A stretch of DNA of 64,000 nt from Lachnospiraceae bacterium (lineage in GTDB: Bacteria; Bacillota; Clostridia; Lachnospirales; Lachnospiraceae), in the NCBI GenBank assembly GCA_017416465.1, contig JAFQCK010000146.1, positions 62,001 through 126,000 of the forward strand, in the 5' to 3' direction. This document shows, in pieces, positions 1 to 64,000 of this stretch. Under the pieces are notes generated by a model, which did not search any database, was not told the origin of the DNA, and was given only the letters and a program-made list of their open reading frames with translations. Within the stretch, counting starts at the first letter, position 1, and the number at the start of each line of letters is the position of its first letter. Both the position numbers and the translations under genes were made by a program.

Positions 1-258
1 TACTATTAATACTGCGTTACCATTTAATATTGCACTTTCTAATTCAGGAAGCCCTGTTATTTCTTCAACATCTGAAAGCCCTAACACGACATCTCTAAGA
101 GTTATATCATTAACAGCTTCTTCTACATAATATATCTTCCCTTTTGTATTATTAAGATATTTAAGTTCTACATCAACTTGTTTAATATCCTGACAATTCT
201 TGAATTTTTCATCCAAATATGATTTCGTTTCCAAATAATTTTTTTCATATAAAAACAT
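1..258 (-). CDS. Spore germination receptor, GerA family alpha-type subunit, N-terminal fragment (cut by window edge)
   Basis: An 86-codon open frame runs off the left edge. It starts at ATG with a GGAGGG Shine-Dalgarno six bases upstream. The frame has the layout of the cytosolic N-terminal domain of GerA/GerKA proteins: an alpha/beta stretch with IYYVEEAVNDITLRDVVLGL, then ELESAILNGNAVLIV, where the family usually has an ILxGxxVLLIDG segment. GerA A-subunits sit in the spore inner membrane and form nutrient-gated germinant receptors with B and C subunits. Membrane segments would lie beyond the window, so the assignment depends on this N-terminal pattern and on the many sporulation genes nearby. 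It lies downstream of the GntR gene on the same strand, separated by a palindromic repeat. Confidence 0.55.
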   Translation of the reverse strand, partial: MFLYEKNYLETKSYLDEKFKNCQDIKQVDVELKYLNNTKGKIYYVEEAVNDITLRDVVLGLSDVEEITGLPELESAILNGNAVLIV

Positions 259-288
259 TGCACACCCTCCAATATTAAGGGTGTGCAA
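258..288 (-). promoter_or_regulatory. Hairpin that could sequester the SD and start codon of the ger gene
   Basis: A perfect 11-bp inverted repeat, TTGCACACCCT and AGGGTGTGCAA, is separated by nine bases. In the minus-strand mRNA the 3' arm contains part of the GGAGGG ribosome binding site and runs into the A of the ATG. Folding would therefore mask initiation. No U-tract follows, so it is not a terminator. It could instead be a protein-binding palindrome. Confidence 0.5.
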
Positions 289-316
289 TTTGTTAAAATT
301 AATTCATCTAAATTAA

Positions 317-457
317 GTTACTGTCCGGAGCCAAGCTCGAAAACACTATGTGTTTCCTCGCTACGGCGTATCCGCCAAATAGATTTCACAAAACAGGCTT
401 TTTTATGCATACATAAAAGCCTAGTTTGTGAAATCTGCTTGGCTCTGAACAATTACT
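317..457. repeat. Long palindromic intergenic repeat element (type A)
   Basis: Nested inverted repeats fill this intergenic stretch. The outer arms are GAGCCAAGC (328-336) and GCTTGGCTC (437-445). The inner arms are GATTTCACAAA (382-392) and TTTGTGAAATC (425-435), with a further AGGCTTTT/AAAAGCCT stem inside. The right end (CTGCTTGGCTNTGAACA) recurs at 22811-22836 inside another gene's 3' end, so this is a dispersed repeat rather than a simple terminator. It could still act as one for the GntR gene upstream. Confidence 0.65.
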
Positions 458-460
458 AAA

Positions 461-1126
461 TTAATTCATTATTTTTGCAAGGATTGTTGCTTCCTGATTA
501 TTAATATGATCTTTTATAAATTCTTTAGCCGTATTTACATCTTTATTCTCAATTGCTTTTAAAATTTCAGCATGTTCCTCTACAACTTTTTTACGCTTAT
601 CTTCATTCTTGATATACTCAAGTCTATATCTGTACATTTGCTCACGAAGATTATTAAGTATCTGTATAAGACGTTTATTATCTGTCGTTGCATAAATCTT
701 ATCATGAAATTTAACATCAGCTTCAGCAATTATTGTCAAATCTTTTTGTTCTAAATTATTAATAAACTCTTCATGTAACTGCTTTAATTCTTCTAAATCT
801 TCTTTTGTGGCTTTCTCACAAGCAAGCTTAACTGCCATTTCTTCAAGATGTTTTCTAACTTCAAGTACATCTTTTAAATCCTTTGGAGTTATCTCTGCCA
901 CTACCGCACCCTTTCTCGGAGCCATAAGAACCAGACCTTCAAGTTCAAGCTTTCTAATAGCTTCTCTAATAGGTGTTCTTGACACACCTAACTGTTGTGC
1001 TAAAGCTATTTCCATAAGTCTTTCTCCCGGCTCTAACTCTCCTTTAAGAATTGCTTCTCTAAGAGTAATAAACACGACATCTCTAAGCGGAAGATAATTA
1101 TCAATAACCATTTTTAGATTCTTCAA
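461..1126 (-). CDS. GntR family transcriptional regulator, FadR subfamily (HTH + FCD)
   Basis: The 221-residue protein has an N-terminal winged helix (about residues 15-80) with the GntR signature GVSRTPIREAIRKLELEGLV. An all-helical FCD-type ligand domain follows (about 85-215); its DVKFHD and final HINN histidines are plausible metal or ligand residues. The start is taken as TTG at 1126 because AGGAG lies nine bases upstream, whereas the next in-frame ATG (1111) is too far from it. The TTG follows the ispE stop by only six bases, so the two genes are probably co-transcribed. FadR-type members usually sense small organic acids; the ligand cannot be read here. It may also regulate the ger gene downstream, which is inference. 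Confidence 0.85.
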   Translation of the reverse strand: MKNLKMVIDNYLPLRDVVFITLREAILKGELEPGERLMEIALAQQLGVSRTPIREAIRKLELEGLVLMAPRKGAVVAEITPKDLKDVLEVRKHLEEMAVKLACEKATKEDLEELKQLHEEFINNLEQKDLTIIAEADVKFHDKIYATTDNKRLIQILNNLREQMYRYRLEYIKNEDKRKKVVEEHAEILKAIENKDVNTAKEFIKDHINNQEATILAKIMN

Positions 1127-1132
1127 ACATCA

Positions 1133-2023
1133 TCACTCCTTTTCTTTTCTAATGGGTAAATACATATCTGTTACATACACCTGTTTTGCATATCCAAGCT
1201 CTTTTATTCTTTCTTTAGCCTTATATGCATCATCTTTATCTTTAAACAGACCAAATACTGTAGGTCCGCTACCACTCATAATCGCATTGAGAGCATTACA
1301 TTCTATCATAGTCTTTTTAATCACTTCTATCTCAGGATATTCTTTTGCCGTAACAGTCTCGAGTACATTTTCAAGCTTTGAGGCAATCATTTCCAAATCA
1401 TTTTTTTCTATAGCTTCAATCATTCCATCTATATCAGGATGTTTTATACCCTCATTTAACTTAAGATTTTCATAGACATATTTCGTAGAAACGCTTATAG
1501 GTGGCTTTGCAATAAGTACCGGACACTGAACCATATCCGGAAGTCTTTTTAACTTTTCACCAATACCTTCTGATAAAGCAGTTCCCCTCATCATACAATA
1601 CGGAACATCTGCACCTATTTTAACACCTCGTTCTTTAAGCTCATCAAGACTCAAACCTAAGTCAAACATCTTGTTAATTCCATACATTACACTTGCAGCA
1701 TCAGCACTTCCACCTGCCATTCCTGCCGCAACCGGAATAAACTTCTTAAGTTTAATTCTTACACCTTTAGTAATATTAAACTCATCAAACAACAGCTTTA
1801 CTGCCTTGTATACAATATTATTCTCATTAGTAGGCAGATAAAATATATTAGTTTCAATTTCAATCTTCCCCGTATCAGTCTTTACAATCTCAATACCATC
1901 GTAAATCCCCACTGTCTGCATAATCATTCTTACATCATGATAACCATCTTCACGCTTTCTGATTACATCTAATGCAAGATTGATTTTTCCATATGCTTTT
2001 AAATACATTTTGTCCTTTGCCAT
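1133..2023 (-). CDS. ispE: 4-diphosphocytidyl-2-C-methyl-D-erythritol kinase (IspE)
   Basis: This is a GHMP-family kinase of about 296 residues, the normal IspE length. It phosphorylates the 2-OH of CDP-ME in the MEP isoprenoid pathway. Visible motifs are AYGKINLALDV at the N-terminus, the ATP-binding VAAGMAGGSADAA loop near residue 100, and GADVPYCM and SGSGPTVFGLF further on. An upstream in-frame ATG exists at 2056, but the ATG at 2023 has an AGGAAAGG Shine-Dalgarno six bases upstream and gives the family-typical N-terminus, so it is preferred. Transcribed just ahead of the GntR regulator. Confidence 0.93.
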   Translation of the reverse strand: MAKDKMYLKAYGKINLALDVIRKREDGYHDVRMIMQTVGIYDGIEIVKTDTGKIEIETNIFYLPTNENNIVYKAVKLLFDEFNITKGVRIKLKKFIPVAAGMAGGSADAASVMYGINKMFDLGLSLDELKERGVKIGADVPYCMMRGTALSEGIGEKLKRLPDMVQCPVLIAKPPISVSTKYVYENLKLNEGIKHPDIDGMIEAIEKNDLEMIASKLENVLETVTAKEYPEIEVIKKTMIECNALNAIMSGSGPTVFGLFKDKDDAYKAKERIKELGYAKQVYVTDMYLPIRKEKE

Positions 2024-2261
2024 ATTATACCTTTCCTGTTGGATATTTAAATCCATACTACTCTAGAATTTTTACTTTTTCACACGCGTACTTTGTATAC
2101 ATTGTACAATATTTAGAAATAAAATACAAGTAATCTTATAATATTTTCTCTATAAAATCCGATATTATGAACAAGAAAACACTTATTATACACAATTATA
2201 ATAAGTTCTCACAAGATTGATTTTTACGAAAACATATGCATTTTCAGAATGGAGGTATTTT

Positions 2262-2837
2262 ATGGACGTTAATGGTATTAAAAACGTAAGCTCAGTTGAT
2301 TCTTACACAAGTACAGCTAAAGCTGTCGATACTGTAAAGACCAGTTCATATGGCAAGGAAGCCGCAGCAATATATGAAAAATCAAACGCAGTAAAATCTG
2401 CATCTTCTAACAAAGCATTGGTTGCTAAATTACAGGCTGATGCCGAGAACAGAGTTTCACAGATGAGAAGTCTTGTGGCAGATATGCTTTCAAAACAAGG
2501 CATAGCCATTAAAACTAATGATGATATGTGGAAAGCTTTAGCAAATGGCAACTTTACAGTTGATGAAGCTGCTGCAAAAGAAGCTCAGGAAGCGATTTCA
2601 GAAGATGGTTACTGGGGCGTTAAACAGACATCACAAAGAATCTTCGACTTTGCCGTTGCATTATCAGGCGGTGATTCAGAGCAGATGGATAAGATGTTAG
2701 ATGCTTTCAAGAAAGGCTTTAATGAAGCTACTAAATCTTGGGGTAAATCATTACCTGACATCTCAAGTAAAACTTATGATGCCGTACTTGAGAAGTTTGA
2801 AGCTTACAAAAACGGTGAGATTACTGAAGAAATTTAA
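2262..2837 (+). CDS. Conserved hypothetical protein, helical, cytosolic
   Basis: The 191-residue soluble protein is rich in Ala, Ser and Lys. It has no signal peptide or membrane segment. The N-terminal third looks disordered (many S/T/A), the middle is helical, and the C-terminal half contains GYWGVKQTSQRIFDFAVALS followed by a GG and an amphipathic helix ending with LPDISSKTYDAV. I remember this C-terminal pattern from uncharacterised bacterial proteins of the DUF5610 kind but cannot verify it. The start is ATG at 2262 with GGAGG six bases upstream; an earlier in-frame TTG has no ribosome site. It is a monocistronic plus-strand gene, divergent from ispE, with its own terminator. Confidence 0.7.
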   Translation: MDVNGIKNVSSVDSYTSTAKAVDTVKTSSYGKEAAAIYEKSNAVKSASSNKALVAKLQADAENRVSQMRSLVADMLSKQGIAIKTNDDMWKALANGNFTVDEAAAKEAQEAISEDGYWGVKQTSQRIFDFAVALSGGDSEQMDKMLDAFKKGFNEATKSWGKSLPDISSKTYDAVLEKFEAYKNGEITEEI

Positions 2838-2867
2838 GTACTAATTTTTAAAATTTTAAGATATTAA

Positions 2868-2916
2868 AATGCTGTTGCCTAAAGACATAACCGACTTTAA
2901 TGCAACAGCATTTTTT
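2868..2916 (+). terminator. Rho-independent terminator of the 2262-2837 gene
   Basis: Stem AATGCTGTTGC with GCAACAGCATT, followed by a run of T. It lies 30 bases after the stop codon. The opposite strand has only four T after the stem, but it may also stop converging transcripts. Confidence 0.85.
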
Positions 2917-2917
2917 A

Positions 2918-4468
2918 TTATCCCATTTGTTTTACTATAATAAGCATCTGCCCTTCTTTCGGATTATCCGTTATTTCATTAATATTTTTTATACAATCCA
3001 CAGATGTATAGAATTTCTTTGCAATGCTCCACAATGTATCTCCACTTTTACAAATGTATCCCACTATTCCCGGCATGCTTGCTATTTTTTCCATATCATA
3101 TTCTTTTTCTTCATAATCCATTACAACATTTTTTCTCATCTTATCAAATACTGTGCAATCTAATAATATAACTCCTTTTATCTCTATCTCATCTGAACCT
3201 GCCATATTTGCACTAATCTGCTCTAGCATTCCACGAATGTTAAACACACTATTTTCTTTAATATCATTTATTTCAATCATCTGGGAAAATGGTATTGATT
3301 CATGCATGCACCTTAAAGGATTAGCATCATCTGAACAAATATACAATACCGATATGTCTAAAACACCTTCTACCATTATCCCTTCCGGTCTTAGCGATGT
3401 ATCATCAAGCTTTACATCCGCTACTGTACTGCAAATTTGCATTATATGTACATTTTCAAGACTATTAATCTGAAACTTTTCATTTACTTTACCCTTTGTA
3501 ATATTTTTTGTAAGCAAAGCTTCATAATCTATTTTTTTATCTTTTAATATTATATCCTTTGATTTTGAATAAGCATCTTTAACTACATCAAAGCAATGCT
3601 CCTCATATAGCTTAATATCAACATTTACAATTCCATCAAGAGAAAACATTCTCTGTTCTCCATCTAAATCCGGTTTCGCCTCAATCTCTGCTCCTTTCAA
3701 CTTAAGTTCAATTTGTGGTATCATTTCTTCGCTGCAACCTGGTACATCAATTGCACCACTAAAAGGAACATTAATATCAACCCATTGTAATGGTCCTTCC
3801 TCTGCTGAATACAAAATAAACACTGCAATTTCCCCACTAACTAAAACTTTGTTTTCTGCCAGTTTTATCTGCTGTTTGTTAAGATTTGCTGTGTTCCAGA
3901 TTATTTCATTGATATTCAATTTTCCGGATACAAGATTTATTTCTTCCCTGACTCTCAATAAATCCTTTTTCTTTACTGCAAGCCTTGTTAACTCAATCGG
4001 CTCTTTTATGTATTCTATGCTACTGTCTTCTAATTCAACAACAAACTCCTCATCACTAATATTCTCCGCTATTGCTACTACTGTAATTACAGCCTTTACG
4101 CTTATCTTTCTTGAATTAATTACGTCAATACTTAAATCATCAATACTTAAGTCTACACTTATGGTATCCCCATCTTCTATGCCTTCCATATTGATAATTT
4201 CATCAAAGTTCATATTTCCTTCAAGCTTATGTATATCTACCTCCGCTGCCTGAGCTTTATACATTATTTTAAAATTCAGTTTACCCGAAATTGCAATTTT
4301 ATTCTGTGATGCCTTAACAGAATCAACAATTATTTCTCCTGTTTCAGTAATCTTATGCCCTATATCCGGTAATCGGTCTGAAACATTTACATCATCATCT
4401 AAAGTAATCTGGCTTATAATTTTCCCCTTCATTTTATTCATTCTGATATTCTTTTTTATTACTGCCAA
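2918..4468 (-). CDS. SPOCS (DUF3794) and LysM protein, SipL-like spore morphogenesis factor
   Basis: The protein has 516 residues. The bulk consists of repeated beta-rich SPOCS/DUF3794 modules (about 30-150, 165-300 and 320-440), recognisable by recurring patterns such as ISGKLNFKIMY, VSGEIAVFILYSAEEGP and VEGVLDISVLYICSDD. A single LysM domain closes the protein (about 468-514: GDTLWSIAKKFYTSVDCIKN). This arrangement is that of Clostridioides SipL, which binds SpoIVA through its LysM domain and tethers the coat to the forespore. There is no signal peptide, which fits mother-cell cytosolic assembly. Monocistronic; adjacent to a PrcB-like lipoprotein gene. Confidence 0.75.
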   Translation of the reverse strand: MAVIKKNIRMNKMKGKIISQITLDDDVNVSDRLPDIGHKITETGEIIVDSVKASQNKIAISGKLNFKIMYKAQAAEVDIHKLEGNMNFDEIINMEGIEDGDTISVDLSIDDLSIDVINSRKISVKAVITVVAIAENISDEEFVVELEDSSIEYIKEPIELTRLAVKKKDLLRVREEINLVSGKLNINEIIWNTANLNKQQIKLAENKVLVSGEIAVFILYSAEEGPLQWVDINVPFSGAIDVPGCSEEMIPQIELKLKGAEIEAKPDLDGEQRMFSLDGIVNVDIKLYEEHCFDVVKDAYSKSKDIILKDKKIDYEALLTKNITKGKVNEKFQINSLENVHIMQICSTVADVKLDDTSLRPEGIMVEGVLDISVLYICSDDANPLRCMHESIPFSQMIEINDIKENSVFNIRGMLEQISANMAGSDEIEIKGVILLDCTVFDKMRKNVVMDYEEKEYDMEKIASMPGIVGYICKSGDTLWSIAKKFYTSVDCIKNINEITDNPKEGQMLIIVKQMG

Positions 4469-4519
4469 TTTCTATTACCTTCCTTTATTATAATTTTTAT
4501 AATCTCTCCTTGTTAAAAC

Positions 4520-4930
4520 TCATTTAAAAACTACGGTTTTATCAATATGCTTTAATTTAACAACTATATGCGGATATGACTCTGCCTGAGTTACCTTTTC
4601 ATTTCGCTCCGGTCCTAAAAAAGTTGTTCCTATATAAATATTATTTTTAGTTTCATATAATTCATCTACTCTGATACTATATCCACCTGTAGCTTGTTTT
4701 CCATAACCAATAATTATGTACAAATCGTCTTTATCAGTATATGTTGTCATAAACTCACTCTTTTGTCTGTCAAAAATAATATTTTCTACTTCTGTCGGTA
4801 AATCTTCATCTGTCAGTATCTCAAATTCTAATTCTCCTAACTTTTTTTCCTCTTTCTCCAAATCCTCACAGGAACATAACAAACACCCAAACATAACAAT
4901 AAACAGAATATTGATAATGTTCTTTTTCAT
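4520..4930 (-). CDS. Lipoprotein with PrcB C-terminal domain
   Basis: The 136-residue lipoprotein has a signal peptide ending in the lipobox LLCSC (lipidated Cys at 21). The mature part contains YGKQATGGYSIRVDELYET and a final YPHIVVKLKHIDKTVVFK, the pattern of the PrcB C-terminal domain named after a Treponema protease-complex subunit. The start is ATG at 4930, six bases from GGAG. A longer frame to 5092 only translates an inserted palindromic repeat and would bury the signal peptide, so it is rejected. The role is unknown; a small beta-sandwich domain attached to the outer face of the membrane is expected. Confidence 0.7.
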   Translation of the reverse strand: MKKNIINILFIVMFGCLLCSCEDLEKEEKKLGELEFEILTDEDLPTEVENIIFDRQKSEFMTTYTDKDDLYIIIGYGKQATGGYSIRVDELYETKNNIYIGTTFLGPERNEKVTQAESYPHIVVKLKHIDKTVVFK

Positions 4931-4933
4931 TAC

Positions 4934-5087
4934 AAACTCCATTCCGAAGCGTTTAGCGTAGGAATCGCTCAAAGAAATTCGCATAGGCGATTTCTTTGTA
5001 GCATCATAGGCGATTTGTGACGCTTCTACACAAATCGTTGTGTGAAAAATAAGGTCATCAGACTTATTTTTCACACTAAACTCCATT
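4934..5087. repeat. Palindromic repeat element (type B) inserted in a 5' leader, flanked by 10-bp direct repeats
   Basis: The direct repeats AAACTCCATT lie at 4934-4943 and 5078-5087. Between them are three hairpins in a row, including GTGTGAAAAATAA/TTATTTTTCACAC and AAAGAAAT/ATTTCTTT arms. On the coding strand the repeat reads AATGGAGTTT, so each copy contains a GGAG ribosome site. The element sits between a candidate -10 (rc of attata, 5111-5116) and the lipoprotein start codon. Related ends occur at 22206 and 43451. Confidence 0.65.
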
Positions 5088-5142
5088 ATCATACATATTT
5101 GCTTATAAATATTATATGCAGGTATTTCCCAAATATAACTAC

Positions 5143-5184
5143 TACAAAAAAAAGTGATGATATTTATTTAAATACCATCACTTT
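5143..5184 (-). terminator. Terminator of the SH3-domain protein gene
   Basis: Stem AAAGTGATG with CATCACTTT, extended by TATTTA/AAATA pairing. On the minus strand it is followed by eight T. It lies 16 bases after the stop at 5200. Confidence 0.85.
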
Positions 5185-5199
5185 CTTTATCCGTATATA

Positions 5200-5736
5200 T
5201 TAACTAATAGAACAAAAACTTGTCGAAACATAACCAATAGTATTATCTTCAAGATAAATAGCTGTCCAATTACCAAAACACAATGTAGGCTCAATTCTAT
5301 AGCTTGAACCAATAATAGCTGTTCCTATTCTTCCACTACTTAAATCAGCTTGCGAACGAATATTACAACTCTGTATTATGGTTGCCATCGTACCATTTAC
5401 AAACACCGTTGTTTCCTCCTGAGTAGTAGTTTCTTCCTGATTATCCTCAGTAGTTGTATCCTCCTGATTATTCAATGTTATACCATTATAATCAATATAT
5501 GTAACAGGTGGTGTATCTGACTTTGTCTGACTTTCAACAATATTATCTGTTTCTTCTTTTTTTGAAGTCGATGGTTCATTCTCTAAAACCTTACTATTTT
5601 CCTCTTCTACAATATTTTCCTTAGTCGGCTCAACAGAACCTGTATTATCTTTATCAGTAAATACAACGATACAAAGAGTTATACAGATAGTAAGATTAAT
5701 AAGCAAAGCTGTTATAATAAAATTCTTTCTACTCAT
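5200..5736 (-). CDS. Membrane-anchored protein with C-terminal bacterial SH3 domain
   Basis: The 178-residue protein has an N-terminal signal-anchor (about 6-27, FIITALLINLTICITLCIVVF). A disordered Glu/Thr/Asn-rich linker follows (30-115) with runs such as TTTEDNQEETTTQEETT. A C-terminal SH3_3-like domain closes it (about 115-178: MATIIQSCNIRSQADLSSG, IGYVSTSFCSIS). Such domains usually bind peptidoglycan cross-bridges. The linker suggests it spans the wall from the membrane. It lies in a minus-strand run with a two-TM protein and pssA. The substrate is unknown. Confidence 0.7.
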   Translation of the reverse strand: MSRKNFIITALLINLTICITLCIVVFTDKDNTGSVEPTKENIVEEENSKVLENEPSTSKKEETDNIVESQTKSDTPPVTYIDYNGITLNNQEDTTTEDNQEETTTQEETTVFVNGTMATIIQSCNIRSQADLSSGRIGTAIIGSSYRIEPTLCFGNWTAIYLEDNTIGYVSTSFCSIS

Positions 5737-5809
5737 TAAATATATTTCCTTTCAAAATACTAAATACATAAGTATTATTAAATATTTATTTTGTAATTAT
5801 CTATAATTT

Positions 5810-6238
5810 CTAAAAATCATCTTCATCATTATTATATTCTATCTCTTCGCCTCGTTTGTATACTCTCATATTACCTACACCTTCATAAAAATCATCCATT
5901 CCTCCCTGATATGAGCTCGCAGAACTTTTACCTTTTTTTCTTGACCTTCTACTTCCTGACCTTGCTAAATCTGCTGTAAGTCTGTCTACATACGTAACCT
6001 TCTTTGGCGATTTACTTTTTCTTGGGTTACGAAGTGACGGATTACTTAAATCAAGTATTTTATCACCATCACTTATAATCACTGCAATAAACGCAAGTAA
6101 TACACAAAATGCAGTAACACATAAGGCAATTAATGCATGCTCATAATTTTCATTCTTTATCATAATTCCTGTAACAGTAAATGACACAATAACCATGCAT
6201 ATTGTAAGCATTTCTTTAAGAGTTATTCTCGAATCCAT
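5810..6238 (-). CDS. Small two-TM membrane protein with basic cytosolic tail
   Basis: This 142-residue protein is not recognised. Two hydrophobic segments (about 8-27 and 33-55) form a hairpin. A tail rich in Lys, Arg and Ser follows (70-115, including SRRSRKKGKSSASSY), with an acidic C-terminus. The Shine-Dalgarno GAAAGGAAA lies just upstream of ATG 6238. It sits between pssA and the SH3 protein. The basic tail may bind anionic lipid or nucleic acid, which is speculation. Confidence 0.6.
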   Translation of the reverse strand: MDSRITLKEMLTICMVIVSFTVTGIMIKNENYEHALIALCVTAFCVLLAFIAVIISDGDKILDLSNPSLRNPRKSKSPKKVTYVDRLTADLARSGSRRSRKKGKSSASSYQGGMDDFYEGVGNMRVYKRGEEIEYNNDEDDF

Positions 6239-6270
6239 AATTATTTCCTTTCAAACTTTATTCTTTAAGA

Positions 6271-6300
6271 AATCCCCAATAGTTGCAACTATTAGGGATT
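6271..6300 (-). terminator. Hairpin after pssA, weak terminator
   Basis: Arms AATCCC..ATAGTTG and AACTATTaGGGATT form a stable stem between pssA and the next gene. On the minus strand it is followed only by TTTC, so attenuation rather than full termination is likely. Confidence 0.4.
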
Positions 6301-6366
6301 AAATTTTGATATGATTCATTTGCTAAAATATTTTATCTAAATAAACTATATCGCATTTTAACACAA

Positions 6367-6954
6367 TCATCTTTCACCAACTAATATCTTCTTCCAATCA
6401 ATCTTTTTAACCGGAAAATCCAACACAAATAAAAACGCCTCTAGTAAAAGTATTATATGTAAAACTACTTTAAATGTATTCTTTGATATTAGAAATTTCA
6501 AAATATATATGAGTGGTAAAGAAATAGCAATTGATGTAACCGGCAATCCTCGATATTCCTTATTGCACCCTTCTTCTTTCTTTTGTCTGTTTCCTTCCAG
6601 TACATTAAAATAAGCCAATCTGATAAGTGCACAAAGACAATATATAAATATAAGTATCACACCTACTATTCCGTCAACACCCATGCAATAACAAAAAATC
6701 ACCGGAAATACTCCAAAACATATCACATCACACAAAGAATCTATATGCATTCCAAAAGCTTTTTCATCTTCAGTACGATTTTTTTTCGACCTTGCAACAA
6801 CACCATCAAAAGCATCGCAAACTCCCGAAATAAACATACAAATAACTGCCAAAGTGAATCTACCTTGAATTGCAAGTATCATACCCAAAACAGATGAGAA
6901 TAAACTAATATAAGTTAATACCACTGTATAATCATAAAAACCGATAAAACGCAT
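6367..6954 (-). CDS. pssA: CDP-diacylglycerol--serine O-phosphatidyltransferase (PssA)
   Basis: This is a CDP-alcohol phosphatidyltransferase of 195 residues with about six membrane segments. The family signature D-x2-D-G-x2-A-R-x(n)-G-x3-D-x3-D is visible as DAFDGVVAR followed by FGMHIDSLCD (about residues 47-80). It makes phosphatidylserine from CDP-diacylglycerol and L-serine at the cytoplasmic membrane. The length and motif spacing match type II PssA of Gram-positives; phosphatidylglycerophosphate synthase is the alternative. No phosphatidylserine decarboxylase gene lies beside it here. Confidence 0.8.
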   Translation of the reverse strand: MRFIGFYDYTVVLTYISLFSSVLGMILAIQGRFTLAVICMFISGVCDAFDGVVARSKKNRTEDEKAFGMHIDSLCDVICFGVFPVIFCYCMGVDGIVGVILIFIYCLCALIRLAYFNVLEGNRQKKEEGCNKEYRGLPVTSIAISLPLIYILKFLISKNTFKVVLHIILLLEAFLFVLDFPVKKIDWKKILVGER

Positions 6955-7002
6955 AATATTCTTTTCTCCTTCTAAATAGAGTTTTTCTATTAAGTATAAA
7001 TT

Positions 7003-7046
7003 AAATCCAAGTTCGTATCTTTATATTTTAATACGAACTTGGATTT
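7003..7046 (-). terminator. Terminator of the 1315-residue wall hydrolase gene
   Basis: Perfect 16-bp stem AAATCCAAGTTCGTAT with ATACGAACTTGGATTT, about 38 bases after the stop codon. A T-rich stretch follows on the minus strand. Confidence 0.8.
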
Positions 7047-7083
7047 TAATCAATAAATATATTATTTTCTATCAAAACATTTC

Positions 7084-10000
7084 TTATTTAAGATATGTTT
7101 TTAATGAATTATAAACCATTTTCTGTCTTGATGTATATGTTCCTACCTGATTACCGGTATCAGACTGCATAGCTTCATAAATACTATCAAGTGTATATGG
7201 CTTTGTTGTCTTATTAAGAATACGTGTAACTGCTCCTGAGCCACCCTGATGTCTGATATTAGCACACATCATCTGTGCTGCAAGGTCTGTTACACCTAGC
7301 GCCTCTGCTTCTTTTATATATTTTGTCATCTGATCATCAATTAACTTGTCCTGACACTTTATTCCTTGTGGTGAACCAATGATAGCTTGAATACATTTTG
7401 CTTTTGCAGACGTTTTAGATAATTTATAAGTACTCCAATCTGCACTATCAAGATCTGCAGCTATTCCTGCTGTATCAAGTGCCTCAAACTCAGCGGGATA
7501 TGTTGCACGAATCAAATTCAACAATGTTTTTGCTTCTACTCCATACCACTGACCACCACCGATAGTAATAGCATGCTCAATATCAGAGTTTGTATATGCT
7601 TCTGTAAAATCTGAATAATCTACGTTTCCATATACCTGTCCACCAGTCTCAACTGCATAAATTATCTTACGAATAACTTCCATCTGTTCAGGTGTTGCTA
7701 CAGCTTCAGCTTCTTCTATCTTATTAATCTCAAATAACTGTCCTTCTCCAAAAGAAACTGTATTAATCTGAATATTAGTTAAATCTTCCGAACTGTTATC
7801 TGTTACATCAAGCACACATTCTGTTGAACATTTTGGACGTAGTACATATTTTCCTTCTTTAAGATAAATATTCCATTTCTGCCCATCTGTACCTCTGCCA
7901 GCTCCAATCTGCACGTTTGCTTTTGCTGTACCTACATCATCTGCTACCTCAAGACATTCTCCTGTCTTATTATTATAAAGTATATAACTTCCATCTGACT
8001 GTCTCTCAAATTTCCACATCTGTGCAGCTGCAGAACTTGGTGTATACAGAATAACATTTGTGCCCGATAACGAGAGATTTTTTCCAGATGATGCTGTTAT
8101 TTTTGCATAAAAATCTGTTCCAATATCCTGTATCTCAAGATTTTCAAAACAGTCGTCAGGTGCACTCTCATCAAGTGCACCTTCAACCCATTTTCCATCC
8201 GAACCTACGTAATATTTTCCATCATCAACCCACTCTGAAACCGCCATTGTTCCATCTGCTTTTACATAATAAACCCCTCTTATCCACTTAGATGTCTGAA
8301 CTACTCCTTCTTCTAAATAATACCAATATCCGTTTACCTGTATCCACTTAGTTTCTTTTACCCATTTTCCTTCGGCATCTACATAATACCTTCCACTATC
8401 AACTATTTCTGATATTGCCATTGTTCCATCTGCTTTTACATAGTATGTACTATTAATCCAACGTGATGTCTGCATTATTCCACTGGCATCAAAATAATAC
8501 CATTTATCATTTACTCGTGCCCATTTTGACTTCTGAACAGTTCCCGAAATCAGATAATACCAATTATCATTAACTTTTACCCATTTAGTTTCTTTTACCC
8601 ATTTTCCTTCAGCATCTACATAATACCTTCCATTATCAACTACTTCCAATACAGCCATTGTTCCATCTGCTTTCATATAGTATGTATTATCAATCCAACA
8701 AGATGTCTTCATTACACCACTTTCATCAAAATAGTACCATTTTCCATCAGATTGTACCCATCCTGTATTTTGAACTTCATTGATTGTAAACTTCTGAGCA
8801 GTTTTACTTGTTAATGTGTTTGTTTCAAGTTTTGTTTCATCTACTGAGCTATTATCAGGTACTTCAAGCACACAATTTTCCGAACAAGCTGAACGTAACA
8901 CATACTTAGATCCTGCTTTATATATATACCACTTTTGTGTTGACGAACCAGTATTAGCTCCTATGTGTACACTAGCACCAGGTTCACCACTTGTTACTTC
9001 AAGGCATTCCCCTGTCTCTCTGTTAATTATTTTATAACTTCCATCACCCTGACGTTCAAACTTCCATATTTGTGTTGGAGAAACACTTGATGTATATATA
9101 ATTACATCTTTATCTAATATTGACAAATTCTTTCCCGACGATGATGTTATGTTAGCATAAAAATCTGTGCCTAAATCTTCATGTGTATTCTCAGCTATGT
9201 AAGCTACTTTACTAATCTTAAACTGTTGTGCTTCACCAAATTCAAACGTATTAATCTGAATATTAGTTAAATCTTCTGAACTATTATCTTTCACATCAAG
9301 TACACATGTAGAAGAACAAGCCGGACGTAATGCATACTTTCCATCTAACTTATATATGAACCATCTTTGTGATGCTGAATCATCACTTGTATCAATTAAT
9401 ACATTTGTTCCTGCTGTCGAACCACCATCTGATGCCTCTAAACATTGACCTGTCTTCTGATTTATTATCTTATAGCTTCCATCTGACTGACGTTCAAACT
9501 TCCAATGCTGCGCTGCCGCTGTACTTGGAGTATACAATATTACATCAGTTCCTACTAAAGATAAGTTCTTTCCTGATGTGGCTGTTATCTTTGCATAAAA
9601 TCCTGTACCAACATCACTAGGTGTTAATGTCGCTATATTATAGGTTTTGTTGATAGTAAATACCTGCGCTGTTGTTCCATTATATGTATAATTTCCAACA
9701 TTAGCCAAAGTATCTGTTGAGCCATTCGCTACATCCATTACACATGCCGGTGAACAAGCTGAACGAATTATATACTCTCCTTCATTCTTCTCATATATGT
9801 TCCAACGTTGTGCTTTACTTCCATTATCTTCTGCAATATTTATATTTGCTCCTGAAGCAGTAGAAGCGCCTTCGACATTTAAACAATATCCCTGTTTAGT
9901 ATTAACTATCTTATATGTTCCATCTGACTGACGTTTAAAATTCCAAATCTGTGCCGGTGCTGTACTCGGTGTATATGTAATAACATTTGTATCCGAAAGT

Positions 10001-11031
10001 GACAAATTCAAACCTGCTTTAGGAAATTTAATCTTAGCTTCAAAATCATCTCCTAAATTCACAGATTCTGCTGTATTACAGTCTGTTTTAATTCCGGTAT
10101 TTACATAATATTTCATAGCAGCCATATAATCTGTACCATATGTACTCTTTATAGTTGCATTATTATCAACATAATATGCGATATCGAATATTGGACTTGC
10201 ACATCGTCCCTCTTCAATTCCAAATTCAAGAAAATGTTCAAATAATTTACCTTCGTCTGTACCAAAAGCAGCCGCTAAATCTGAATACTTAGAAGAGTAG
10301 TATTTAGCATCAAATACGGTTGCTTTTCCTTCATCTTTTAACCAACTTGATGTTGATGTGTTTGTATAACTAGGTTTACAAATGTATACAATATATGTAT
10401 TTGAAATTGAATATGATTTTTCACATACTGCTCCTCCATTTGTAGAAATTGTAGCTGAACTAGTATTTCCTTCAACTGTATATACTGTTCCTCCACTATA
10501 TTTTGTTACAATACCTACATGGTTAGTAATATTCTGATTACGACTTGACTTAAAATAAATAATGTCCCCCGGCTGAGGAGTATAACCTCCGCTTGCAACT
10601 GTTGCACGCGAATATGCCTGACCTTTATTCTTAAACCAGTTCAAACCTGTTGGTGTATAAGAGTGTTTTGGAACTACTGAAGTAGAAACACCTGCAACAT
10701 TTGCACACCACGAAACAAACATTGCACACCACATATCCTGTAATCCATACCAACGTCCATATTCAGTATAGTTACTACCTCCATATGTTGTTCCTGCTAA
10801 TTGAGAAGATGAACTTCCCTCCTGATATCCAACCTGCGACTTAGCTATATTAACAATATCTGTTCTCTGGTCGCCAGTTAATGTAACATTAGTTAATCTG
10901 GTGTAGAATTTACCTGACTTATATGATGAACTTCCACTATAAGTTAAGGCTTGCGCTTCAAAACTAAACGATGGAATAATCATCAAAAAAACAAGTAACA
11001 TTGCCACAATTTTTTTGATTTTCTTCACCAT
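7084..11031 (-). CDS. Secreted multidomain cell-wall hydrolase: CHAP, ricin-type repeats, CW repeats, lysozyme-like domain
   Basis: The 1315-residue secreted protein begins with a signal peptide (1-28, cleavage after AQA). A CHAP amidase/endopeptidase domain follows (about 50-215), with the likely nucleophile in MWCAMFV near residue 102 and the His in TNHVGIV near 170. Three ricin-type beta-trefoil units occupy about 330-755, each opening like SGKNLSLxGTDVILYTPS and carrying QxW motifs such as AQHWKFERQSDGSYKI. Choline-binding-type CW repeats run from about 755 to 955 (GKWYYFD, ADGTMAV, GRYYVDAEGKWV). A fourth ricin unit is at 964-1100. The C-terminal domain (1114-1315) contains AVETGGQVYG and IRHQGGSGAVTRIL and looks like a lysozyme-fold domain with Glu as candidate catalyst. 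AGGAGG precedes the ATG by seven bases. Monocistronic. Confidence 0.8.
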   Translation of the reverse strand: MVKKIKKIVAMLLVFLMIIPSFSFEAQALTYSGSSSYKSGKFYTRLTNVTLTGDQRTDIVNIAKSQVGYQEGSSSSQLAGTTYGGSNYTEYGRWYGLQDMWCAMFVSWCANVAGVSTSVVPKHSYTPTGLNWFKNKGQAYSRATVASGGYTPQPGDIIYFKSSRNQNITNHVGIVTKYSGGTVYTVEGNTSSATISTNGGAVCEKSYSISNTYIVYICKPSYTNTSTSSWLKDEGKATVFDAKYYSSKYSDLAAAFGTDEGKLFEHFLEFGIEEGRCASPIFDIAYYVDNNATIKSTYGTDYMAAMKYYVNTGIKTDCNTAESVNLGDDFEAKIKFPKAGLNLSLSDTNVITYTPSTAPAQIWNFKRQSDGTYKIVNTKQGYCLNVEGASTASGANINIAEDNGSKAQRWNIYEKNEGEYIIRSACSPACVMDVANGSTDTLANVGNYTYNGTTAQVFTINKTYNIATLTPSDVGTGFYAKITATSGKNLSLVGTDVILYTPSTAAAQHWKFERQSDGSYKIINQKTGQCLEASDGGSTAGTNVLIDTSDDSASQRWFIYKLDGKYALRPACSSTCVLDVKDNSSEDLTNIQINTFEFGEAQQFKISKVAYIAENTHEDLGTDFYANITSSSGKNLSILDKDVIIYTSSVSPTQIWKFERQGDGSYKIINRETGECLEVTSGEPGASVHIGANTGSSTQKWYIYKAGSKYVLRSACSENCVLEVPDNSSVDETKLETNTLTSKTAQKFTINEVQNTGWVQSDGKWYYFDESGVMKTSCWIDNTYYMKADGTMAVLEVVDNGRYYVDAEGKWVKETKWVKVNDNWYYLISGTVQKSKWARVNDKWYYFDASGIMQTSRWINSTYYVKADGTMAISEIVDSGRYYVDAEGKWVKETKWIQVNGYWYYLEEGVVQTSKWIRGVYYVKADGTMAVSEWVDDGKYYVGSDGKWVEGALDESAPDDCFENLEIQDIGTDFYAKITASSGKNLSLSGTNVILYTPSSAAAQMWKFERQSDGSYILYNNKTGECLEVADDVGTAKANVQIGAGRGTDGQKWNIYLKEGKYVLRPKCSTECVLDVTDNSSEDLTNIQINTVSFGEGQLFEINKIEEAEAVATPEQMEVIRKIIYAVETGGQVYGNVDYSDFTEAYTNSDIEHAITIGGGQWYGVEAKTLLNLIRATYPAEFEALDTAGIAADLDSADWSTYKLSKTSAKAKCIQAIIGSPQGIKCQDKLIDDQMTKYIKEAEALGVTDLAAQMMCANIRHQGGSGAVTRILNKTTKPYTLDSIYEAMQSDTGNQVGTYTSRQKMVYNSLKTYLK

Positions 11032-11084
11032 TACTTTTCCTCCTTTTGGTATAAAAATTTCTCACGATTTTGTCTATATTTACC

Positions 11085-11113
11085 ATTTTATTACTTGTTT
11101 TACCAATCGTCAA
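11085..11113 (-). promoter_or_regulatory. SigA-type promoter of the wall hydrolase gene
   Basis: TTGACG, a 17-base spacer, then TAAAAT on the minus strand. It lies 54 bases upstream of the start codon and just downstream of the terminator of the preceding operon. Confidence 0.7.
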
Positions 11114-11126
11114 TGTTGGATTTGTA

Positions 11127-11157
11127 CAAAAAAGAAGTGCTTGGTTTAGCACTTCTT
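11127..11157 (-). terminator. Terminator of the ABC exporter operon
   Basis: Stem GAAGTGCT with AGCACTTC, followed by six T on the minus strand. It lies about 70 bases after the permease stop codon. Confidence 0.8.
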
Positions 11158-11226
11158 ACATTATATAAATCATTTTCATCTACATTCTTATTTTAATTTC
11201 TATATTCTCTGAAAAAACTCACCTGT

Positions 11227-11997
11227 TTACAGAGTCTTTTTATTAAACAATACTACACTAGCACATATATTTATTATTACTAAAATAACACTTACAATAA
11301 TTGAAACCTTATAATCACCACCACATCCTACTCCACTTAAAAGCTCTGACGCTTGTAGTAAACCGGTTGGCAACCAATCTTTTATTTTTGTAAGTAATCC
11401 TATCATATAAAATATACCAAATCCAACCCCCGTAATTAGCAACGAAGAAATATTTGTGGAAAACAAAACCTGTGCAAATATTAATACTGATATTAACCAC
11501 ACTCCCATAATATATATACAAAAAGCTCCAAAAAAAAGATTTTTTGCAATACTGTTGTCCCAATAAAACTCATTATATCCATAAGTTATAAAAAAACTCA
11601 GCCAGTATAATACAGTCCAGACTATTATCATTATTGATAACTTAGATAATACAATCTTCCTTCTGGAAAGTCCCTTAGTTACCATATTAATAAGAGTTCC
11701 TTTTTGATATTCATTTGCAAGAGTCCCACTAAATATTACCAAAAATACAATTATTACTATTGGAACATTTTTATAAAACTGAGCCCATGAAGTCATAGCA
11801 TCTACATTAACCTCTGTAATAACTATACCTGTATTACCCATTGAATCTGATGCCATCTCCATAATCCAAGGTGTCAGCTTTGCTAACCCCGGATTCATAA
11901 TCCCACAAAACACAAATATAATTGTTAATATAAACAATTTTCCTGTTCTCATTAACTCTAAACATTCTTTATAAAAAAAGGCTAAAAACTGTTTCAT
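11227..11997 (-). CDS. ABC-2 type transporter permease
   Basis: The 256-residue protein has about six membrane segments. The first is near 20-40, followed by a long extracytoplasmic loop (about 40-70), as in ABC2_membrane proteins. LANEYQKGTLINMVTKGLSR is the cytosolic motif typical of ABC-2 permeases that follow a NatA-like ATPase. The start overlaps the ATPase stop by four bases, so the two are translationally coupled. The substrate is unknown; antimicrobial peptide resistance or Na+ efflux are common roles of such pairs. Confidence 0.85.
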   Translation of the reverse strand: MKQFLAFFYKECLELMRTGKLFILTIIFVFCGIMNPGLAKLTPWIMEMASDSMGNTGIVITEVNVDAMTSWAQFYKNVPIVIIVFLVIFSGTLANEYQKGTLINMVTKGLSRRKIVLSKLSIMIIVWTVLYWLSFFITYGYNEFYWDNSIAKNLFFGAFCIYIMGVWLISVLIFAQVLFSTNISSLLITGVGFGIFYMIGLLTKIKDWLPTGLLQASELLSGVGCGGDYKVSIIVSVILVIINICASVVLFNKKTL

Positions 11998-12896
11998 TTT
12001 GCAACTACCTCCATAAATAAATCTTCAAGCTGAACTTCTAATCTTTCAATTCTTTCCGGGGCAATCTGATTCAAACACATATAATTCATCTTATCTAAAA
12101 TTTCTTTCTCTGACTGTTTGTCATAAACAATTTTTAATGAAGAATCACTGTTTTCAGTTGGATAAGCCTTAATGAATTTTGACATATCACTTTGATTCTT
12201 AAATTCAATCACATAATCCGAACGATTATTTTTAGCCTTTATCTCATCCAAATTCCCTTCTAATACAATTTTCCCTGAATGTAAAAATGCAATCTTATCA
12301 CAAATCTTTTCTACATCAGATAATATGTGTGTCGAAAAGATTACTGTTGTTTCATTTTTCACCTTAACCAGTATATCTAAAAGTTCCTTTCTTCCAAGTG
12401 GGTCAAGTGCTGATGTTGGTTCATCACATATCAAAAGCTTAGGTTTGTTAAATAATGCCTGTGCTACTCCAAGTCTTTGTTTCATTCCTCTTGAAAATCC
12501 TTTAATTCTCTTATTAGCATTAGAAAGCCCCACAAGTTCCAACAATTCATCTGCTCTACTTCCTGCTTCTTTCTTTGACATTCCTGTAATATTTCCACAT
12601 AACACAAGATACTCTTTAGGAGTCATATAATCATAAAACTGAGGTACATCCGGTAAATATCCTATAAAAATGTTAGTTTCATTTTGTCCAAAGCTCACCT
12701 GCTTATCACAAACACAAATTTCACCACTATCAATTTTCATCAAACCTAAAATCATTTTCATAGTGGTTGTTTTTCCCGCACCATTTTCTCCAATAAAACC
12801 ATATATACAATTCTCCGGTACAGAAAAACTAATTCTATCTATAATCTTTTTATCTCCAAAAGATTTTTCTACATTAGTTATCTTTAAAATATTCAT
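11994..12896 (-). CDS. ABC transporter ATP-binding protein
   Basis: The 300-residue ATPase carries Walker A GENGAGKTT (near 37), the signature FSRGMKQRLGVAQAL (near 135), Walker B LLICDEPTSALDP and the H-loop STHILSD. A C-terminal extension of about 80 residues (220-300) is typical of NatA/BcrA-type ATPases. It pairs with the permease that overlaps its stop. Its ATG lies one base from the stop of the PLDc_N-like gene upstream, giving a three-gene operon. Confidence 0.9.
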   Translation of the reverse strand: MNILKITNVEKSFGDKKIIDRISFSVPENCIYGFIGENGAGKTTTMKMILGLMKIDSGEICVCDKQVSFGQNETNIFIGYLPDVPQFYDYMTPKEYLVLCGNITGMSKKEAGSRADELLELVGLSNANKRIKGFSRGMKQRLGVAQALFNKPKLLICDEPTSALDPLGRKELLDILVKVKNETTVIFSTHILSDVEKICDKIAFLHSGKIVLEGNLDEIKAKNNRSDYVIEFKNQSDMSKFIKAYPTENSDSSLKIVYDKQSEKEILDKMNYMCLNQIAPERIERLEVQLEDLFMEVVAK

Positions 12897-12897
12897 T

Positions 12898-13110
12898 CTA
12901 TGAATCCTCTTTTCCTAATAAGAAATATAATATTGGTCCAATAAAATTCATTAGCACAATACTTATTACAAGCCACATAGCTCTGTTTCCCATCTTATAG
13001 CTATTATGTGTTAATATATGTCTTATGGTATAAATTAATAATCCTAACTCAATAACAACAATCGGTATTAAAAATGGTAAAAATTCTTTTATTTGACTAA
13101 GTTCATTCAT
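12898..13110 (-). CDS. PLDc N-terminal domain-like small membrane protein
   Basis: The 70-residue protein has two membrane helices (about 10-31 and 43-64). It ends with the PLDc_N motif NFIGPILYFLLGKEDS. Such proteins are often encoded beside ABC exporters and may act as accessory subunits. The start is placed at ATG 13110 because the AAGGAAAA ribosome site is too close to the upstream TTG at 13116. First gene of the exporter operon, downstream of the XRE regulator. Confidence 0.8.
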   Translation of the reverse strand: MNELSQIKEFLPFLIPIVVIELGLLIYTIRHILTHNSYKMGNRAMWLVISIVLMNFIGPILYFLLGKEDS

Positions 13111-13175
13111 TTTCAAATTTTCCTTTCTAAAATTAATTTTATATTATTCCTTACTTAAATAATCAACCGCTACCA

Positions 13176-14288
13176 CTATACAATCAATCTTTTCTTCATT
13201 TTTTGATATTTCAGTTCATCTTCTAATATCGCAAATACCGGATGATTTAATCCTTGTATTGCACTTTCCAATATTACTTTTTTATCTCTTGGCACATTTC
13301 CTCCAAGTTCCATTTGCTCAAACCATACATCAAGCTTATTAAAATATTCATCACTACGAAGTCCGACATTTCCATCTTTAAAGAATTCTTCAATACAGTT
13401 TACAAATTTTTCAAGATACAATAAGCCCTTATCTTTCATTCCTTGCATACAATACACAATTGCTACCTGATAATAAAAAACTGAGATTGTACTAGGATTC
13501 AAATGACCTAAATCATAAGCATTTGCTATCATCTCAACACGTCTTATCGTTTCTTCACATACAGATAAATCATTACTATGAATTGTAATATATTCTACAG
13601 CACAACCTACTATCTCTATTATTTTCGTATACATCGTAATCTGAGTATATTCATTTGCTTTATCTAATTTATTCACCATTTGATAAGCCTTTATCAGAAT
13701 TCCTGCACTTTGGCTACCAATACGGCAAGGATTCATTATTTCTTCTAACGAATCTATAACATCTTGTGCATCACCAAGTAATAATTTAATAGTTGCTTTT
13801 AAATGAACTGCATCGTTACATAGTGCAATATCCTTTGAATTCTCTATAATTCTAATGCATAAATTCAATGCATCTGTTAATATCTCTTTTTGTCTTTCTA
13901 AATCCATTGTAAGCATATAATGATTAATCCAAAGCAGACTTAGTCTATATAAAAAAGGATAACAGGAATAATACTTCTTTACAAGATTACTACTTTTTTC
14001 CATTACATTTTCAAATTCATTCGTAGCAAATTCAGAACATAAATCCAAATAAATCTTTTTCATCTGCTCATTACTTAATTGTGGTTGATATCCAAGAATC
14101 TCATCAATTGTAACATCAAAAAAATTCGCAAGCTGTGGCAAAATCATCACATCAGGAATACTTTGACCCGTTTCCCATTTTGATACTGATGCTTTGGTAA
14201 CTCCTACAAAATCAGCAAGCTGCTCTTGTGTTATCTTTTTTTCACGTCTTAGTCTTGATATGTTTTCTGAAAAGTTAATTAAATACAT
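13176..14288 (-). CDS. XRE family regulator with TPR-like C-terminal domain
   Basis: The 370-residue protein has an N-terminal HTH_3 domain (about 5-60, ITQEQLADFVGVTKASVSKW) followed by a long all-helical region resembling tetratricopeptide-type sensor domains. The start is taken at ATG 14288, six bases from AGGAGG; the longer frame to 14372 has no ribosome site. An 11-3-11 inverted repeat lies immediately upstream of the SD, suggesting autorepression. The exporter operon begins 65 bases downstream on the same strand, so this protein is its likely regulator, either through a shared transcript or the same operator. Confidence 0.8.
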   Translation of the reverse strand: MYLINFSENISRLRREKKITQEQLADFVGVTKASVSKWETGQSIPDVMILPQLANFFDVTIDEILGYQPQLSNEQMKKIYLDLCSEFATNEFENVMEKSSNLVKKYYSCYPFLYRLSLLWINHYMLTMDLERQKEILTDALNLCIRIIENSKDIALCNDAVHLKATIKLLLGDAQDVIDSLEEIMNPCRIGSQSAGILIKAYQMVNKLDKANEYTQITMYTKIIEIVGCAVEYITIHSNDLSVCEETIRRVEMIANAYDLGHLNPSTISVFYYQVAIVYCMQGMKDKGLLYLEKFVNCIEEFFKDGNVGLRSDEYFNKLDVWFEQMELGGNVPRDKKVILESAIQGLNHPVFAILEDELKYQKMKKRLIV

Positions 14289-14298
14289 AAAAAACCTC

Positions 14299-14323
14299 CT
14301 TTCAGATATATAATATCCGAAAG
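14299..14323 (-). promoter_or_regulatory. Candidate operator of the XRE regulator
   Basis: CTTTCAGATAT-ATA-ATATCCGAAAG is an 11-3-11 inverted repeat with one mismatch. It abuts the Shine-Dalgarno of the XRE gene, where a bound repressor would block transcription. Confidence 0.5.
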
Positions 14324-14384
14324 AAGGTTTAATCTCAATAGAATCAAACGATACTTTATGATATAAAATCAACTACCACGAAAC

Positions 14385-14421
14385 TTTTATAACATTTCAG
14401 CCATAACTGATATTATAAAAA
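14385..14421 (-). terminator. Possible terminator after atpC
   Basis: Imperfect stem TTTTATAAcATtTCAG with CTGATATTATAAAA, about 21 bases after the atpC stop. The stem is AT-rich and the T-tract poor, so confidence is low. Confidence 0.3.
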
Positions 14422-14441
14422 TCATTCGTTCTGAACCATAA

Positions 14442-14855
14442 CTATTTTTTAAGAGCCTCCAGTCTGGCAAGAGAACGTTTAAGAGCTAACTCTGCTCGGT
14501 CAATATCAACTCCGTCTCCACCATCTTCAATTCTTCTTTGTGCTCTGATTCTTGCTTCTTCAGCTCTATTTGCATCAATTTCATCAGGCCATTCTGCCAC
14601 TTCTGCCATAATTGTAACACTATCCTGAAGAATAGTAACAAATCCTGCATGAATAATAGCTTTCTTAGGTTCATCCGAACCCTCTTCATACATTTTTACA
14701 AGTCCCGGTGCAAGAATGCATGTTAAAGGAATATGATTCTTGAACACACCAATATCGCCTTCTGTGGTAGTCATTTCCACAAAAGATACTTTTCCTTCAT
14801 AAAACTGTCGGTCCGGTGAAATGATTTCTAAATCAAACATTTTTTCATCTTCCAT
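14442..14855 (-). CDS. atpC: F1Fo ATP synthase epsilon subunit
   Basis: The 137-residue protein has an N-terminal beta-sandwich (MFDLEIISPDRQFYEG, VEMTTTEGDIGVFKNHIPL) and a C-terminal two-helix domain (about 90-137, rich in Ala/Arg/Glu). It couples rotation to catalysis and can inhibit ATP hydrolysis. Last gene of the atp operon. ATG 14855 has an AAAGGAAAA site; ATG 14840 is also possible. Confidence 0.95.
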   Translation of the reverse strand: MEDEKMFDLEIISPDRQFYEGKVSFVEMTTTEGDIGVFKNHIPLTCILAPGLVKMYEEGSDEPKKAIIHAGFVTILQDSVTIMAEVAEWPDEIDANRAEEARIRAQRRIEDGGDGVDIDRAELALKRSLARLEALKK

Positions 14856-14906
14856 AAGCTATTTTCCTTTCTTAAACTAGTAACTATAGCTATTTACAAA
14901 ACTTAA

Positions 14907-16328
<1,422 letters not shown>

Positions 16329-16338
16329 TTATATTTAC

Positions 16339-17205
16339 TTAGCTGATAGCTTCCGCACCAGCTATAATTTCTGTTAATTCTTGTGTAATTGAGCTTTGTC
16401 TTGCCCTGTTATACATAAGTGAAAGTTCAGCTATCATTTCATCAGCATTACTTGTTGCCGAATCCATTGCTGCCATTCTTGCACCATTCTCACTGGCTAC
16501 AGCTTCAATTATCGCACCATATATAAGACTGCTTACATACTTAGGAATAATCAAATCAAGAGCTTCTTCTTCTCCCGGCTCAAAATTCATAAGTGTAAGT
16601 TTATCAGATTTTGTCATATTCTCTGTTCCTTCATCCTTTGAAACCGGAAGAACCTTTAACATTGTAGGAATATGGCTTACAGTATTCTTAAATACTGTGT
16701 AAGCAATATACAATTCTCCAAATTCTCCATTTTCAAAATCTTTAAGAACCTTTGCACCAATCTCCATTGCATCTCTATACATTGGCTCATTGATAACCTC
16801 TGAATAATCACCTTTAATCTCATAACCATACCTTGATAAGGTTTCTCTACCTTTTCTACCAAGTATATATGCGACTACCTTATCTTTTGAAAACTCAGGA
16901 TTTTTAGTAAGCAATTTAGTAACATTATTGTTATATCCACCTGCAAGTCCTCTGTTACCTGTTATAACGATAACAGCTTTTTTATCACTTGCTCCCGGTT
17001 TTAAAAACTTATGCTCAATATTTCCTGAACGTGAAAGCATTTCCTGAACAGTCTCATACATATTGTTAAAATATGGTTTTGCTTTTTCGGCACGAGTTCT
17101 TGCTTTCTGCAATTTTACAGTGGCAACCAGCTTCATGGCTTTTGTAATCTGTTCAGTACTCTGAACACTGACCTTACGTCTCTGAATATCTCTCATTGAC
17201 GCCAT
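16339..17205 (-). CDS. atpG: F1Fo ATP synthase gamma subunit
   Basis: The rotor shaft of about 288 residues has an N-terminal helix, MASMRDIQRRKVSVQSTEQI, with TKAMKLVATVKLQKA, and a C-terminal helix containing AAMDSATSNADEMI and the TQELTEIIAGAEA ending. The frame could open at ATG 17217, but that leaves no space from AAAGG. ATG 17205 gives the family-typical start and better spacing. Confidence 0.95.
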   Translation of the reverse strand: MASMRDIQRRKVSVQSTEQITKAMKLVATVKLQKARTRAEKAKPYFNNMYETVQEMLSRSGNIEHKFLKPGASDKKAVIVITGNRGLAGGYNNNVTKLLTKNPEFSKDKVVAYILGRKGRETLSRYGYEIKGDYSEVINEPMYRDAMEIGAKVLKDFENGEFGELYIAYTVFKNTVSHIPTMLKVLPVSKDEGTENMTKSDKLTLMNFEPGEEEALDLIIPKYVSSLIYGAIIEAVASENGARMAAMDSATSNADEMIAELSLMYNRARQSSITQELTEIIAGAEAIS

Positions 17206-17241
17206 GACATTCACCATCCTTTATGATTATTTTCAAATCAC

Positions 17242-18744
17242 TTATCTATTTGCCTTACATTCTGTAATTGCTTTAACAAGTTTTTCTTCTGTCTCTTCAG
17301 TGAGTTCTTTTGTCTGTCTGATACTCTCTAAAATGTCAGGATACTGTGTATCTATATACTCAAATAAATCCTTTTCAAATGAAAGAATGTCATCTACCTC
17401 TATATCTAAAAGATATTTCTTTGTTGCAGCATAAATAATTACAACCTGATACTCTACAGGTAATGTATTATACTGATCCTGTTTAAGCATCTCTTTGATT
17501 CTTTCACCCTGTGCAAGCTTTTCTTTAGTATCTGCATCAAGTTCTGAACCAAACTGTGAGAATGCTGCCAACTCTCTATACTGTGCAAGCTCAACTCGAA
17601 TAGGAGCAGCAAGCTTTTTGATAGCCTTAATCTGAGCAGCACCACCAACTCGTGATACTGAAAGACCTGCATTAACAGCCGGTCTGAAACCTGCATTAAA
17701 CATCTCTGTCTCAAGATAAATCTGACCATCAGTAATAGAAATAACGTTAGTCGGAATATATGCTGAAACGTCACCTGCCTGAGTCTCAATGATTGGTAAA
17801 GCAGTAAGTGAACCACCACCTAATTCATCTGAAAGTCTTGCAGCACGTTCAAGTAATCTTGAATGTAAATAGAATACGTCACCCGGATATGCTTCACGTC
17901 CCGGTGGTCTTCTAAGAAGCAATGAAAGTGTACGATATGCAGTAGCATGTTTACTTAAGTCATCATAGATAACTAATACATCGTCACCATTTTCCATCCA
18001 CTCTTCACCTATTGCACAGCCTGAATATGGCGCAATATACTGAAGTGGTGCTAAATCACTGGCTGTTGAAACAACGATTGTTGTATAAGCCATCGCACCA
18101 TGCTCCTCTAATGTCTTAACGATTGTTGCAACTGTAGAAGCCTTCTGACCTATTGCAACATATATACATTTAACATTCTGACCTTTCTGGTTAATGATTG
18201 TATCTATAGCTATAGCTGTTTTACCTGTCTGACGGTCACCAATGATAAGCTCACGCTGTCCTCTTCCGATTGGTACCATTGCATCAATAGCCTTAATACC
18301 TGTCTGAAGCGGTGTATCAACAGATTTTCTTGAAATAACACCTGATGCTACTCTCTCAATCTGTCTGTGCTTATCTGTATGGATAGGTCCTTTGCCATCT
18401 ACAGGCTGACCAAGTGCATTTACAACACGACCAAGCATTGCATCGCCTACCGGCACCTCAACTACTCGTCCTGTTGATTTAACAGTATCGCCTTCATTTA
18501 TATTCTTCTGGTTACCTAAAAGAACAGCACCAACGTTGTCTTCTTCAAGGTTAAGTACCATACCGTATACTTCTCCTGGGAATTCTAAAAGTTCTCCCTG
18601 CATAGCCTTCTCAAGACCATGTATACGAGCGATTCCGTCAGCTACCTGGATTACTGTACCGATGTTTGACACATCAAGTTCAGCGGAATATTTTTGTATC
18701 TGTTCTTTGATTACAGAACTTATTTCTTCCGGTTTTAAATTCAT
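17242..18744 (-). CDS. atpA: F1Fo ATP synthase alpha subunit
   Basis: The 500-residue non-catalytic nucleotide-binding subunit has the P-loop GDRQTGKTA (near 170), [20 protein letters not shown] (near 340) and the [17 protein letters not shown] signature of the alpha subunit. The N-terminus [16 protein letters not shown] matches the segment contacting the delta subunit. The AAGGTGG site is nine bases from ATG. Confidence 0.98.
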
Positions 18745-18772
18745 GGAGCTAACCCACCTTCTTTCCTAATAA

Positions 18773-19321
18773 TTAAACAAGCTGAATCTTATACAGCTCT
18801 CTGGATAATTTGTCAATCTTGTGACTGATACTTGTATCCACAACTCTGTCGCCTATACGTATTATCATTCCTCCGATAATATCCTTATTAACAGTGTAAT
18901 TCATTTCAAATGTTTCATAATGTGTAGTTGCAAGCAATTTATCTAAAACATTTTTCTTACTTTCGTCACTAAGCTCTATCGCTGTTGTGACATATGCAAC
19001 TCCGATTTTCTTATATTCCTTAACTACTGAAATAAAATAATCAAGAATATTTAATATGTCATTTTGTCTTTCTTTTCTAACTATAACAGTTAAAAATCCA
19101 ACAAAATCCTTTGATGCCCTATCACTAAAAATGTCTTCTATCACCTTGATTTTTTCATCTTTGTCTATCTTCGGGTGATTCAAAAGTTTTATAAGCTCAC
19201 TGTTGCTTTGAAACACTTCTTTTATAACCTTAGACTCTTCAAAAAGTAAGTCTAATTTATTTTCTTCAAGAGCCAGTTCAAACAATGCATCACCGTATGT
19301 TTTTGATACTAGCTTTGCCAT
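18773..19321 (-). CDS. atpH: F1Fo ATP synthase delta subunit
   Basis: The 182-residue stator protein begins with AKLVSKTYGDALFELA. The C-terminal part has IIGGMIIRIGDRVVDTSISHKID, the conserved OSCP/delta ending. It joins F1 to the b-subunit stalk. Its start overlaps the atpF stop by 13 bases, and its AGGAGAG site lies inside atpF, indicating translational coupling. Confidence 0.95.
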   Translation of the reverse strand: MAKLVSKTYGDALFELALEENKLDLLFEESKVIKEVFQSNSELIKLLNHPKIDKDEKIKVIEDIFSDRASKDFVGFLTVIVRKERQNDILNILDYFISVVKEYKKIGVAYVTTAIELSDESKKNVLDKLLATTHYETFEMNYTVNKDIIGGMIIRIGDRVVDTSISHKIDKLSRELYKIQLV

Positions 19322-19830
19322 GTGCTCTCTCCTATCTCTTTCAATGTTTCCTCAATAAGTGCGTTCTGTGTAGCTTCGTCAACAGATACCGCAGCAACCT
19401 TGCCTGCCATAAGAGTAGCAACTGCAATAATTTCTTTCTTAAGCTCATCTTTAACCTTCTGCTTTTCAAGTTCTGCTTCATTTTTAGCATGAGCAATAAT
19501 TCTTGCCGCTTCCTCTTTAGCTTCCGCAACTATTCTTTCTTCATTCTTAAGTGCTTTCTTTCTTGCTTCACTAAGGATAGCTTCAGCATCTTTTTCTACA
19601 TTCTTAATCTTTGCATCATAATCTTCTTTGAGTTTCGCAGCTTCTAACTTATCTTTTTCAGCCTGGTCTCTGTCATTAGCAATTCTCTCTTTTCTTTTAT
19701 CCAAAAGATTTCTGACAGGATTTAATAAAAAATATGATACAAATATGAATAATACAAACATATTCACTGCCACAATTCCGGCATCAAATAAAGTTTGCGC
19801 ATCTAATCCAAATAGTCTTTCACCAAACAA
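19309..19830 (-). CDS. atpF: F1Fo ATP synthase b subunit
   Basis: The 173-residue peripheral stalk protein has one N-terminal membrane helix (about 15-37) and a long charged helix (about 40-150, Glu/Lys/Ala-rich). It begins at TTG 19830, seven bases after AAGGAGG; no ATG fits. VAVNMFVLFIFVSYFLLNPV and DKRKERIANDRDQAEKDK follow the family pattern. It overlaps atpH. Confidence 0.95.
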   Translation of the reverse strand: MFGERLFGLDAQTLFDAGIVAVNMFVLFIFVSYFLLNPVRNLLDKRKERIANDRDQAEKDKLEAAKLKEDYDAKIKNVEKDAEAILSEARKKALKNEERIVAEAKEEAARIIAHAKNEAELEKQKVKDELKKEIIAVATLMAGKVAAVSVDEATQNALIEETLKEIGESTWQS

Positions 19831-19881
19831 GGTCTTGCCTCCTTTCTGAGTTTTTCTTCAATTCTTTATTTAGGCTTAACC

Positions 19882-20151
<270 letters not shown>

Positions 20152-20197
20152 CTATTCTGCCTCAATAACTGAGAATTTTTAAATATTTTAATTAGTT

Positions 20198-20980
20198 TTA
20201 GTCGCCTATTTTATCAGTAATATAAACCATTGTAAGCATACAAATTACATATGCCTGAATACAGCCTGAGAAAATATCAAAATATACGTGTAATACAGAA
20301 GGCCATGCAACTGTATATGGTCCCACCAATCCGTATATAAGACCCATAAGAACTGTACCTGACATTACATTACCAAAAAGACGAAGTGAAAGCGATAACG
20401 GTACTGCAAATTCACCAATTATATTAATTGGGAATAAAAACCAAATCGGTTCGAACATCGATTTAAAATGTCCTAATTTGTTCTGTTTAATTGCATTATA
20501 CTGAATTAAACCAAATGTAATTAATCCAAGAGGTAATGTTACACCATAATCTGCTGTTGGTGGTCTAAGACCTAAAAGTCCGGATAAATTACATAACAAT
20601 ACAAAAATGAACAAAGTTGATATATAGTTTACAAACTTCTTAGTTTTTGAACCCATAATTCCTTTTACCATATTGTCAAGCATCTCAACAACAAGTTCGG
20701 CAATATTTTGAATTACACCGGGTTCACTATCTTCTGTTGCATTCTTTATCTTTTTATTTACTATTAATGCAAATATCATAATTACTAATGTAATTATAAA
20801 AAGACATACATGCGTTGTAGTTATATATAGCTTCTGTCCACCAATAGTAATTTCTTCGAGCTGTTGTATCATAAAACTTCCGGCACTTTCTTTTGGCTCT
20901 TTAGCATCAGCCGCCAAAAGTGTGGAATATGCATTTATGTTTTTTACCAAACTCAATGAACCTAATATTCCGTTTCCCAC
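20198..20980 (-). CDS. atpB: F1Fo ATP synthase a subunit
   Basis: The 260-residue membrane protein forms the ion half-channels against the c ring. The essential Arg lies in PLSLSLRLFGNVMSG (near residue 195). About five to six membrane helices are visible. The N-terminal 40 residues are extracytoplasmic. The start is GTG 20980, preceded by AAGGTGAGAAT; no ATG suits. Confidence 0.95.
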   Translation of the reverse strand: MGNGILGSLSLVKNINAYSTLLAADAKEPKESAGSFMIQQLEEITIGGQKLYITTTHVCLFIITLVIMIFALIVNKKIKNATEDSEPGVIQNIAELVVEMLDNMVKGIMGSKTKKFVNYISTLFIFVLLCNLSGLLGLRPPTADYGVTLPLGLITFGLIQYNAIKQNKLGHFKSMFEPIWFLFPINIIGEFAVPLSLSLRLFGNVMSGTVLMGLIYGLVGPYTVAWPSVLHVYFDIFSGCIQAYVICMLTMVYITDKIGD

Positions 20981-20984
20981 ATTC

Positions 20985-21401
20985 TCACCTTCCTTTTTCT
21001 ATAGATTTTTTTGCTAAAACTTTATGAGTAAACGGCTGTAAATAAGCCGATACTTTCAATGCCATAACTCCTATTATAAGTCCTATAACATCGCCAATCT
21101 TAAACCAGGCAACTGCCACCATTGCTAAAAGTGTCAGAATAAGACGAATAGAAGCTGTCTTTCTTAAGTGCATCTCTGCACCTTTTGATTTCATATTCAC
21201 AGTCTCTTCTACTGTTATTATCATATTAATTGTCCCCAATGTAGATATCAGAACACCAAATAAAAATCCTAAGGATACATACAATTTATGCTTTGCTAAT
21301 ATTAAAATTATTATCTGACCAACGATATAAAATAATACATTTCCAATAAGTAATTCTTTTCCCGTCTCACTTATTCTTATTCCATTTTTCAATCGCTTCA
21401 T
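20985..21401 (-). CDS. atpI: ATP synthase subunit I-like assembly protein
   Basis: The 138-residue protein has four membrane helices, with GKELLIGNVLFYIVGQIIIL at the N-terminus and a VEETVNMKSKGAEMHLRKTA loop, a pattern of the ATP-synt_I family that helps assemble the c ring. It lies directly before atpB and overlaps the preceding atpZ-like gene by 35 bases. The ribosome site is weak, fitting translational coupling. Confidence 0.75.
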   Translation of the reverse strand: MKRLKNGIRISETGKELLIGNVLFYIVGQIIILILAKHKLYVSLGFLFGVLISTLGTINMIITVEETVNMKSKGAEMHLRKTASIRLILTLLAMVAVAWFKIGDVIGLIIGVMALKVSAYLQPFTHKVLAKKSIEKGR

Positions 21402-21660
21402 TTACCAGCTTTTTCTCCTCTTCTATCTCAGTATGTCTTTTTGTTTTTATTGTAGCCTTGTTAACAAGTATATAAACACTCCTACATCCTGCTAAAATTC
21501 CCAATATCAGAAAAGGCACTGTTAAAAACCAGCCTGTCTTACTTTCAAGATAAATCCCTATAAAAAGCAATAAGAATATAGGAACCATCATACTAATTCC
21601 AAGTTGTGAAATAAGTGCAATATTGGCAAAAACTTCTCTACCATAACCTTTTTTCTTCAT
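21367..21660 (-). CDS. AtpZ/AtpI family protein, first gene of the atp operon
   Basis: The 97-residue protein has two membrane helices: LISQLGISMMVPIFLLLFIG with GIYLESKTGWF between, and FLILGILAGCRSVYILV. This is the AtpZ pattern; AtpZ is implicated in Mg2+/Ca2+ handling or assembly of the synthase. A charged C-terminal tail follows. GGGAT precedes the ATG. The gap to the upstream dCMP deaminase gene is only 45 bases with no obvious promoter, so the atp operon may be part of a longer transcript. Confidence 0.8.
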   Translation of the reverse strand: MKKKGYGREVFANIALISQLGISMMVPIFLLLFIGIYLESKTGWFLTVPFLILGILAGCRSVYILVNKATIKTKRHTEIEEEKKLVNEAIEKWNKNK

Positions 21661-21705
21661 AAAAATCCCTTCTGTCTTGATTGTTCAGAACCTACCGGAA
21701 AACAC

Positions 21706-22191
21706 CTATAAACTTATCTTTACTTCCCTTCCGCTATGGACATAACTGCTTACCTTTACACCTGATGATTCTAGCATCCTTTTTGAAGCTATTACGGACG
21801 GTGTATCTGCATATTTATCTGAATCATACACTATTTCCTTAATACCTGACTGAATAATAGCCTTTGCACATTCATTACACGGAAATAGTGTAACATACAT
21901 CTTGGCACCTTCAAGACTTCCACCTCGATAATTAAGTATTGCATTAAGTTCACTATGTGTTGCATACAAATACTTACTCGCTAATTCATCTTCACATTTT
22001 CCCCAAGGATAATCATCATCTGAACAGCCATTAGGAAATCCGTTGTATCCCATTGACAAAATCTTATTATTATGACTTACTATACAAGCTCCAACCTGGG
22101 TATTAGGGTCTTTTGAACGCATTGCTGATAAATGTGCAACCCCCATAAAATATTCATCCCAAGTTATATAATCTGTTCTTTTATCACTCAT
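21706..22191 (-). CDS. Deoxycytidylate (dCMP) deaminase, ComEB-like
   Basis: The 161-residue zinc deaminase converts dCMP to dUMP for dTTP synthesis. Ligand motifs are HSELNAIL (His plus catalytic Glu) and PCNECAKAI (two Cys). The N-terminus DYITWDEYFMGVAHLSAMRS with KDPNTQVGACIV is typical of ComEB proteins. The best GGAG is 14 bases from ATG and belongs to the repeat element upstream, so the element may have altered translation. Confidence 0.9.
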   Translation of the reverse strand: MSDKRTDYITWDEYFMGVAHLSAMRSKDPNTQVGACIVSHNNKILSMGYNGFPNGCSDDDYPWGKCEDELASKYLYATHSELNAILNYRGGSLEGAKMYVTLFPCNECAKAIIQSGIKEIVYDSDKYADTPSVIASKRMLESSGVKVSSYVHSGREVKISL

Positions 22192-22205
22192 ATACTTAAA
22201 TTAGT

Positions 22206-22324
22206 CTCCATTCCGCAGGCATTATAAAATGCAGAAGTAATCGCAAACCGAATCTCAAATTCAACTCTGCGATAAGTGCTATTTGTGTTGCCTGCGGCAC
22301 AAATAGCTACGAACTTGATGTTCG
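22206..22324. repeat. Palindromic repeat element (type B relative) between rpiB and the dCMP deaminase gene
   Basis: It contains CTATTTGTG/CACAAATAG arms, a GCGAAC/GTTCG hairpin next to the rpiB stop, and an end reading CCTGCGGAATGGAG on the minus strand. That end matches CGGAATGGAG of the element at 4934-5087. The GGAG is the only ribosome-site candidate for the downstream deaminase. Confidence 0.55.
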
Positions 22325-22753
22325 CTAGTCCTCTATCATATTAATTCTTCTAATGTGTCTCTCATCATTCGAAAATTCTGTATCTAAGAATGTATCCACA
22401 ATCTTAAGTGCAAGTCCCTGACCTACAACTCTTCCACCAAGAGCAAGAATATTTGCATCATTATGCAACCTTGTAGCCTCTGCCATAAAGCAATCTGTAC
22501 AAAGCGCAGCCCTGATTCCTTTTATCTTATTGGCAGCAATCGAAATACCAATTCCTGTGCCACATACAAGTATTCCTTTGTCACACTTTCCTTCCGCTAC
22601 AGCATACGCAGTCTTTTTCGCATATTCCGGATAATCAACTGCATCCTCACTATTGCAACCAAAATCCATATATTCAATATTTCTTTCTTTTAAATGTTTA
22701 ATAATAGCTTCTTTTAATTCATAACCACCATGGTCGCATCCAATTCCTATCAT
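22325..22753 (-). CDS. rpiB: Ribose-5-phosphate isomerase B
   Basis: The 142-residue LacAB/RpiB enzyme interconverts ribose-5-P and ribulose-5-P. CDHGGYELK at the N-terminus, the catalytic Cys in GILVCGTGIGISIAANK (near 66), RAALCTDCFMAEATRLHNDA and the NVLxLGGRVVG-type ANILALGGRVVG segment all match. It follows the YwlE-like and Sua5 genes as in the Bacillus ywlC-ywlF region. Confidence 0.93.
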   Translation of the reverse strand: MIGIGCDHGGYELKEAIIKHLKERNIEYMDFGCNSEDAVDYPEYAKKTAYAVAEGKCDKGILVCGTGIGISIAANKIKGIRAALCTDCFMAEATRLHNDANILALGGRVVGQGLALKIVDTFLDTEFSNDERHIRRINMIED

Positions 22754-22803
22754 CTTCCTAAAACCTTTCTTTATTCTTTCTCATTTATTATATTATATAC
22801 TTT

Positions 22804-23265
22804 TTAATTCAAATCTGCTTGGCTATGAACAGTTACATAGACTTTATTTACCAACTTTTCCAAATACTCATACTGACTTCCGTAATCAGATAAATCACCA
22901 CCAAAAGCCATCTCTACATCTAAAGCTTCCTTTGTAAATTCTCTGATGGAATAAACATTTACAGCATTCTCAAAATCCTCATATACCTTGTTCTTAAGCA
23001 AATCAGTCATTACCAAAACAAGTGTATCATCATTAAAATCTTCGGATATTAACTGTTCTGATGTTTCTTCTCCGATATCTATTCCTTTACTCTTTGCAAT
23101 CGCAACCGCCTTTGGATTAACCGGTTCCGAAAAAAGTACAATCATCCCTCTTGCATATATCTGCATATGCTTGTCTTTATTAATATTTTTATATATGGCT
23201 TTGGCTAAAATACTTCTGCAAGTACCCTCGCTACTGACAAATATTATCTTTCTATACCTGTTCAT
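22804..23265 (-). CDS. Degenerate low-molecular-weight phosphatase (YwlE-like), probably inactive
   Basis: The 153-residue protein has the LMW-PTP/arginine phosphatase fold. Active enzymes have C-x-G-N-T-C-R-S; here the loop is SSEGTCRS (about 11-18), so the nucleophilic Cys is Ser and the GN pair is EG. The general-acid DPFGG segment reads MAFGGD. TLVLVMTD and SIREFT still align with family strands. The last eight codons (VHSQADLN) lie within a dispersed palindromic repeat (22811-22836). The position between sua5 and rpiB equals that of Bacillus YwlE. A structural or binding role is more likely than catalysis. Confidence 0.75.
   Translation of the reverse strand: MNRYRKIIFVSSEGTCRSILAKAIYKNINKDKHMQIYARGMIVLFSEPVNPKAVAIAKSKGIDIGEETSEQLISEDFNDDTLVLVMTDLLKNKVYEDFENAVNVYSIREFTKEALDVEMAFGGDLSDYGSQYEYLEKLVNKVYVTVHSQADLN
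22811..22836. repeat. Half-copy of the type A palindromic repeat within a coding 3' end
   Basis: AAATCTGCTTGGCT-A-TGAACAGTTAC matches the right arm of the element at 317-457 (AAATCTGCTTGGCT-C-TGAACAATTAC) with two differences in 26 bases. It encodes the C-terminal residues of the YwlE-like protein. Confidence 0.6.
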
Positions 23266-23326
23266 GATTGCACTATCCTTTCATAACGAAGTAATTACAA
23301 AGCTTGATTTAATAACTATATATATA

Positions 23327-24382
23327 TCACCTAACATCAACAATATTATATCCTGCTGCTTTTTGAAGCCTGTTCATTATTGCATGTCCAAGCTCTTCAC
23401 TTTCAAAAGTTTCACCAAATATATAATCAACTTCTTTATCATCAAAATCTCTTAATATCGTATAAAGGTTCCTCGATATCGTTAATTCATCAAGTCTGCT
23501 TCCAATTGAAACTTTATCTCCTAAGATATAATTCGATATCGTTTCATCACTTGCAATAATACCAACTTTATATCCTTGTTCTATAAGCTTTTCAGTCTTT
23601 TTATTAATATAGTCTGCAACCTTTAAGACATCTCCTCTAACCATCTTAAAATCTGCCTTAGGTGCATAATGTCTGTATTTCATTCCCGGTGCTTTAGGTT
23701 TTACATCTTCTCTCATAGGCTCTATTATTGCCTTATCTATTTCAACTTTCCCAACTACTTCTTCCAACATCTTTTTTGAAATATATCCGGGTCTCAGTAT
23801 CATAGGAATCTCTTCTGTAACATCCACTATTGTAGATTCGATTCCAATTCCGACAGCTCCACCATCTATAATCATGGAAATTCTTCCGTCCAAATCATCT
23901 TTAACATGACTTGCGGTTGTAGGGCTTGGTCTTCCTGAAGTATTGGCACTCGGTGCTGCAATAACAACATCAGAATACTCTATCAGCTTAAGTGCTATCT
24001 TATGGTCAGGCATTCTGACTGCAACAGTATCAAGTCCACCTGTTGTTCCTTTTGGAACAATATCACTCTTTTTAAATATAAGTGTTAATGGACCCGGCCA
24101 AAATGCTTTCATTAATTTCTTAGCACTTTCCGGAATTTCTTTTACTAATCTTTTAACCTGTTCTTCATTTGCAACATGCACAATCAACGGATTATCTGAT
24201 GGTCTTCCTTTAGCTTCATAAATTTTAGCAGAAGCTAACTCATCAAGCGCATTAGCACCAAGACCATATACCGTCTCTGTTGGAAATGCCACCATATCTC
24301 CTGAATGTAAGAATTCTGAGGCTAATTTAATAACCTCTATGTCTATGTTATCTATATCCGTACTTCTAATAATTGTCTGCAT
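23327..24382 (-). CDS. L-threonylcarbamoyladenylate synthase, Sua5/YwlC type
   Basis: The 351-residue enzyme makes threonylcarbamoyl-AMP from Thr, bicarbonate and ATP for t6A modification of tRNA. The YrdC domain (about 12-205) carries FPTETVYGLGANAL, KGRPSDNPLIVHV, PGPLTLIF and APSANTSGRPSPT. The Sua5 C-terminal Rossmann-like domain (about 235-345) follows a PGMKYRHYAPKA linker. AAGGTG precedes the ATG by seven bases. First gene of the run sua5, ywlE-like, rpiB, dCMP deaminase. Confidence 0.93.
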   Translation of the reverse strand: MQTIIRSTDIDNIDIEVIKLASEFLHSGDMVAFPTETVYGLGANALDELASAKIYEAKGRPSDNPLIVHVANEEQVKRLVKEIPESAKKLMKAFWPGPLTLIFKKSDIVPKGTTGGLDTVAVRMPDHKIALKLIEYSDVVIAAPSANTSGRPSPTTASHVKDDLDGRISMIIDGGAVGIGIESTIVDVTEEIPMILRPGYISKKMLEEVVGKVEIDKAIIEPMREDVKPKAPGMKYRHYAPKADFKMVRGDVLKVADYINKKTEKLIEQGYKVGIIASDETISNYILGDKVSIGSRLDELTISRNLYTILRDFDDKEVDYIFGETFESEELGHAIMNRLQKAAGYNIVDVR

Positions 24383-24418
24383 TTTTTAACACCTTGAATT
24401 ACATACAAATTTCATTCA

Positions 24419-24427
24419 ATTATACCA
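24419..24427 (-). promoter_or_regulatory. Extended -10 promoter candidate for the sua5 gene run
   Basis: TGGTATAAT on the minus strand is a perfect -10 with an upstream TG. No convincing -35 at 17 bases. It lies about 37 bases before the start codon. Confidence 0.4.
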
Positions 24428-24499
24428 CTTTTATCTGTAAATTAAAACCAGTTATTTACAAAAAGTTCAACTTATGTATTTTGACTTATATATTTGTTT

Positions 24500-25240
24500 T
24501 TAATCTTGCAACATACCGGAAGCAAAATTTTTTATCCCCTCACACAACGCCTCTGCAATCTTTTCCTGATAATATTCATCCGCCAAATTCGTTGCATCTT
24601 CCCAGTTTGACAAAAAACCACACTCCACAATAACCGAAGTACAGCTCGATTTTTTCAATATGTAATATGAATTATCAGCTTTTGCCTTTCTACGATTTGT
24701 ATTATCCACCATCTCAATAATTTTAGTTTGAAGGCTCTCCGCTAACCTCTTACCTTCTTCCGACTCAGTATGATAGAAAACCTGTGCCCCTTTTACATCT
24801 TTTGATGAATAACTGTTTTGATGAATACTGATACACATATCAACATCTTCAGCATTAATTATTTTCATTCTATTTTCCATATCCGAAATCTTTTTATTAG
24901 TTCCCGTTTCTGCCAACGTCTCATCCAAAGTTCTTGTCATAACTACATTTATTCCTACTTCTTCACATTTATCTCTAAGTTTTAATGCAATATCCAGATT
25001 AATATCCTTTTCAAGCTTATTGTTTATTCCAACTTTCCCCGGGTCATATCCACCATGTCCTGCATCTATTACAATTGTTATATCTTTAAATTCATCATTC
25101 CTTTCGTGTTTTTTCGACTCTTTATCTTTTTTCTGCTTCGATGCAAACACTTGGTTTGCTCCCGAATTATAATAAATACTTGCAACAAGTACCATCATAA
25201 TCATCATTACACTCATTATTATTTCAAAACGCTTTCTCAT
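24500..25240 (-). CDS. N-acetylmuramoyl-L-alanine amidase (Amidase_3), CwlD-like
   Basis: The 246-residue membrane-anchored zinc amidase has a signal-anchor (about 7-27) and a charged Lys/Glu linker (35-50). Zinc ligands are seen in DAGHGGYDPG (His), the Glu in NNKLEKDINL, and IHQNS (His). The catalytic Glu is in VIVECGFLSN. Length and single domain match CwlD, which helps make muramic lactam in spore cortex; a vegetative amidase is possible. The start is chosen at ATG 25240 after AAGTGGGA rather than the GTG four codons earlier. Confidence 0.85.
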   Translation of the reverse strand: MRKRFEIIMSVMMIMMVLVASIYYNSGANQVFASKQKKDKESKKHERNDEFKDITIVIDAGHGGYDPGKVGINNKLEKDINLDIALKLRDKCEEVGINVVMTRTLDETLAETGTNKKISDMENRMKIINAEDVDMCISIHQNSYSSKDVKGAQVFYHTESEEGKRLAESLQTKIIEMVDNTNRRKAKADNSYYILKKSSCTSVIVECGFLSNWEDATNLADEYYQEKIAEALCEGIKNFASGMLQD

Positions 25241-25309
25241 AAAAAATCCCACTTAATTTACACTTTTTTATCATTATATTTTTTAATAGTACTATATATT
25301 CAAATCAGA

Positions 25310-25338
25310 TTGCTTTATTGAAATAAATCTGATAAAAT
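25310..25338 (+). promoter_or_regulatory. SigA-type promoter of the acyltransferase gene
   Basis: TTGCTT, 17-base spacer, TAAAAT, 35 bases upstream of the ATG at 25373. Confidence 0.6.
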
Positions 25339-25372
25339 ACCATATATTTTAATCAAATAAAGGAGAAAAGTA

Positions 25373-26440
25373 ATGAACTCACAAAAAATTACAAAAGAGC
25401 TGTCTCAGAGAATAAATATCTATAAGCTAATATTAACATTTATGGTTGTTTATATCCACGCATATTCCTCCTCGAACAGTAATAATATTTCGGAAATATC
25501 ACCTTGGTTAGAGAATTTTAAATATATTATTTCACAGGCAATTTCTAAATCGTCTGTACCGGCATTTTTCTTTTTATCCGCTTTTTTCTTATACCGAAAA
25601 GATTTTTCATGGAAAGAAAATGTAAAACAAAAATTCAAAACTTTAGGAATCTCCTACTTGTTACTAAATTTTATATGGATAATATTCTTTTTTGTAGCCC
25701 AAGAATTGCCATATACAAGAAATTTTTTTATAAGCTCAGGTAAAATAATTAAAGATTATAATTTTATAGATTTTTCCAATGCATTTTTAGGCTTTAAGAA
25801 TACTTTTTCTCCCTTTTTATATACATTATGGTTTGTACGTGACCTACTTTTTTTAAATATACTTTCAAAAATCATTTGGAAATTTATTGACAAAATCCCA
25901 AACCTTATGCTTATTATTACAGTAATTCTCTGGCTAACAATAGAATCGACAGGAATTTTTTGTTTAGATATTCAAGCTATTTGTTTTTGGATTTTAGGTG
26001 GAATTATCGTTAAGAAAAATATTAAATTAGATATAGCAGATAAAATTCCTTTTTTACTATTAACTCTTATATATGTATTTAGTATAACCGTGGATTTATT
26101 ATCACGTGATATGCAAATACATATGTCCATCCACCGCTTCAATGTAATTATTGGAATAATATTTTGGTTTTCACTTACTAAATTCCTAATAAACGGTAAT
26201 CTAAAACAATATTTATTAAATTTATCCGCTTATAATTTTAGCATATATCTCTTCCATGAGTTTACCCTTAGATTTGCAAAGAAAATCTGTGCAAAAATCC
26301 TTCCTGCAAGCACAATATCACAATTCTTGCAATATTTTTTCTTACCAATAGCTGTTATTGCATTTTGTGTTATACTTAGTATTTGCTTAAAAAAGATTTT
26401 ACCAAAATTTTATTCTTTACTAACAGGCGGTCGAACCTAA
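25373..26440 (+). CDS. Acyltransferase family 3 membrane protein
   Basis: The 355-residue polytopic protein has about ten membrane helices. The N-terminal RINIYKLILTFMVVYIHAYS resembles the acyltransferase_3 start, where the His after the first helix is catalytic, and VPAFFFLSAFFLY matches the P-x-F-x-x-S-G-F type motif. Late segments show NLSAYNFSIYLFHEF. Such enzymes O-acylate surface glycans, lipids or peptidoglycan. A good AAAGGAGAAAAG site precedes the ATG. It is the only plus-strand gene between 4 and 38 kb; a polysaccharide cluster follows on the other strand. Confidence 0.8.
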   Translation: MNSQKITKELSQRINIYKLILTFMVVYIHAYSSSNSNNISEISPWLENFKYIISQAISKSSVPAFFFLSAFFLYRKDFSWKENVKQKFKTLGISYLLLNFIWIIFFFVAQELPYTRNFFISSGKIIKDYNFIDFSNAFLGFKNTFSPFLYTLWFVRDLLFLNILSKIIWKFIDKIPNLMLIITVILWLTIESTGIFCLDIQAICFWILGGIIVKKNIKLDIADKIPFLLLTLIYVFSITVDLLSRDMQIHMSIHRFNVIIGIIFWFSLTKFLINGNLKQYLLNLSAYNFSIYLFHEFTLRFAKKICAKILPASTISQFLQYFFLPIAVIAFCVILSICLKKILPKFYSLLTGGRT

Positions 26441-26506
26441 ATCTTTATGCAAATATTTTTTCATTGTATATTCTGCAAAAGGGACTATAAAAAACAGTTT
26501 TAACAT

Positions 26507-26541
26507 AAGGCGTTTGTTCGCAAAAGCGAGCAGACGCCTTT
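26507..26541 (+). terminator. Terminator of the acyltransferase gene
   Basis: Stem AAGGCGTTTG.TTCG with CGAGCAGACGCCTT, followed by TTCTT. GC-rich stem about 70 bases past the stop. Confidence 0.65.
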
Positions 26542-26726
26542 CTTCACACCTAAAGTTCTGAGAAAACTAATCTCTTTGACACACCTTAACAATCCCCCGT
26601 AAAAAACGGGCTTGTTTCGTATGTTCAATTTGAGTTTTTCAATTTCTAAGTGTAATTTTAGCTAATAATAAGTATAACTATCATTTGTGTTTTTATTTAT
26701 TAGCATAAATTAATTCTACAAGCAAC

Positions 26727-26765
26727 AAAAGACCTACCTGCATCAAAATTACAGATAAGTCTTTT
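26727..26765 (-). terminator. Terminator of the polysaccharide operon
   Basis: On the minus strand AAAAGACTTATCTG pairs with CAGGTAGGTCTTTT through G-U pairs, followed by TTTTGTT. It lies 11 bases past the GH18 gene's stop. Confidence 0.75.
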
Positions 26766-26775
26766 ATTATAAATT

Positions 26776-28530
26776 CTAATTCGTATATTTTATTATCGTA
26801 TTCCAAATCTCATCAGTTTCGTATCCTAATCTCCAAGCTGCAACGCCCGCTAAATTATATTCACTTATAAGCTTAAGCTTTGCTTCAATTGAAGCAGCAT
26901 CTTCAAGCCACACTCTTACCACATTTTCACCTGAAGTATATTCACCATAATTCTGTCCGACATTATCAACCCATACCGGTGTAACGCCCGCATTAGCCAA
27001 CTTTTTCTCTGCAACTCCCATTACATCTTCCGAAAACTCAACGACATTTCCTTCTGAATCCTCTGTCCATGTCCTTGTATAAAATGGAATTGCATTTATT
27101 ACTTTCTTTGAATCAACTATTTCTACAGTGTCGGCCACACCCTGCGTTACCCAAGGTAATGAAGCAACAGAGCCTACACCGGAATCAATCCCCCAGTGTT
27201 CATCATATCCCATTATGATAACATAATCAACAACTTCACCTAATGCTTTAGGATTATAATGTGAATTCGATGGTTCCGGAACTTTTAAATCTACCGATAA
27301 CACAATACCATTAATTCTACATTTTACAGACAGTTCTCTCATAAATTGAATATAATCATCCGCAATATCTGAGGAAATATACTCAAAATCAATGTTAATT
27401 CCATCTATTTCGTAATTAATAGCATCAGCCACCAACTGATTAATTATCTTCTCTCTCTTTGATGTATAAGTAAATACCTGTCTATTATCAGAATCCGGTG
27501 ACTGGTCATCCACCATCGCCCACACATCAAGTCCAAGCATATGTGCTCTTGTAACATAGTTTTCGCTTACTAAAGAAGTCATATTACCTTCATTATCAGA
27601 TAATCTGTACCATGTAGGAGACACAACATTAAGTCCTTTTGCAGGTGTTACCAAATCAACAAGCTTTTCATTTGCAGCTTTCGATGTAACCACATTCCAC
27701 GCCATACTAATCGTATCACTTCTTCCAATAGATGTATATTCAGGATATACAAAAGTACTTGTCAGTGTTTTCGTACTCTTCTTAGACAATGCATCTGTCT
27801 CTGCATAACCAAAGAAACCTGTCTCTGTTATAACCTTAGACCATTTTTTGCCTTTATCCAAAACCTCTACATTAGTATCTACTGCACACTTATGGATTAT
27901 ATCTGCTTTAATATTCTTATCTGTTCTGATAGCTACATCTTTTTTAAGAATAGCCGTATCAACAGTCCCACCCCACACATTTGTAATCATTAATCTGTTA
28001 GGTTTTTCATTAAATGTATATTCAATATCCGAATATTTTTTCACAAAATCTATAGCTATATAAGTATCATTCCCCTCAGCCTTTACTATCTGATACCCTT
28101 CAGTGTTTTTTATTTTAGAAACAAAGTAATCGTTACTTCCAACTGAGGTTTTAATTATATCTGTAGGCGTTGTATACAATAAATAATTTTCATTTTTATC
28201 CCAATAAAATTTATCGTTAATCTGCTCTTTTACAAACTCATATTTAAGATAAACTATTCCATCTATAACAACTGCTCTGTCTTTAATCAGTTGATTCTGC
28301 AAAATTATAGCAATCTGATTTTCCGGAGCTTCCTTTGCGTTATCAAAATTTATTCCGTTCTCATCTTCGGTATAACCATCCATTAATAAGAATAATTCTT
28401 TCATCTTTCTATCAGAGATGTGTTTTTTAGATGGTGTATTTTTATCTATTATATTTCCAACAACAATTACTACTATTGAAACTATAACAATAGCTATTGC
28501 AAAAACTATTGGCAAAGATTGTTTTTTCAA
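26776..28530 (-). CDS. Membrane-anchored GH18 family hydrolase with copper-amine-oxidase-like N-terminal and SH3 domains
   Basis: The 584-residue protein has a signal-anchor (7-28). A copper amine oxidase N-terminal-like region (about 75-185) precedes an SH3-like domain (about 190-255, TAILKKDVAIRTDKNIKADI, WSKVITETGFFGYAE). The GH18 barrel (260-584) has the catalytic DxxDxDxE-type motif DGINIDFEY near residue 380. The TIM-barrel strands VDYVIIMGYDEHW and LAGVAAWRLGYE match YaaH/YdhD-like spore or wall hydrolases. The start is TTG 28530 with AGGAGG eight bases upstream. Last gene of the cluster, five bases after the epimerase. It may trim a GlcNAc-type polymer made by the upstream genes. Confidence 0.8.
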   Translation of the reverse strand: MKKQSLPIVFAIAIVIVSIVVIVVGNIIDKNTPSKKHISDRKMKELFLLMDGYTEDENGINFDNAKEAPENQIAIILQNQLIKDRAVVIDGIVYLKYEFVKEQINDKFYWDKNENYLLYTTPTDIIKTSVGSNDYFVSKIKNTEGYQIVKAEGNDTYIAIDFVKKYSDIEYTFNEKPNRLMITNVWGGTVDTAILKKDVAIRTDKNIKADIIHKCAVDTNVEVLDKGKKWSKVITETGFFGYAETDALSKKSTKTLTSTFVYPEYTSIGRSDTISMAWNVVTSKAANEKLVDLVTPAKGLNVVSPTWYRLSDNEGNMTSLVSENYVTRAHMLGLDVWAMVDDQSPDSDNRQVFTYTSKREKIINQLVADAINYEIDGINIDFEYISSDIADDYIQFMRELSVKCRINGIVLSVDLKVPEPSNSHYNPKALGEVVDYVIIMGYDEHWGIDSGVGSVASLPWVTQGVADTVEIVDSKKVINAIPFYTRTWTEDSEGNVVEFSEDVMGVAEKKLANAGVTPVWVDNVGQNYGEYTSGENVVRVWLEDAASIEAKLKLISEYNLAGVAAWRLGYETDEIWNTIIKYTN

Positions 28531-28534
28531 TACT

Positions 28535-29638
28535 TCATCCTCCTTCCAGTATATCAGCTATACGCTTGCACGCAAACCCATCTCCATATGGATTTGATGC
28601 CTTACTCATTTTCTCATATTCTTCCGGATTTTCCAATAGCTTTTTGAATTCTTTATAAATTATTTCTTCTTCTGTTCCAACTAACTTAAGTGTTCCCGCC
28701 TCTATGCCTTCCGGTCTTTCCGTTGTATCACGCATTACAAGTACAGGTTTACCTAGTGAAGGTGCTTCTTCCTGTATTCCTCCACTATCAGTAAGTATCA
28801 AATGACATCTTGCAAGAAAATTGTGAAAATCCAACACCTCAAGAGGTTCAATTATATGTATTCTATCTTCATCACCAAGAATTTTATTTGCAGTTTCCCT
28901 AACCAAAGGATTCATATGTATCGGATAAATCGCTTTTACATCAGGATTTTCTTTAATTATTCTAAGTATAGCTTTAAACATATGCTCCATAGGCTCGCCT
29001 AAATTTTCTCTTCTGTGAGCTGTAATAAGAATCAATCTGCTATCCTTTGCCCACTCAAGCTCAGGATGAGTATACTCATCTCTAACAGTTGTCTTTAACG
29101 CATCTATTGCAGTATTACCTGTTACATAAATATCATCCGCATTCTTACCTTCTCTTAAAAGAGCATCCTTTGAATGATTAGTTGGTGCGAAATGATACTT
29201 TGCAACAATTCCAACTGCCTGACGATTAAATTCTTCCGGATATGGCGAATAAATATTATATGTTCTAAGTCCTGCTTCAACATGCCCAACCGGTATCTGC
29301 AAATAAAAACACGCAAGTGCAACTGTAAATGTTGTAGAAGTATCTCCATGAACCAATACCACATCAGGCTGTTCTTTCTCAAGAACCACTTTTACCTCCT
29401 CAAGAATATTTACCGTTACATCAAACAACGATTGTTGTGATTTCATTATATCCAAATCATACTCAGGAACTATTTCAAAAGCATTAAGAACCTGATCTAA
29501 CATTTGTCTGTGCTGACCTGATACACATACAATTGTCTGAATACCGTTTCTTCCCCTTAATTCTTTTACAAGCGGACACATTTTTATTGCTTCCGGCCTT
29601 GTACCAAACACCACCATAACTTTTTTCTTTTCGTTCAT
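28535..29638 (-). CDS. wecB: UDP-N-acetylglucosamine 2-epimerase, non-hydrolysing
   Basis: The 367-residue enzyme interconverts UDP-GlcNAc and UDP-ManNAc. Hallmarks are VMVVFGTRPEAIKMCPLV, SGQHRQMLDQVL, VLVHGDTSTTFTVALACFY, GHVEAGLRT, ITAHRRENLGE and LTDSGGIQEEAPSLGKPVL. UDP-ManNAc feeds teichoic-acid linkage units or exopolysaccharide. Here it sits between a beta-helix/LRR membrane protein and a GH18 enzyme in a glycan cluster, suggesting a ManNAc- or GlcNAc-containing product. Confidence 0.93.
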   Translation of the reverse strand: MNEKKKVMVVFGTRPEAIKMCPLVKELRGRNGIQTIVCVSGQHRQMLDQVLNAFEIVPEYDLDIMKSQQSLFDVTVNILEEVKVVLEKEQPDVVLVHGDTSTTFTVALACFYLQIPVGHVEAGLRTYNIYSPYPEEFNRQAVGIVAKYHFAPTNHSKDALLREGKNADDIYVTGNTAIDALKTTVRDEYTHPELEWAKDSRLILITAHRRENLGEPMEHMFKAILRIIKENPDVKAIYPIHMNPLVRETANKILGDEDRIHIIEPLEVLDFHNFLARCHLILTDSGGIQEEAPSLGKPVLVMRDTTERPEGIEAGTLKLVGTEEEIIYKEFKKLLENPEEYEKMSKASNPYGDGFACKRIADILEGG

Positions 29639-29659
29639 TACTACCTCCAGCTAAAAGTA

Positions 29660-31222
29660 TTATACCTCTTCAATTTTATCACAATTTTGGAAAACACTTT
29701 CTCCATACTCTACTTCTACGCTCTTATCTAAAACATTAAATTTTCTAAAATTAATGTCATTTCTGAATACTGCATCTTTCAATTTTTCAACATAATCTAT
29801 ATTAAATTCCTCTAAGCTTTCACACTCTGAAAATGCATACTCGCCTATCTCTTTAAGTTTTGTCCCTTTATCAAATTCAACCTCTTTAAGCTTTTTACAC
29901 TTGTAAAAAGCATATTCACCTATTTTCTCTACAGTATTAGGTATATATACTGTTTCCAAATTCAAACAACCATAAAACATACTCGGTTCAATTGTTTTTG
30001 CACCTGATGGTATTACAACATATCTGATACTTACATTATCTCTGAATGCATAATAATCAATATCTTCAAATTCCTCTACGCTTTTAAAAGTAACACAACC
30101 ATCCTTTGTATAATTACAAACTACGCAATCATAATCATCTTGCGGTTTAACATCACTTTCGACTATCTTTACTTTTGCAAGCATATACACTTCTGCCGCA
30201 AAATCTTCTGCATCTACAATCTTTCCACCTTCTTCAGTTCCAATATACCCATAAACAGTAGTCCCGTTTGTAATCAACATACCAATTCTTGCTATTACAG
30301 ACTTAATCCTTCCAATCTTTCCAATTTGAACATCAGGTCCTATATAAGCATTCTCACCCGCGAATACATTCCCAAAAATCTTTACGCCCTTTTCAATAAT
30401 AATATTTCCATCCGTGAAAACATTACCTGTAATAACACTATTTGCCTTAATATGTATATCCTTATCAGACTTTATATCTCCACAAACCGTAGCCCCATAA
30501 CCAATTATAAGCTTGTGTTTTGTAATAATAGTCTTATTAATTGTAGTTCTTTCTTCAACTTCCTTTATATTTCTAAGAAGTTTCATATAAACGGGAGTTT
30601 CTCTGTTTATAACTATCTCTTCAGGCTCTTCATCTATAATTTCAACATATTTTCTTACTTCTATGATAGGAGAAAATAATCTTTTAAACGTACACCCATG
30701 TTCAACAACAAGTCTATCTCCCGAACTTGCACTAATACCAGCATCAGAAAACTCTTTGAGCACAAGTAATTTTTCCGCATCTACCCATCTGATTACATTG
30801 CTTTTTTCGCCAATAATCACATTTTTTTCGCCTGCAATTGCCCTTATTGAAGACTTATTTGCAATCTCAATGTTTTCTTTCGAATAAATTTCTTTCATAA
30901 ATTTCACTTTATTATCTATCTCTGCTTCTTTTTCAAATATACAAATCTTATCTATCGCCTTTACATTTTCATACTTTTCATCCCAAAATACAATTTCTTC
31001 AATCTTTGATAGAATAACATCTCGCGGATTAGGATTATCTATAAGAGCATTTGTAAGCTTCTTTTTAAAAGATTTTGAAAAATATCTTGGATCTTTCACA
31101 TTATTATTCATTACAACAAGTGAGGTTACATCCTTACTTTCAATTTTTACTCCAAGTGAAAGAAGAAACGGAAATAATATTAAAATGATAAATGTTATGA
31201 TAAATACTATTAACATTTCCAT
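29660..31222 (-). CDS. Membrane protein with hexapeptide-type beta-helix and BspA-like leucine-rich repeats
   Basis: The 520-residue protein has one N-terminal membrane helix (1-22). A parallel beta-helix region (about 235-320) has repeating hydrophobic/Gly turns such as HKLIIGYGATVCGDI, IKANSVITGNVFTDG and GVKIFGNVFAGENAYIG, as in bactofilins and polymer-forming proteins. BspA-type LRR_5 repeats end it (about 385-515: SMFYGCLNLETVYIPNTVEK, IGEYAFYKCKKLKEVEF). The combination is unusual. No signal cleavage site is seen, so the bulk could face either side. It lies between the GT2 and epimerase genes. A scaffold for the synthase complex is a guess. Confidence 0.65.
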   Translation of the reverse strand: MEMLIVFIITFIILILFPFLLSLGVKIESKDVTSLVVMNNNVKDPRYFSKSFKKKLTNALIDNPNPRDVILSKIEEIVFWDEKYENVKAIDKICIFEKEAEIDNKVKFMKEIYSKENIEIANKSSIRAIAGEKNVIIGEKSNVIRWVDAEKLLVLKEFSDAGISASSGDRLVVEHGCTFKRLFSPIIEVRKYVEIIDEEPEEIVINRETPVYMKLLRNIKEVEERTTINKTIITKHKLIIGYGATVCGDIKSDKDIHIKANSVITGNVFTDGNIIIEKGVKIFGNVFAGENAYIGPDVQIGKIGRIKSVIARIGMLITNGTTVYGYIGTEEGGKIVDAEDFAAEVYMLAKVKIVESDVKPQDDYDCVVCNYTKDGCVTFKSVEEFEDIDYYAFRDNVSIRYVVIPSGAKTIEPSMFYGCLNLETVYIPNTVEKIGEYAFYKCKKLKEVEFDKGTKLKEIGEYAFSECESLEEFNIDYVEKLKDAVFRNDINFRKFNVLDKSVEVEYGESVFQNCDKIEEV

Positions 31223-31280
31223 ATGCTAATCCTTTCTTACGTAGAACCTAAATTCCCTACGCTAACCATCTAATCTAAAC

Positions 31281-32570
31281 TTAATTTGATTTACTTTCTT
31301 CCGACTCTGTTTCTTCCTTATTAAACCTTACCGTCTTCGCCCATTTAACATTTCTGTGAGTAAATCTGTCAATTATTGCATCAATAAATCCTAAAGAAAT
31401 ATACCACATATAAAAGAAGAAACTAAAGCAAAGCTGTGGCAATGCAAGTATTTCATCCTCTATTCCATCTATGAATGCCGCAATACCAATTTCAAAAAAA
31501 GGCGCAAAATTGCCCCATGTATTATACATACCAAGCAATATAATAACAATCCATCCGGTAAAAATATTTATCTCTCCTAAGAAAAACAACAGTAAGCAAT
31601 CTATCTGAGCTAATCCCAGCACAAACGGAACTGCATATATAAATAATAATAACATCCCATCTATTTTTCCTTTAAAACTGATGTTTTTAGAAAATAGGAA
31701 TCTGAAGAAATATTTAAACAATACTTCATTATGTCCTCTAGACCATCTACGAATCTGTCTCCCTCGTACATCCCATGTTTCAGGAGACTCTTCGTAACAC
31801 TCTGCACTATTATCATATACAACTGTCCAACCTTCAGAATATAATCTGTAAGTAAGTTCTGTATCCTCTGCCAAAACTTTCGAATCAAATCCTCCTGTTG
31901 CAAGCATTATACTTTTTCTAAATCCACCTACAGTTCCACCATATTGCGGTAATAATTTCAAATTATATCTTGCTTGTTGGTCAATCTGATACCCACCAGA
32001 CCTTTCAAGATTAAGTAGAACTGTAAGAAGATTTCTTCTTGCATTAATAGGAATAACTCTTCCCATTACTGCACCAACCTTAGGATCTTTAAAAGCAGAC
32101 GCAAGTTTTTTAATAAGGTTTTTAGACGGTCTGTAATCCGCATCAAATACTATAATAACCTCGCCGGTAGCTACTTTTAATGCATCATTCAAACCAACCG
32201 TTTTTCCTCTTTCACCCTCTTCTAATCTATGCAAAGGTTTAATAAAAGGATATTTTCTATGATATTCATCAACAATCTCCGCCGTCTTATCATCCGAATG
32301 ATCATTTATCGGAATAATCTCAAATTTATCTTTATCATAATCGCTTTCCAGCAGTGATGTAATAACATTCTTAACAACACTTTCTTCGTTGTGCATAGGA
32401 ATCATTATTGTTACTCTAGGTAAATCACTGTCATAAATGTCTCTATATGATACTCTCTGCTTGCAAAACAATCTGTTATAAGTGAATATAAAATGTCTTA
32501 TAGTATAAATAACCATCAAAACAATTGTAAAAATAAAGTAACCTTGAAGAATTTTTATGACCACTTCCAT
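31281..32570 (-). CDS. Processive glycosyltransferase family 2 (exopolysaccharide synthase)
   Basis: The 429-residue membrane enzyme has one N-terminal membrane helix (9-30), a cytosolic GT-A domain, and three to four C-terminal helices. The processive beta-synthase residues are present: DHSDD (near 90), DAD at 143-145, EDTEL (ED at 235-236) and QIRRW at 272-276, the Q-x-x-R-W motif of cellulose, hyaluronan and poly-GlcNAc synthases. It lacks a PilZ domain. It likely polymerises and exports a beta-linked glycan. It overlaps the upstream membrane protein gene by 16 bases. Confidence 0.85.
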   Translation of the reverse strand: MEVVIKILQGYFIFTIVLMVIYTIRHFIFTYNRLFCKQRVSYRDIYDSDLPRVTIMIPMHNEESVVKNVITSLLESDYDKDKFEIIPINDHSDDKTAEIVDEYHRKYPFIKPLHRLEEGERGKTVGLNDALKVATGEVIIVFDADYRPSKNLIKKLASAFKDPKVGAVMGRVIPINARRNLLTVLLNLERSGGYQIDQQARYNLKLLPQYGGTVGGFRKSIMLATGGFDSKVLAEDTELTYRLYSEGWTVVYDNSAECYEESPETWDVRGRQIRRWSRGHNEVLFKYFFRFLFSKNISFKGKIDGMLLLFIYAVPFVLGLAQIDCLLLFFLGEINIFTGWIVIILLGMYNTWGNFAPFFEIGIAAFIDGIEDEILALPQLCFSFFFYMWYISLGFIDAIIDRFTHRNVKWAKTVRFNKEETESEESKSN

Positions 32571-33370
32571 AACCCACCTCCAGCTTTTGTACTAAACTTT
32601 TCACTTGCCTTCTTCATATATAAAGCATAAAAGCCAACCATTATCATAAAATCAAACAAAAATCCAAAACTAAAATATAGCACTGCCATAAATAAATATG
32701 AACACTTTGCCAAGAACGTAAGATATAATACATATCTTACAAACCCAAACACAACTTCCATTATTATCAATGCTGTAAAAGTAAATATTCTATAAAATAT
32801 CATCTTGGTAATTAAAGATGTTGTAAGCCAATATGTAACCATTATTAATAACCATACAATTATCTGATGCTTAAGATACAATTCAGAATATCCATTTAAA
32901 TCATATGCAAATCTTTTACTAAAAAAAACAAAATACAACGAAGAAAATGCCTGAATATACAATCCCATTGTCAAAAAAATCAACAACGGCTTATTCTTCG
33001 TTTTTATCAAAGAAAACAATATAATGAAAATCACCGAAACTATTAAACTAATCAGTGTCATTGTCAAACTAGGATACTTCCCTTCTAAACCAACATAGTA
33101 TACATCCCCAAATTTAGGTAGATAATCAATTTTTAATATACTTATCTCCTGTCCCGTAAAAATTCGTAAAAAATACTTAGCACATTTTGCTATTAACCAT
33201 GACAATTTTTCATAATTCAACAGATACAAAATCGACACAGGAACTATCATAATAAGAAGTTGAAAAAAATATATAAATCTTCCACTACTTAAATATTTGT
33301 AATCTCTCGAATAATTTATATTTTTCTTTTCCTGAGGAACATATGATTTCATTAAATTCCCATTTCTCAT
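32555..33370 (-). CDS. Polytopic membrane protein of the polysaccharide cluster
   Basis: This 271-residue protein has about seven membrane helices and is not recognised. A short basic N-terminal tail (1-35) precedes the first helix. One extracytoplasmic loop of about 40 residues (LKIDYLPKFGDVYYVGLEG) lies between helices 1 and 2. The C-terminus ends GGGLWKWS. The start is ATG 33370 (AAAGGA ten bases upstream) rather than the TTG at 33400. It is the first gene after the promoter and overlaps the synthase gene, so it probably acts with it, perhaps as an export or assembly subunit. Confidence 0.65.
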   Translation of the reverse strand: MRNGNLMKSYVPQEKKNINYSRDYKYLSSGRFIYFFQLLIMIVPVSILYLLNYEKLSWLIAKCAKYFLRIFTGQEISILKIDYLPKFGDVYYVGLEGKYPSLTMTLISLIVSVIFIILFSLIKTKNKPLLIFLTMGLYIQAFSSLYFVFFSKRFAYDLNGYSELYLKHQIIVWLLIMVTYWLTTSLITKMIFYRIFTFTALIIMEVVFGFVRYVLYLTFLAKCSYLFMAVLYFSFGFLFDFMIMVGFYALYMKKASEKFSTKAGGGLWKWS

Positions 33371-33417
33371 ATTTATATTAATCCTTTCATAAATTGACAA
33401 AATATTACTTTTTTATA

Positions 33418-33446
33418 ATTCTACTTTATTAAATTTTTATTGTCAA
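33418..33446 (-). promoter_or_regulatory. SigA-type promoter of the polysaccharide operon
   Basis: Perfect TTGACA, 17-base spacer, TAGAAT on the minus strand, 48 bases upstream of ATG 33370. The operon would run from here to the terminator at 26727. Confidence 0.8.
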
Positions 33447-33464
33447 ATCATTTCAGATTAGAAC

Positions 33465-33493
33465 AAAAGTGTCGTACATAACGACACTTTTTT
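33465..33493 (-). terminator. Terminator of the secreted six-hairpin-like protein gene
   Basis: Stem AAAAGTGTCGT with ACGACACTTTT, about 15 bases past the stop codon. It is followed by TTTTG on the minus strand. It separates this gene from the promoter of the next operon. Confidence 0.75.
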
Positions 33494-33507
33494 AGGATGA
33501 AAAATAT

Positions 33508-35100
33508 TTATTTTTTTAAGTTATCAATCATTGTATCAAGTCCCATGAGTACCATTGCTGATTCAGATGAATATAATGGATATAGTCTTCCACCATCTAT
33601 TATTTCTTTATATCTATTCATATATGCATCAAACCTTGAAACATCATTCATCTTAGCACCAAGCAATGCAAAGCTTCCCCAGCAAAACACATCAACACCT
33701 TCTGAAATATAATCCATATTTTGCCAATCCCATGAATTGCATAAGCCTTCATATAAAACCTTAGCATTATCACTGTTTGAATCAATCACATCATAAATAA
33801 CCGGAAACATCTGTGCAGTTGCATTCGGATAAAAATTATTCCAAGAAAAATCATTATGTTCTTCATACTTCGTACTAAGCGTTGGTGCATAATGATCACC
33901 CTTCCACCAATGTTTATTAAAGTTGGCATCAAAAAATTCCACTGTTTTGTTAATTTTTTCGAACATTTCCGAATCATATATAATGTTAGAATAAATATAT
34001 TTTGCTGATACCAATCCTGCATACACCTCCGAATTATCCATTAAATATCTAATCTTATAATCCGGTTTTGCATACGAATAACCATTAGATGATAAATTAG
34101 CAAAGATTACATTTGTTATATCTTTTATAGTTTCCTTATGTTCAACAATATACTGTGTATCACCATATACCTGTGCATAATCAGCTAAAACTTTGATAAA
34201 TAATGCACTATATGAATCCGTTGAATCATAAGTCTTTTTTGTGGTTTCACTAATAACAATTCCATTTTTTACAACCGCAGTATAATCATAAATAGTTCCT
34301 GCTAAGCCATTATAATCTTCACTTGAACTATTAATATGTGCAAAATGCCAATCCATATATTTTTTAATCTTATTCTTAGCATCAACACTATTATCATAAT
34401 TAATAAGTGCAATTGCTACAATCTCACTAAAATACGGATTAACTCTTACAGTTCCATTAAATTCATTATAAAATGCAAATGCTCCGTTTGACATCTGCTG
34501 GCTCCAAAGCCAATCTGCCTCTTCTTTAGCCAACTCTTGATAATATTCAATTTTTTCTTTCACTTCATCATTAACTTCCACCTGAACTCCACTCATCACT
34601 TCCGTTGTTTCTTCTTCTGTGTTCTCATAATTACTTTCCGTTTCTATAACCGTATTTTTTTTACTATCAATCTCTTCGTTATCTGATGCGGTTATACTTT
34701 CCTCTATTATTTCATTTTGTACTATATTTTCACTCGTTGTTTCATTAATACTATCATCATTAACTTCATTCATAGTATTAGTACTTGTAATTTCCTCACT
34801 TACATATTCTGTACTTACTTCTCTTTCTACCACAGTATTTGTTGTATTTTCTTCTACATTTATTTCTATAACATCTTCTTCAACAATTTCTGTTTCTATT
34901 TCCACAGTATCTGTTACTTCATAAGATGACTCTTCCTCATCATGTCTATACAAATTACCTATATCTAAAAACTTTTTCAAAAAATTCTTATAATATGCCG
35001 AATATTTTGTAGATGCTATTGCGGTTTCCGGTTCATTAACAAAAATCCCCGCCACAAATATTACTATAACCAGCAAAATACTGATTTTTTTCTTCATCAT
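33508..35100 (-). CDS. Secreted protein with (alpha/alpha) barrel, six-hairpin-glycosidase-like, under c-di-GMP riboswitch
   Basis: The 530-residue exported protein has a signal peptide (about 1-30, ending TAIAS). A disordered Glu/Thr/Ser-rich linker spans about 55-185 (many ETE, TTE and NET repeats). The C-terminal part (190-530) is helical with recurring aromatic loops: EEADWLWSQQMSNGAFAFY, YFSEIVAIALI, GLAGTIYDY, DSTDSYSALFIKVLADYA, HWWKGDHYAPTL and YPNATAQMFPVI. This looks like an alpha/alpha toroid of glycosidases or lyases, though I cannot name a GH/PL family. Three ATGs follow GGAGG; 35100 has the best spacing (seven). A c-di-GMP-I aptamer precedes the gene, and a polysaccharide synthase operon follows. 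Confidence 0.7.
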   Translation of the reverse strand: MMKKKISILLVIVIFVAGIFVNEPETAIASTKYSAYYKNFLKKFLDIGNLYRHDEEESSYEVTDTVEIETEIVEEDVIEINVEENTTNTVVEREVSTEYVSEEITSTNTMNEVNDDSINETTSENIVQNEIIEESITASDNEEIDSKKNTVIETESNYENTEEETTEVMSGVQVEVNDEVKEKIEYYQELAKEEADWLWSQQMSNGAFAFYNEFNGTVRVNPYFSEIVAIALINYDNSVDAKNKIKKYMDWHFAHINSSSEDYNGLAGTIYDYTAVVKNGIVISETTKKTYDSTDSYSALFIKVLADYAQVYGDTQYIVEHKETIKDITNVIFANLSSNGYSYAKPDYKIRYLMDNSEVYAGLVSAKYIYSNIIYDSEMFEKINKTVEFFDANFNKHWWKGDHYAPTLSTKYEEHNDFSWNNFYPNATAQMFPVIYDVIDSNSDNAKVLYEGLCNSWDWQNMDYISEGVDVFCWGSFALLGAKMNDVSRFDAYMNRYKEIIDGGRLYPLYSSESAMVLMGLDTMIDNLKK

Positions 35101-35190
35101 CATATTTCCTCCGTTCTTACACTTACATAAGACCTCGAACAATCACTCTTATGTTTTTAATTAGACAATTTTTCTACATATCTATTAAAA

Positions 35191-35226
35191 ATAAAAAATG
35201 CCATTAAGGACTTTTCCTTAACAGCT
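35191..35226 (-). terminator. Intrinsic terminator of the c-di-GMP riboswitch
   Basis: On the minus strand GCTGTTAAGGA pairs with TCCTTAATGGC around an AAAG loop, followed by ATTTTTTATTTTT. It lies between the aptamer and the start codon, as expected for a transcription-terminating expression platform. Confidence 0.8.
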
Positions 35227-35240
35227 ATCACAAGGTTGTT

Positions 35241-35311
35241 TGCAACTGGCTGCCATTTTAAAGGCCCTCTAGCTTTGCGTCACAGACTTTCATCTGTTTT
35301 GCCCTTTTATA
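35241..35311 (-). promoter_or_regulatory. Cyclic di-GMP-I (GEMM) riboswitch aptamer
   Basis: Read on the minus strand, the conserved blocks occur in order: AAAGGGCAAA, a hairpin CAGAtGAAAgTCTG closed by a GNRA-type loop, GACGCAAAGCTA, AGGGCCT, then GGCAGCCAGTTGC at the 3' end. This is the RF01051-type consensus, including the GNRA tetraloop of P2 and the GGCCT tetraloop receptor. Promoter and terminator flank it at the expected positions. It controls the secreted six-hairpin-like gene. Whether ligand turns expression on or off cannot be read by eye. Confidence 0.88.
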
Positions 35312-35329
35312 TTTATTTTGTTTTGGCTA

Positions 35330-35358
35330 TTCTATCATATTTTTTATGAAAATTCAAT
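35330..35358 (-). promoter_or_regulatory. Promoter of the riboswitch transcript
   Basis: TTGAAT, 17-base spacer, TAGAAT on the minus strand, placing the transcription start about 12 bases before the aptamer. Confidence 0.75.
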
Positions 35359-35422
35359 AATTCAACTTCTTTTTTATTAATTTTTTTATACATTTTAACC
35401 ATATATTATATTATTTTTTATA

Positions 35423-35526
35423 AGTCAGGCAGGTATATCTCAAATAACAATTGGTGTTTTAGAATCTTTCATAATTCTATATGCCAAAACTTTTTTTAAA
35501 TGGCATTATGTTCTTCCTGCCTGACT
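35423..35526 (-). repeat. Structured palindromic element of about 104 bases
   Basis: The outer arms AGTCAGGCAGG (35423-35433) and CCTGCCTGACT (35516-35526) are perfect 11-mers. Inside are ATGCCA/TGGCAT (35481-35506) and AGAAT/ATTCT stems, giving a three-way-junction-like fold. It follows the SAF gene stop by 13 bases and may end that transcript, but the strong GC outer stem is far apart for a plain terminator. No obvious target-site duplication. Confidence 0.5.
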
Positions 35527-35538
35527 ACCTATGATATA

Positions 35539-36327
35539 CTATTTTTCTACTCGTCCCTTACTGAACTGACTTATGTGTTCTTCCAGAACCATTCTCTTAC
35601 TAACCATATCCTCTGTAAACACTTTATCAATCAGATTAGGGTCCCAGTTTCCTAATTCAATTACGCTGAAACTTGCCGGATAATTAGATATTGCATTTTT
35701 TTGATAGTCCTTAACATATAAAATTGCATATATTTTTGCCCCTGCGTATACACTCTTATCAATATTGGCACTCGATAATTTTAAAATTTCTTCCTCATTC
35801 ACATAAATAAAAATCTTATCATCTATCCTTGCCTTAACTTTCTTACCGGATATTAAAACATAATCCTCACCATTCGGAAATGATATTCTTATGTCTATTA
35901 CACTTCCATCCAAAATCTCAGAATGTAATTCAACATTAGACAACATATGTAACCTTAAATCATCCGGTATTCTATCTTCATTAACCAACATATCCATATT
36001 AACCAGCACCCCTTTACTTACATTAACCTTTAACTCCTTGCCAATAACACTCTCTTTTTTTATTGTCTTTACAGATTCTTCTGCATATAAATTAACTTCA
36101 ACTAAATCCGCTTCGGATATTATATCCCCTTTTTTTAAATCTTTGCCAATAGCGTAAAACTTTCTTTCTGAATATATATTTGTTTTTTCACTATTTTTCG
36201 CATATTCACTCTCTAACAATTCATATTTTCCATTCAATATAAATAAGCCTATAACAGGAGGTATAACTCCCACTAAAATCCCTATTAATAATGTAAATAT
36301 AAATTGCTTCTTTCTATGCCAAATAAT
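35539..36327 (-). CDS. SAF-domain membrane protein (CpaB/RcpC-like), apparent ATT start
   Basis: The protein has 262 residues if started at ATT 36327. The N-terminal membrane helix is FIFTLLIGILVGVIPPVIGL. A SAF-type domain follows (about 55-120, FYAIGKDLKKGDIISEADLV, KGVLVNMDML), then a beta-rich C-terminal region, as in CpaB/FlgA-like proteins. The first standard start is GTG 36273, which would cut off half of the membrane helix. The strong GGGGAGGG site, overlapping the end of the upstream gene, is eight bases from ATT 36327. The frame is also in phase with the upstream gene, separated only by its TAA. A pilus or secretion role is inferred from SAF similarity only. Confidence 0.6.
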   Translation of the reverse strand: MIWHRKKQFIFTLLIGILVGVIPPVIGLFILNGKYELLESEYAKNSEKTNIYSERKFYAIGKDLKKGDIISEADLVEVNLYAEESVKTIKKESVIGKELKVNVSKGVLVNMDMLVNEDRIPDDLRLHMLSNVELHSEILDGSVIDIRISFPNGEDYVLISGKKVKARIDDKIFIYVNEEEILKLSSANIDKSVYAGAKIYAILYVKDYQKNAISNYPASFSVIELGNWDPNLIDKVFTEDMVSKRMVLEEHISQFSKGRVEK

Positions 36328-36330
36328 AAC

Positions 36331-36948
36331 TTATCCCTCCCCAATTGCTTTTTCTATCATATCTAAAATTCTTCTTTCAACCTTAAAAGGTGTTTCAACA
36401 TAAGGAATCTTATATATCTTTTCTCCTAATTCATTCTCAATCTCCTTAGCTTCAGTAACCGAACCGAATGAATACAAAATTCTCCACTTGGAATTTTTAT
36501 ATTTAGAAAAATAATTTTCGTACTCTTCCTTAAAATGAACATTTCTCCATAAAGTTGAAGAAATTATCAGATATCTAAAATCACAGAGTCCTGCTTCTAT
36601 TTTATACTTCATATAGCTGTTACCGACATCAATAATTATACAATCATAGTCCTTCAAAAAGATTTCTTCAAGAATATCCTTAGTTGCAGACGGATAATAT
36701 GTAACTTTATCCTTGACAAATGCCTTCTCTAGATTAATATCCCCTAATCCTTCACCTAAATTCATATAATCATTATCTTTATTAAAATCAACTAAAGCAA
36801 CTTTTTGTCTTAATAAATTAGCCCTATAGTTAGCTAAAAGAATACTAAAATGTGTAGCTCCAACTCTATGTTCAATTCCTGCCACAAATATCTTGTCGCA
36901 TTTCTTTAATTTTTGTTTCTTATACATTGCGGTCTTTTTCAAAACCAT
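36331..36948 (-). CDS. MinD/ParA-like (TadZ/CpaE-like) protein with variant P-loop
   Basis: The 205-residue protein has the SIMIBI fold. VAGIEHRVGATHFSILLANY lies where MinD/ParA proteins have KGGVGKTT, so both the signature Lys and the P-loop Lys are absent. DYDCIIIDVGNSYM aligns with Walker B and switch II. Its P-loop segment resembles the C-terminal part of the kinase fusion encoded just upstream (G-x4-x-G-x-THFSI in both). It may bind nucleotide weakly or serve as a partner. Middle gene of the kinase/P-loop/SAF trio. Confidence 0.6.
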   Translation of the reverse strand: MVLKKTAMYKKQKLKKCDKIFVAGIEHRVGATHFSILLANYRANLLRQKVALVDFNKDNDYMNLGEGLGDINLEKAFVKDKVTYYPSATKDILEEIFLKDYDCIIIDVGNSYMKYKIEAGLCDFRYLIISSTLWRNVHFKEEYENYFSKYKNSKWRILYSFGSVTEAKEIENELGEKIYKIPYVETPFKVERRILDMIEKAIGEG

Positions 36949-36973
36949 AAATTCACCCCATATTTCATCAAGA

Positions 36974-38284
36974 TTATCTATTACATCCCTGATTTTTCAA
37001 AATAAGATTCAATATTTTCTTATAAAAAATTCTTGAATCATTATTAAGTTTCAACGGATTAGCAAAATATGGCATATTAACTGCCTGACGTTCAGTCTTT
37101 CTGTCAAATCTTTTAAATCCTGCTTCATCCGAAAAATTCACGACATATATAACATTCATTTCACTACTTTGTTCATACATTAATTCACCAAAACTCTTTA
37201 TATCTGTAATCACCACAATCACAACGCCATCTCTAATATCGTCCCCTCTATACACTCCACCATCATAAATATGCATGCCCTCAAACTCACTTATATGCTC
37301 ATATATAAATCCACCATAATAGGGCCAAATCTCACATTTTTCATAATTAATTACACCTCTATGTTTAATACTATTTTTATCCAAATATTCTGTAAAACCT
37401 CTTCCATTCTCAGTCTCTATATAAACAGACTTTTCTTTTAATTCAGACAAAAATCTTGTAAAACCAATTGAAAAATGTGTAACCCCCGCATACTCTCTAC
37501 ATCCATACACATAAACCTTAATTCCTTTAGCTGATGTATCATTAACTGCATTATCACTATCTTCATATAAAATACATTGAGATAAATACTTTTTTACTAT
37601 GTCAGGATTAGCAATTCTATTAAAGTTATTACTTTCCATACACCCTGAAACAATAACGTTAATTAATTCCTTATCTTCTTCGAAAATATTCTTATGATAC
37701 TGATAAACCATCTGTATAAGTACGCCAATACCATATACATCAGTGGTAATGTCAGGTTCCATTAGATTAAGATGTTCCGGTGTAACATTGCTAACAGAAG
37801 CTCTGGCATCATTATCAAACTTATTACCTAATATTCTACAATTACCAAAATCAATCAAATATACTTTTCCTTCTTTTATCAATATATTCTCTGACTTTAA
37901 ATCATTGTATATTACGGGATTAGATTGCAACGAATGAATACCGGTAATAATATCACATATATCCACTATACATTTGATTAATTCAGCCTTAGTCCTTCGA
38001 ATATTTGTAATATATTCCATAAAAGTCTCTCCTTGTATATATTCTTCAATAATATACAAATACTTATCATCTTCTTCTACATCATATATTATCGGAATCC
38101 CTTTTATTACAGCATCCCTTAGTATGTTAATCTCGACAAAATAACTGTTAACATTAATTGGACTCTTCTCAATTCTTTTAACAACTCTTAGACTATCCAA
38201 CCCAATATGTCTTACAAGATATACTACCGATGTTCCCCCTCTTGCCAGTTCCCTTATTAACTCATATCTGTTATCAATAAAAAT
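36974..38284 (-). CDS. Ser/Thr protein kinase fused to a MinD-like domain, apparent ATT start
   Basis: The protein has 436 residues if initiated at ATT 38284. The frame there gives NRYELIRELARGGTSVVYLV, the glycine-rich loop, and RVVKRI with the ATP-binding Lys. Starting at the first standard codon, TTG 38200, would delete the loop. AAAGGAG lies seven to eight bases before the ATT. The catalytic loop is YNDLKSENI (about residue 128; HRD replaced by YND) and the metal site is IDFGN (about 145). After about 240 residues a second domain contains VYGCREYAGVTHFSIGF, a P-loop variant lacking the Lys. No membrane segment. First gene of the trio. Confidence 0.7.
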   Translation of the reverse strand: MFIDNRYELIRELARGGTSVVYLVRHIGLDSLRVVKRIEKSPINVNSYFVEINILRDAVIKGIPIIYDVEEDDKYLYIIEEYIQGETFMEYITNIRRTKAELIKCIVDICDIITGIHSLQSNPVIYNDLKSENILIKEGKVYLIDFGNCRILGNKFDNDARASVSNVTPEHLNLMEPDITTDVYGIGVLIQMVYQYHKNIFEEDKELINVIVSGCMESNNFNRIANPDIVKKYLSQCILYEDSDNAVNDTSAKGIKVYVYGCREYAGVTHFSIGFTRFLSELKEKSVYIETENGRGFTEYLDKNSIKHRGVINYEKCEIWPYYGGFIYEHISEFEGMHIYDGGVYRGDDIRDGVVIVVITDIKSFGELMYEQSSEMNVIYVVNFSDEAGFKRFDRKTERQAVNMPYFANPLKLNNDSRIFYKKILNLILKNQGCNR

Positions 38285-38364
38285 TTTTCTCTCTCCTTTC
38301 CATGTATCCGAGTAATGTAACGAACGATTAATTTCTAATCACCTTTTAATATGTCGTGTTTTGT

Positions 38365-38393
38365 ATTATATATCATCTCTTTTTAAATTGCAA
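38365..38393 (-). promoter_or_regulatory. Promoter of the kinase/P-loop/SAF operon
   Basis: TTGCAA, 17-base spacer, TATAAT on the minus strand, about 80 bases upstream of the ATT start. Confidence 0.75.
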
Positions 38394-38427
38394 CATCTAT
38401 TTTTGATTTTTTTGAAATATTTTTTCT

Positions 38428-38456
38428 TTGCATAATTAAGTCAGTTACGATATACT
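38428..38456 (+). promoter_or_regulatory. Promoter of mecA
   Basis: TTGCAT, 17-base spacer, TATACT, 36 bases before the mecA start. Divergent from the kinase operon promoter. Confidence 0.65.
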
Positions 38457-38491
38457 ATTAGACATATACTTTATATGGAGGTATAAAATTT

Positions 38492-39265
38492 ATGAAAATA
38501 GAACAAATAAATACTAATCAGATTAAATGCATATTAAATAAAAATGATTTATCCGCAAGAAACTTAGAAATAGATAGTCTTATTTATGGTACAGAACCTC
38601 TAAATTCTCTGTTCAACGAATTGATTAAATACGCAAAAGATAAATTTAATTTTATTACCGATAACACCCCAATAGAAATTGAAGCTATACCTATGCCTGA
38701 TGCATCTTTATTTATTACTATAACAAAAAATGATGAGCCCGATGAACTTGATACACGTTTTTCGAAATTTTCTCCTACTCCTGAAGATGTGGAAAATGCA
38801 ATCAAAGATACTTTTTCTTTAAAACAGGAAAAAATTAACAAAGCCAACGAAATTTTGAGTCTTTTATCGTCGTTTAAAGATGCATTACTGAATCAGGCTA
38901 TGCATGACAGTTCAGTTGGTCCACAATTTAAGAATCCTTCAACTAATAAAAAAACTACACCACAGCCAATCAATAGCGATATAAATTTGGTCTTTGCATT
39001 TGAAAATATGGACAAACTTATTTCTCTTTCAAAAATTCTTGTGACCAAATACATTGGTGAAAGCTCTATTTTCAAAAATAATGAAGAATATTATTTATTA
39101 ATAAATAACAACCCACATTCACCCGAAGAATTTAATCAGATATGTAATATAATCTGTGAATATGGGCGATACACCAATTTCAAAAAAAATCCTAAAGCAT
39201 ATTTGAATGAACATTATGAATTAATTTTATCCGAAGATGCATTGCAACAATTATCAACTATTTAA
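38492..39265 (+). CDS. mecA: Adaptor protein MecA
   Basis: The 257-residue ClpC adaptor has an N-terminal substrate-binding domain (about 1-90) matching MecA: MKIEQINTNQIKCILNKNDL, a LFNELIKYAKDKFNF helix, IEIEAIPMPDASLFITITKN. A variable linker (95-160) and a C-terminal domain (160-257) with NLVFAFENMDKLISLSKIL and YYLLINNNPHSPEEF follow. MecA delivers proteins such as ComK to ClpCP and disaggregates. Monocistronic, with promoter and terminator. Confidence 0.85.
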   Translation: MKIEQINTNQIKCILNKNDLSARNLEIDSLIYGTEPLNSLFNELIKYAKDKFNFITDNTPIEIEAIPMPDASLFITITKNDEPDELDTRFSKFSPTPEDVENAIKDTFSLKQEKINKANEILSLLSSFKDALLNQAMHDSSVGPQFKNPSTNKKTTPQPINSDINLVFAFENMDKLISLSKILVTKYIGESSIFKNNEEYYLLINNNPHSPEEFNQICNIICEYGRYTNFKKNPKAYLNEHYELILSEDALQQLSTI

Positions 39266-39266
39266 A

Positions 39267-39314
39267 AAAAGCTGTAAACCAAAGATATTCTTATACCTTT
39301 GATTTACAGCTTTT
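39267..39314 (+). terminator. Terminator of mecA, probably bidirectional
   Basis: Stem AAAGCTGTAAAcCAAAG with CTTTGaTTTACAGCTTT, followed by seven T on the plus strand and T-rich on the minus strand. It ends between the convergent mecA and DUF1858 genes. Confidence 0.85.
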
Positions 39315-39343
39315 TTTATTGTTCACTTTTTTAATATATCTTA

Positions 39344-39553
39344 TTACTGTTCACTTTTTTCAAGATAATCATTAATTTGTCCAATTAATTCATCTACATC
39401 AAGGCCATGAACCATTGCTGCTTCTTCAAGACTTTCGCCCTGTGCAGATGGACAACCTATACAATGCATTCCCGCACCCAAAAGAATAGGTATTATTCCG
39501 CCATCTATTTTAATAATATCACTAATAATCATTTCTTTAGTCACTTTTGCCAT
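39344..39553 (-). CDS. DUF1858 domain protein
   Basis: The 69-residue protein belongs to the DUF1858 family: TKEMIISDIIKIDGGIIPIL, then HCIGCPSAQGESLEEAAMVH and a C-terminal helix. The CxxC pair suggests redox or Fe-S/hybrid-cluster maturation, as in fused homologues. GGAGG lies before ATG. A 14-base direct repeat of its 3' end (TGTTCACTTTTTT type) follows the stop. Confidence 0.85.
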   Translation of the reverse strand: MAKVTKEMIISDIIKIDGGIIPILLGAGMHCIGCPSAQGESLEEAAMVHGLDVDELIGQINDYLEKSEQ

Positions 39554-39631
39554 CTTTATTACCTCCTAGACTAGAATTTCTACTTTCTATTGCTAATGTA
39601 TTATATAACACCCATAAACTATTTGCAATAT

Positions 39632-40918
39632 CTATGTCCACTCATTCTTTAACCAGTTATTTCTATTAATTAACCAGCTTCTTAAAAATTCAACATTTTC
39701 TTCATATGTACTCAACGGAATTTTTGAATTAGGTCCATATCTATAACTAACATCCCAAATAGTAAAATTATGTTTAAAATCCTCACCATAGATATTTATA
39801 ATATTATCTATCCTATTAACTCCAAGCTCGTTATCAGTTGTAAGATTCTCAATTAATGGCTGAATTTCGAAAAATCTATCAATCACTTTTTCTCTAAATT
39901 CAGGTATTTGCCAAAGGTACATAAACCATAATTCCTGGCAATAGAAACCGGCATAATTTTCTTCATGTTTTTCTATATTATTATATTTTTCATAATAATA
40001 GTAATCTACATTTCCTGCCGACAAATCATAATCCCATACCGGCCCCGCATATATCTTTCCTTCTTTTATGTAAAAATATGTTGAACTTGTAGCAAAATCC
40101 ACATCCTTAAACAATTCATTAAATACATAATAATCAACAAACGAATCAATATCAGCATATTCTTCTACGGCATCAATACCATACGCTATTGAATTTTCAA
40201 AATCATTAACAAACTTACTTATATTCTCTATCTCCTTATCCTTCCCCTCTTCTATCGTAAATATCAGCCCTGTATGCGTTGTAATTTTCATCTTATCTGA
40301 ATATTCATAATTAGGCTGAAGTTGTAATAAACAATCTCCTTCCGATAAATCTAAATCCACTTTATCTTTTCCTTCCGAAACCGGTTGACAAATTAAATAT
40401 AAACCTTGATCCTCTCCATTATAAAATAATTCTATATATTCGCATTTCGGTGTATAATCTAACCCCATATTCCTCGCAAAATCCATAGCAAGCATATTTC
40501 TCATTAATGTAGGATCAAATAGATTTGCAATCAAACACCATTTTTTAGAATTACCCATTCCTAAAATATTTTTTTTATCAGAAAATTTTATATTGTACGG
40601 AATTTTTGTACCGTATGCCGTAGTATGTCCTCTAACTTTAATCTTTCCATTTACAACCTCTATGTCTGAATACTGTTTACTTTCATCAACTATTTTTATA
40701 GAAGCTTCAACATATTCATCTCTATTCGGTATCAGCTTAGTATCAATATAAATCTTCGGAACAGCTATACCTTCATGATTATAATTTTTTTCTGCTATCG
40801 TAAATGGCACTTTCGTACTTTCTTCCATACTTTCACTTGTATTATCTTTTTTATAGTTTCCACAGGATATCAAAAAAATCATTATAATTGTTAATAACAC
40901 ATATAATTTTTTTCTCAT
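39632..40918 (-). CDS. CotH-family kinase-like lipoprotein
   Basis: The 428-residue lipoprotein has lipobox FLISC with Cys19. The CotH domain shows KIKVRGHTTAYGTKIPYNI, GMGNSKKWCLIANLFDPTLM, RNMLAMDFARNMGLDYTP, YIELFYNGEDQGLYLICQPV and the metal-site motif GPVWDYDLSAGN near residue 310. CotH proteins are atypical kinases; the spore type phosphorylates coat proteins. The lipobox suggests surface rather than coat location. The start is ATG 40918 (AAAGGAG eleven bases upstream) since ATG 40942 has no site. Confidence 0.8.
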   Translation of the reverse strand: MRKKLYVLLTIIMIFLISCGNYKKDNTSESMEESTKVPFTIAEKNYNHEGIAVPKIYIDTKLIPNRDEYVEASIKIVDESKQYSDIEVVNGKIKVRGHTTAYGTKIPYNIKFSDKKNILGMGNSKKWCLIANLFDPTLMRNMLAMDFARNMGLDYTPKCEYIELFYNGEDQGLYLICQPVSEGKDKVDLDLSEGDCLLQLQPNYEYSDKMKITTHTGLIFTIEEGKDKEIENISKFVNDFENSIAYGIDAVEEYADIDSFVDYYVFNELFKDVDFATSSTYFYIKEGKIYAGPVWDYDLSAGNVDYYYYEKYNNIEKHEENYAGFYCQELWFMYLWQIPEFREKVIDRFFEIQPLIENLTTDNELGVNRIDNIINIYGEDFKHNFTIWDVSYRYGPNSKIPLSTYEENVEFLRSWLINRNNWLKNEWT

Positions 40919-41014
40919 TAAAGGTCTTTCTCCTTTATACATCTTTTGATTTCGTATATTATAACAGAAACTTTACAACAAAAAAAGTTAAAATATATGC
41001 ATTTATTTTAGAAC

Positions 41015-41043
41015 TTGAATAGTTTATACAATTGTATTAAAAT
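41015..41043 (+). promoter_or_regulatory. Promoter of the ferredoxin gene
   Basis: TTGAAT, 17-base spacer, TAAAAT, 40 bases before the start codon. Confidence 0.65.
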
Positions 41044-41083
41044 AAGGATAGCAAAAAAGCAAAATCTAAAGGAGGATTTATTC

Positions 41084-41254
41084 ATGGCACACGTAATTAA
41101 CGATGGTTGTTTAATGTGTGGTGCTTGTGCAGGTGCTTGTCCTGTTGGCGCTATCTCAGAAGACACAGACAAATATGTAATTGATGCAGATACATGTATC
41201 GACTGTGGAGCTTGTGAAGCAGGTTGTCCTGCAGGAGTTATCTCTGCTGAATAA
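41084..41254 (+). CDS. 2[4Fe-4S] ferredoxin
   Basis: The 56-residue clostridial-type ferredoxin has two CxxCxxCxxxCP motifs: CLMCGACAGACPVGAI and CIDCGACEAGCPAGVI. It carries low-potential electrons in fermentation or hydrogen metabolism. AGGAGG lies eight bases before ATG. A longer in-frame TTG at 41015 overlaps the promoter and is rejected. Confidence 0.95.
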   Translation: MAHVINDGCLMCGACAGACPVGAISEDTDKYVIDADTCIDCGACEAGCPAGVISAE

Positions 41255-41307
41255 TTCATATTATTAAACACAAACATATTAATAATCATTTCAGATTATT
41301 AGACCGG

Positions 41308-41347
41308 ACTGTCGCACATAAGACTTGTTCTTATATGCGACAGTTTT
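41308..41347 (+). terminator. Bidirectional terminator between ferredoxin and MerR genes
   Basis: Stem ACTGTCGCAcATAAGA with TTATaTGCGACAGT, followed by TTTT on the plus strand. It overlaps the MerR stop codon by two bases, and a smaller TAATAATC/GATTATTA hairpin precedes it. Confidence 0.75.
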
Positions 41348-41993
41348 ATGTTCCAAAGCTTTTTATTTTGGCTAATATACCTTTTTTGTCCTTTTGTCGT
41401 TCTTTTCCTAAAATCTGATGATTTCTAATAGTTTCATCCAATTTTTTAAATCTTTCTTCCTCCTGTTTTTCTCTTATATGCATTAAATAGTCCATCTCTT
41501 TAATTACATTATCAGAAACAATATCACTTACTTCTTTTCCCAACAATCCGGTATTTTCTCTCAAGGCATTCGATACAACCTCATTAATAATCGCCTGAAA
41601 TTGCTCTAATTTGTATTTATTTTCTTGTGTTTTTGACAAATTGTCTGCTTCATATACTTTTGGAAATTCTATTTTATCGCAGAAATCTTCCTCAGAAACT
41701 TCCGTTATTTTCCCAAATAATTCTTCCTTGAGTGTTTCAATATCACCCTCACCTGATTTCTCCATTTCTATGAGTTCCGGAATCATTATTTTAATTGCTT
41801 TTAATTGAAATCCTGCATCTTTTAACTCTTTTATTTTTTTAAATAAATTTATATAGAAATCAGTATAATATCTATGTCCCATTTCATTTCTGGGAATATC
41901 TATTCCTAATTCATCTTCCCAATATCTAAGAACATGTGACTCTACTTCAACTATTTTTGCAGCATCAGAAATAATATATCTTTTATCAATCAT
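41346..41993 (-). CDS. MerR-type HTH protein
   Basis: The 215-residue protein has an N-terminal MerR winged helix (about 6-75): IISDAAKIVEVESHVLRYWE, HRYYTDFYINLFKKIKELKD, FQLKAIKIMIPEL. A long Glu/Lys-rich helical region follows (about 80-215), typical of clostridial MerR-like proteins of unknown target. No Cys cluster for metal sensing. It sits downstream of dnaB with a terminator between, so it is probably expressed separately. Confidence 0.75.
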   Translation of the reverse strand: MIDKRYIISDAAKIVEVESHVLRYWEDELGIDIPRNEMGHRYYTDFYINLFKKIKELKDAGFQLKAIKIMIPELIEMEKSGEGDIETLKEELFGKITEVSEEDFCDKIEFPKVYEADNLSKTQENKYKLEQFQAIINEVVSNALRENTGLLGKEVSDIVSDNVIKEMDYLMHIREKQEEERFKKLDETIRNHQILGKERQKDKKGILAKIKSFGT

Positions 41994-42056
41994 CTATAAT
42001 CTTCCCCTTTTTGTATTTTCTCCGTTAAAGCAAACAACTTATAATAACAGTTTAAA

Positions 42057-42101
42057 CAAATCATACCACATTAAAAGTTTCCTCTCAATGTGGTATGATT
42101 T
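42057..42101 (-). terminator. Terminator of the gdpP-rplI-dnaB operon
   Basis: Perfect 15-bp stem AAATCATACCACATT with AATGTGGTATGATTT, starting five bases after the dnaB stop. Followed by TTTGTTT on the minus strand. Confidence 0.8.
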
Positions 42102-42105
42102 ATTT

Positions 42106-43443
42106 TTATATTTTTTCCGGTGAGTAATTGGCGAATTTTGTATAATTCGGTAACCAAACAAGCTCCACCGTACCAATAGGGCCATTACGTTGCTTAGCGA
42201 TAATTACTTCCGCTATACCCTTCTTTTCACTTTCTTTATTATAGTAATCATCTCTGTATAAAAACATTACTACGTCAGCGTCCTGCTCAATCGCTCCTGA
42301 CTCTCTAAGGTCAGATAACATCGGACGTTTATCATCTCTTTTCTCCACAGCTCTACTAAGCTGCGACAATGCGACTACCGGAACATTCAATTCTCTTGCT
42401 AATGACTTAAGAGATCTCGAAATTTCAGAAATCTCCTGTTGTCTGGATTCAACCTTTCCACCTGCCGTCATAAGCTGAAGGTAGTCAATTATTATTATTC
42501 CTAAATTATGTTCAAGTTTATATTTTCTGCATTTAGATTTTAACTCACCAATCGAAATACCCGGTGTATCATCTATTATAAGATTAGAATTTCCAATTAT
42601 ATTTGCACTTTCTATCAACCTTTCCCAATCACTATCTTCCAAATCACCTGTTCTGATTTTTTGCGAGTCCACTTTAGATTCCAATGCAAACAAACGATTT
42701 ACCAACTGCTCCTTTGACATTTCCAAACTAAATATTGCTACCGTTGTATTCTTTCTAAATGCCATATATTGCGCAATATTAAGCTCAAATGCCGTCTTAC
42801 CCATAGATGGTCTGGCCGCAATAAGTATCAAATCTGAATTCTGAAATCCTGATGTTTTATAGTCCAAATCAATAAAACCTGTAGGAATACCAGTAACCGT
42901 TCCCTTGGTTTTTGATACTTTTTCTATCTTTTCCATAGCGCTTATTACTACATCTCTGATTGGTACATAGTCATCGCTTTCCTTCGCCTGAACAAGATTA
43001 AATACTTTTTTTTCAGTCTCTTCTAAAATAACATCCAACTTCTCTTTTCCAAGATAACAGGTATTTGTAATCTCTTCAGTAGCTTTAATTATATTCCTTA
43101 ATTTAGACTTTTCTTTAACAATTCTTGCATAATATTTAACATTAGCTGATGTCGGTACGGATGCAAGTAAATCTCTTAAGAATTCAACACTGCTAAGTTC
43201 TGCCGGAACATCCATTTGACCCAATTTATTCTGTAATGTAAGCAAGTCTATAGGACTCCCCTCAGAATATAAATCCGTCATCGCCTTGAATAAAATTCCA
43301 TATTGATTACCATAAAAATCATCAGCATTTATCATTTCACTAGCTGTTACAACAGCCTCTTTATCCATAAGCATCGAGCCTATTACGGATTGTTCGGCCT
43401 CAACACTATGTGGCAAAGTTCTTCTAATCAACGCTTCGTCCAT
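42106..43443 (-). CDS. dnaB: Replicative DNA helicase DnaB
   Basis: The 445-residue hexameric helicase has an N-terminal domain (about 10-110: LPHSVEAEQSVIGSMLMD) and a RecA-like C-terminal domain with Walker A AARPSMGKTAF (near 208), AIFSLEMSKEQL, IIIIDYLQLM (Walker B) and SRSLKSLARELNVPVVALSQ. It unwinds DNA at the fork with DnaG. It follows rplI as in Bacillus. GGAGG lies seven bases before ATG, supplied by a short palindrome-bearing repeat end. Confidence 0.97.
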   Translation of the reverse strand: MDEALIRRTLPHSVEAEQSVIGSMLMDKEAVVTASEMINADDFYGNQYGILFKAMTDLYSEGSPIDLLTLQNKLGQMDVPAELSSVEFLRDLLASVPTSANVKYYARIVKEKSKLRNIIKATEEITNTCYLGKEKLDVILEETEKKVFNLVQAKESDDYVPIRDVVISAMEKIEKVSKTKGTVTGIPTGFIDLDYKTSGFQNSDLILIAARPSMGKTAFELNIAQYMAFRKNTTVAIFSLEMSKEQLVNRLFALESKVDSQKIRTGDLEDSDWERLIESANIIGNSNLIIDDTPGISIGELKSKCRKYKLEHNLGIIIIDYLQLMTAGGKVESRQQEISEISRSLKSLARELNVPVVALSQLSRAVEKRDDKRPMLSDLRESGAIEQDADVVMFLYRDDYYNKESEKKGIAEVIIAKQRNGPIGTVELVWLPNYTKFANYSPEKI

Positions 43444-43450
43444 ACTTTTC

Positions 43451-43474
43451 CTCCATTTCGAAGCGATTTATCGC
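43451..43474. repeat. Short type B repeat end carrying the dnaB ribosome site
   Basis: CTCCATTTCGAAGCG resembles CTCCATTCCGAAGCG of the 4934-5087 element. It is followed by a GCGAT-TT-ATCGC palindrome. On the minus strand it provides AATGGAGG ahead of dnaB. The full element is absent. Confidence 0.45.
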
Positions 43475-43479
43475 ATTTT

Positions 43480-43926
43480 CTATTCTTCTACAACTTTTAC
43501 AGCTAACTCTCCAACTACTTCCTGATGAAGTTTAAGTTTCACTATATGTGTTCCAAGTGATTTAATAGGCTCATCCAAAAGCATTTTCTTTTTATCAAAT
43601 TCAAGATTTAGCTGTTTCTTAATTGCTTCAGCTATCTCTTTACTTGAAACTGAACCAAATACCTTTCCGCCTGCACCTGTCTTAATTTTCACAGTAACAC
43701 TTTTATCCTTTAAATCTTCTGCTAATTTTTTAGCACTATCAAGTCTTTCTTGCTCTAATTTTGCATTATTTGCATTTTTTAACTTCAAATCATTAAGATT
43801 TTTAGGAGTTGCCTCTATTCCAAGATTTTTCTTAAGCAAACAATTTCTTGCATATCCGTCATTTACTTTTACAACCTGACCTTTTTTTCCTACAGATTTT
43901 ACATCTTCTAACAAAATAACTTCCAT
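43480..43926 (-). CDS. rplI: Ribosomal protein bL9
   Basis: The 148-residue protein has an N-terminal domain [20 protein letters not shown] with [13 protein letters not shown], a connecting helix (45-75) and a C-terminal domain with [19 protein letters not shown]. It binds 23S rRNA at the L1 stalk base. Between gdpP and dnaB, the conserved Firmicute order. Confidence 0.97.
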
Positions 43927-43974
43927 AATAATTTGTTTTCCTTTCCATAAAATTCTAATTTCTAATCAAACTCA

Positions 43975-46035
43975 TTACACTTCTTTTTCTTTTACCATTT
44001 TTAAAACAGTTTCTTTTACTATCTCTTTTGCCTCACTAATAGAAGCATTTTCAAGCTGTGCTCCGGCAGTATCCAAGTGACCACCACCACCTAATTTTTC
44101 CATAATAAGCTGTACACTTATATCTCCCATTGAACGTGCACTTATATATACTTTGCTGTTAAATTCAGTAAGTACAAATGTCGCTTTAATTCCTCTGATA
44201 TTCAAAAGTTCATTAGCAATCTGCGCACCTAACACTGTTGGACTGTCTATTCCTTCTGATGGACATACGGCTAAAGAATACACATCTCCAAAAACTTCTG
44301 CAGTAGATATAGCTTTTGCTTTCGCTCTATAATCATCCATCGAATCTCTAAACATCTGTCTGACATGTGTTACATCCGCACCATGTTTTCTTAAAAATGC
44401 TGCTGCCTCAAAAGTTCTTACACCTGTATTTTTTGTAAAATTATTCGTATCTACCATAATACCTGCGTACATTGCTTCTGCTTCGATATTTTTTACTTTT
44501 ATTCCATCTATAAAATATTGTAAAATTTCTGCTACCATCTCAGATGCAGACGAAGCATACGGTTCAATATAAGACAATGCTGCATTCTCTATCACATCAC
44601 TACTTCTTCTATGATGGTCAAGAATTACCACATCCTTAGCTCTTGAAAGAATTTGTGGACATTCAACATAGCTTGGTCTGCTTACATCGACAACTACTAC
44701 CGCAGTATTAGAATCAACTATATCTATAGCCTCATCACTGTTTATAAATAATTCTTCATATTCATCATTTTCTTTAAATATTTCCAACATCGGTCTTATA
44801 GATGATGTTATCTCATTAATTACTATATATGCCTTTTTATTAATTGACTTAACAGCTCTTGAAATTCCAATAGCCGAACCAAACGAATCAATATCACCTA
44901 TCTTATGCCCCATAATTACTATCTTTTCTTTAGTTTCCAATACTTCCCTAAGTGCGTGAGCTTTTACCCTTGCTTTTACTCTGGTATTTTTCTCAACCTG
45001 TTTAGACTTTCCACCATAGAAATAAAGTCTTTCACCATCTTTTACAACCGCCTGGTCTCCGCCTCTTCCTAATGCCATTTCTATAGCAACTCTGGAATAT
45101 TCAACACTATGTGTATATTCTTCTCCATTAACTCCAAAGCCAATACTTATAGTAACTGCCATTTCATTTCCAATATTAACGGCTTTTACCTCATCAAGAA
45201 TAGAAAATTTATCACTTTGAAGTACAGATATATACTTCTGCTTCATAGCGATAAAATATTTATCTTTTTCAATTTTCTTAACAATTGCGTTATATGCCGC
45301 AAAATATTTATTAATTCGTCTATCTATAAGTGCAACCAAAAGTGATTGTCTTACATCTTCTACACTTTGCAAAGCATCATCATAGTTATCAATATAAATT
45401 AGCCCGGCAACCATCTTTTGTTCATTATTCTCTTTAGTAAGACGTTTAATCTCCGTTTCGTCAAACATATACATAGCAACAAGATATTCTGTACCTTCTT
45501 CTACTCCATCATCAGTAAAATCCTTATTGAGCTGAATTTTATTAAATTCTACTCTATAAAAAACAGACTCATGTGTTATATATGTAATGGAAACTTCACT
45601 ATCTTCCTCAAACTTAAGACTATCAAGACTTATATCCGAAAACATTGAATTAATATATTTTACACCTGTATTTTTACATATATTTTCCAAAACAGGATTT
45701 CCCCATAAAAATTTACCATCTTTATCAAGCAATCCATATGGAATATCCAATCCTTTAATAAGCTTTTTCTGTACCTGCGTATAATCTGTAGCAAAATCAA
45801 TTAATTCCTGCTTGTATTTTCCTTTAGCTAAATTATAAAAAACAATAGAAAATATCAAATATATACTTAATGCTATACTTAATATAAATCCACCTTTAAT
45901 ATCTCGCGTGTATTCCCATATAACAATCGGCAATGCTGCAAAGGAAAAATACATTGGCATCTTTAAATATAACGATGTCTGACCCTTAAGTCTGCTACCT
46001 ATAAAGTTTACAGCGTTTTTATCATTCTTTTTCAT
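43975..46035 (-). CDS. gdpP: Cyclic-di-AMP phosphodiesterase GdpP
   Basis: The 686-residue membrane enzyme has two N-terminal membrane helices (about 25-70). A PAS-like domain (about 90-190) and a degenerate GGDEF domain (about 205-340; no GGDEF signature) follow. The DHH-DHHA1 phosphodiesterase (about 365-686) has MGHKIGDIDSFGSAIGI, VILDHHRRSSD and GGGGHLDTAGAQ. It hydrolyses c-di-AMP to pApA and so controls osmolyte and wall homeostasis. First of gdpP-rplI-dnaB. Confidence 0.93.
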   Translation of the reverse strand: MKKNDKNAVNFIGSRLKGQTSLYLKMPMYFSFAALPIVIWEYTRDIKGGFILSIALSIYLIFSIVFYNLAKGKYKQELIDFATDYTQVQKKLIKGLDIPYGLLDKDGKFLWGNPVLENICKNTGVKYINSMFSDISLDSLKFEEDSEVSITYITHESVFYRVEFNKIQLNKDFTDDGVEEGTEYLVAMYMFDETEIKRLTKENNEQKMVAGLIYIDNYDDALQSVEDVRQSLLVALIDRRINKYFAAYNAIVKKIEKDKYFIAMKQKYISVLQSDKFSILDEVKAVNIGNEMAVTISIGFGVNGEEYTHSVEYSRVAIEMALGRGGDQAVVKDGERLYFYGGKSKQVEKNTRVKARVKAHALREVLETKEKIVIMGHKIGDIDSFGSAIGISRAVKSINKKAYIVINEITSSIRPMLEIFKENDEYEELFINSDEAIDIVDSNTAVVVVDVSRPSYVECPQILSRAKDVVILDHHRRSSDVIENAALSYIEPYASSASEMVAEILQYFIDGIKVKNIEAEAMYAGIMVDTNNFTKNTGVRTFEAAAFLRKHGADVTHVRQMFRDSMDDYRAKAKAISTAEVFGDVYSLAVCPSEGIDSPTVLGAQIANELLNIRGIKATFVLTEFNSKVYISARSMGDISVQLIMEKLGGGGHLDTAGAQLENASISEAKEIVKETVLKMVKEKEV

Positions 46036-46135
46036 TTTACTTTCTTTGTAACCTCTTTTTTTCTCTAAATAAAGAATTAATGAGCGTATTATTATTTCGC
46101 ATCATTTAAAGCTAGCGTGCACTTAAGTATAGCAT

Positions 46136-46144
46136 ATTATAACA
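46136..46144 (-). promoter_or_regulatory. Extended -10 promoter candidate for gdpP
   Basis: TGTTATAAT on the minus strand, about 100 bases before the gdpP start. No good -35 is seen, consistent with an extended -10 promoter. Confidence 0.4.
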
Positions 46145-46211
46145 TTTTTTACTAGAAGGTTTAAATAGTCTATAACATTTTTTTATATTGCCACACTCTA
46201 CTTCAACTAAA

Positions 46212-46245
46212 AATACAGGCTACATTGTCACATGCAACCTGTATT
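46212..46245 (-). terminator. Terminator of the cell-surface protein gene
   Basis: Stem AATACAGG with CCTGTATT, with inner pairing, followed by TTTTTAG on the minus strand. It begins 15 bases past the stop codon. Confidence 0.75.
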
Positions 46246-46259
46246 TTATCAGAAAGCTA

Positions 46260-47975
46260 TTATTTATTATACAATTTTTTATTACTAAACATGCTAATAC
46301 TAACCACAACCATACTTAAAATACACATAATAAAATTGGCATAATCCATTCCATCTGATGTTTTTGGATTCTCATTACTATGCATCCTTTCCACAAATAC
46401 ATATGTGCTAAAATGATTTGTTTCAAATGTAACCTTTCCATCCTTTACACATACTATTCCAAGAGATTCCATATCGGACTTATCACTATTCACTCTAAAC
46501 ACCTCAATATATTTAGCATTCTTCAATTTCTCCATAACCGGCATTGTTATTTTTATCATTTTTTTCGGTTGAATCTCTTTACCCTCCCTAGTTAGTCTTA
46601 TATCCATAACCATATATTTACTTCCCAAAACACTCTTATTCTTTTCTACTAACTTATAATCATCAGACTCGCCTTGTACTATTCCTATTTTTATTTTATC
46701 ATTTTTTTCAACACCTTCTACAACCACACCTTTTTCAAGACTTTCTGCTTCTGATTCAGTAATTACTCCTTCATATCTATCTGTTTTATTATTATCATTT
46801 TTTGAATTTTCTTTTTCTACATTTTCTTCTTTTTCTTCTTCATCTGTAATTTTTATACTTATTGTTTTTTCCGCTGTATATAATATAGGTTTTTCATTAC
46901 CAAATATATATTTACTATATGTACTATTACTCCATTCTTCCTCACTAGGCATAGTTGCTATATATTTAATTTGTAATTTTACTGTACCATTTTTTACGAA
47001 TTCTATTTTTTCAGTAGTAGATAACTTTCCATAAACCTGTTCAGATCGTTTAATACAATCCTCTCCTTCTAGCACCACAATCTCCGGACTATAAATCCCC
47101 TCGAACAATTTAAGAATCTCTTCATCTTCCATATACAAATTCTCAAGTCCCGTCTTAAACTCAACATAGCTTCCAAGCTTAATAACTTCAGGTACATTAG
47201 TTGTTATTACAGGTTCTTCAACAACTAATATTCCTGTCTCTACAGGTTTTAATGTACCGGCTTTTATTGCATCATAATCCATATTTTCATACATACCATA
47301 TGAATACGAACCTGGATACAAAGCTATTGTGGCTACATTATTACAATTTTCGTGTAACTCTCCATTATAATCATACTTAACCGCTGTAAATATATGTCCC
47401 GGCCACACTCTCTGCTGTGCTCCTCCACCAGATCCTGGCATGGAAAAACTATTATTCGGCTCAGAAATATATATACCCGGTCTACAACCATAATTAGCAT
47501 TAATTATTTTATAATCTATTTGTTCACCCACTTTTATACTATTAGGAACTCCTATAAATTCAATATCCCTTTCCTCTAATACATTAAATTCATAAATTTT
47601 AGTTTCTACCACCTCAATATTTTCCTCAATTCTATCCATACCTTCTATATAATCCCTATACTCAATTTTCACTTTTGAATAACCTTCTCTTACTGCACAT
47701 ATCTCCTGATTCCCCCATTCATCTGTTAATATTTCTACTGATTCTCCTTCAATACAAGTATATTTTTTTAGATTCGATGCACCACAATCTATATAATCTC
47801 TTACTTTATCTCCCATCCATAATTCATTTATTTTTTCCGAATCAAGAAAAAATTCCTCAATAGTATAATTATTTGTTTCTGCACTAACAGTTGTCGTCTT
47901 ACCTATAATTCCTCCTGTAACAAGCAAAGACACTCCTAGACCGAATAAAATCTTTTTTATCATTTTTTTCTTCAT
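46260..47975 (-). CDS. Cell-wall-anchored surface protein with NPKTS-type sorting signal
   Basis: The 571-residue exported protein has a signal peptide (about 1-34, ending TVSA). A beta-rich body includes acidic stretches. An Asn/Lys/Glu linker (about 375-400) is followed by a domain with VVVEGVEKNDKIKIGIVQGE and a final NHFSTYVFVER segment. The C-terminus is NPKTSD, a hydrophobic stretch, then NKKLYNK, which is the layout of a sortase substrate with an NPxTS/NPKTG-like pentapeptide. The start is ATG 47975, seven bases from AGGTGA; ATG 47981 is too close. Binding target unknown. Confidence 0.65.
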   Translation of the reverse strand: MKKKMIKKILFGLGVSLLVTGGIIGKTTTVSAETNNYTIEEFFLDSEKINELWMGDKVRDYIDCGASNLKKYTCIEGESVEILTDEWGNQEICAVREGYSKVKIEYRDYIEGMDRIEENIEVVETKIYEFNVLEERDIEFIGVPNSIKVGEQIDYKIINANYGCRPGIYISEPNNSFSMPGSGGGAQQRVWPGHIFTAVKYDYNGELHENCNNVATIALYPGSYSYGMYENMDYDAIKAGTLKPVETGILVVEEPVITTNVPEVIKLGSYVEFKTGLENLYMEDEEILKLFEGIYSPEIVVLEGEDCIKRSEQVYGKLSTTEKIEFVKNGTVKLQIKYIATMPSEEEWSNSTYSKYIFGNEKPILYTAEKTISIKITDEEEKEENVEKENSKNDNNKTDRYEGVITESEAESLEKGVVVEGVEKNDKIKIGIVQGESDDYKLVEKNKSVLGSKYMVMDIRLTREGKEIQPKKMIKITMPVMEKLKNAKYIEVFRVNSDKSDMESLGIVCVKDGKVTFETNHFSTYVFVERMHSNENPKTSDGMDYANFIMCILSMVVVSISMFSNKKLYNK

Positions 47976-48066
47976 ACTCATTTCACCTATATTCCTTAGA
48001 ATATCCTTTCTTTTTTTTAATATAATAGCAGATGAAAGAGTTTAAGTGTTAAGCTGTAAGCTTAGT

Positions 48067-48095
48067 ATTATACATTTTTATAATTTTTCCTACAA
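48067..48095 (-). promoter_or_regulatory. Promoter candidate of the surface protein gene
   Basis: TTGTAG, 17-base spacer, TATAAT on the minus strand, about 90 bases upstream of the start codon. Confidence 0.5.
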
Positions 48096-48131
48096 AATTC
48101 TTATGCAAAAAACTTTGCAACAAATAAAAAT

Positions 48132-48170
48132 AGAAGTGTTGCTCATATCATAATAACAAGCAATACTTCT
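48132..48170 (-). terminator. Terminator of mscL
   Basis: Stem AGAAGTGTTGC with GCAATACTTCT (one G-U), followed by ATTTTTATTT on the minus strand. About 60 bases past the mscL stop. Confidence 0.75.
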
Positions 48171-48230
48171 AATTTTTACACTTAACACTATATTAACTAT
48201 TCTGTATCATTAAATATCTATCTTACTAAT

Positions 48231-48686
48231 TTACTCAACTTCACTTGTACAATGTGGACATCTTGTCGCCTCTAATGCAATATCACTCTTACAGTAAGGA
48301 CATTTCTTGGTTGTAGGAGCCGCAGGAGCTTCTTCCTCCTTGCCAATATCCGCAAGCTTATTCATTCCTTTTACAAGAAGAAATACGATAAACGCCATTA
48401 TGATGAAGTTAATCACATCTGCAATAAATGCACCAAATTCAAGCGACTGACCACGAACCTTAAGTGCCAATTTTGCTGCCTGATTATCCATCTTTCCAAA
48501 ACAGTTAAGAAGAGGTGTAATAATGTTAGTTGTAAGTGATGTCACTAATCCGTTAAATGCTCCACCGATTAAAACACCGACAGCCATACTCATTACATTT
48601 CCTTTTAAAGCAAATGTCTTAAATTCGTTTAAAAAGCCTCCGACTTTTTTTCCACCCTCTTTTGTTTTATCTTTAAGTTTTCCCAT
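48231..48686 (-). CDS. mscL: Large-conductance mechanosensitive channel MscL with C-terminal zinc ribbon
   Basis: The 151-residue osmotic safety valve has the N-terminal helix with FLNEFKTFALKGNVMSMAVG and the pore helix VLIGGAFNGLVTSLTTNIIT. FGAFIADVINFIIMAFIVFL is the second membrane helix. Usual MscL ends with a short helical bundle. Here an EEEAPAAPTTKK linker leads to CPYCKSDIALEATRCPHC, a zinc ribbon. Ribosome site AAAGGAAAA. Monocistronic. Confidence 0.9.
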   Translation of the reverse strand: MGKLKDKTKEGGKKVGGFLNEFKTFALKGNVMSMAVGVLIGGAFNGLVTSLTTNIITPLLNCFGKMDNQAAKLALKVRGQSLEFGAFIADVINFIIMAFIVFLLVKGMNKLADIGKEEEAPAAPTTKKCPYCKSDIALEATRCPHCTSEVE

Positions 48687-48851
48687 ATGTATTTTCCTTT
48701 CTGTTTGTTATAAAAATTTTCTTATAGATTTTATAAAGTTAAAATCATAACCGATATTTGCACAATAACATAATATTGTACTAATTTCAACTGTTTTTGA
48801 TATAACTATTTTAATTTAATAGAGTTTGCTAATTTTTATTTGATTACCAAA

Positions 48852-48878
48852 AACAGCGTAGACTTTCGCCACGCTGTT
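48852..48878 (-). terminator. Terminator of the zinc-ribbon membrane protein gene
   Basis: Stem AACAGCGT with ACGCTGTT and loop GGCGAAAGTCT on the minus strand, followed by TTTTT, 25 bases past the stop. Confidence 0.8.
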
Positions 48879-48903
48879 AGTTGTATTACATGTTCTGTAT
48901 ATT

Positions 48904-49962
48904 CTAATAAATTTCATCAATAAAATATCTTATATACACTACTTCTCCATCCGAATATGCAATTTCAATATAACTTTCCATTGTTTCAGATGTTTCAAAA
49001 AGACTTATATAGTTACCATCTTTTTCAAAAGTTAAAATTGGAGTACCTAATCTATTCTTCACAGAATCAAATGAAGCCTCTCCATTTATACCAAAGGAAA
49101 AACATAACCATTTTCTATATCCCGGCAACAAATTCTCATATTCTATCTTTACTGATGTAACCTTTTCATTAGATGTTATTACAGTTATTCCTTCGCAACC
49201 ATAAACATCCTCTTCAAGTTCATCAAATTCATCCACCAGTTTTTCAAGTTTTGTTTCAACTACTCTGATATCACTATTTAATACACCTAAAAGGTCTATA
49301 GTGTCGTTAATATAGACATCTTCAACTTTTTTAAATTTCACATCAGTTCCAATATTCCACAAGCTATCAGAACTAACACTTGTAAGTTTAATATTCACAT
49401 ATATTTCTTCGTCCATAAATAATATTTTGCCAATTCCACCATTGCCCCAGCCATCATTTCCAAATATAAATTCTGCTTCACCATCAATTATCTCAGCTTC
49501 TACACCTGTAATTTCAGCTATTCTCGAAGCCGGTGGCGACTGATACGTTCCCAAATCAAATATCACTTTTTCATCGTTCATTGATATAATTTTAAGCACA
49601 CTTCCACCATCAAGTTCAGGGCTTTCTCCCGAAAAATCTGCGTTATACCAAGTTCCACAGTAGTTTAATGGTGTACTTTCATTATCTGTATTGTTTGTAT
49701 CATTATCCGATATAATATTCTCATTTTTCGGATTATCTTCTTTATATTGTTTCTCTTTCTTAGGAACATTATTTCTCAATACAACAACCAGTAAACATAC
49801 TACTATTACCACAGTTATTGCAAGGACTACTGCAATAAATTTATTCTTTTTCCGAACCAATTTAGACTTGTTATAATCTTTAACATCGCCAAACTTCTCC
49901 ATACAATATGGACAAAATTGTATCTCATCAGGCAAATCTTTACCACAGTTAGGACAATTCAT
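48904..49962 (-). CDS. Zinc-ribbon, single-TM protein with extracytoplasmic domain
   Basis: The 352-residue protein has an N-terminal zinc ribbon (CPNCGKDLPDEIQFCPYC, 3-20), a basic segment and one membrane helix (about 42-63). A disordered Asn/Asp-rich spacer (66-98) leads to a beta-rich extracytoplasmic region (99-352). CGTWYNADFSGESPELDGG recalls lipocalin-like or DUF4352-like sheets but is not assigned. C-terminal part is rich in Glu, Asp and Val. Function unknown. It lies upstream of mscL and downstream of the kinase gene, each with its own ribosome site. Confidence 0.6.
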   Translation of the reverse strand: MNCPNCGKDLPDEIQFCPYCMEKFGDVKDYNKSKLVRKKNKFIAVVLAITVVIVVCLLVVVLRNNVPKKEKQYKEDNPKNENIISDNDTNNTDNESTPLNYCGTWYNADFSGESPELDGGSVLKIISMNDEKVIFDLGTYQSPPASRIAEITGVEAEIIDGEAEFIFGNDGWGNGGIGKILFMDEEIYVNIKLTSVSSDSLWNIGTDVKFKKVEDVYINDTIDLLGVLNSDIRVVETKLEKLVDEFDELEEDVYGCEGITVITSNEKVTSVKIEYENLLPGYRKWLCFSFGINGEASFDSVKNRLGTPILTFEKDGNYISLFETSETMESYIEIAYSDGEVVYIRYFIDEIY

Positions 49963-50158
49963 ATATATTAACCTCTTTCGTTTTTTACCATTATAACAAA
50001 GAAAAAAGATTCATTAAATAGTTTTTAACTAAAGTTAAAGTTTAATTAAAACCTCTATTATCATAATTTTCCTTTGTCATAGGCATTAACGTAAAAACAT
50101 CTACACCATTCATATTTAGTTATAACAAATTAAATGAATTATGTACTAAGCTATGTGC

Positions 50159-50854
50159 TTACTTTAAAATATTCTTCACACTTTGAAATCTTTCGTCCGG
50201 GTTAATTCTAGTACATTTATTGACTATACTTTTCCATTTCCCATCACACATCTTTTTTGCAGGATGTTCCCCTGTAAGCATTATATTTATTAGAATTCCA
50301 AGTGCATATATATCCGTTCTCGGGTCACTTTCAGCAATTCCATACTGCTCCGGTGCCGCAAATCCATTTGTACCTAAGATTCTTGTATCTTTTTCGTTTG
50401 TACTGTTACATATTCTTGATATATTAAAATCTATAAGTTTTACTATGCCTTTATTATTCACCATTATATTTTCCGGCTTTACATCTCTATGAACTATATT
50501 ATTGCTGTGCAAAACATCCAGCACATCTACCAATTGATTTATAACCCTTTCAACACCTTTCTCTATATAATGTCCTGTTTGCAATATCTCACCAACCGTT
50601 ATACCTTCTATATATTCTTCAATAACAATTGACTTTTCTCCATTCGATATTGCCTCATATACAATTGGCAAATTTCTATGTTTAATCATAGTTAAAGCCT
50701 TGTATGCAACACAATCCCCAACATATTTTCTTACAATTACACGTTTGCCATTATTTTTATTAGTCATAAGCATAATTGTATAATCTTTTTTTCTTTTTAT
50801 TACTTTTTCTATTTCATACTCTTTATCTATAACATTCTCAATCCATCTATACAT
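50159..50854 (-). CDS. Soluble Ser/Thr protein kinase, DFN variant
   Basis: The 231-residue kinase domain lacks a membrane segment or extracellular domain. The glycine-rich loop is poor (KVIKRKKDYTIMLM), followed by KRVIVRKY with the ATP Lys. The catalytic loop HRDVKPENIMV (near 122) is intact. DFG reads DFNISR. The activation segment GTNGFAAPEQYG and TDIYALGILINIML match bacterial kinases with a relaxed second metal site. Divergent from an HTH gene. Substrates unknown. Confidence 0.8.
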   Translation of the reverse strand: MYRWIENVIDKEYEIEKVIKRKKDYTIMLMTNKNNGKRVIVRKYVGDCVAYKALTMIKHRNLPIVYEAISNGEKSIVIEEYIEGITVGEILQTGHYIEKGVERVINQLVDVLDVLHSNNIVHRDVKPENIMVNNKGIVKLIDFNISRICNSTNEKDTRILGTNGFAAPEQYGIAESDPRTDIYALGILINIMLTGEHPAKKMCDGKWKSIVNKCTRINPDERFQSVKNILK

Positions 50855-51006
50855 TTTATTTATTTCCTTTAATATTTTAAATATATTATAACAGACAAAT
50901 TTATTAATTCAAATATTCAATACTAAGCAGATTGCTTAGTACTTTTTTACTTGCAATGTGATACAATATAATTATTATTTAAGGCAATTTTCGAAGGAGT
51001 ATTACT

Positions 51007-51426
51007 ATGAACAAACCGACAGATGATTTATATAAAGAACTAAACCAGACTTTACATATTGAAGAATATTTAAAAGAGAATGACAAATTTTTGATAGATA
51101 CAACTTTATCAGATTATTTATGCAACAAATTTGATGAAATGCATATTTCGAAATCAAGTGTATTAAAAAAAGCTGATATTAATGAAATATATGGTTATCA
51201 GATTCTTTCAGGAAAAAGATCACCTTCCCGCAATAAATTATTATCCATTTGCATAGGTGCAGGTTTTTCTCTTGAAGAAACAAATGAAACTCTAAGAATT
51301 GCTGAATACTCACCACTATTTCCTAAACTCAAACGTGATAGCATAATCATATTCGGCTTACAAAACCATTATCCGATTTGGAAAATAAATGAATCGCTTT
51401 ATAACAATGAAGTTCAACCATTATAA
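51007..51426 (+). CDS. HTH-containing small protein, divergent from the kinase gene
   Basis: This 139-residue protein has a central helix-turn-helix-like region (about 50-85: KSSVLKKADINEIYGYQILS and GKRSPSRNKLLSICIGAGFS) resembling a Cro/C1 fold. The N-terminal 40 residues are acidic. The end IFGLQNHYPIWKINESLY is a helical hook. I recall similar proteins beside Ser/Thr kinases in clostridia, so it may be a substrate or regulator; unproven. GAAGGAG lies before ATG. Confidence 0.6.
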   Translation: MNKPTDDLYKELNQTLHIEEYLKENDKFLIDTTLSDYLCNKFDEMHISKSSVLKKADINEIYGYQILSGKRSPSRNKLLSICIGAGFSLEETNETLRIAEYSPLFPKLKRDSIIIFGLQNHYPIWKINESLYNNEVQPL

Positions 51427-51470
51427 AAAAAGAACAACTCCTGTTTTGAATTGCGAGTTGTTCTTTTTTT
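51427..51470 (+). terminator. Terminator of the small HTH gene
   Basis: Stem AGAACAACTC with GAGTTGTTCT and a seven-T tract. Confidence 0.85.
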
Positions 51471-51561
51471 ATTAATTTTTTTAATTATCCAAATTTATAT
51501 GTACAATTACATTTATAATTATACTTAATTGATGTACACTTGTACTTAGCTACATGCTTAA

Positions 51562-51598
51562 TTTTAAAAAACCCCATAGTTCTTTCGAACTATGGGGT
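51562..51598 (-). terminator. Terminator of the rpsF-ssb-rpsR operon
   Basis: Perfect 12-bp stem ACCCCATAGTTC with GAACTATGGGGT and a GAAA loop on the minus strand, followed by TTTTTTAAAA. Confidence 0.9.
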
Positions 51599-51612
51599 AA
51601 AATCCATTAAAA

Positions 51613-51885
51613 TTAATCTAATGTGTATGGCATTAAAGCTACGTGTCTAGCTCTCTTTACAGCAACTGTAAGAGCTCTCTGATGTTTAGCACAGTTTCCT
51701 GTGATTCTTCTTGGAAGAATTTTTCCTCTTTCAGAAACGTATCTCTTTAATTTATTAACATCCTTGTAATCAATTACGTTATTATTTTCGCCACAGAATA
51801 CGCAAACTTTCTTTCTTCTGCGTCCGCCTCTTCTCTTCATTGGAGCATCGCTTCTGTCGCCTTTTTCTGATTTATTATATGGCAT
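51613..51885 (-). CDS. rpsR: Ribosomal protein bS18, Cys-containing form
   Basis: The 90-residue protein has [39 protein letters not shown] and [20 protein letters not shown]. Three Cys and a His (CxxC, NCxxH) are placed to bind zinc, the C+ form of bS18. The start is ATG 51885, eight bases from AAGGAGG. Last of rpsF-ssb-rpsR. Confidence 0.96.
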
Positions 51886-51921
51886 TGAAATGGCCTCCTT
51901 CACTTATAATTTAGTTGAAAT

Positions 51922-52365
51922 CTAGTTAAATGGTAAACCTTCGTCTTCCACGCCATCAGGTATATTCATAAATCCATCACCTGCTGCACTGGTTGGCTCA
52001 GGTCTTGCTGCCTGGTAAGCCCCTTCATTATTACCGGCTGCTGCCCTACTCTCAGCAAATTCACAATTCTCTACAACCACGTCTGTAGTAAACACTCTTA
52101 CTCCGTCTTTATTAGTGTAACTGCCTGTCTGAATTCTTCCTTCAACCACAAGCTTTGTTCCCTGATGACAATATCTTTCGATAAACTCACCTGTTTTTCC
52201 AAATGCTGTACAAGATATAAAATCAGCTGATTGCTGGTCACCGTCTCTTTTAAATCTTCTGTCAACAGCTAACGTAAATCTTGCTATAGCCATCGACTGT
52301 TCGCTCTGCGAATATCTAACTTCAGGGTCTCTTGTTAAACGACCCATAAGAATGACTTTATTCAT
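51922..52365 (-). CDS. ssb: Single-stranded DNA-binding protein
   Basis: The 147-residue OB-fold protein (MNKVILMGRLTRDPEVRYSQ, RFTLAVDRRFKR, FISCTAFGKTGEFIERYCHQ, KLVVEGRIQTGSYTNKDGVR) has a short Ala-rich linker and the acidic tip EDEGLPFN that recruits replication partners. Between rpsF and rpsR, the conserved order. Confidence 0.96.
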   Translation of the reverse strand: MNKVILMGRLTRDPEVRYSQSEQSMAIARFTLAVDRRFKRDGDQQSADFISCTAFGKTGEFIERYCHQGTKLVVEGRIQTGSYTNKDGVRVFTTDVVVENCEFAESRAAAGNNEGAYQAARPEPTSAAGDGFMNIPDGVEDEGLPFN

Positions 52366-52413
52366 ACTTACCTCTTTTCCAGATATCTACTATCTTATTG
52401 TATTCTTTAATTA

Positions 52414-52701
52414 TTAAGCTTCATCTTTAACACATAAGAATCTTACTACGTTTTCCATAATACGGATTGACTGCTCAACCTGTGCAGGACATGTAGCATC
52501 TGATTCAAATTTAATGAAATAATAGAACGCATCTCTCATCTTCTGAATTTCGTAAGCTAATCTTTTCTTACCCCATTCATCAACGTTAGTAACTGTTCCA
52601 CCGAAACGAGCGATATACTCTTTTACCTTTTCGATAGTAGCAGCTCTTTCATCATCTTCGAGTTTTGCGCTAACAACTACTGCTAATTCATATTTGTTCA
52701 T
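52414..52701 (-). CDS. rpsF: Ribosomal protein bS6
   Basis: The 95-residue protein has MNKYELAVVVSAKLEDDERA, FGGTVTNVDEWGKKRLAYEI and AFYYFIKFESDATCPAQVEQ. It dimerises with bS18 in the 30S platform. AAGGAGG lies before ATG. First gene of the operon; a leader with a hairpin precedes it. Confidence 0.96.
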   Translation of the reverse strand: MNKYELAVVVSAKLEDDERAATIEKVKEYIARFGGTVTNVDEWGKKRLAYEIQKMRDAFYYFIKFESDATCPAQVEQSIRIMENVVRFLCVKDEA

Positions 52702-52730
52702 GCGTATTTTACCTCCTTTTGGTCTCTGGC

Positions 52731-52748
52731 CCCCTACTCAAATAGGGA
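52731..52748 (-). promoter_or_regulatory. Leader hairpin before rpsF
   Basis: CCCTA-TTTGAG-TAGGG hairpin followed by GGCCAGAGACC and the SD. Firmicute rpsF leaders can bind the S6:S18 complex, but I cannot see the full consensus here. Confidence 0.35.
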
Positions 52749-52784
52749 ACAAGGATATTTAAATATAATATATCACGAATACAT

Positions 52785-52813
52785 AGTTTAACATACGATT
52801 TAACTAAATGCAA
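52785..52813 (-). promoter_or_regulatory. Promoter candidate of rpsF-ssb-rpsR
   Basis: TTGCAT, 17-base spacer, TAAACT on the minus strand, about 84 bases upstream of the rpsF start. Confidence 0.55.
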
Positions 52814-52849
52814 GCAAATTTTTAGGACAATTTTATTTATCTATTCCAT

Positions 52850-53677
52850 TTATTCCAACTCCAATTTTTTCGATAACATATGGTTAGTAATAAAGAAACA
52901 AACTCCAATCATAATAAATAATACAATCATTGTATATAGCATTATAAAATTAGCAGTTCCGCATACCGTACTGACTACTTCTTTTACACTATCAGCTTTT
53001 GCTACATTAACCTCAAACGTTTCAAGTTTATCCAGATAGCCCGGCATCAAATACATCAATGTACTGGTAACCATACTTAATCCGTAATTTAATACAAAAT
53101 AAAACATTACTGCTCCCGCAATTTTATGCTTACGAAACATCTGGCCTAATGAAAGCGCAGCTGAATACATTAAAAGATTTGCAAACGCCTGTAATATACA
53201 AAGAACTATTCCAATTACTATCGAACTGATTAATACCGGATAATCTCCAACAACACCAACAGCCTTTTCAATAATTTCCATTATATCGCCAAATTCTTCA
53301 GTACCAACAAAATATAGCGCAAGTGATGCAATCATCATAATTAAACTTAAAATCATCCAAACCGAATATGTTGTTATTTTAGCTACAATATGTTCCCAGG
53401 TTTTGACAGGTATTGTGTGAGTCAGATATGCCTCATCCTTCATCATCTTATGATAAAATCTTATCATTACAATTATTGTAACAGCAAGAGATAAACCAAA
53501 TATAGATATAAAATATACTATATTAAGAAATACACCAATTACCTCTGAGATAATATTGTCAAATGGTAATATCAAACTAAATCTCGATATCAATGTAAGT
53601 AAAATAAATGCTCCATATAATATACCAAATAATTTATAAGTTTCTTTAAATTCATGTTTAATTAATTTTCCTAACAT
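52850..53677 (-). CDS. ABC transporter permease of a GntR(YtrA)-regulated operon
   Basis: The 275-residue protein has six membrane helices. MLGKLIKHEFKETYKLFGIL is the typical cytosolic start of these permeases, and FYHKMMKDEAYLTHTIPVKT is the conserved cytosolic loop in which KxxxxDEAYLTHTLPV recurs among ABC-2 relatives. Overlaps the ATPase stop by seven bases. Probably an antibiotic or envelope-stress efflux component; substrate unknown. Confidence 0.85.
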   Translation of the reverse strand: MLGKLIKHEFKETYKLFGILYGAFILLTLISRFSLILPFDNIISEVIGVFLNIVYFISIFGLSLAVTIIVMIRFYHKMMKDEAYLTHTIPVKTWEHIVAKITTYSVWMILSLIMMIASLALYFVGTEEFGDIMEIIEKAVGVVGDYPVLISSIVIGIVLCILQAFANLLMYSAALSLGQMFRKHKIAGAVMFYFVLNYGLSMVTSTLMYLMPGYLDKLETFEVNVAKADSVKEVVSTVCGTANFIMLYTMIVLFIMIGVCFFITNHMLSKKLELE

Positions 53678-54372
53678 CTGAATACCTCCCTAAATAAAGC
53701 ATCTACAGATTTTCCTTCAATTCTTCTAATCTCATCAACCGACTTATGTAATCTTAATTCGCCATCATGTATAAAAATAACATCATCCAACACCTGCTCT
53801 ATGTCAGTAATTAAATGTGTCGAAATTACGACTGTTGCCTCAGGGTTATAATTATTAATAATTGTATTTAATATATAATCTCTTGCTGCCGGATCAACGC
53901 CTCCAATCGGCTCATCAAGTAAATAAAGCTTTGCGTTTCTGCTCATAACCAAAATAAGCTGAACCTTCTCCTTTGTTCCTTTAGACATCGTCTTTAATTT
54001 ATCTTTAGGATTTATTTTTAATGAACCTAACATATCAAATGCCTTATTTGCATCGAAGTCTTCATAAAAATCAGAAAAATACTCAATATAATCTACAGGT
54101 GTCATTGAATTATCAAGATATGTTCTCTCAGGAAGATAAGACACAATCTTTTTTGTTTCTATACCGACAGGATATCCATTAATTAATAATTCTCCTCCTG
54201 AAGGCTGTATAATTCCATTACACATTTTAATAAAAGTTGATTTTCCGCTCCCATTCGGACCAAGCAATCCTACAAGCTTTCCCTTTTCTATTTGTAAATT
54301 CATATGATTCACTGCCATTTTTTTACCATATGCTTTAGATAAATCTCTTGTTTCTAAAATCAATTCACTCAT
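53671..54372 (-). CDS. ABC transporter ATP-binding protein of the YtrA-type operon
   Basis: The 233-residue ATPase has Walker A GPNGSGKST (near 40), the signature-like SKGTKEKVQLILVMS, Walker B LYLLDEPIGGVDP and STHLITDIEQ. The LSGG motif is replaced by MSKGTK, as in YtrB/NatA-like ATPases. The start is ATG 54372; the longer frame to 54417 lacks a site. Middle gene of gntR-ATPase-permease. Confidence 0.9.
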   Translation of the reverse strand: MSELILETRDLSKAYGKKMAVNHMNLQIEKGKLVGLLGPNGSGKSTFIKMCNGIIQPSGGELLINGYPVGIETKKIVSYLPERTYLDNSMTPVDYIEYFSDFYEDFDANKAFDMLGSLKINPKDKLKTMSKGTKEKVQLILVMSRNAKLYLLDEPIGGVDPAARDYILNTIINNYNPEATVVISTHLITDIEQVLDDVIFIHDGELRLHKSVDEIRRIEGKSVDALFREVFRC

Positions 54373-54418
54373 TTTACCAACTGCCTTTCTAAAATAATTC
54401 AAGCTATTATTATTCAAA

Positions 54419-54778
54419 TCATACTAAAAACTTATTCATCATCTCTGCAATATCTTTTTTAGAATATCCCAGATTCTCCATTGTTTTTATAAATTCTTTA
54501 ATCTTATCCATTGCTATATTATTTCTTGTCCTTTCAATTAAATCTTTATCCTCTGTAATTAATCTGCCTGAGGTTCGTTGCGAATAAACAAGTCCCTCTC
54601 TCTCCAGCTCAAGCATCGCTCTTTGCATCGTATTAGGATTAACACCCGCTTCACTTGCAAACTCTCTAACAGATGGTAATCTCTCTCCCGGCTTATAAAA
54701 TCCTGAAATTATCATCATCTGTATCCGCTCAAGCAACTGAGTATAAATAGGTCTTTCATTATCAAATTCCCATGCCAC
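54419..54778 (-). CDS. GntR family regulator, YtrA subfamily
   Basis: The 119-residue protein has a GntR winged helix (WEFDNERPIYTQLLERIQMM, LPSVREFASEAGVNPNTMQR, AMLELEREGLVYSQRTSGR) and only a short helical tail (about 80-119), which defines YtrA. Such repressors control the ABC genes in their own operon. A perfect inverted repeat overlaps the -10 of its promoter. Confidence 0.9.
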   Translation of the reverse strand: MAWEFDNERPIYTQLLERIQMMIISGFYKPGERLPSVREFASEAGVNPNTMQRAMLELEREGLVYSQRTSGRLITEDKDLIERTRNNIAMDKIKEFIKTMENLGYSKKDIAEMMNKFLV

Positions 54779-54807
54779 TTAATCACTTCCTTTTACGCGT
54801 TGTATAG

Positions 54808-54829
54808 TTGTATTAATTACTTAATACAA
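54808..54829 (-). promoter_or_regulatory. Operator for the YtrA-type GntR regulator
   Basis: Perfect TTGTATTAA-N4-TTAATACAA palindrome overlapping the 3' end of the -10 element. Placement predicts repression of the operon by the GntR protein. Confidence 0.7.
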
Positions 54830-54856
54830 TATAACACCCATTTTCTCTTCTGTCAA
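54828..54856 (-). promoter_or_regulatory. Promoter of the GntR-ABC operon
   Basis: Perfect TTGACA, 17-base spacer, TATATT on the minus strand, 50 bases before the GntR start. Confidence 0.8.
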
Positions 54857-54907
54857 GCTTTTTTTATATTTATTCAATTTTTGCTCATAGCTGCATTGTT
54901 ACACAAA

Positions 54908-54948
54908 AAAGCAGCTCGAAAATATTTAAAACATTCTCAAGCTACTAA
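54908..54948 (-). terminator. Terminator after the chemoreceptor/DUF951 pair
   Basis: On the minus strand AGTAGCTTGA pairs with TCGAGCTGCT (G-U pairs), followed by TTTTTT. It lies 33 bases past the DUF951 stop. Confidence 0.8.
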
Positions 54949-54980
54949 TTAAACTATCTACTATTTTTCAAATACTATAA

Positions 54981-55160
54981 TTATTTATCTCTTAATCCTC
55001 TACAATTTTTTTCAACCAAACTTCTTGATAACATGACTTGGTGTTCACATCCTAAACACTTTAATCTAAAATCAGCTCCAACTCTCAGTATCTCCCATTC
55101 AAAACTTCCACAAGGATGTTTTTTCTTTAGCTTTACTATCTGTCCAACCTGAAAGTCCAT
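54981..55160 (-). CDS. DUF951 family small protein
   Basis: The 59-residue protein begins MDFQVGQIVKLKKKHPCGSF and continues EWEILRVGADFRLKC, LGCEHQVMLSRS. This is the DUF951 pattern, with the HPCG motif, the RVGAD stretch and a CxxC pair, suggesting a small zinc-binding beta-barrel. AAAGGAG lies eleven bases before ATG. It is 38 bases downstream of the chemoreceptor gene and before the terminator, hence co-transcribed. Function unknown; often encoded near ribosome or chromosome-partition genes. Confidence 0.85.
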   Translation of the reverse strand: MDFQVGQIVKLKKKHPCGSFEWEILRVGADFRLKCLGCEHQVMLSRSLVEKNCRGLRDK

Positions 55161-55198
55161 AAATTTTATTCTCCTTTAAGTCACATATCAATATTTTC

Positions 55199-56623
55199 TT
55201 ATACTATCACAATATCTTTATTAATCAATTCTTTTGATAATTCTTTCAAATTATTCATAGTTGTAAACATATCCTGTACATCAACTTCCAACTGATTATA
55301 TACATTCTTAGCAGAATATGAATCACCAGCCTCAAGATAATCAATTATCTCTACTGCCTGTTTATGTATCGCAACATTCTTTGCTCCAAGATCTTCCCAT
55401 AAAGGAACCAACTGTTCTGCAACAGGCTTTGTAAAATTATAAAAATGTCCAAATCCACTCTTAGTAGGATCAGTCTGAATAGGCAATACCTCTCCATCAG
55501 AAACCATTGTCTTAACAGCATCTTTCCAGCCTTCAAGCACATCTTTAACTATATCCAAAGAACTAATAAATGTTTCGCCATCAATTTTATAAAATTCATC
55601 TTTAACTATATCCGAAATACTTGCACTGGCTTCCTTTAATATATCTTCAACTGCAAAAATCGGTTTAATTGCACTTGACAATCCATCACTTACTTTTGCC
55701 AATACACCGGACTTAGCTGTTAATGTATCAATCTGTTCGTCAAGATTTGTCATCTGCGATTCAACAACATTTACCGAACTGCTTATCTCCTCACTTGTAG
55801 CTGCTATTGTTGTAATAGCACCATTAATATTATTAAGGTTCTCTTTATTAGAACTGTTAATACCAATAACTGAAACAAGACTTGAATTAATGCTTTCTAA
55901 TGAAGATACAGTACTTTCAACACTTCTTGAACTCTTACTTGATGCTTCAGCAATATTTTCTACAAATATTCCCATATCACCTGTAAGAACCTTTGTCTGT
56001 TCTGCCAACTGTCTAATCTCTTCTGCAACTACCGCAAAACCTCTACCATTCTCACCTGCTCTTGCTGCTTCAATAGATGCATTAAGTGCAAGAAGATTCG
56101 TCTGTGCCGAAATAGCATTGATACCTTCAATAACTTCATACATCTGCTGAATTACACCTAATAAGGTAGACATATCCTCCTTCATCTGTCCTGACTGCTT
56201 AATAGCTGTACCTGAAAGATTCATGATGGTATTAAGTTCAGTTTCACTCTCACCTATACCTTTTAAAATAAGATTGCAGCTCTCTGATACATGAGTTATT
56301 GAATGAGTCAAATCTTCATGTGCATTAGCAACATCACCTGCAACACTTGCTGTTGCTTCTGAAGTCTTACTTAAGTTTGATGCCAAAGTTGATAAATCAT
56401 CACTAATCACCTTGATATGATCCGCTTTATCAACTAAAGATGTATCGAGCGACCCCATCTTCATATTAGATGCTATAAGACTCTTAACAATAGTTCCAAA
56501 CTTCTTTCTTCCATTTAATAAACGACTGTATATATCTGCTAATTCCGGTGCAAGCTTACTTGCATCCAATTTCTCCATTCGTGCAACTGCACTAATCATT
56601 TTCACATGTACTTTCTTTGCCAT
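55199..56623 (-). CDS. Cytosolic methyl-accepting chemotaxis protein-like receptor
   Basis: The 474-residue protein has no membrane segment. Its coiled-coil signalling domain (about 60-320) contains the conserved hairpin tip [20 protein letters not shown] with [20 protein letters not shown]. The C-terminal part (330-474) has [20 protein letters not shown] and [10 protein letters not shown], a layout like the CZB zinc-binding domain but without its Cys. The N-terminal 55 residues are helical. It may sense an intracellular cue for CheA; no other che gene is in the window. Confidence 0.82.
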
Positions 56624-56678
56624 GTCCGCCCTCCGTCTATACTATTTTTTTGGTAACATTCACGTAAAATATAGAATT

Positions 56679-56707
56679 ATTATACAACAATTTAGTAATT
56701 TTAACAA
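56679..56707 (-). promoter_or_regulatory. Promoter candidate of the chemoreceptor gene
   Basis: TTGTTA, 17-base spacer, TATAAT on the minus strand, 56 bases before the start codon. Confidence 0.55.
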
Positions 56708-56878
56708 TAGTATAATCAACAAAACTTACTCATTTATCCCCTATACATTTCCCTTTAAAACGACGAAATATCGTACCAAATTTAACCTACATTCTTATAT
56801 CTTTTTTTTAAAAACAATTTAATTATAATAAAATCAATCATTGTTATTACTTAAATCTTACGAAAGAAGGAAATACTT

Positions 56879-57199
56879 TTGACAGAAAGCATTATATTGG
56901 ACAAAATAAAAGTACTCTGTGCAGAAAATAATTTTTCATTATATAAGCTATCAAAAGAATCAGGTGTTCCTCTTTCAACGATAACCAGTCTTTTTTCTAA
57001 TGGCAGTTTTCCTTCTATCCCGACTTTATTAAAAATTTGTACTGCTTTCCATATAACTCTAAGCGACTTTTTTTTATTAGAAGAAACTCCTGAATATATT
57101 CTTGAAGAACATAGGATACTAATCAATAAATACGAAACACTCAATATAACACAAAAACAATATCTGGATGCGTATATCAGTGGACTATTGTTCCACTAA
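56879..57199 (+). CDS. Small XRE-type HTH regulator, first of a pair
   Basis: The 106-residue protein has a Cro/C1 HTH (about 8-62: LCAENNFSLYKLSKESGVPL, STITSLFSNGSFPSIPTLLK). A short helical C-terminal tail (70-106) contains KYETLNITQKQYLDAYISGL. The start is TTG 56879, seven bases after AAGGA. Paralogous to the next gene. A short terminator separates them. Targets unknown. Confidence 0.8.
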   Translation: MTESIILDKIKVLCAENNFSLYKLSKESGVPLSTITSLFSNGSFPSIPTLLKICTAFHITLSDFFLLEETPEYILEEHRILINKYETLNITQKQYLDAYISGLLFH

Positions 57200-57205
57200 C
57201 GCCAT

Positions 57206-57240
57206 AAAAATGGGTTTAGTTTTCAACACCCATTTTTACA
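57206..57240 (+). terminator. Terminator of the first small XRE gene
   Basis: Stem AAAAATGGGT with ACCCATTTTT seven bases past the stop. Confidence 0.75.
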
Positions 57241-57307
57241 CCTAATAATGAGATTTTCAAAGTGCTAAACTTTACTTTAAAGAGTTTGATTTCGGAGGAT
57301 TACTATA

Positions 57308-57652
57308 ATGAAGGATATTGAAAATATTGATACTTTAGCAAAGATAAAAGACATATGCGATAAACAGAATTGGTCTGTATACAAACTTGCTAAAGAAAGT
57401 GATATCCCTTATTCAAGCCTTAACAATATGTTTTTAAGAAATACTCAGCCCACAGTAACTACATTATACAAATTATGTAGAGGTTTAAATATTACCATGT
57501 CTGAGTTCTTTTCCGATGTTGATACAAATGTAATCTCTTTAAACTCTGAAACACGAAATATGCTTGAATTATATAACCGCCTTCCTCCGTCAAAACAAGG
57601 TATGGCGAGAGCATATATTTACGGACTTGCTGATGAGGAATTAACTCACTAA
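57308..57652 (+). CDS. Small XRE-type HTH regulator, second of a pair
   Basis: The 114-residue protein resembles its upstream neighbour: ICDKQNWSVYKLAKESDIPY, SSLNNMFLRNTQPTVTTLYK, then NITMSEFFSD and a tail YNRLPPSKQGMARAYIYGL. The shared layout shows a tandem duplication with marked divergence. GGAGGATTACTATA precedes ATG. Confidence 0.82.
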   Translation: MKDIENIDTLAKIKDICDKQNWSVYKLAKESDIPYSSLNNMFLRNTQPTVTTLYKLCRGLNITMSEFFSDVDTNVISLNSETRNMLELYNRLPPSKQGMARAYIYGLADEELTH

Positions 57653-57666
57653 TATTTATCAAATAC

Positions 57667-57702
57667 AAAAAAACTCGCAAACATTATGTTTACGAGTTTT
57701 TA
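57667..57702 (+). terminator. Terminator of the second XRE gene, probably bidirectional with tRNA-Cys
   Basis: Stem AAAAACTCGcAAAC with GTTTaCGAGTTTTT; T-rich on both strands. It also lies just downstream of the minus-strand tRNA. Confidence 0.75.
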
Positions 57703-57713
57703 ATTATATATAG

Positions 57714-57784
57714 AGGCGCGAGCCGGATTTGAACCGGCGATAACGGTGTTGCAGACCGGGGCCTTACCACTTGGCGATCGCGCC
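57714..57784 (-). tRNA. tRNA-Cys (GCA)
   Basis: The 71-base cloverleaf has acceptor arms GGCGCGA and TCGCGCC, T arm GCCGG-TTCAAAT-CCGGC, anticodon loop CTGCAAC with GCA, and U as discriminator base. The 3' CCA is not encoded. The first anticodon-stem pair is mismatched (C-U). It has a strong promoter 33 bases upstream. Confidence 0.95.
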
Positions 57785-57816
57785 TTACTTAACTGCTATT
57801 TTTCAACAGCTATTTA

Positions 57817-57845
57817 ATTATAGCAATGAGTGTTTATTTCGTCAA
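57817..57845 (-). promoter_or_regulatory. Promoter of tRNA-Cys
   Basis: TTGACG, 17-base spacer, TATAAT on the minus strand, 33 bases before the mature tRNA. Confidence 0.8.
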
Positions 57846-57902
57846 GTACTTTTTTATTATTTCTTTCAACTCTATTTCAAAAATATATTTTAGCTAAGTA
57901 TT

Positions 57903-58598
57903 TTAAAACGTCTGCATCAGATTTAGTAATAAATTATTATTATAAATAAAATTAAGAATTTCATTAGAACTGATTGCTTCAAGAATATTACTTCCCATAG
58001 CAGTTGCACCCAATGCTGTCACCACTATTGCTGCAATCCATATTACTATTATACCCTCTGCAAGACCTATTATACCACCAAGTGTTTTATTAACAGTTCT
58101 TATAATAGGTAGTCTGGTAATCAAATTGGCAACCGTTATGATAACTCTCAAAAGTATTCTTATAGCTATAAAAAGAATCATCATCGCCAAAGAACTAATT
58201 AAAATATCAGTAAGTGCTTTCGCTATATATTCACTAAACGATTCAACTCCCATATTAAGTCTTATATCCGCCGTATTATTCTTTATTAATTTTTCTCTTA
58301 TTGAAGAAGGCAGCTTCAACTCATTAATGGAATCTTTTTGGAGTTCAATGCTTGCCATATCCATCTCTTTTTCTATGTATTTATCAACATATTTTTCCAT
58401 CTTTGAATTAATTTTATCATCTATTTTTGTATTATCTTTAATAAAATTCTCAAGTGGTTTTGCAAGCATTAAAGACAGCACAAAAGCCACTAATGACATT
58501 GCAAGCGATAATGTAATAAATACAAAACCTTTTTTACATCCATACATGTACATTATAAATAAAAATATAATTACTCCAATCAGTATAGCAATATCCAT
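57903..58598 (-). CDS. CvpA family membrane protein
   Basis: The 231-residue protein has four membrane helices: N-terminal IAILIGVIIFLFIMYMYGCK and KGFVFITLSLAMSLVAFVLS, then a Lys/Glu-rich loop (60-115), then two helices around 130-150 and 175-195 with GGIIGLAEGIIVIWIAAIVV. The pattern follows CvpA/YshB, linked to colicin V production and envelope maintenance. Last gene of the 57.9-62.3 kb membrane cluster. Confidence 0.75.
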   Translation of the reverse strand: MDIAILIGVIIFLFIMYMYGCKKGFVFITLSLAMSLVAFVLSLMLAKPLENFIKDNTKIDDKINSKMEKYVDKYIEKEMDMASIELQKDSINELKLPSSIREKLIKNNTADIRLNMGVESFSEYIAKALTDILISSLAMMILFIAIRILLRVIITVANLITRLPIIRTVNKTLGGIIGLAEGIIVIWIAAIVVTALGATAMGSNILEAISSNEILNFIYNNNLLLNLMQTF

Positions 58599-58625
58599 AT
58601 CCTTGGTATTCCTTTCCGCCAGGCA

Positions 58626-59765
58626 TTATTTTAGTTCAATTTCTTCTATCGCAGTATCTCCTGCAATAATAAACATATCGTCTTTTATAGGAATTAATGA
58701 ATTAATCTTTTTTTCAAATGTATAATTAAATCTCTCTTTTCCCGTAAAAGAATACATTCTACACATAGCTTCATCATACATAACTACATTTTCTCCTGCA
58801 AAAGCTATATCGTTATACTTAAAATCAATTGTCTTTGAAAATATCGATTTACCTTCTGTATCATATACCTTAAGAACCTGTGCATACGCAGAATCATTAC
58901 TGATATATACAATTCCAATATTATTCTCACTGAAAAATACCGACTGAATCTTATCTTCAAATTTTTCTTCATGAATAAGCTTCGGCTTCTGTTTAATATT
59001 GTAAATAGAAAACATATTGTCTCCCATAGCTACAACCGTACTATCATTAATAAAGCTTACTTCCGGAACTATCGTGTCTTTATACTGATTAAAACCACCA
59101 ACAATTCTATCAACTTCGTTTTCACCAACTGATGAATAGTTATAAAAAACCACCTTTGACTGTGCTGTTCCCTCTGATATCGCTAAATATGAAGCTACAA
59201 GTCTTGTAGAATCATCTGATATTGATATATCAATAGGATATCCATCACCTTCAAGTACTGTTCTTCCACTTACAAGACGAGCGCCCGATTTATCATAAAA
59301 TTCTATATAATTTGCAGTTCCATCATCTAACACTGCTGCAACTACTCCTTTATCTGACACATCAAGTCCAACTATCGGATAAGTAGACGTAATCTTTGAC
59401 AGGCTTCCATTTTTATCTATAAGATTAATCTCACTCGATTTTTTTTCGCCAATTACAACATATTCGTTGCTCACACTTACAATAGGTGCAATAATTGAAA
59501 TTGCTTTATTAAATATTTCTCTGCCTCCGGCATAATATGATATGCCATCTGTAGTATAGCCAATCATTCCATCCGCAAATTTCATATATTTGGTTTCAAT
59601 GCTTCCATCAATTTCCACACTGCTTTTCACTTCAAAGCTTTCAAATACCCTATTCTTTTCGCGGCTAATACTAACATATGCCACAACAATAATAGCTACT
59701 ATCAGTATGGCAGATATTATAATCGCTTTTCTTCTAAATATCATACTAAAAGAGAATTTGCTCAT
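58626..59765 (-). CDS. DUF5711-type membrane protein with beta-propeller-like ectodomain
   Basis: The 379-residue protein has one N-terminal membrane helix (about 14-33). The large C-terminal domain consists of repeating beta units of about 45 residues with VSNEYVVIGEKKSSEINLID, GVVAAVLDDGTANYIEFYD, STRLVASYLAISEG and NNIGIVYISNDSAYAQVLKV, like a beta-propeller. I associate this with the DUF5711 family of clostridia. Function unknown. It is flanked by CvpA and a LysM protein on the same strand, and the short gaps suggest an operon. Confidence 0.7.
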   Translation of the reverse strand: MSKFSFSMIFRRKAIIISAILIVAIIVVAYVSISREKNRVFESFEVKSSVEIDGSIETKYMKFADGMIGYTTDGISYYAGGREIFNKAISIIAPIVSVSNEYVVIGEKKSSEINLIDKNGSLSKITSTYPIVGLDVSDKGVVAAVLDDGTANYIEFYDKSGARLVSGRTVLEGDGYPIDISISDDSTRLVASYLAISEGTAQSKVVFYNYSSVGENEVDRIVGGFNQYKDTIVPEVSFINDSTVVAMGDNMFSIYNIKQKPKLIHEEKFEDKIQSVFFSENNIGIVYISNDSAYAQVLKVYDTEGKSIFSKTIDFKYNDIAFAGENVVMYDEAMCRMYSFTGKERFNYTFEKKINSLIPIKDDMFIIAGDTAIEEIELK

Positions 59766-59830
59766 TGTATCTTACCCTTTCTACTTACAGAAAATCTTCA
59801 CATTTGTTAAGTATATCACTATATAAAATA

Positions 59831-61057
59831 TTATGGAAGTAAAATTGTATCTCCCTCTTTTATAAAGTTTTCATTTTTTAAATTATTTAACTCCTTTATT
59901 TTTTCCACATTAGCCGAAGTTCCATACATTTTTATACTGATAGAATATAACGAATCTCCTGCCTTGACAACATACGTACCGGTTGTTTCTTTATTCGGAA
60001 CAACACTTGGTACTGCTTCACTCGTTTGCTGTTCATTATCAATTTTTTCTGTGGATGTTAATGCTTCTGTTGTTTCTTCAGAACTTAATTCCTTTGTTAT
60101 TTCTTCTTCGCTACTCATATCTTGTTCCACTTCTTTTTTCGTTGTAGCAATTTCAGGATTAGTTCCTACTTCTACAATTTCTACACTTGATGATACTTCT
60201 GTATTTTTATTATTTTCATTCTTACTTATTCCCGCCACAACAGATTTTAATTCCTGCATCTGTCCCGACGCATTCATAATTGCGATTGTTACCAGTAACA
60301 CAGCAATAATCATAAATGATGATGCAGAATATGCAAAAGTCGGTAATAACCTTTTTTCTTTCTCTATCTCATCACTTCTGTACAACAACTTATGTACTTT
60401 TGCATTTATAAAACGTTTTTTCGTCTGCTCATAATCTTTTGGAACTTCACTTACTTCTTCGTTCATTACCATATAGGACTGCATATCCTCATTTTTCTCA
60501 TAATAAATAAAATGTCCCCCACATTTTTTCATTCCACCGTCACTATAATAATAGAATGAATCCTCACATTCTATTCTATCAAGAACAAAACATATCCTAT
60601 CGTTTCCCGCAAAATTATCCAGATGCATTTTTTGAATCTGTAACATATCATTTTCCAGCATTCCCGGCAATGATACAAACCATCCAAGAATTTCTACTTC
60701 TTCAAAATACATCTTTATTTCTTCGTACATTCCTGTCCAAACTTTATCGTCAAATATAACCTCTGTATCCAATACCGGCTTTGCAAGAACTGTTCCTTTC
60801 ACAAAAAAATATGTATAACCGTTACTTTTTTTAACATCACCAAGCAAAACTCCATATCGTAAATTATTACTGTTAAAATGCTTGATATATGTCATTACAA
60901 AATCTTCAACGTATATTTTTATATCTCCCGGTGAATAGTTTCCTGAACCATTTTCACTTAAAACACAGTCTCCAATCTGTCTTACATTCTTAGGAAGCTT
61001 AAGTTCTTCCTCTTTTGTAGTAACTTCTTTTTCTCCCTGATAAATAACCTCAATCAA
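59831..61057 (-). CDS. Degenerate JAMM/MPN-like domain, membrane helix and LysM protein
   Basis: The 408-residue protein begins at TTG 61057, seven bases from GGGAG. The N-terminal region (about 45-190) reads like a JAMM/MPN domain: IYVEDFVMTYIKHFNSNNLR, GVLLGDVKK, FFVKGTVLAKP, ILGWFVSLPGMLENDMLQIQ, CFVLDRI. The H-x-H of active JAMM enzymes is replaced by VSL, so metal binding is lost. A membrane helix lies near 245-265, an acidic Ser/Thr/Glu linker near 290-355, and a LysM domain at the end (YVVKAGDSLYSISIKMYGTS). The cytosolic fold may bind a partner while LysM grips the wall. Confidence 0.65.
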   Translation of the reverse strand: MIEVIYQGEKEVTTKEEELKLPKNVRQIGDCVLSENGSGNYSPGDIKIYVEDFVMTYIKHFNSNNLRYGVLLGDVKKSNGYTYFFVKGTVLAKPVLDTEVIFDDKVWTGMYEEIKMYFEEVEILGWFVSLPGMLENDMLQIQKMHLDNFAGNDRICFVLDRIECEDSFYYYSDGGMKKCGGHFIYYEKNEDMQSYMVMNEEVSEVPKDYEQTKKRFINAKVHKLLYRSDEIEKEKRLLPTFAYSASSFMIIAVLLVTIAIMNASGQMQELKSVVAGISKNENNKNTEVSSSVEIVEVGTNPEIATTKKEVEQDMSSEEEITKELSSEETTEALTSTEKIDNEQQTSEAVPSVVPNKETTGTYVVKAGDSLYSISIKMYGTSANVEKIKELNNLKNENFIKEGDTILLP

Positions 61058-61175
61058 CTTTTATCTCCCTTTCTTTATTAATTTTCGGTTATTGTATCAT
61101 ATTATCCATAATATGTATGTCGTTTTATATACGTTTATCAAAAAAGTTTTCTACAAAATATTTCAATTATTCCTA

Positions 61176-62300
61176 TTATTTTACAATTTCAAAAGCTTCA
61201 CCAATATTTTTTGCGTTACCACCCTCAACCAGTTCAAGCATTCGGCTTATGCATCCGACATTTAAATATGGTTTAGTTAAAAACTTTTCATAATCATTTT
61301 CAAGTTTTTCTTCTATACTTTTTAATTCTTCAGTTTTTTCTTTGCAAATATTAACCTTACCTGTAATTTCTTCTTCAATTTTAGAAATACTTTCCGAATG
61401 TTTTTCCCTAACACTCTCAATTATCTGTTTTTTCACGTTTTCTTCAAACACTTTGGTCTTTCTATTCTTTTTGTCTGTAGCTTCATTTAAGGTTTCTTCA
61501 AGCATTTTCAAATCTTCATCATATTTATCAAGACCATAGGTTTCATCTTCATCATCTTTTCTTATATTTCTTTTAATTTCCCTAATTCTTCTATTATTTT
61601 TTGCAATTTTTTCTCTATATTCACGTAGTTCTTCCAACGTTCCGGTGTCATTATCCTTTGTTAAAAGATATATAGTTATATAAATCCCAAAAAACAAAGC
61701 TGCAATAACAAACCACAAAATACCTTTTAATAAAAACCATGGATTTACAATCTTAACAACAATATATGGTATTACAACGTATCCGATAATAAAGACCATC
61801 CATTTCATTAAAAGTTGAACAATTCCCTGATTACAATACATTAAATAATACCAGTCATTATCACAATATCCTGGCAGATTATTTTCTTTAAGCGTTTTTC
61901 TTATATAACACTTTACTTTTGTATTTGTTTCAATCAAATCAGCCGTTTCTTCTTTTATTCTTCTTCTTATTCCTTTTTCCTTAGCCTTATCTCTTTTACC
62001 CTTAATAGTTTTTATCTTACTATTTGTAGTTTCAATTATTCTATTTTCCTGTTCTAATTCTGAAGATAGTGCTTTGTTTACTACCTCTTTTTCTTCTTTT
62101 TCGATACTCTTTTTTTTGTCCGTAAGCTCTTTTTCAAGTTTCTTTCCTTCACTTGATGTTAATTTTATCTCATCTATAAGCTTATCTCTTTTCTCTATTA
62201 AATCAAGCATTTCCTTGATTTCATTCGAACCGCCCGAAAAAAATTCTTCCTTCTCTTGTTCTGTAACAATAGTTACACTTGCTTTTTCATTATTCTCCAT
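61176..62300 (-). CDS. Coiled-coil membrane protein
   Basis: This 374-residue protein has a long N-terminal coiled coil (about 25-135, Lys/Glu-rich heptads), two adjacent membrane helices (about 165-185 and 190-212) and a second charged coiled coil (225-345). Both coils should be cytosolic. Not recognised. Neighbours are the LysM protein downstream and the PTS-like permease upstream. AAAGGATT lies before ATG. Confidence 0.6.
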   Translation of the reverse strand: MENNEKASVTIVTEQEKEEFFSGGSNEIKEMLDLIEKRDKLIDEIKLTSSEGKKLEKELTDKKKSIEKEEKEVVNKALSSELEQENRIIETTNSKIKTIKGKRDKAKEKGIRRRIKEETADLIETNTKVKCYIRKTLKENNLPGYCDNDWYYLMYCNQGIVQLLMKWMVFIIGYVVIPYIVVKIVNPWFLLKGILWFVIAALFFGIYITIYLLTKDNDTGTLEELREYREKIAKNNRRIREIKRNIRKDDEDETYGLDKYDEDLKMLEETLNEATDKKNRKTKVFEENVKKQIIESVREKHSESISKIEEEITGKVNICKEKTEELKSIEEKLENDYEKFLTKPYLNVGCISRMLELVEGGNAKNIGEAFEIVK

Positions 62301-62365
62301 ATATTAATCCTTTCTCAAATGACTGACACCGGATAATTGTAAAACTCTGATTAATATTATCTGTT

Positions 62366-63427
62366 CTAATCAAGTTTAAGAGCCATATCTCCATCTTTAA
62401 TCCAACCTGCTTTTCTAAATCCTCCTGCGATTACAAAAGTAAGTATTCCCGGTAAAAGAAAATGCATTACCATTATTTGTATCATAGTAAGAGGTATTGA
62501 AGTTCCTGCCGCAACCATAGCTTCATATGCTGCAAATTGTCCTACCAATCCGGAAGAACCCATACCCGAACCTTCCGGTGTACTTACCATTTTTAACACA
62601 GCTGATGAAACCGGTCCTAATACTGCACTTGCTAAAATAGGAGGTAACCATATTAAAGGACGTCTCATTATATTCGGTACCTGTAACATTGATGTACCAA
62701 CGCCCTGAGCTATTAATCCTCCTGTTTTATTCTCCTTAAAGCTTGCTACCGCAAATCCTATCATCTGACAACAGCAGCCTACAGTTGCTGCTCCTGCAGC
62801 AAGACCTGTTATTCCCATAGATATACCAATTGCCGCCGAACTGATAGGCAACGTTAATATCATTCCCATTAACACCGCCACAATCATTCCACCAATAATC
62901 GGATGCTTATCCACATTAACATTAACCATATTCCCAATCCACTTGATAAACATTGTTATGTATTGTCCCACTAAAATTCCAAGCATAGAACCCGATAATA
63001 TTGACAAAAATGGTGTAATCAATATATCAAGCTTGGTTCTGCCCGATACAAGATGTCCAACTTCAATTGCTATATATGCCGCAATAAATGCTCCAAGAGG
63101 TTCTCCCGGTTTACCTAATACAAAAACATATCCATCTGTTGCTGCATTTTGATATAAAGCAGGAAAAGCACCGACCATTCCGGCTACTGCTGCAGCAACT
63201 GTTACAAGCGGAGATTCTTTATACTTTGAAGCAACACCTACACCTATACCGGCTCCTGTTATTGTCTTGGCAACGTTTGCTATAAAATTAAGATATACTC
63301 CCGGAGTACCATCTACAAAACTTGCTATCTGCGCCAATATCGTCCCAAATATAAGCGTCGAAAAAAGTCCTAACGCCATTCCACTTAACCCATCTATAAA
63401 TACTCTGTTTAAATATTTTTTTACCAT
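62366..63427 (-). CDS. PTS EIIC-like membrane transporter (PTS_EIIC_2 type)
   Basis: The 353-residue protein has about eight to ten hydrophobic, Gly/Ala-rich segments. FIDGLSGMALGLFSTLIFGT at the N-terminus, NVAKTITGAGIGVGVASKYK, HPIIGGMIVAVLMGMILTLP, GCCCQMIGFAVASFKENKTG and IAQGVGTSMLQVPNIMRRPL follow the PTS_EIIC_2 family, usually encoded without EIIA/EIIB partners. No PTS phosphorylation genes are here, so substrate and energy source are open. The start lies 17 bases after the sirtuin stop. Confidence 0.8.
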   Translation of the reverse strand: MVKKYLNRVFIDGLSGMALGLFSTLIFGTILAQIASFVDGTPGVYLNFIANVAKTITGAGIGVGVASKYKESPLVTVAAAVAGMVGAFPALYQNAATDGYVFVLGKPGEPLGAFIAAYIAIEVGHLVSGRTKLDILITPFLSILSGSMLGILVGQYITMFIKWIGNMVNVNVDKHPIIGGMIVAVLMGMILTLPISSAAIGISMGITGLAAGAATVGCCCQMIGFAVASFKENKTGGLIAQGVGTSMLQVPNIMRRPLIWLPPILASAVLGPVSSAVLKMVSTPEGSGMGSSGLVGQFAAYEAMVAAGTSIPLTMIQIMVMHFLLPGILTFVIAGGFRKAGWIKDGDMALKLD

Positions 63428-63443
63428 TTACTCTATTCCTTTT

Positions 63444-64000
63444 CTATAACTCTGATACTTCTGATAACACTTTTCCTATACTGTCATTAATAACAAGATT
63501 CGCTTTATTATCTACCGAAGTTTCTGATTTATTTATAAGTACCAAATTTTTTCCGCTAAAATATCTTATTAACCCGGCCGCCGGATACACTACTAATGAA
63601 GTTCCTCCAATAATTAATGTATCTGCTTTACATATATGATTAATAGCTTCATTTACGATATTATCGTCAAGTCCCTCTTCGTATAACACCACATCCGGTT
63701 TAATTGTTCCACCACATTCACACTTAGGGATTTCTGTTGCATCATACATATAATCAAACCCATAAAATTTTTTACATTTCATACAGTAATTACGATGTAC
63801 ACTTCCATGTAATTCATATACATTACGACTTCCTGCCATCTGATGTAAGCCATCAATATTTTGCGTAATTACAGCCTTTACTTTATCCATTTTTTCTAAT
63901 TTAGCCAAAACCTTATGGGCATCATTAGGTTCTACTCCCTTAAATAACATCTTTTCTTTGTAAAACCTGTAAAATTCCTCCGTTTTTTTCATAAAGAAAG
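63444..64000 (-). CDS. NAD-dependent protein deacylase, SIR2 family (N-terminus cut by window edge)
   Basis: About 185 residues of a class U/III sirtuin are seen. VITQNIDGLHQMAGSRNVYE with catalytic His in ELHGSVH, the zinc site CMKCKKFY ... CECGG, KPDVVLYEEGLDD, and the NAD-binding GGTSLVVYPAAGLI and NKSETSVDNKA ending are present. The GAGxSxxSGIPDFR loop, about 50 residues, lies beyond the right edge, so the ATG at 63992 is internal. Removes acyl groups from lysines, producing O-acetyl-ADP-ribose. Confidence 0.9.
   Translation of the reverse strand, partial: FFMKKTEEFYRFYKEKMLFKGVEPNDAHKVLAKLEKMDKVKAVITQNIDGLHQMAGSRNVYELHGSVHRNYCMKCKKFYGFDYMYDATEIPKCECGGTIKPDVVLYEEGLDDNIVNEAINHICKADTLIIGGTSLVVYPAAGLIRYFSGKNLVLINKSETSVDNKANLVINDSIGKVLSEVSEL

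Follow-up and report, generated by a model that had tools for sequence, protein, structure and literature searches.

A predicted c-di-GMP-I OFF switch ahead of a putative exported six-hairpin-type glycosidase gene adjoining an exopolysaccharide operon in a Lachnospiraceae bacterium

Control of exopolysaccharide by c-di-GMP is usually regarded as activation of the synthase, through PilZ or PelD. Among the riboswitches for this nucleotide, those of class I act as OFF switches in C. difficile (PMC11477304), and the class I switch Bc2 of B. thuringiensis is an ON switch that acts by read-through according to PMC6366702, a review that cautions against extrapolation. The same review places c-di-GMP riboswitches ahead of chitinase genes in Aeromonas (PMC6366702), and control of a glycosidase by a riboswitch is therefore not new in kind. 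PssZ of Listeria monocytogenes, a GH126 enzyme that its discoverers placed in GH8, degrades an exopolysaccharide of N-acetylmannosamine and galactose and has an (α/α)6-barrel fold (PMC7479077). In the Gram-positive Pel locus pelDEADAFG, as described in PMC7112168, a separately transcribed hydrolase, BCE_5582, influences the Bacillus biofilm, and some Gram-positive Pel loci carry accessory CotH, polyphosphate polymerase and DUF4956 genes.

The locus described here lies in a 64-kb stretch of DNA (the window) from a Lachnospiraceae bacterium; the source genome is 3.7 Mb in 172 contigs, 89.5% complete and 5.0% contaminated. As summarized in Table 1, a gene for a putative exported enzyme is preceded by a riboswitch leader and followed by an operon for an exopolysaccharide (EPS). 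The whole is probably a transcriptional c-di-GMP-I OFF switch for an exported glycosidase of six-hairpin type whose substrate would be the exopolysaccharide of the adjoining operon, a reading that we hold with moderate confidence.

Table 1. Features of the locus (positions in the 64-kb window)
Feature	Position	Strand	Basis or remark
Exported six-hairpin-like putative glycosidase, 530 aa	33508..35100	-	signal peptide, acidic linker, C-terminal domain
Catalytic-like domain, residues about 175-530	34578-33511	-	putative
Candidate sigma-70 promoter TTGAAT-17-TAGAAT, TG before -10	35329..35357	-	position fits
c-di-GMP-I (GEMM-I) riboswitch aptamer, compact subtype	35238..35313	-	RF01051, 63.2 bits
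UGGCAGC segment of the aptamer, predicted to pair with the terminator 5′ strand as antiterminator	35249..35255	-	pair probabilities 0.69-0.91
Intrinsic terminator hairpin and U tract, 5′ strand GCUGUUAAGG	35200..35225	-	11 pairs
Ribosome-binding site GGAGG	35108..35112	-	sequence
Inverted repeat AAAAGTGTCGT...ACGACACTTTT, candidate terminator between gene and EPS operon	33465..33491		sequence; missed by terminator scan
Promoter-like site TTGACA-17-TAGAAT for EPS operon, 11/12	33418..33446	-	promoter scan
Membrane protein TM281, conserved beside GT2	32555..33400	-	no Pfam/NCBIfam match; start probably ATG 33370 (by eye)
GT2 processive-type glycosyltransferase, PgaC/IcaA-like	31281..32570	-	below curated cut-off
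Bactofilin-like protein with BspA-type LRR	29660..31222	-	LRR_5 1.5e-27; Bactofilin 4.7e-4, below its cut-off
UDP-GlcNAc 2-epimerase (WecB/MnaA)	28535..29638	-	TIGR00236 523 bits, above cut-off
Final gene of the run: GH18 protein, SH3-like domain	26776..28530	-	PF00704 4.1e-24
CotH-like protein; relatives near EPS modules in other genomes	39632..40942	-	PF08757 2.2e-43

To judge from its aptamer, the leader is a c-di-GMP-I riboswitch, and binding of c-di-GMP is predicted. The initial annotation had recognized a GEMM-I aptamer by its consensus blocks, and the covariance-model search that it proposed bears this out: Infernal aligns positions 35313-35238 of the minus strand with RF01051 at 63.2 bits (E 5.3e-10), where the gathering cut-off is 35, over model positions 1-87 of 87. 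This aptamer is the sole riboswitch above threshold in the window, and the whole source genome contains five RF01051 aptamers. The GGCAAA block, the GAAA tetraloop and the GACGCAAA block are all present in the window aptamer and in four orthologous leaders, the last block reading GGCGCAAA instead in three of the four other aptamers of the source genome; the first G of GGCAAA is the base that reads the ligand in the c-di-GMP form of the switch. The compact form of the aptamer, of which a motif search allowing up to two mismatches gives 39 sites spread over 27 of the 397 family genomes, was ruled out as a hallmark of the glycosidase-like gene, because it precedes many genes in the family. The source genome encodes both GGDEF domains (22 matches, 21 of them above cut-off) and EAL domains (11 matches), and the means to vary c-di-GMP therefore exist.

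On the minus strand the aptamer is followed, from 5′ to 3′, by the terminator (35225-35200), GGAGG (35112-35108), the ATG at 35100 and the stop codon at 33508. The span first assigned to the locus, 33508..35358, agrees with promoter, leader and gene taken together. An intrinsic terminator downstream of the aptamer had also been claimed, and is present as a hairpin of 11 pairs with a U tract; the 3.1 kb scanned contain two terminator-like sites, where shuffled sequence gives 0.4 ± 0.7. As for the good promoter that had been described upstream, TTGAAT-17-TAGAAT is indeed well placed, but promoter-like matches in the region are no more frequent than in shuffles (18 against 20.3), and because shuffles give as many matches, the candidate promoter at 35357-35329 is by itself not beyond chance.

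When 144 relatives were searched, the homologous protein was found in three genomes, the source genome included, and the homologue of Lachnospira sp. UBA2821 (G022), with 57% identity, has its own RF01051 match directly upstream. A scan of 84,980 species genomes gave 51 homologue loci. The Rfam scan at the gathering score, which took in 10 homologue loci, placed an aptamer upstream of the gene in L015, L016 and L017, and detected none near the homologue in L008 and L009 or ahead of the gene in L019, L020, L023 and L027. With R1, a covariance model built from nine aptamers and containing only 8 base pairs, an aptamer was found ahead of the gene in 4 of the 51 loci (L015-L018) and not in the other 47, a result to be read in the light of the weakness of R1 for distant forms and of the inclusion among the 47 of L023, L030, L049 and L065, whose fetched DNA stops short upstream of the gene. 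Two R1 matches in L055 lie more than 3 kb from the homologue and were left uncounted. The loci L068 and L096 (G194), L066 (G022) and L069 (G331) are the DNA of L015, L018 and L048, respectively, and were counted once; relatives of G194 yielded no further leader (2 of 195 genomes positive, both already known).

The leader precedes the orthologue in five species, namely that of the window, L007/L018, L015, L016 and L017, and the window and L015-L018 form one clade, with support of 100/99, in a tree of 43 rows. The 43-row alignment and the tree cover 42 of the 51 loci; L029, L031, L032, L042, L049, L052, L057, L062 and L065 were excluded as fragments, for a frameshift, as a near copy, for masked bases, or as not needed. 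In L018 and L016 the EPS genes are absent from the fetched flanks and present elsewhere in the genome, and the leader is retained; it therefore belongs to the glycosidase-like gene and not to the EPS operon. The observed parts of the best explanation are the aptamer and the terminator, their retention with the gene, and the shared occurrence of enzyme and synthase.

The sign of control, on which the initial annotation made no proposal, is predicted from folding to be OFF, with moderate confidence, and some controls fail. The 5′ strand of the terminator is identical in all five leaders, the 3′ strand varies in 6 of 10 columns, and the pairing is kept in 49 of 50 cells across the five leaders in our own alignment. 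When the transcript is folded only to the end of the terminator 5′ strand, the minimum free energy (MFE) structure of four of the five leaders has this strand paired with the aptamer segment UGGCAGC, with pair probabilities of 0.69-0.91 in the window; in L015 its predicted partner lies mainly elsewhere. Shuffling of a 9-nt aptamer block, which was picked after the fold was seen, gives p values of 0.004, 0.002, 0.036, 0.082 and 0.012 for the five leaders of the gene. With the whole aptamer as target for the 10-nt terminator strand, 126-159 of 1000 shuffles are as good (p 0.13-0.16), and 702 of 1000 for L016 (p 0.70), so that these duplexes are no better than shuffles. A survey of 41 compact aptamers (the 39 family sites, L016 and L017), many of which have the same terminator, located a terminator 5-22 nt downstream in every case; the 9-nt block prefers the 5′ over the 3′ strand of the terminator in 33 of them by energy and in 37 by run length, pairs better with the 3′ strand in 8, and has a shuffle p below 0.05 in 9 (four of the five leaders of the gene and 5 of the 36 other sites). 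The full-length MFE structure contains the terminator in all five leaders, and antitermination must therefore be kinetic; the terminator and antiterminator states are 0.5 kcal/mol apart in the window and 5-11 in the other leaders. Since the aptamer and the antiterminator are mutually exclusive, the ligand should favour the terminator and hence turn the gene off. Because the block test is supportive but the whole-aptamer test is not, and the block is a post hoc choice, the OFF sign is rated as likely.

In the proposed mechanism, binding of the ligand, the OFF sign, the antiterminator, the hydrolytic activity and the substrate are all predictions. At low c-di-GMP the terminator 5′ strand (GCUGUUA) would pair with the aptamer strand UGGCAGC, allowing RNA polymerase to read through, and the enzyme would then be secreted and the matrix trimmed or released. 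At high c-di-GMP the ligand would lock the aptamer, the terminator would form and the enzyme would not be made, and polymer transcribed from the separate promoter of the operon would accumulate.

The product of the gene was initially described as an exported α/α-barrel protein with a long linker. Export agrees with a signal peptide, MMKKKISILLVIVIFVAGIFVNEPETAIA, read by eye at the N-terminus, and the linker is recognizable as residues 51-175, an acidic, Glu/Thr-rich stretch of which 78% are E, T, S, V, N or D. The barrel receives support from weak six-hairpin profile matches of some relatives, but not from the window protein itself, which has no Pfam or NCBIfam match at E ≤ 1 and only one, chance match (E 1.1) when compared directly with the PDB. 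Among 43 aligned relatives, Pfam at E ≤ 0.1 gives MGH1-like glycoside hydrolase in 5 (best 1.2e-4, a weak match), trehalase in 3 (best 0.0029), GH94 in 2 (best 2e-4) and Bac_rhamnosid6H in 2 (best 0.017), together with lone chance-like matches to TPR, the prenyltransferase alpha-alpha toroid and others, and no match to GH8; NCBIfam gives oligosaccharide amylase in 6 (best 9.9e-4) and archaeal trehalase in 5 (best 5.8e-4). The best PDB match of the family profile is the α-L-rhamnosidase 8iwd (E 0.0037), followed by a designed TPR protein (0.021), and then by trehalase and two further rhamnosidases. Membership of GH126/GH8, the family of PssZ, was a first guess and found no support, as no chain so named occurs among the nine PDB matches of the 43-row profile at E ≤ 10. 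Residues D292, S293, E358, N356, Y352, W251 and Y424 are invariant in all 43 relatives, D486 is found in 42 of 42 and D295 in 42 of 43, and the conserved carboxylates D292, E358, D486 and D295 are candidate catalytic residues. Given these weak profile matches, the reading that asks for the fewest assumptions is a putative, divergent six-hairpin glycosidase.

Control by the switch is probably confined to the glycosidase-like gene, because the EPS operon is preceded by a promoter-like site of its own and the leader accompanies the gene even in genomes that carry the operon at another place. A similar site, TTGACA-17-TAGTAT, is present in L017 at 9767-9795; promoter-like matches are frequent by chance around the site of the EPS operon. 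Placement of the operon under the switch was set aside in view of these sites in the window and L017, and some transcription may read through the inverted repeat into the operon. The WecB/MnaA protein would supply UDP-ManNAc, and the presence of its gene suggests that the substrate perhaps contains ManNAc. As a PgaC/IcaA poly-GlcNAc synthase the GT2 scores 136.1 bits with TIGR03937, below the curated 422.3. An XrtG (exosortase G) system was also considered, on account of a sub-threshold match of the GT2 (TIGR03111, 89.5 bits against 364), and was set aside; the membrane protein matched nothing. The earlier statement that the organism's GT2 has no PilZ domain is correct for the adjoining GT2, while the genome itself has three PilZ matches, so that the synthase may be controlled in trans.

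Comparison of genomes argues strongly for a link between the enzyme and the adjoining polysaccharide operon, a connection that was first noted as adjacency and proves to be stronger than that. Among 397 genomes of the family, five have the GT2 at E ≤ 1e-100, and exactly these five (G000, G022, G194, G231 and G331), which represent five genera, also have the catalytic domain that defines the enzyme family here; this coincidence would arise by chance once in 8e10 if genomes are assumed to be independent. The enzyme family was tallied in 38 genomes, of which 33 were dropped because the match ends at or before profile position 182 of 468, within the linker/Ig-like part; the homologues in G231 and G331 are distant (23-26% identity). 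All five leader-bearing genomes carry the GT2 (62-100% identity), and G004, outside the 397, has both the enzyme homologue and the GT2. The order of L017 is that of the window (leader, enzyme, TM281, GT2, bactofilin-LRR, two ORFs, WecB), its two extra ORFs resembling by eye the genes for MBOAT and AlgX/DHHW in L011. The orthologous operon of G022 contains a second homologue, which follows WecB, and homologues are found beside wecB or within the synthase operon in several genomes.

The GT2 is present in the fetched flank of 8 of the 51 loci, which belong to Bacillota, Acidobacteriota, Nitrospirota and Eremiobacterota. The pairing is not universal: a further GT2 search covered 33 genomes, namely G004 and the genomes behind 32 loci out of the 51 (one of which, L048, is already among the five, the genomes of 13 loci lying outside this search), and it detected a GT2 at 1e-40 in 10, seven of them with at least 48% identity. 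In the L029 genome, also from the Lachnospiraceae, a homologue with a frameshift adjoins wecB, but the search gave no GT2 at 1e-40. Near the EPS module, CotH-like genes are found repeatedly, and L022 also has VTC and DUF4956 genes.

Other readings of the locus appear less probable than the OFF switch on a polymer-removing enzyme. An ON switch, by which c-di-GMP would promote read-through and the enzyme would be a matrix-maturation factor needed in biofilm growth, is unlikely. BcsZ-type hydrolases trim, release or remodel nascent polymer, and the second homologue of G022 lies in the synthase operon, where no aptamer was found, as would be the case for a maturation hydrolase. Precedents exist on both sides, as Bc2 acts by read-through (PMC6366702) but C. 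difficile uses its class I switches as OFF switches (PMC11477304). In the leader itself, aptamer and terminator are separate, so that it is hard to see how a bound ligand could keep the terminator from forming, and the pairing that competes with the terminator draws on a strand of the aptamer, from which OFF control would result.

With respect to the enzyme, two further proposals are each somewhat more doubtful than the ON switch. A nutritional role, in which the protein would be a glycosidase that attacks polysaccharide of plants or of the host and the neighbourhood of the EPS operon would be incidental, is in keeping with the lack of this GT2 in most of the searched relatives outside the family, for example Paenibacillus and Fermentithermobacillaceae, and with the record titles of several near matches, which name samples from the gut of goat, sheep and yak; the joint presence of enzyme and GT2 in the same five of 397 genomes, and the homologues beside wecB or inside the synthase operon, argue against it. 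The protein might otherwise be no hydrolase but a polysaccharide lyase, an epimerase or a binding scaffold with an alpha-helical toroid fold. Alpha-toroid lyases exist, the window protein matches no curated family, and resemblances of one member to the prenyltransferase toroid and of others to TPR, although weak, go together with the designed TPR protein as second PDB match; against these points stand the invariance of the acidic residues and the Pfam matches below E 0.005, which are MGH1-like glycoside hydrolase, GH94 and trehalase.

The evidence thus points to RNA-based repression of a polymer-removing enzyme, rather than activation of a synthase, in the Lachnospiraceae, a gut family, and, if true, suggests how such bacteria could keep or shed biofilm. 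It provides a target family whose carboxylates are invariant, an operon that may make the substrate, and a short leader amenable to tests in vitro. It is possible, and proposed here tentatively, that the gene founds an unnamed glycoside hydrolase family, which in this lineage would be dedicated to a synthase-dependent polysaccharide not yet described (TM281, GT2, bactofilin-like protein, WecB, CotH), one that is met repeatedly in Bacillota, Acidobacteriota, Nitrospirota and Eremiobacterota, and that in one clade of Lachnospiraceae c-di-GMP would silence the degrading enzyme by a riboswitch and not activate the synthase. In the open-licence literature nothing was found that joins c-di-GMP riboswitches with a glycoside hydrolase or glycosidase, and a search for c-di-GMP riboswitch, Lachnospiraceae and polysaccharide returned only a review on C. 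difficile (PMC8470499). The synthase module was likewise not found there, the available parts of PMC8250860 and PMC7112168 not showing it, and the occurrence of enzyme and synthase in the same five of 397 genomes offers a handle on a polysaccharide system absent from the literature found.

The six-hairpin families (MGH1-like glycoside hydrolase, trehalase, GH94, oligosaccharide amylase and GH78-type rhamnosidase) resemble the present family in the weak matches of the C-terminal domain of some relatives, and differ from it to the extent that the best Pfam E is 1.2e-4, the best PDB E is 0.0037 and the window protein has no match. With PssZ, which acts on a polymer containing N-acetylmannosamine, the putative enzyme would share the degradation of an exopolysaccharide, and the operon in the window has a UDP-GlcNAc 2-epimerase; unlike PssZ, the enzyme is predicted to be under a riboswitch, and its family profile matches no PDB sequence named GH126 or GH8 among the nine at E ≤ 10. 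With the Pel loci this locus shares a synthase-dependent exopolysaccharide and a separate gene for a hydrolase, here a putative one, as well as the CotH, VTC and DUF4956 genes of the related module L022, whereas its synthase is a GT2 with TM281 and a bactofilin-like protein, the Pel hydrolase is PelA-like, and c-di-GMP acts on Pel through PelD. The nearest likeness in control is with C. difficile OFF switches such as Cd1 and the zmpI/PPEP-1 leader (PMC6366702, PMC11477304): common points are an aptamer of the RF01051 type, which in the window scores above the gathering threshold, an intrinsic terminator after it, and control of an exported enzyme presumed to work on surface material of the same cell. 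The present locus differs from zmpI/PPEP-1 in that the target is a putative polysaccharide-cutting enzyme and not an adhesin protease, the aptamer is compact and the sign is predicted; by analogy, the enzyme may best be read as the polysaccharide counterpart of C. difficile PPEP-1.

Besides the c-di-GMP-I aptamer upstream of the exported putative glycosidase, the genome to which the window belongs contains four further aptamers of this class, and the genes behind them, as assigned by eye, encode three mutually similar lipoproteins and one secreted protein of 419 aa. Because these four aptamers precede genes of this kind, exported proteins seem to be the targets of all five c-di-GMP-I switches in this genome. 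At one of the lipoprotein loci (L002), a match to the TwoAYGGAY RNA lies on the opposite strand, in the gap separating the aptamer from its lipoprotein gene.

Genes and RNA features at the window and the other aptamer loci
Feature	Location	Basis or remark
Lipoprotein gene after aptamer	L003 1649-2434	by eye
Lipoprotein gene after aptamer	L004 1651-2436	by eye
Lipoprotein gene after aptamer	L002 378-1196	by eye
419-aa secreted protein gene after aptamer	L013 4849-6108	by eye
TwoAYGGAY RNA	L002 1261-1426 (+)	69.6 bits
SAF-domain protein	within window 35539-38200	SAF match, 2.3e-6
205-aa protein	within window 35539-38200	no significant family; AAA_26 at 0.29
Serine/threonine-kinase-like protein	within window 35539-38200	match, 2.9e-22
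TM281, multi-pass membrane protein	window 32555-33400	adjoins GT2

The compact aptamer subtype, the form found in the window leader, is present in 27 of the 397 family genomes (loci L098-L134), and a terminator follows the aptamer in every copy examined (41/41). The downstream ORFs include, by eye, pilin-like, substrate-binding and sensor-like types. On the minus strand of L121 (contig C163 of genome G315), the ORF behind a compact aptamer resembles by eye a contractile tail sheath protein; if it truly is one, a contractile particle would come under c-di-GMP control.

The three genes immediately upstream of the window riboswitch locus are perhaps the remnant of a Flp-type pilus locus, a guess made by eye. 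TM281, which has no match in Pfam or NCBIfam, is perhaps a partner of the synthase, and its adjacency to GT2 is kept over a range of genomes reaching from Lachnospiraceae to Nitrospirota and Eremiobacterota.
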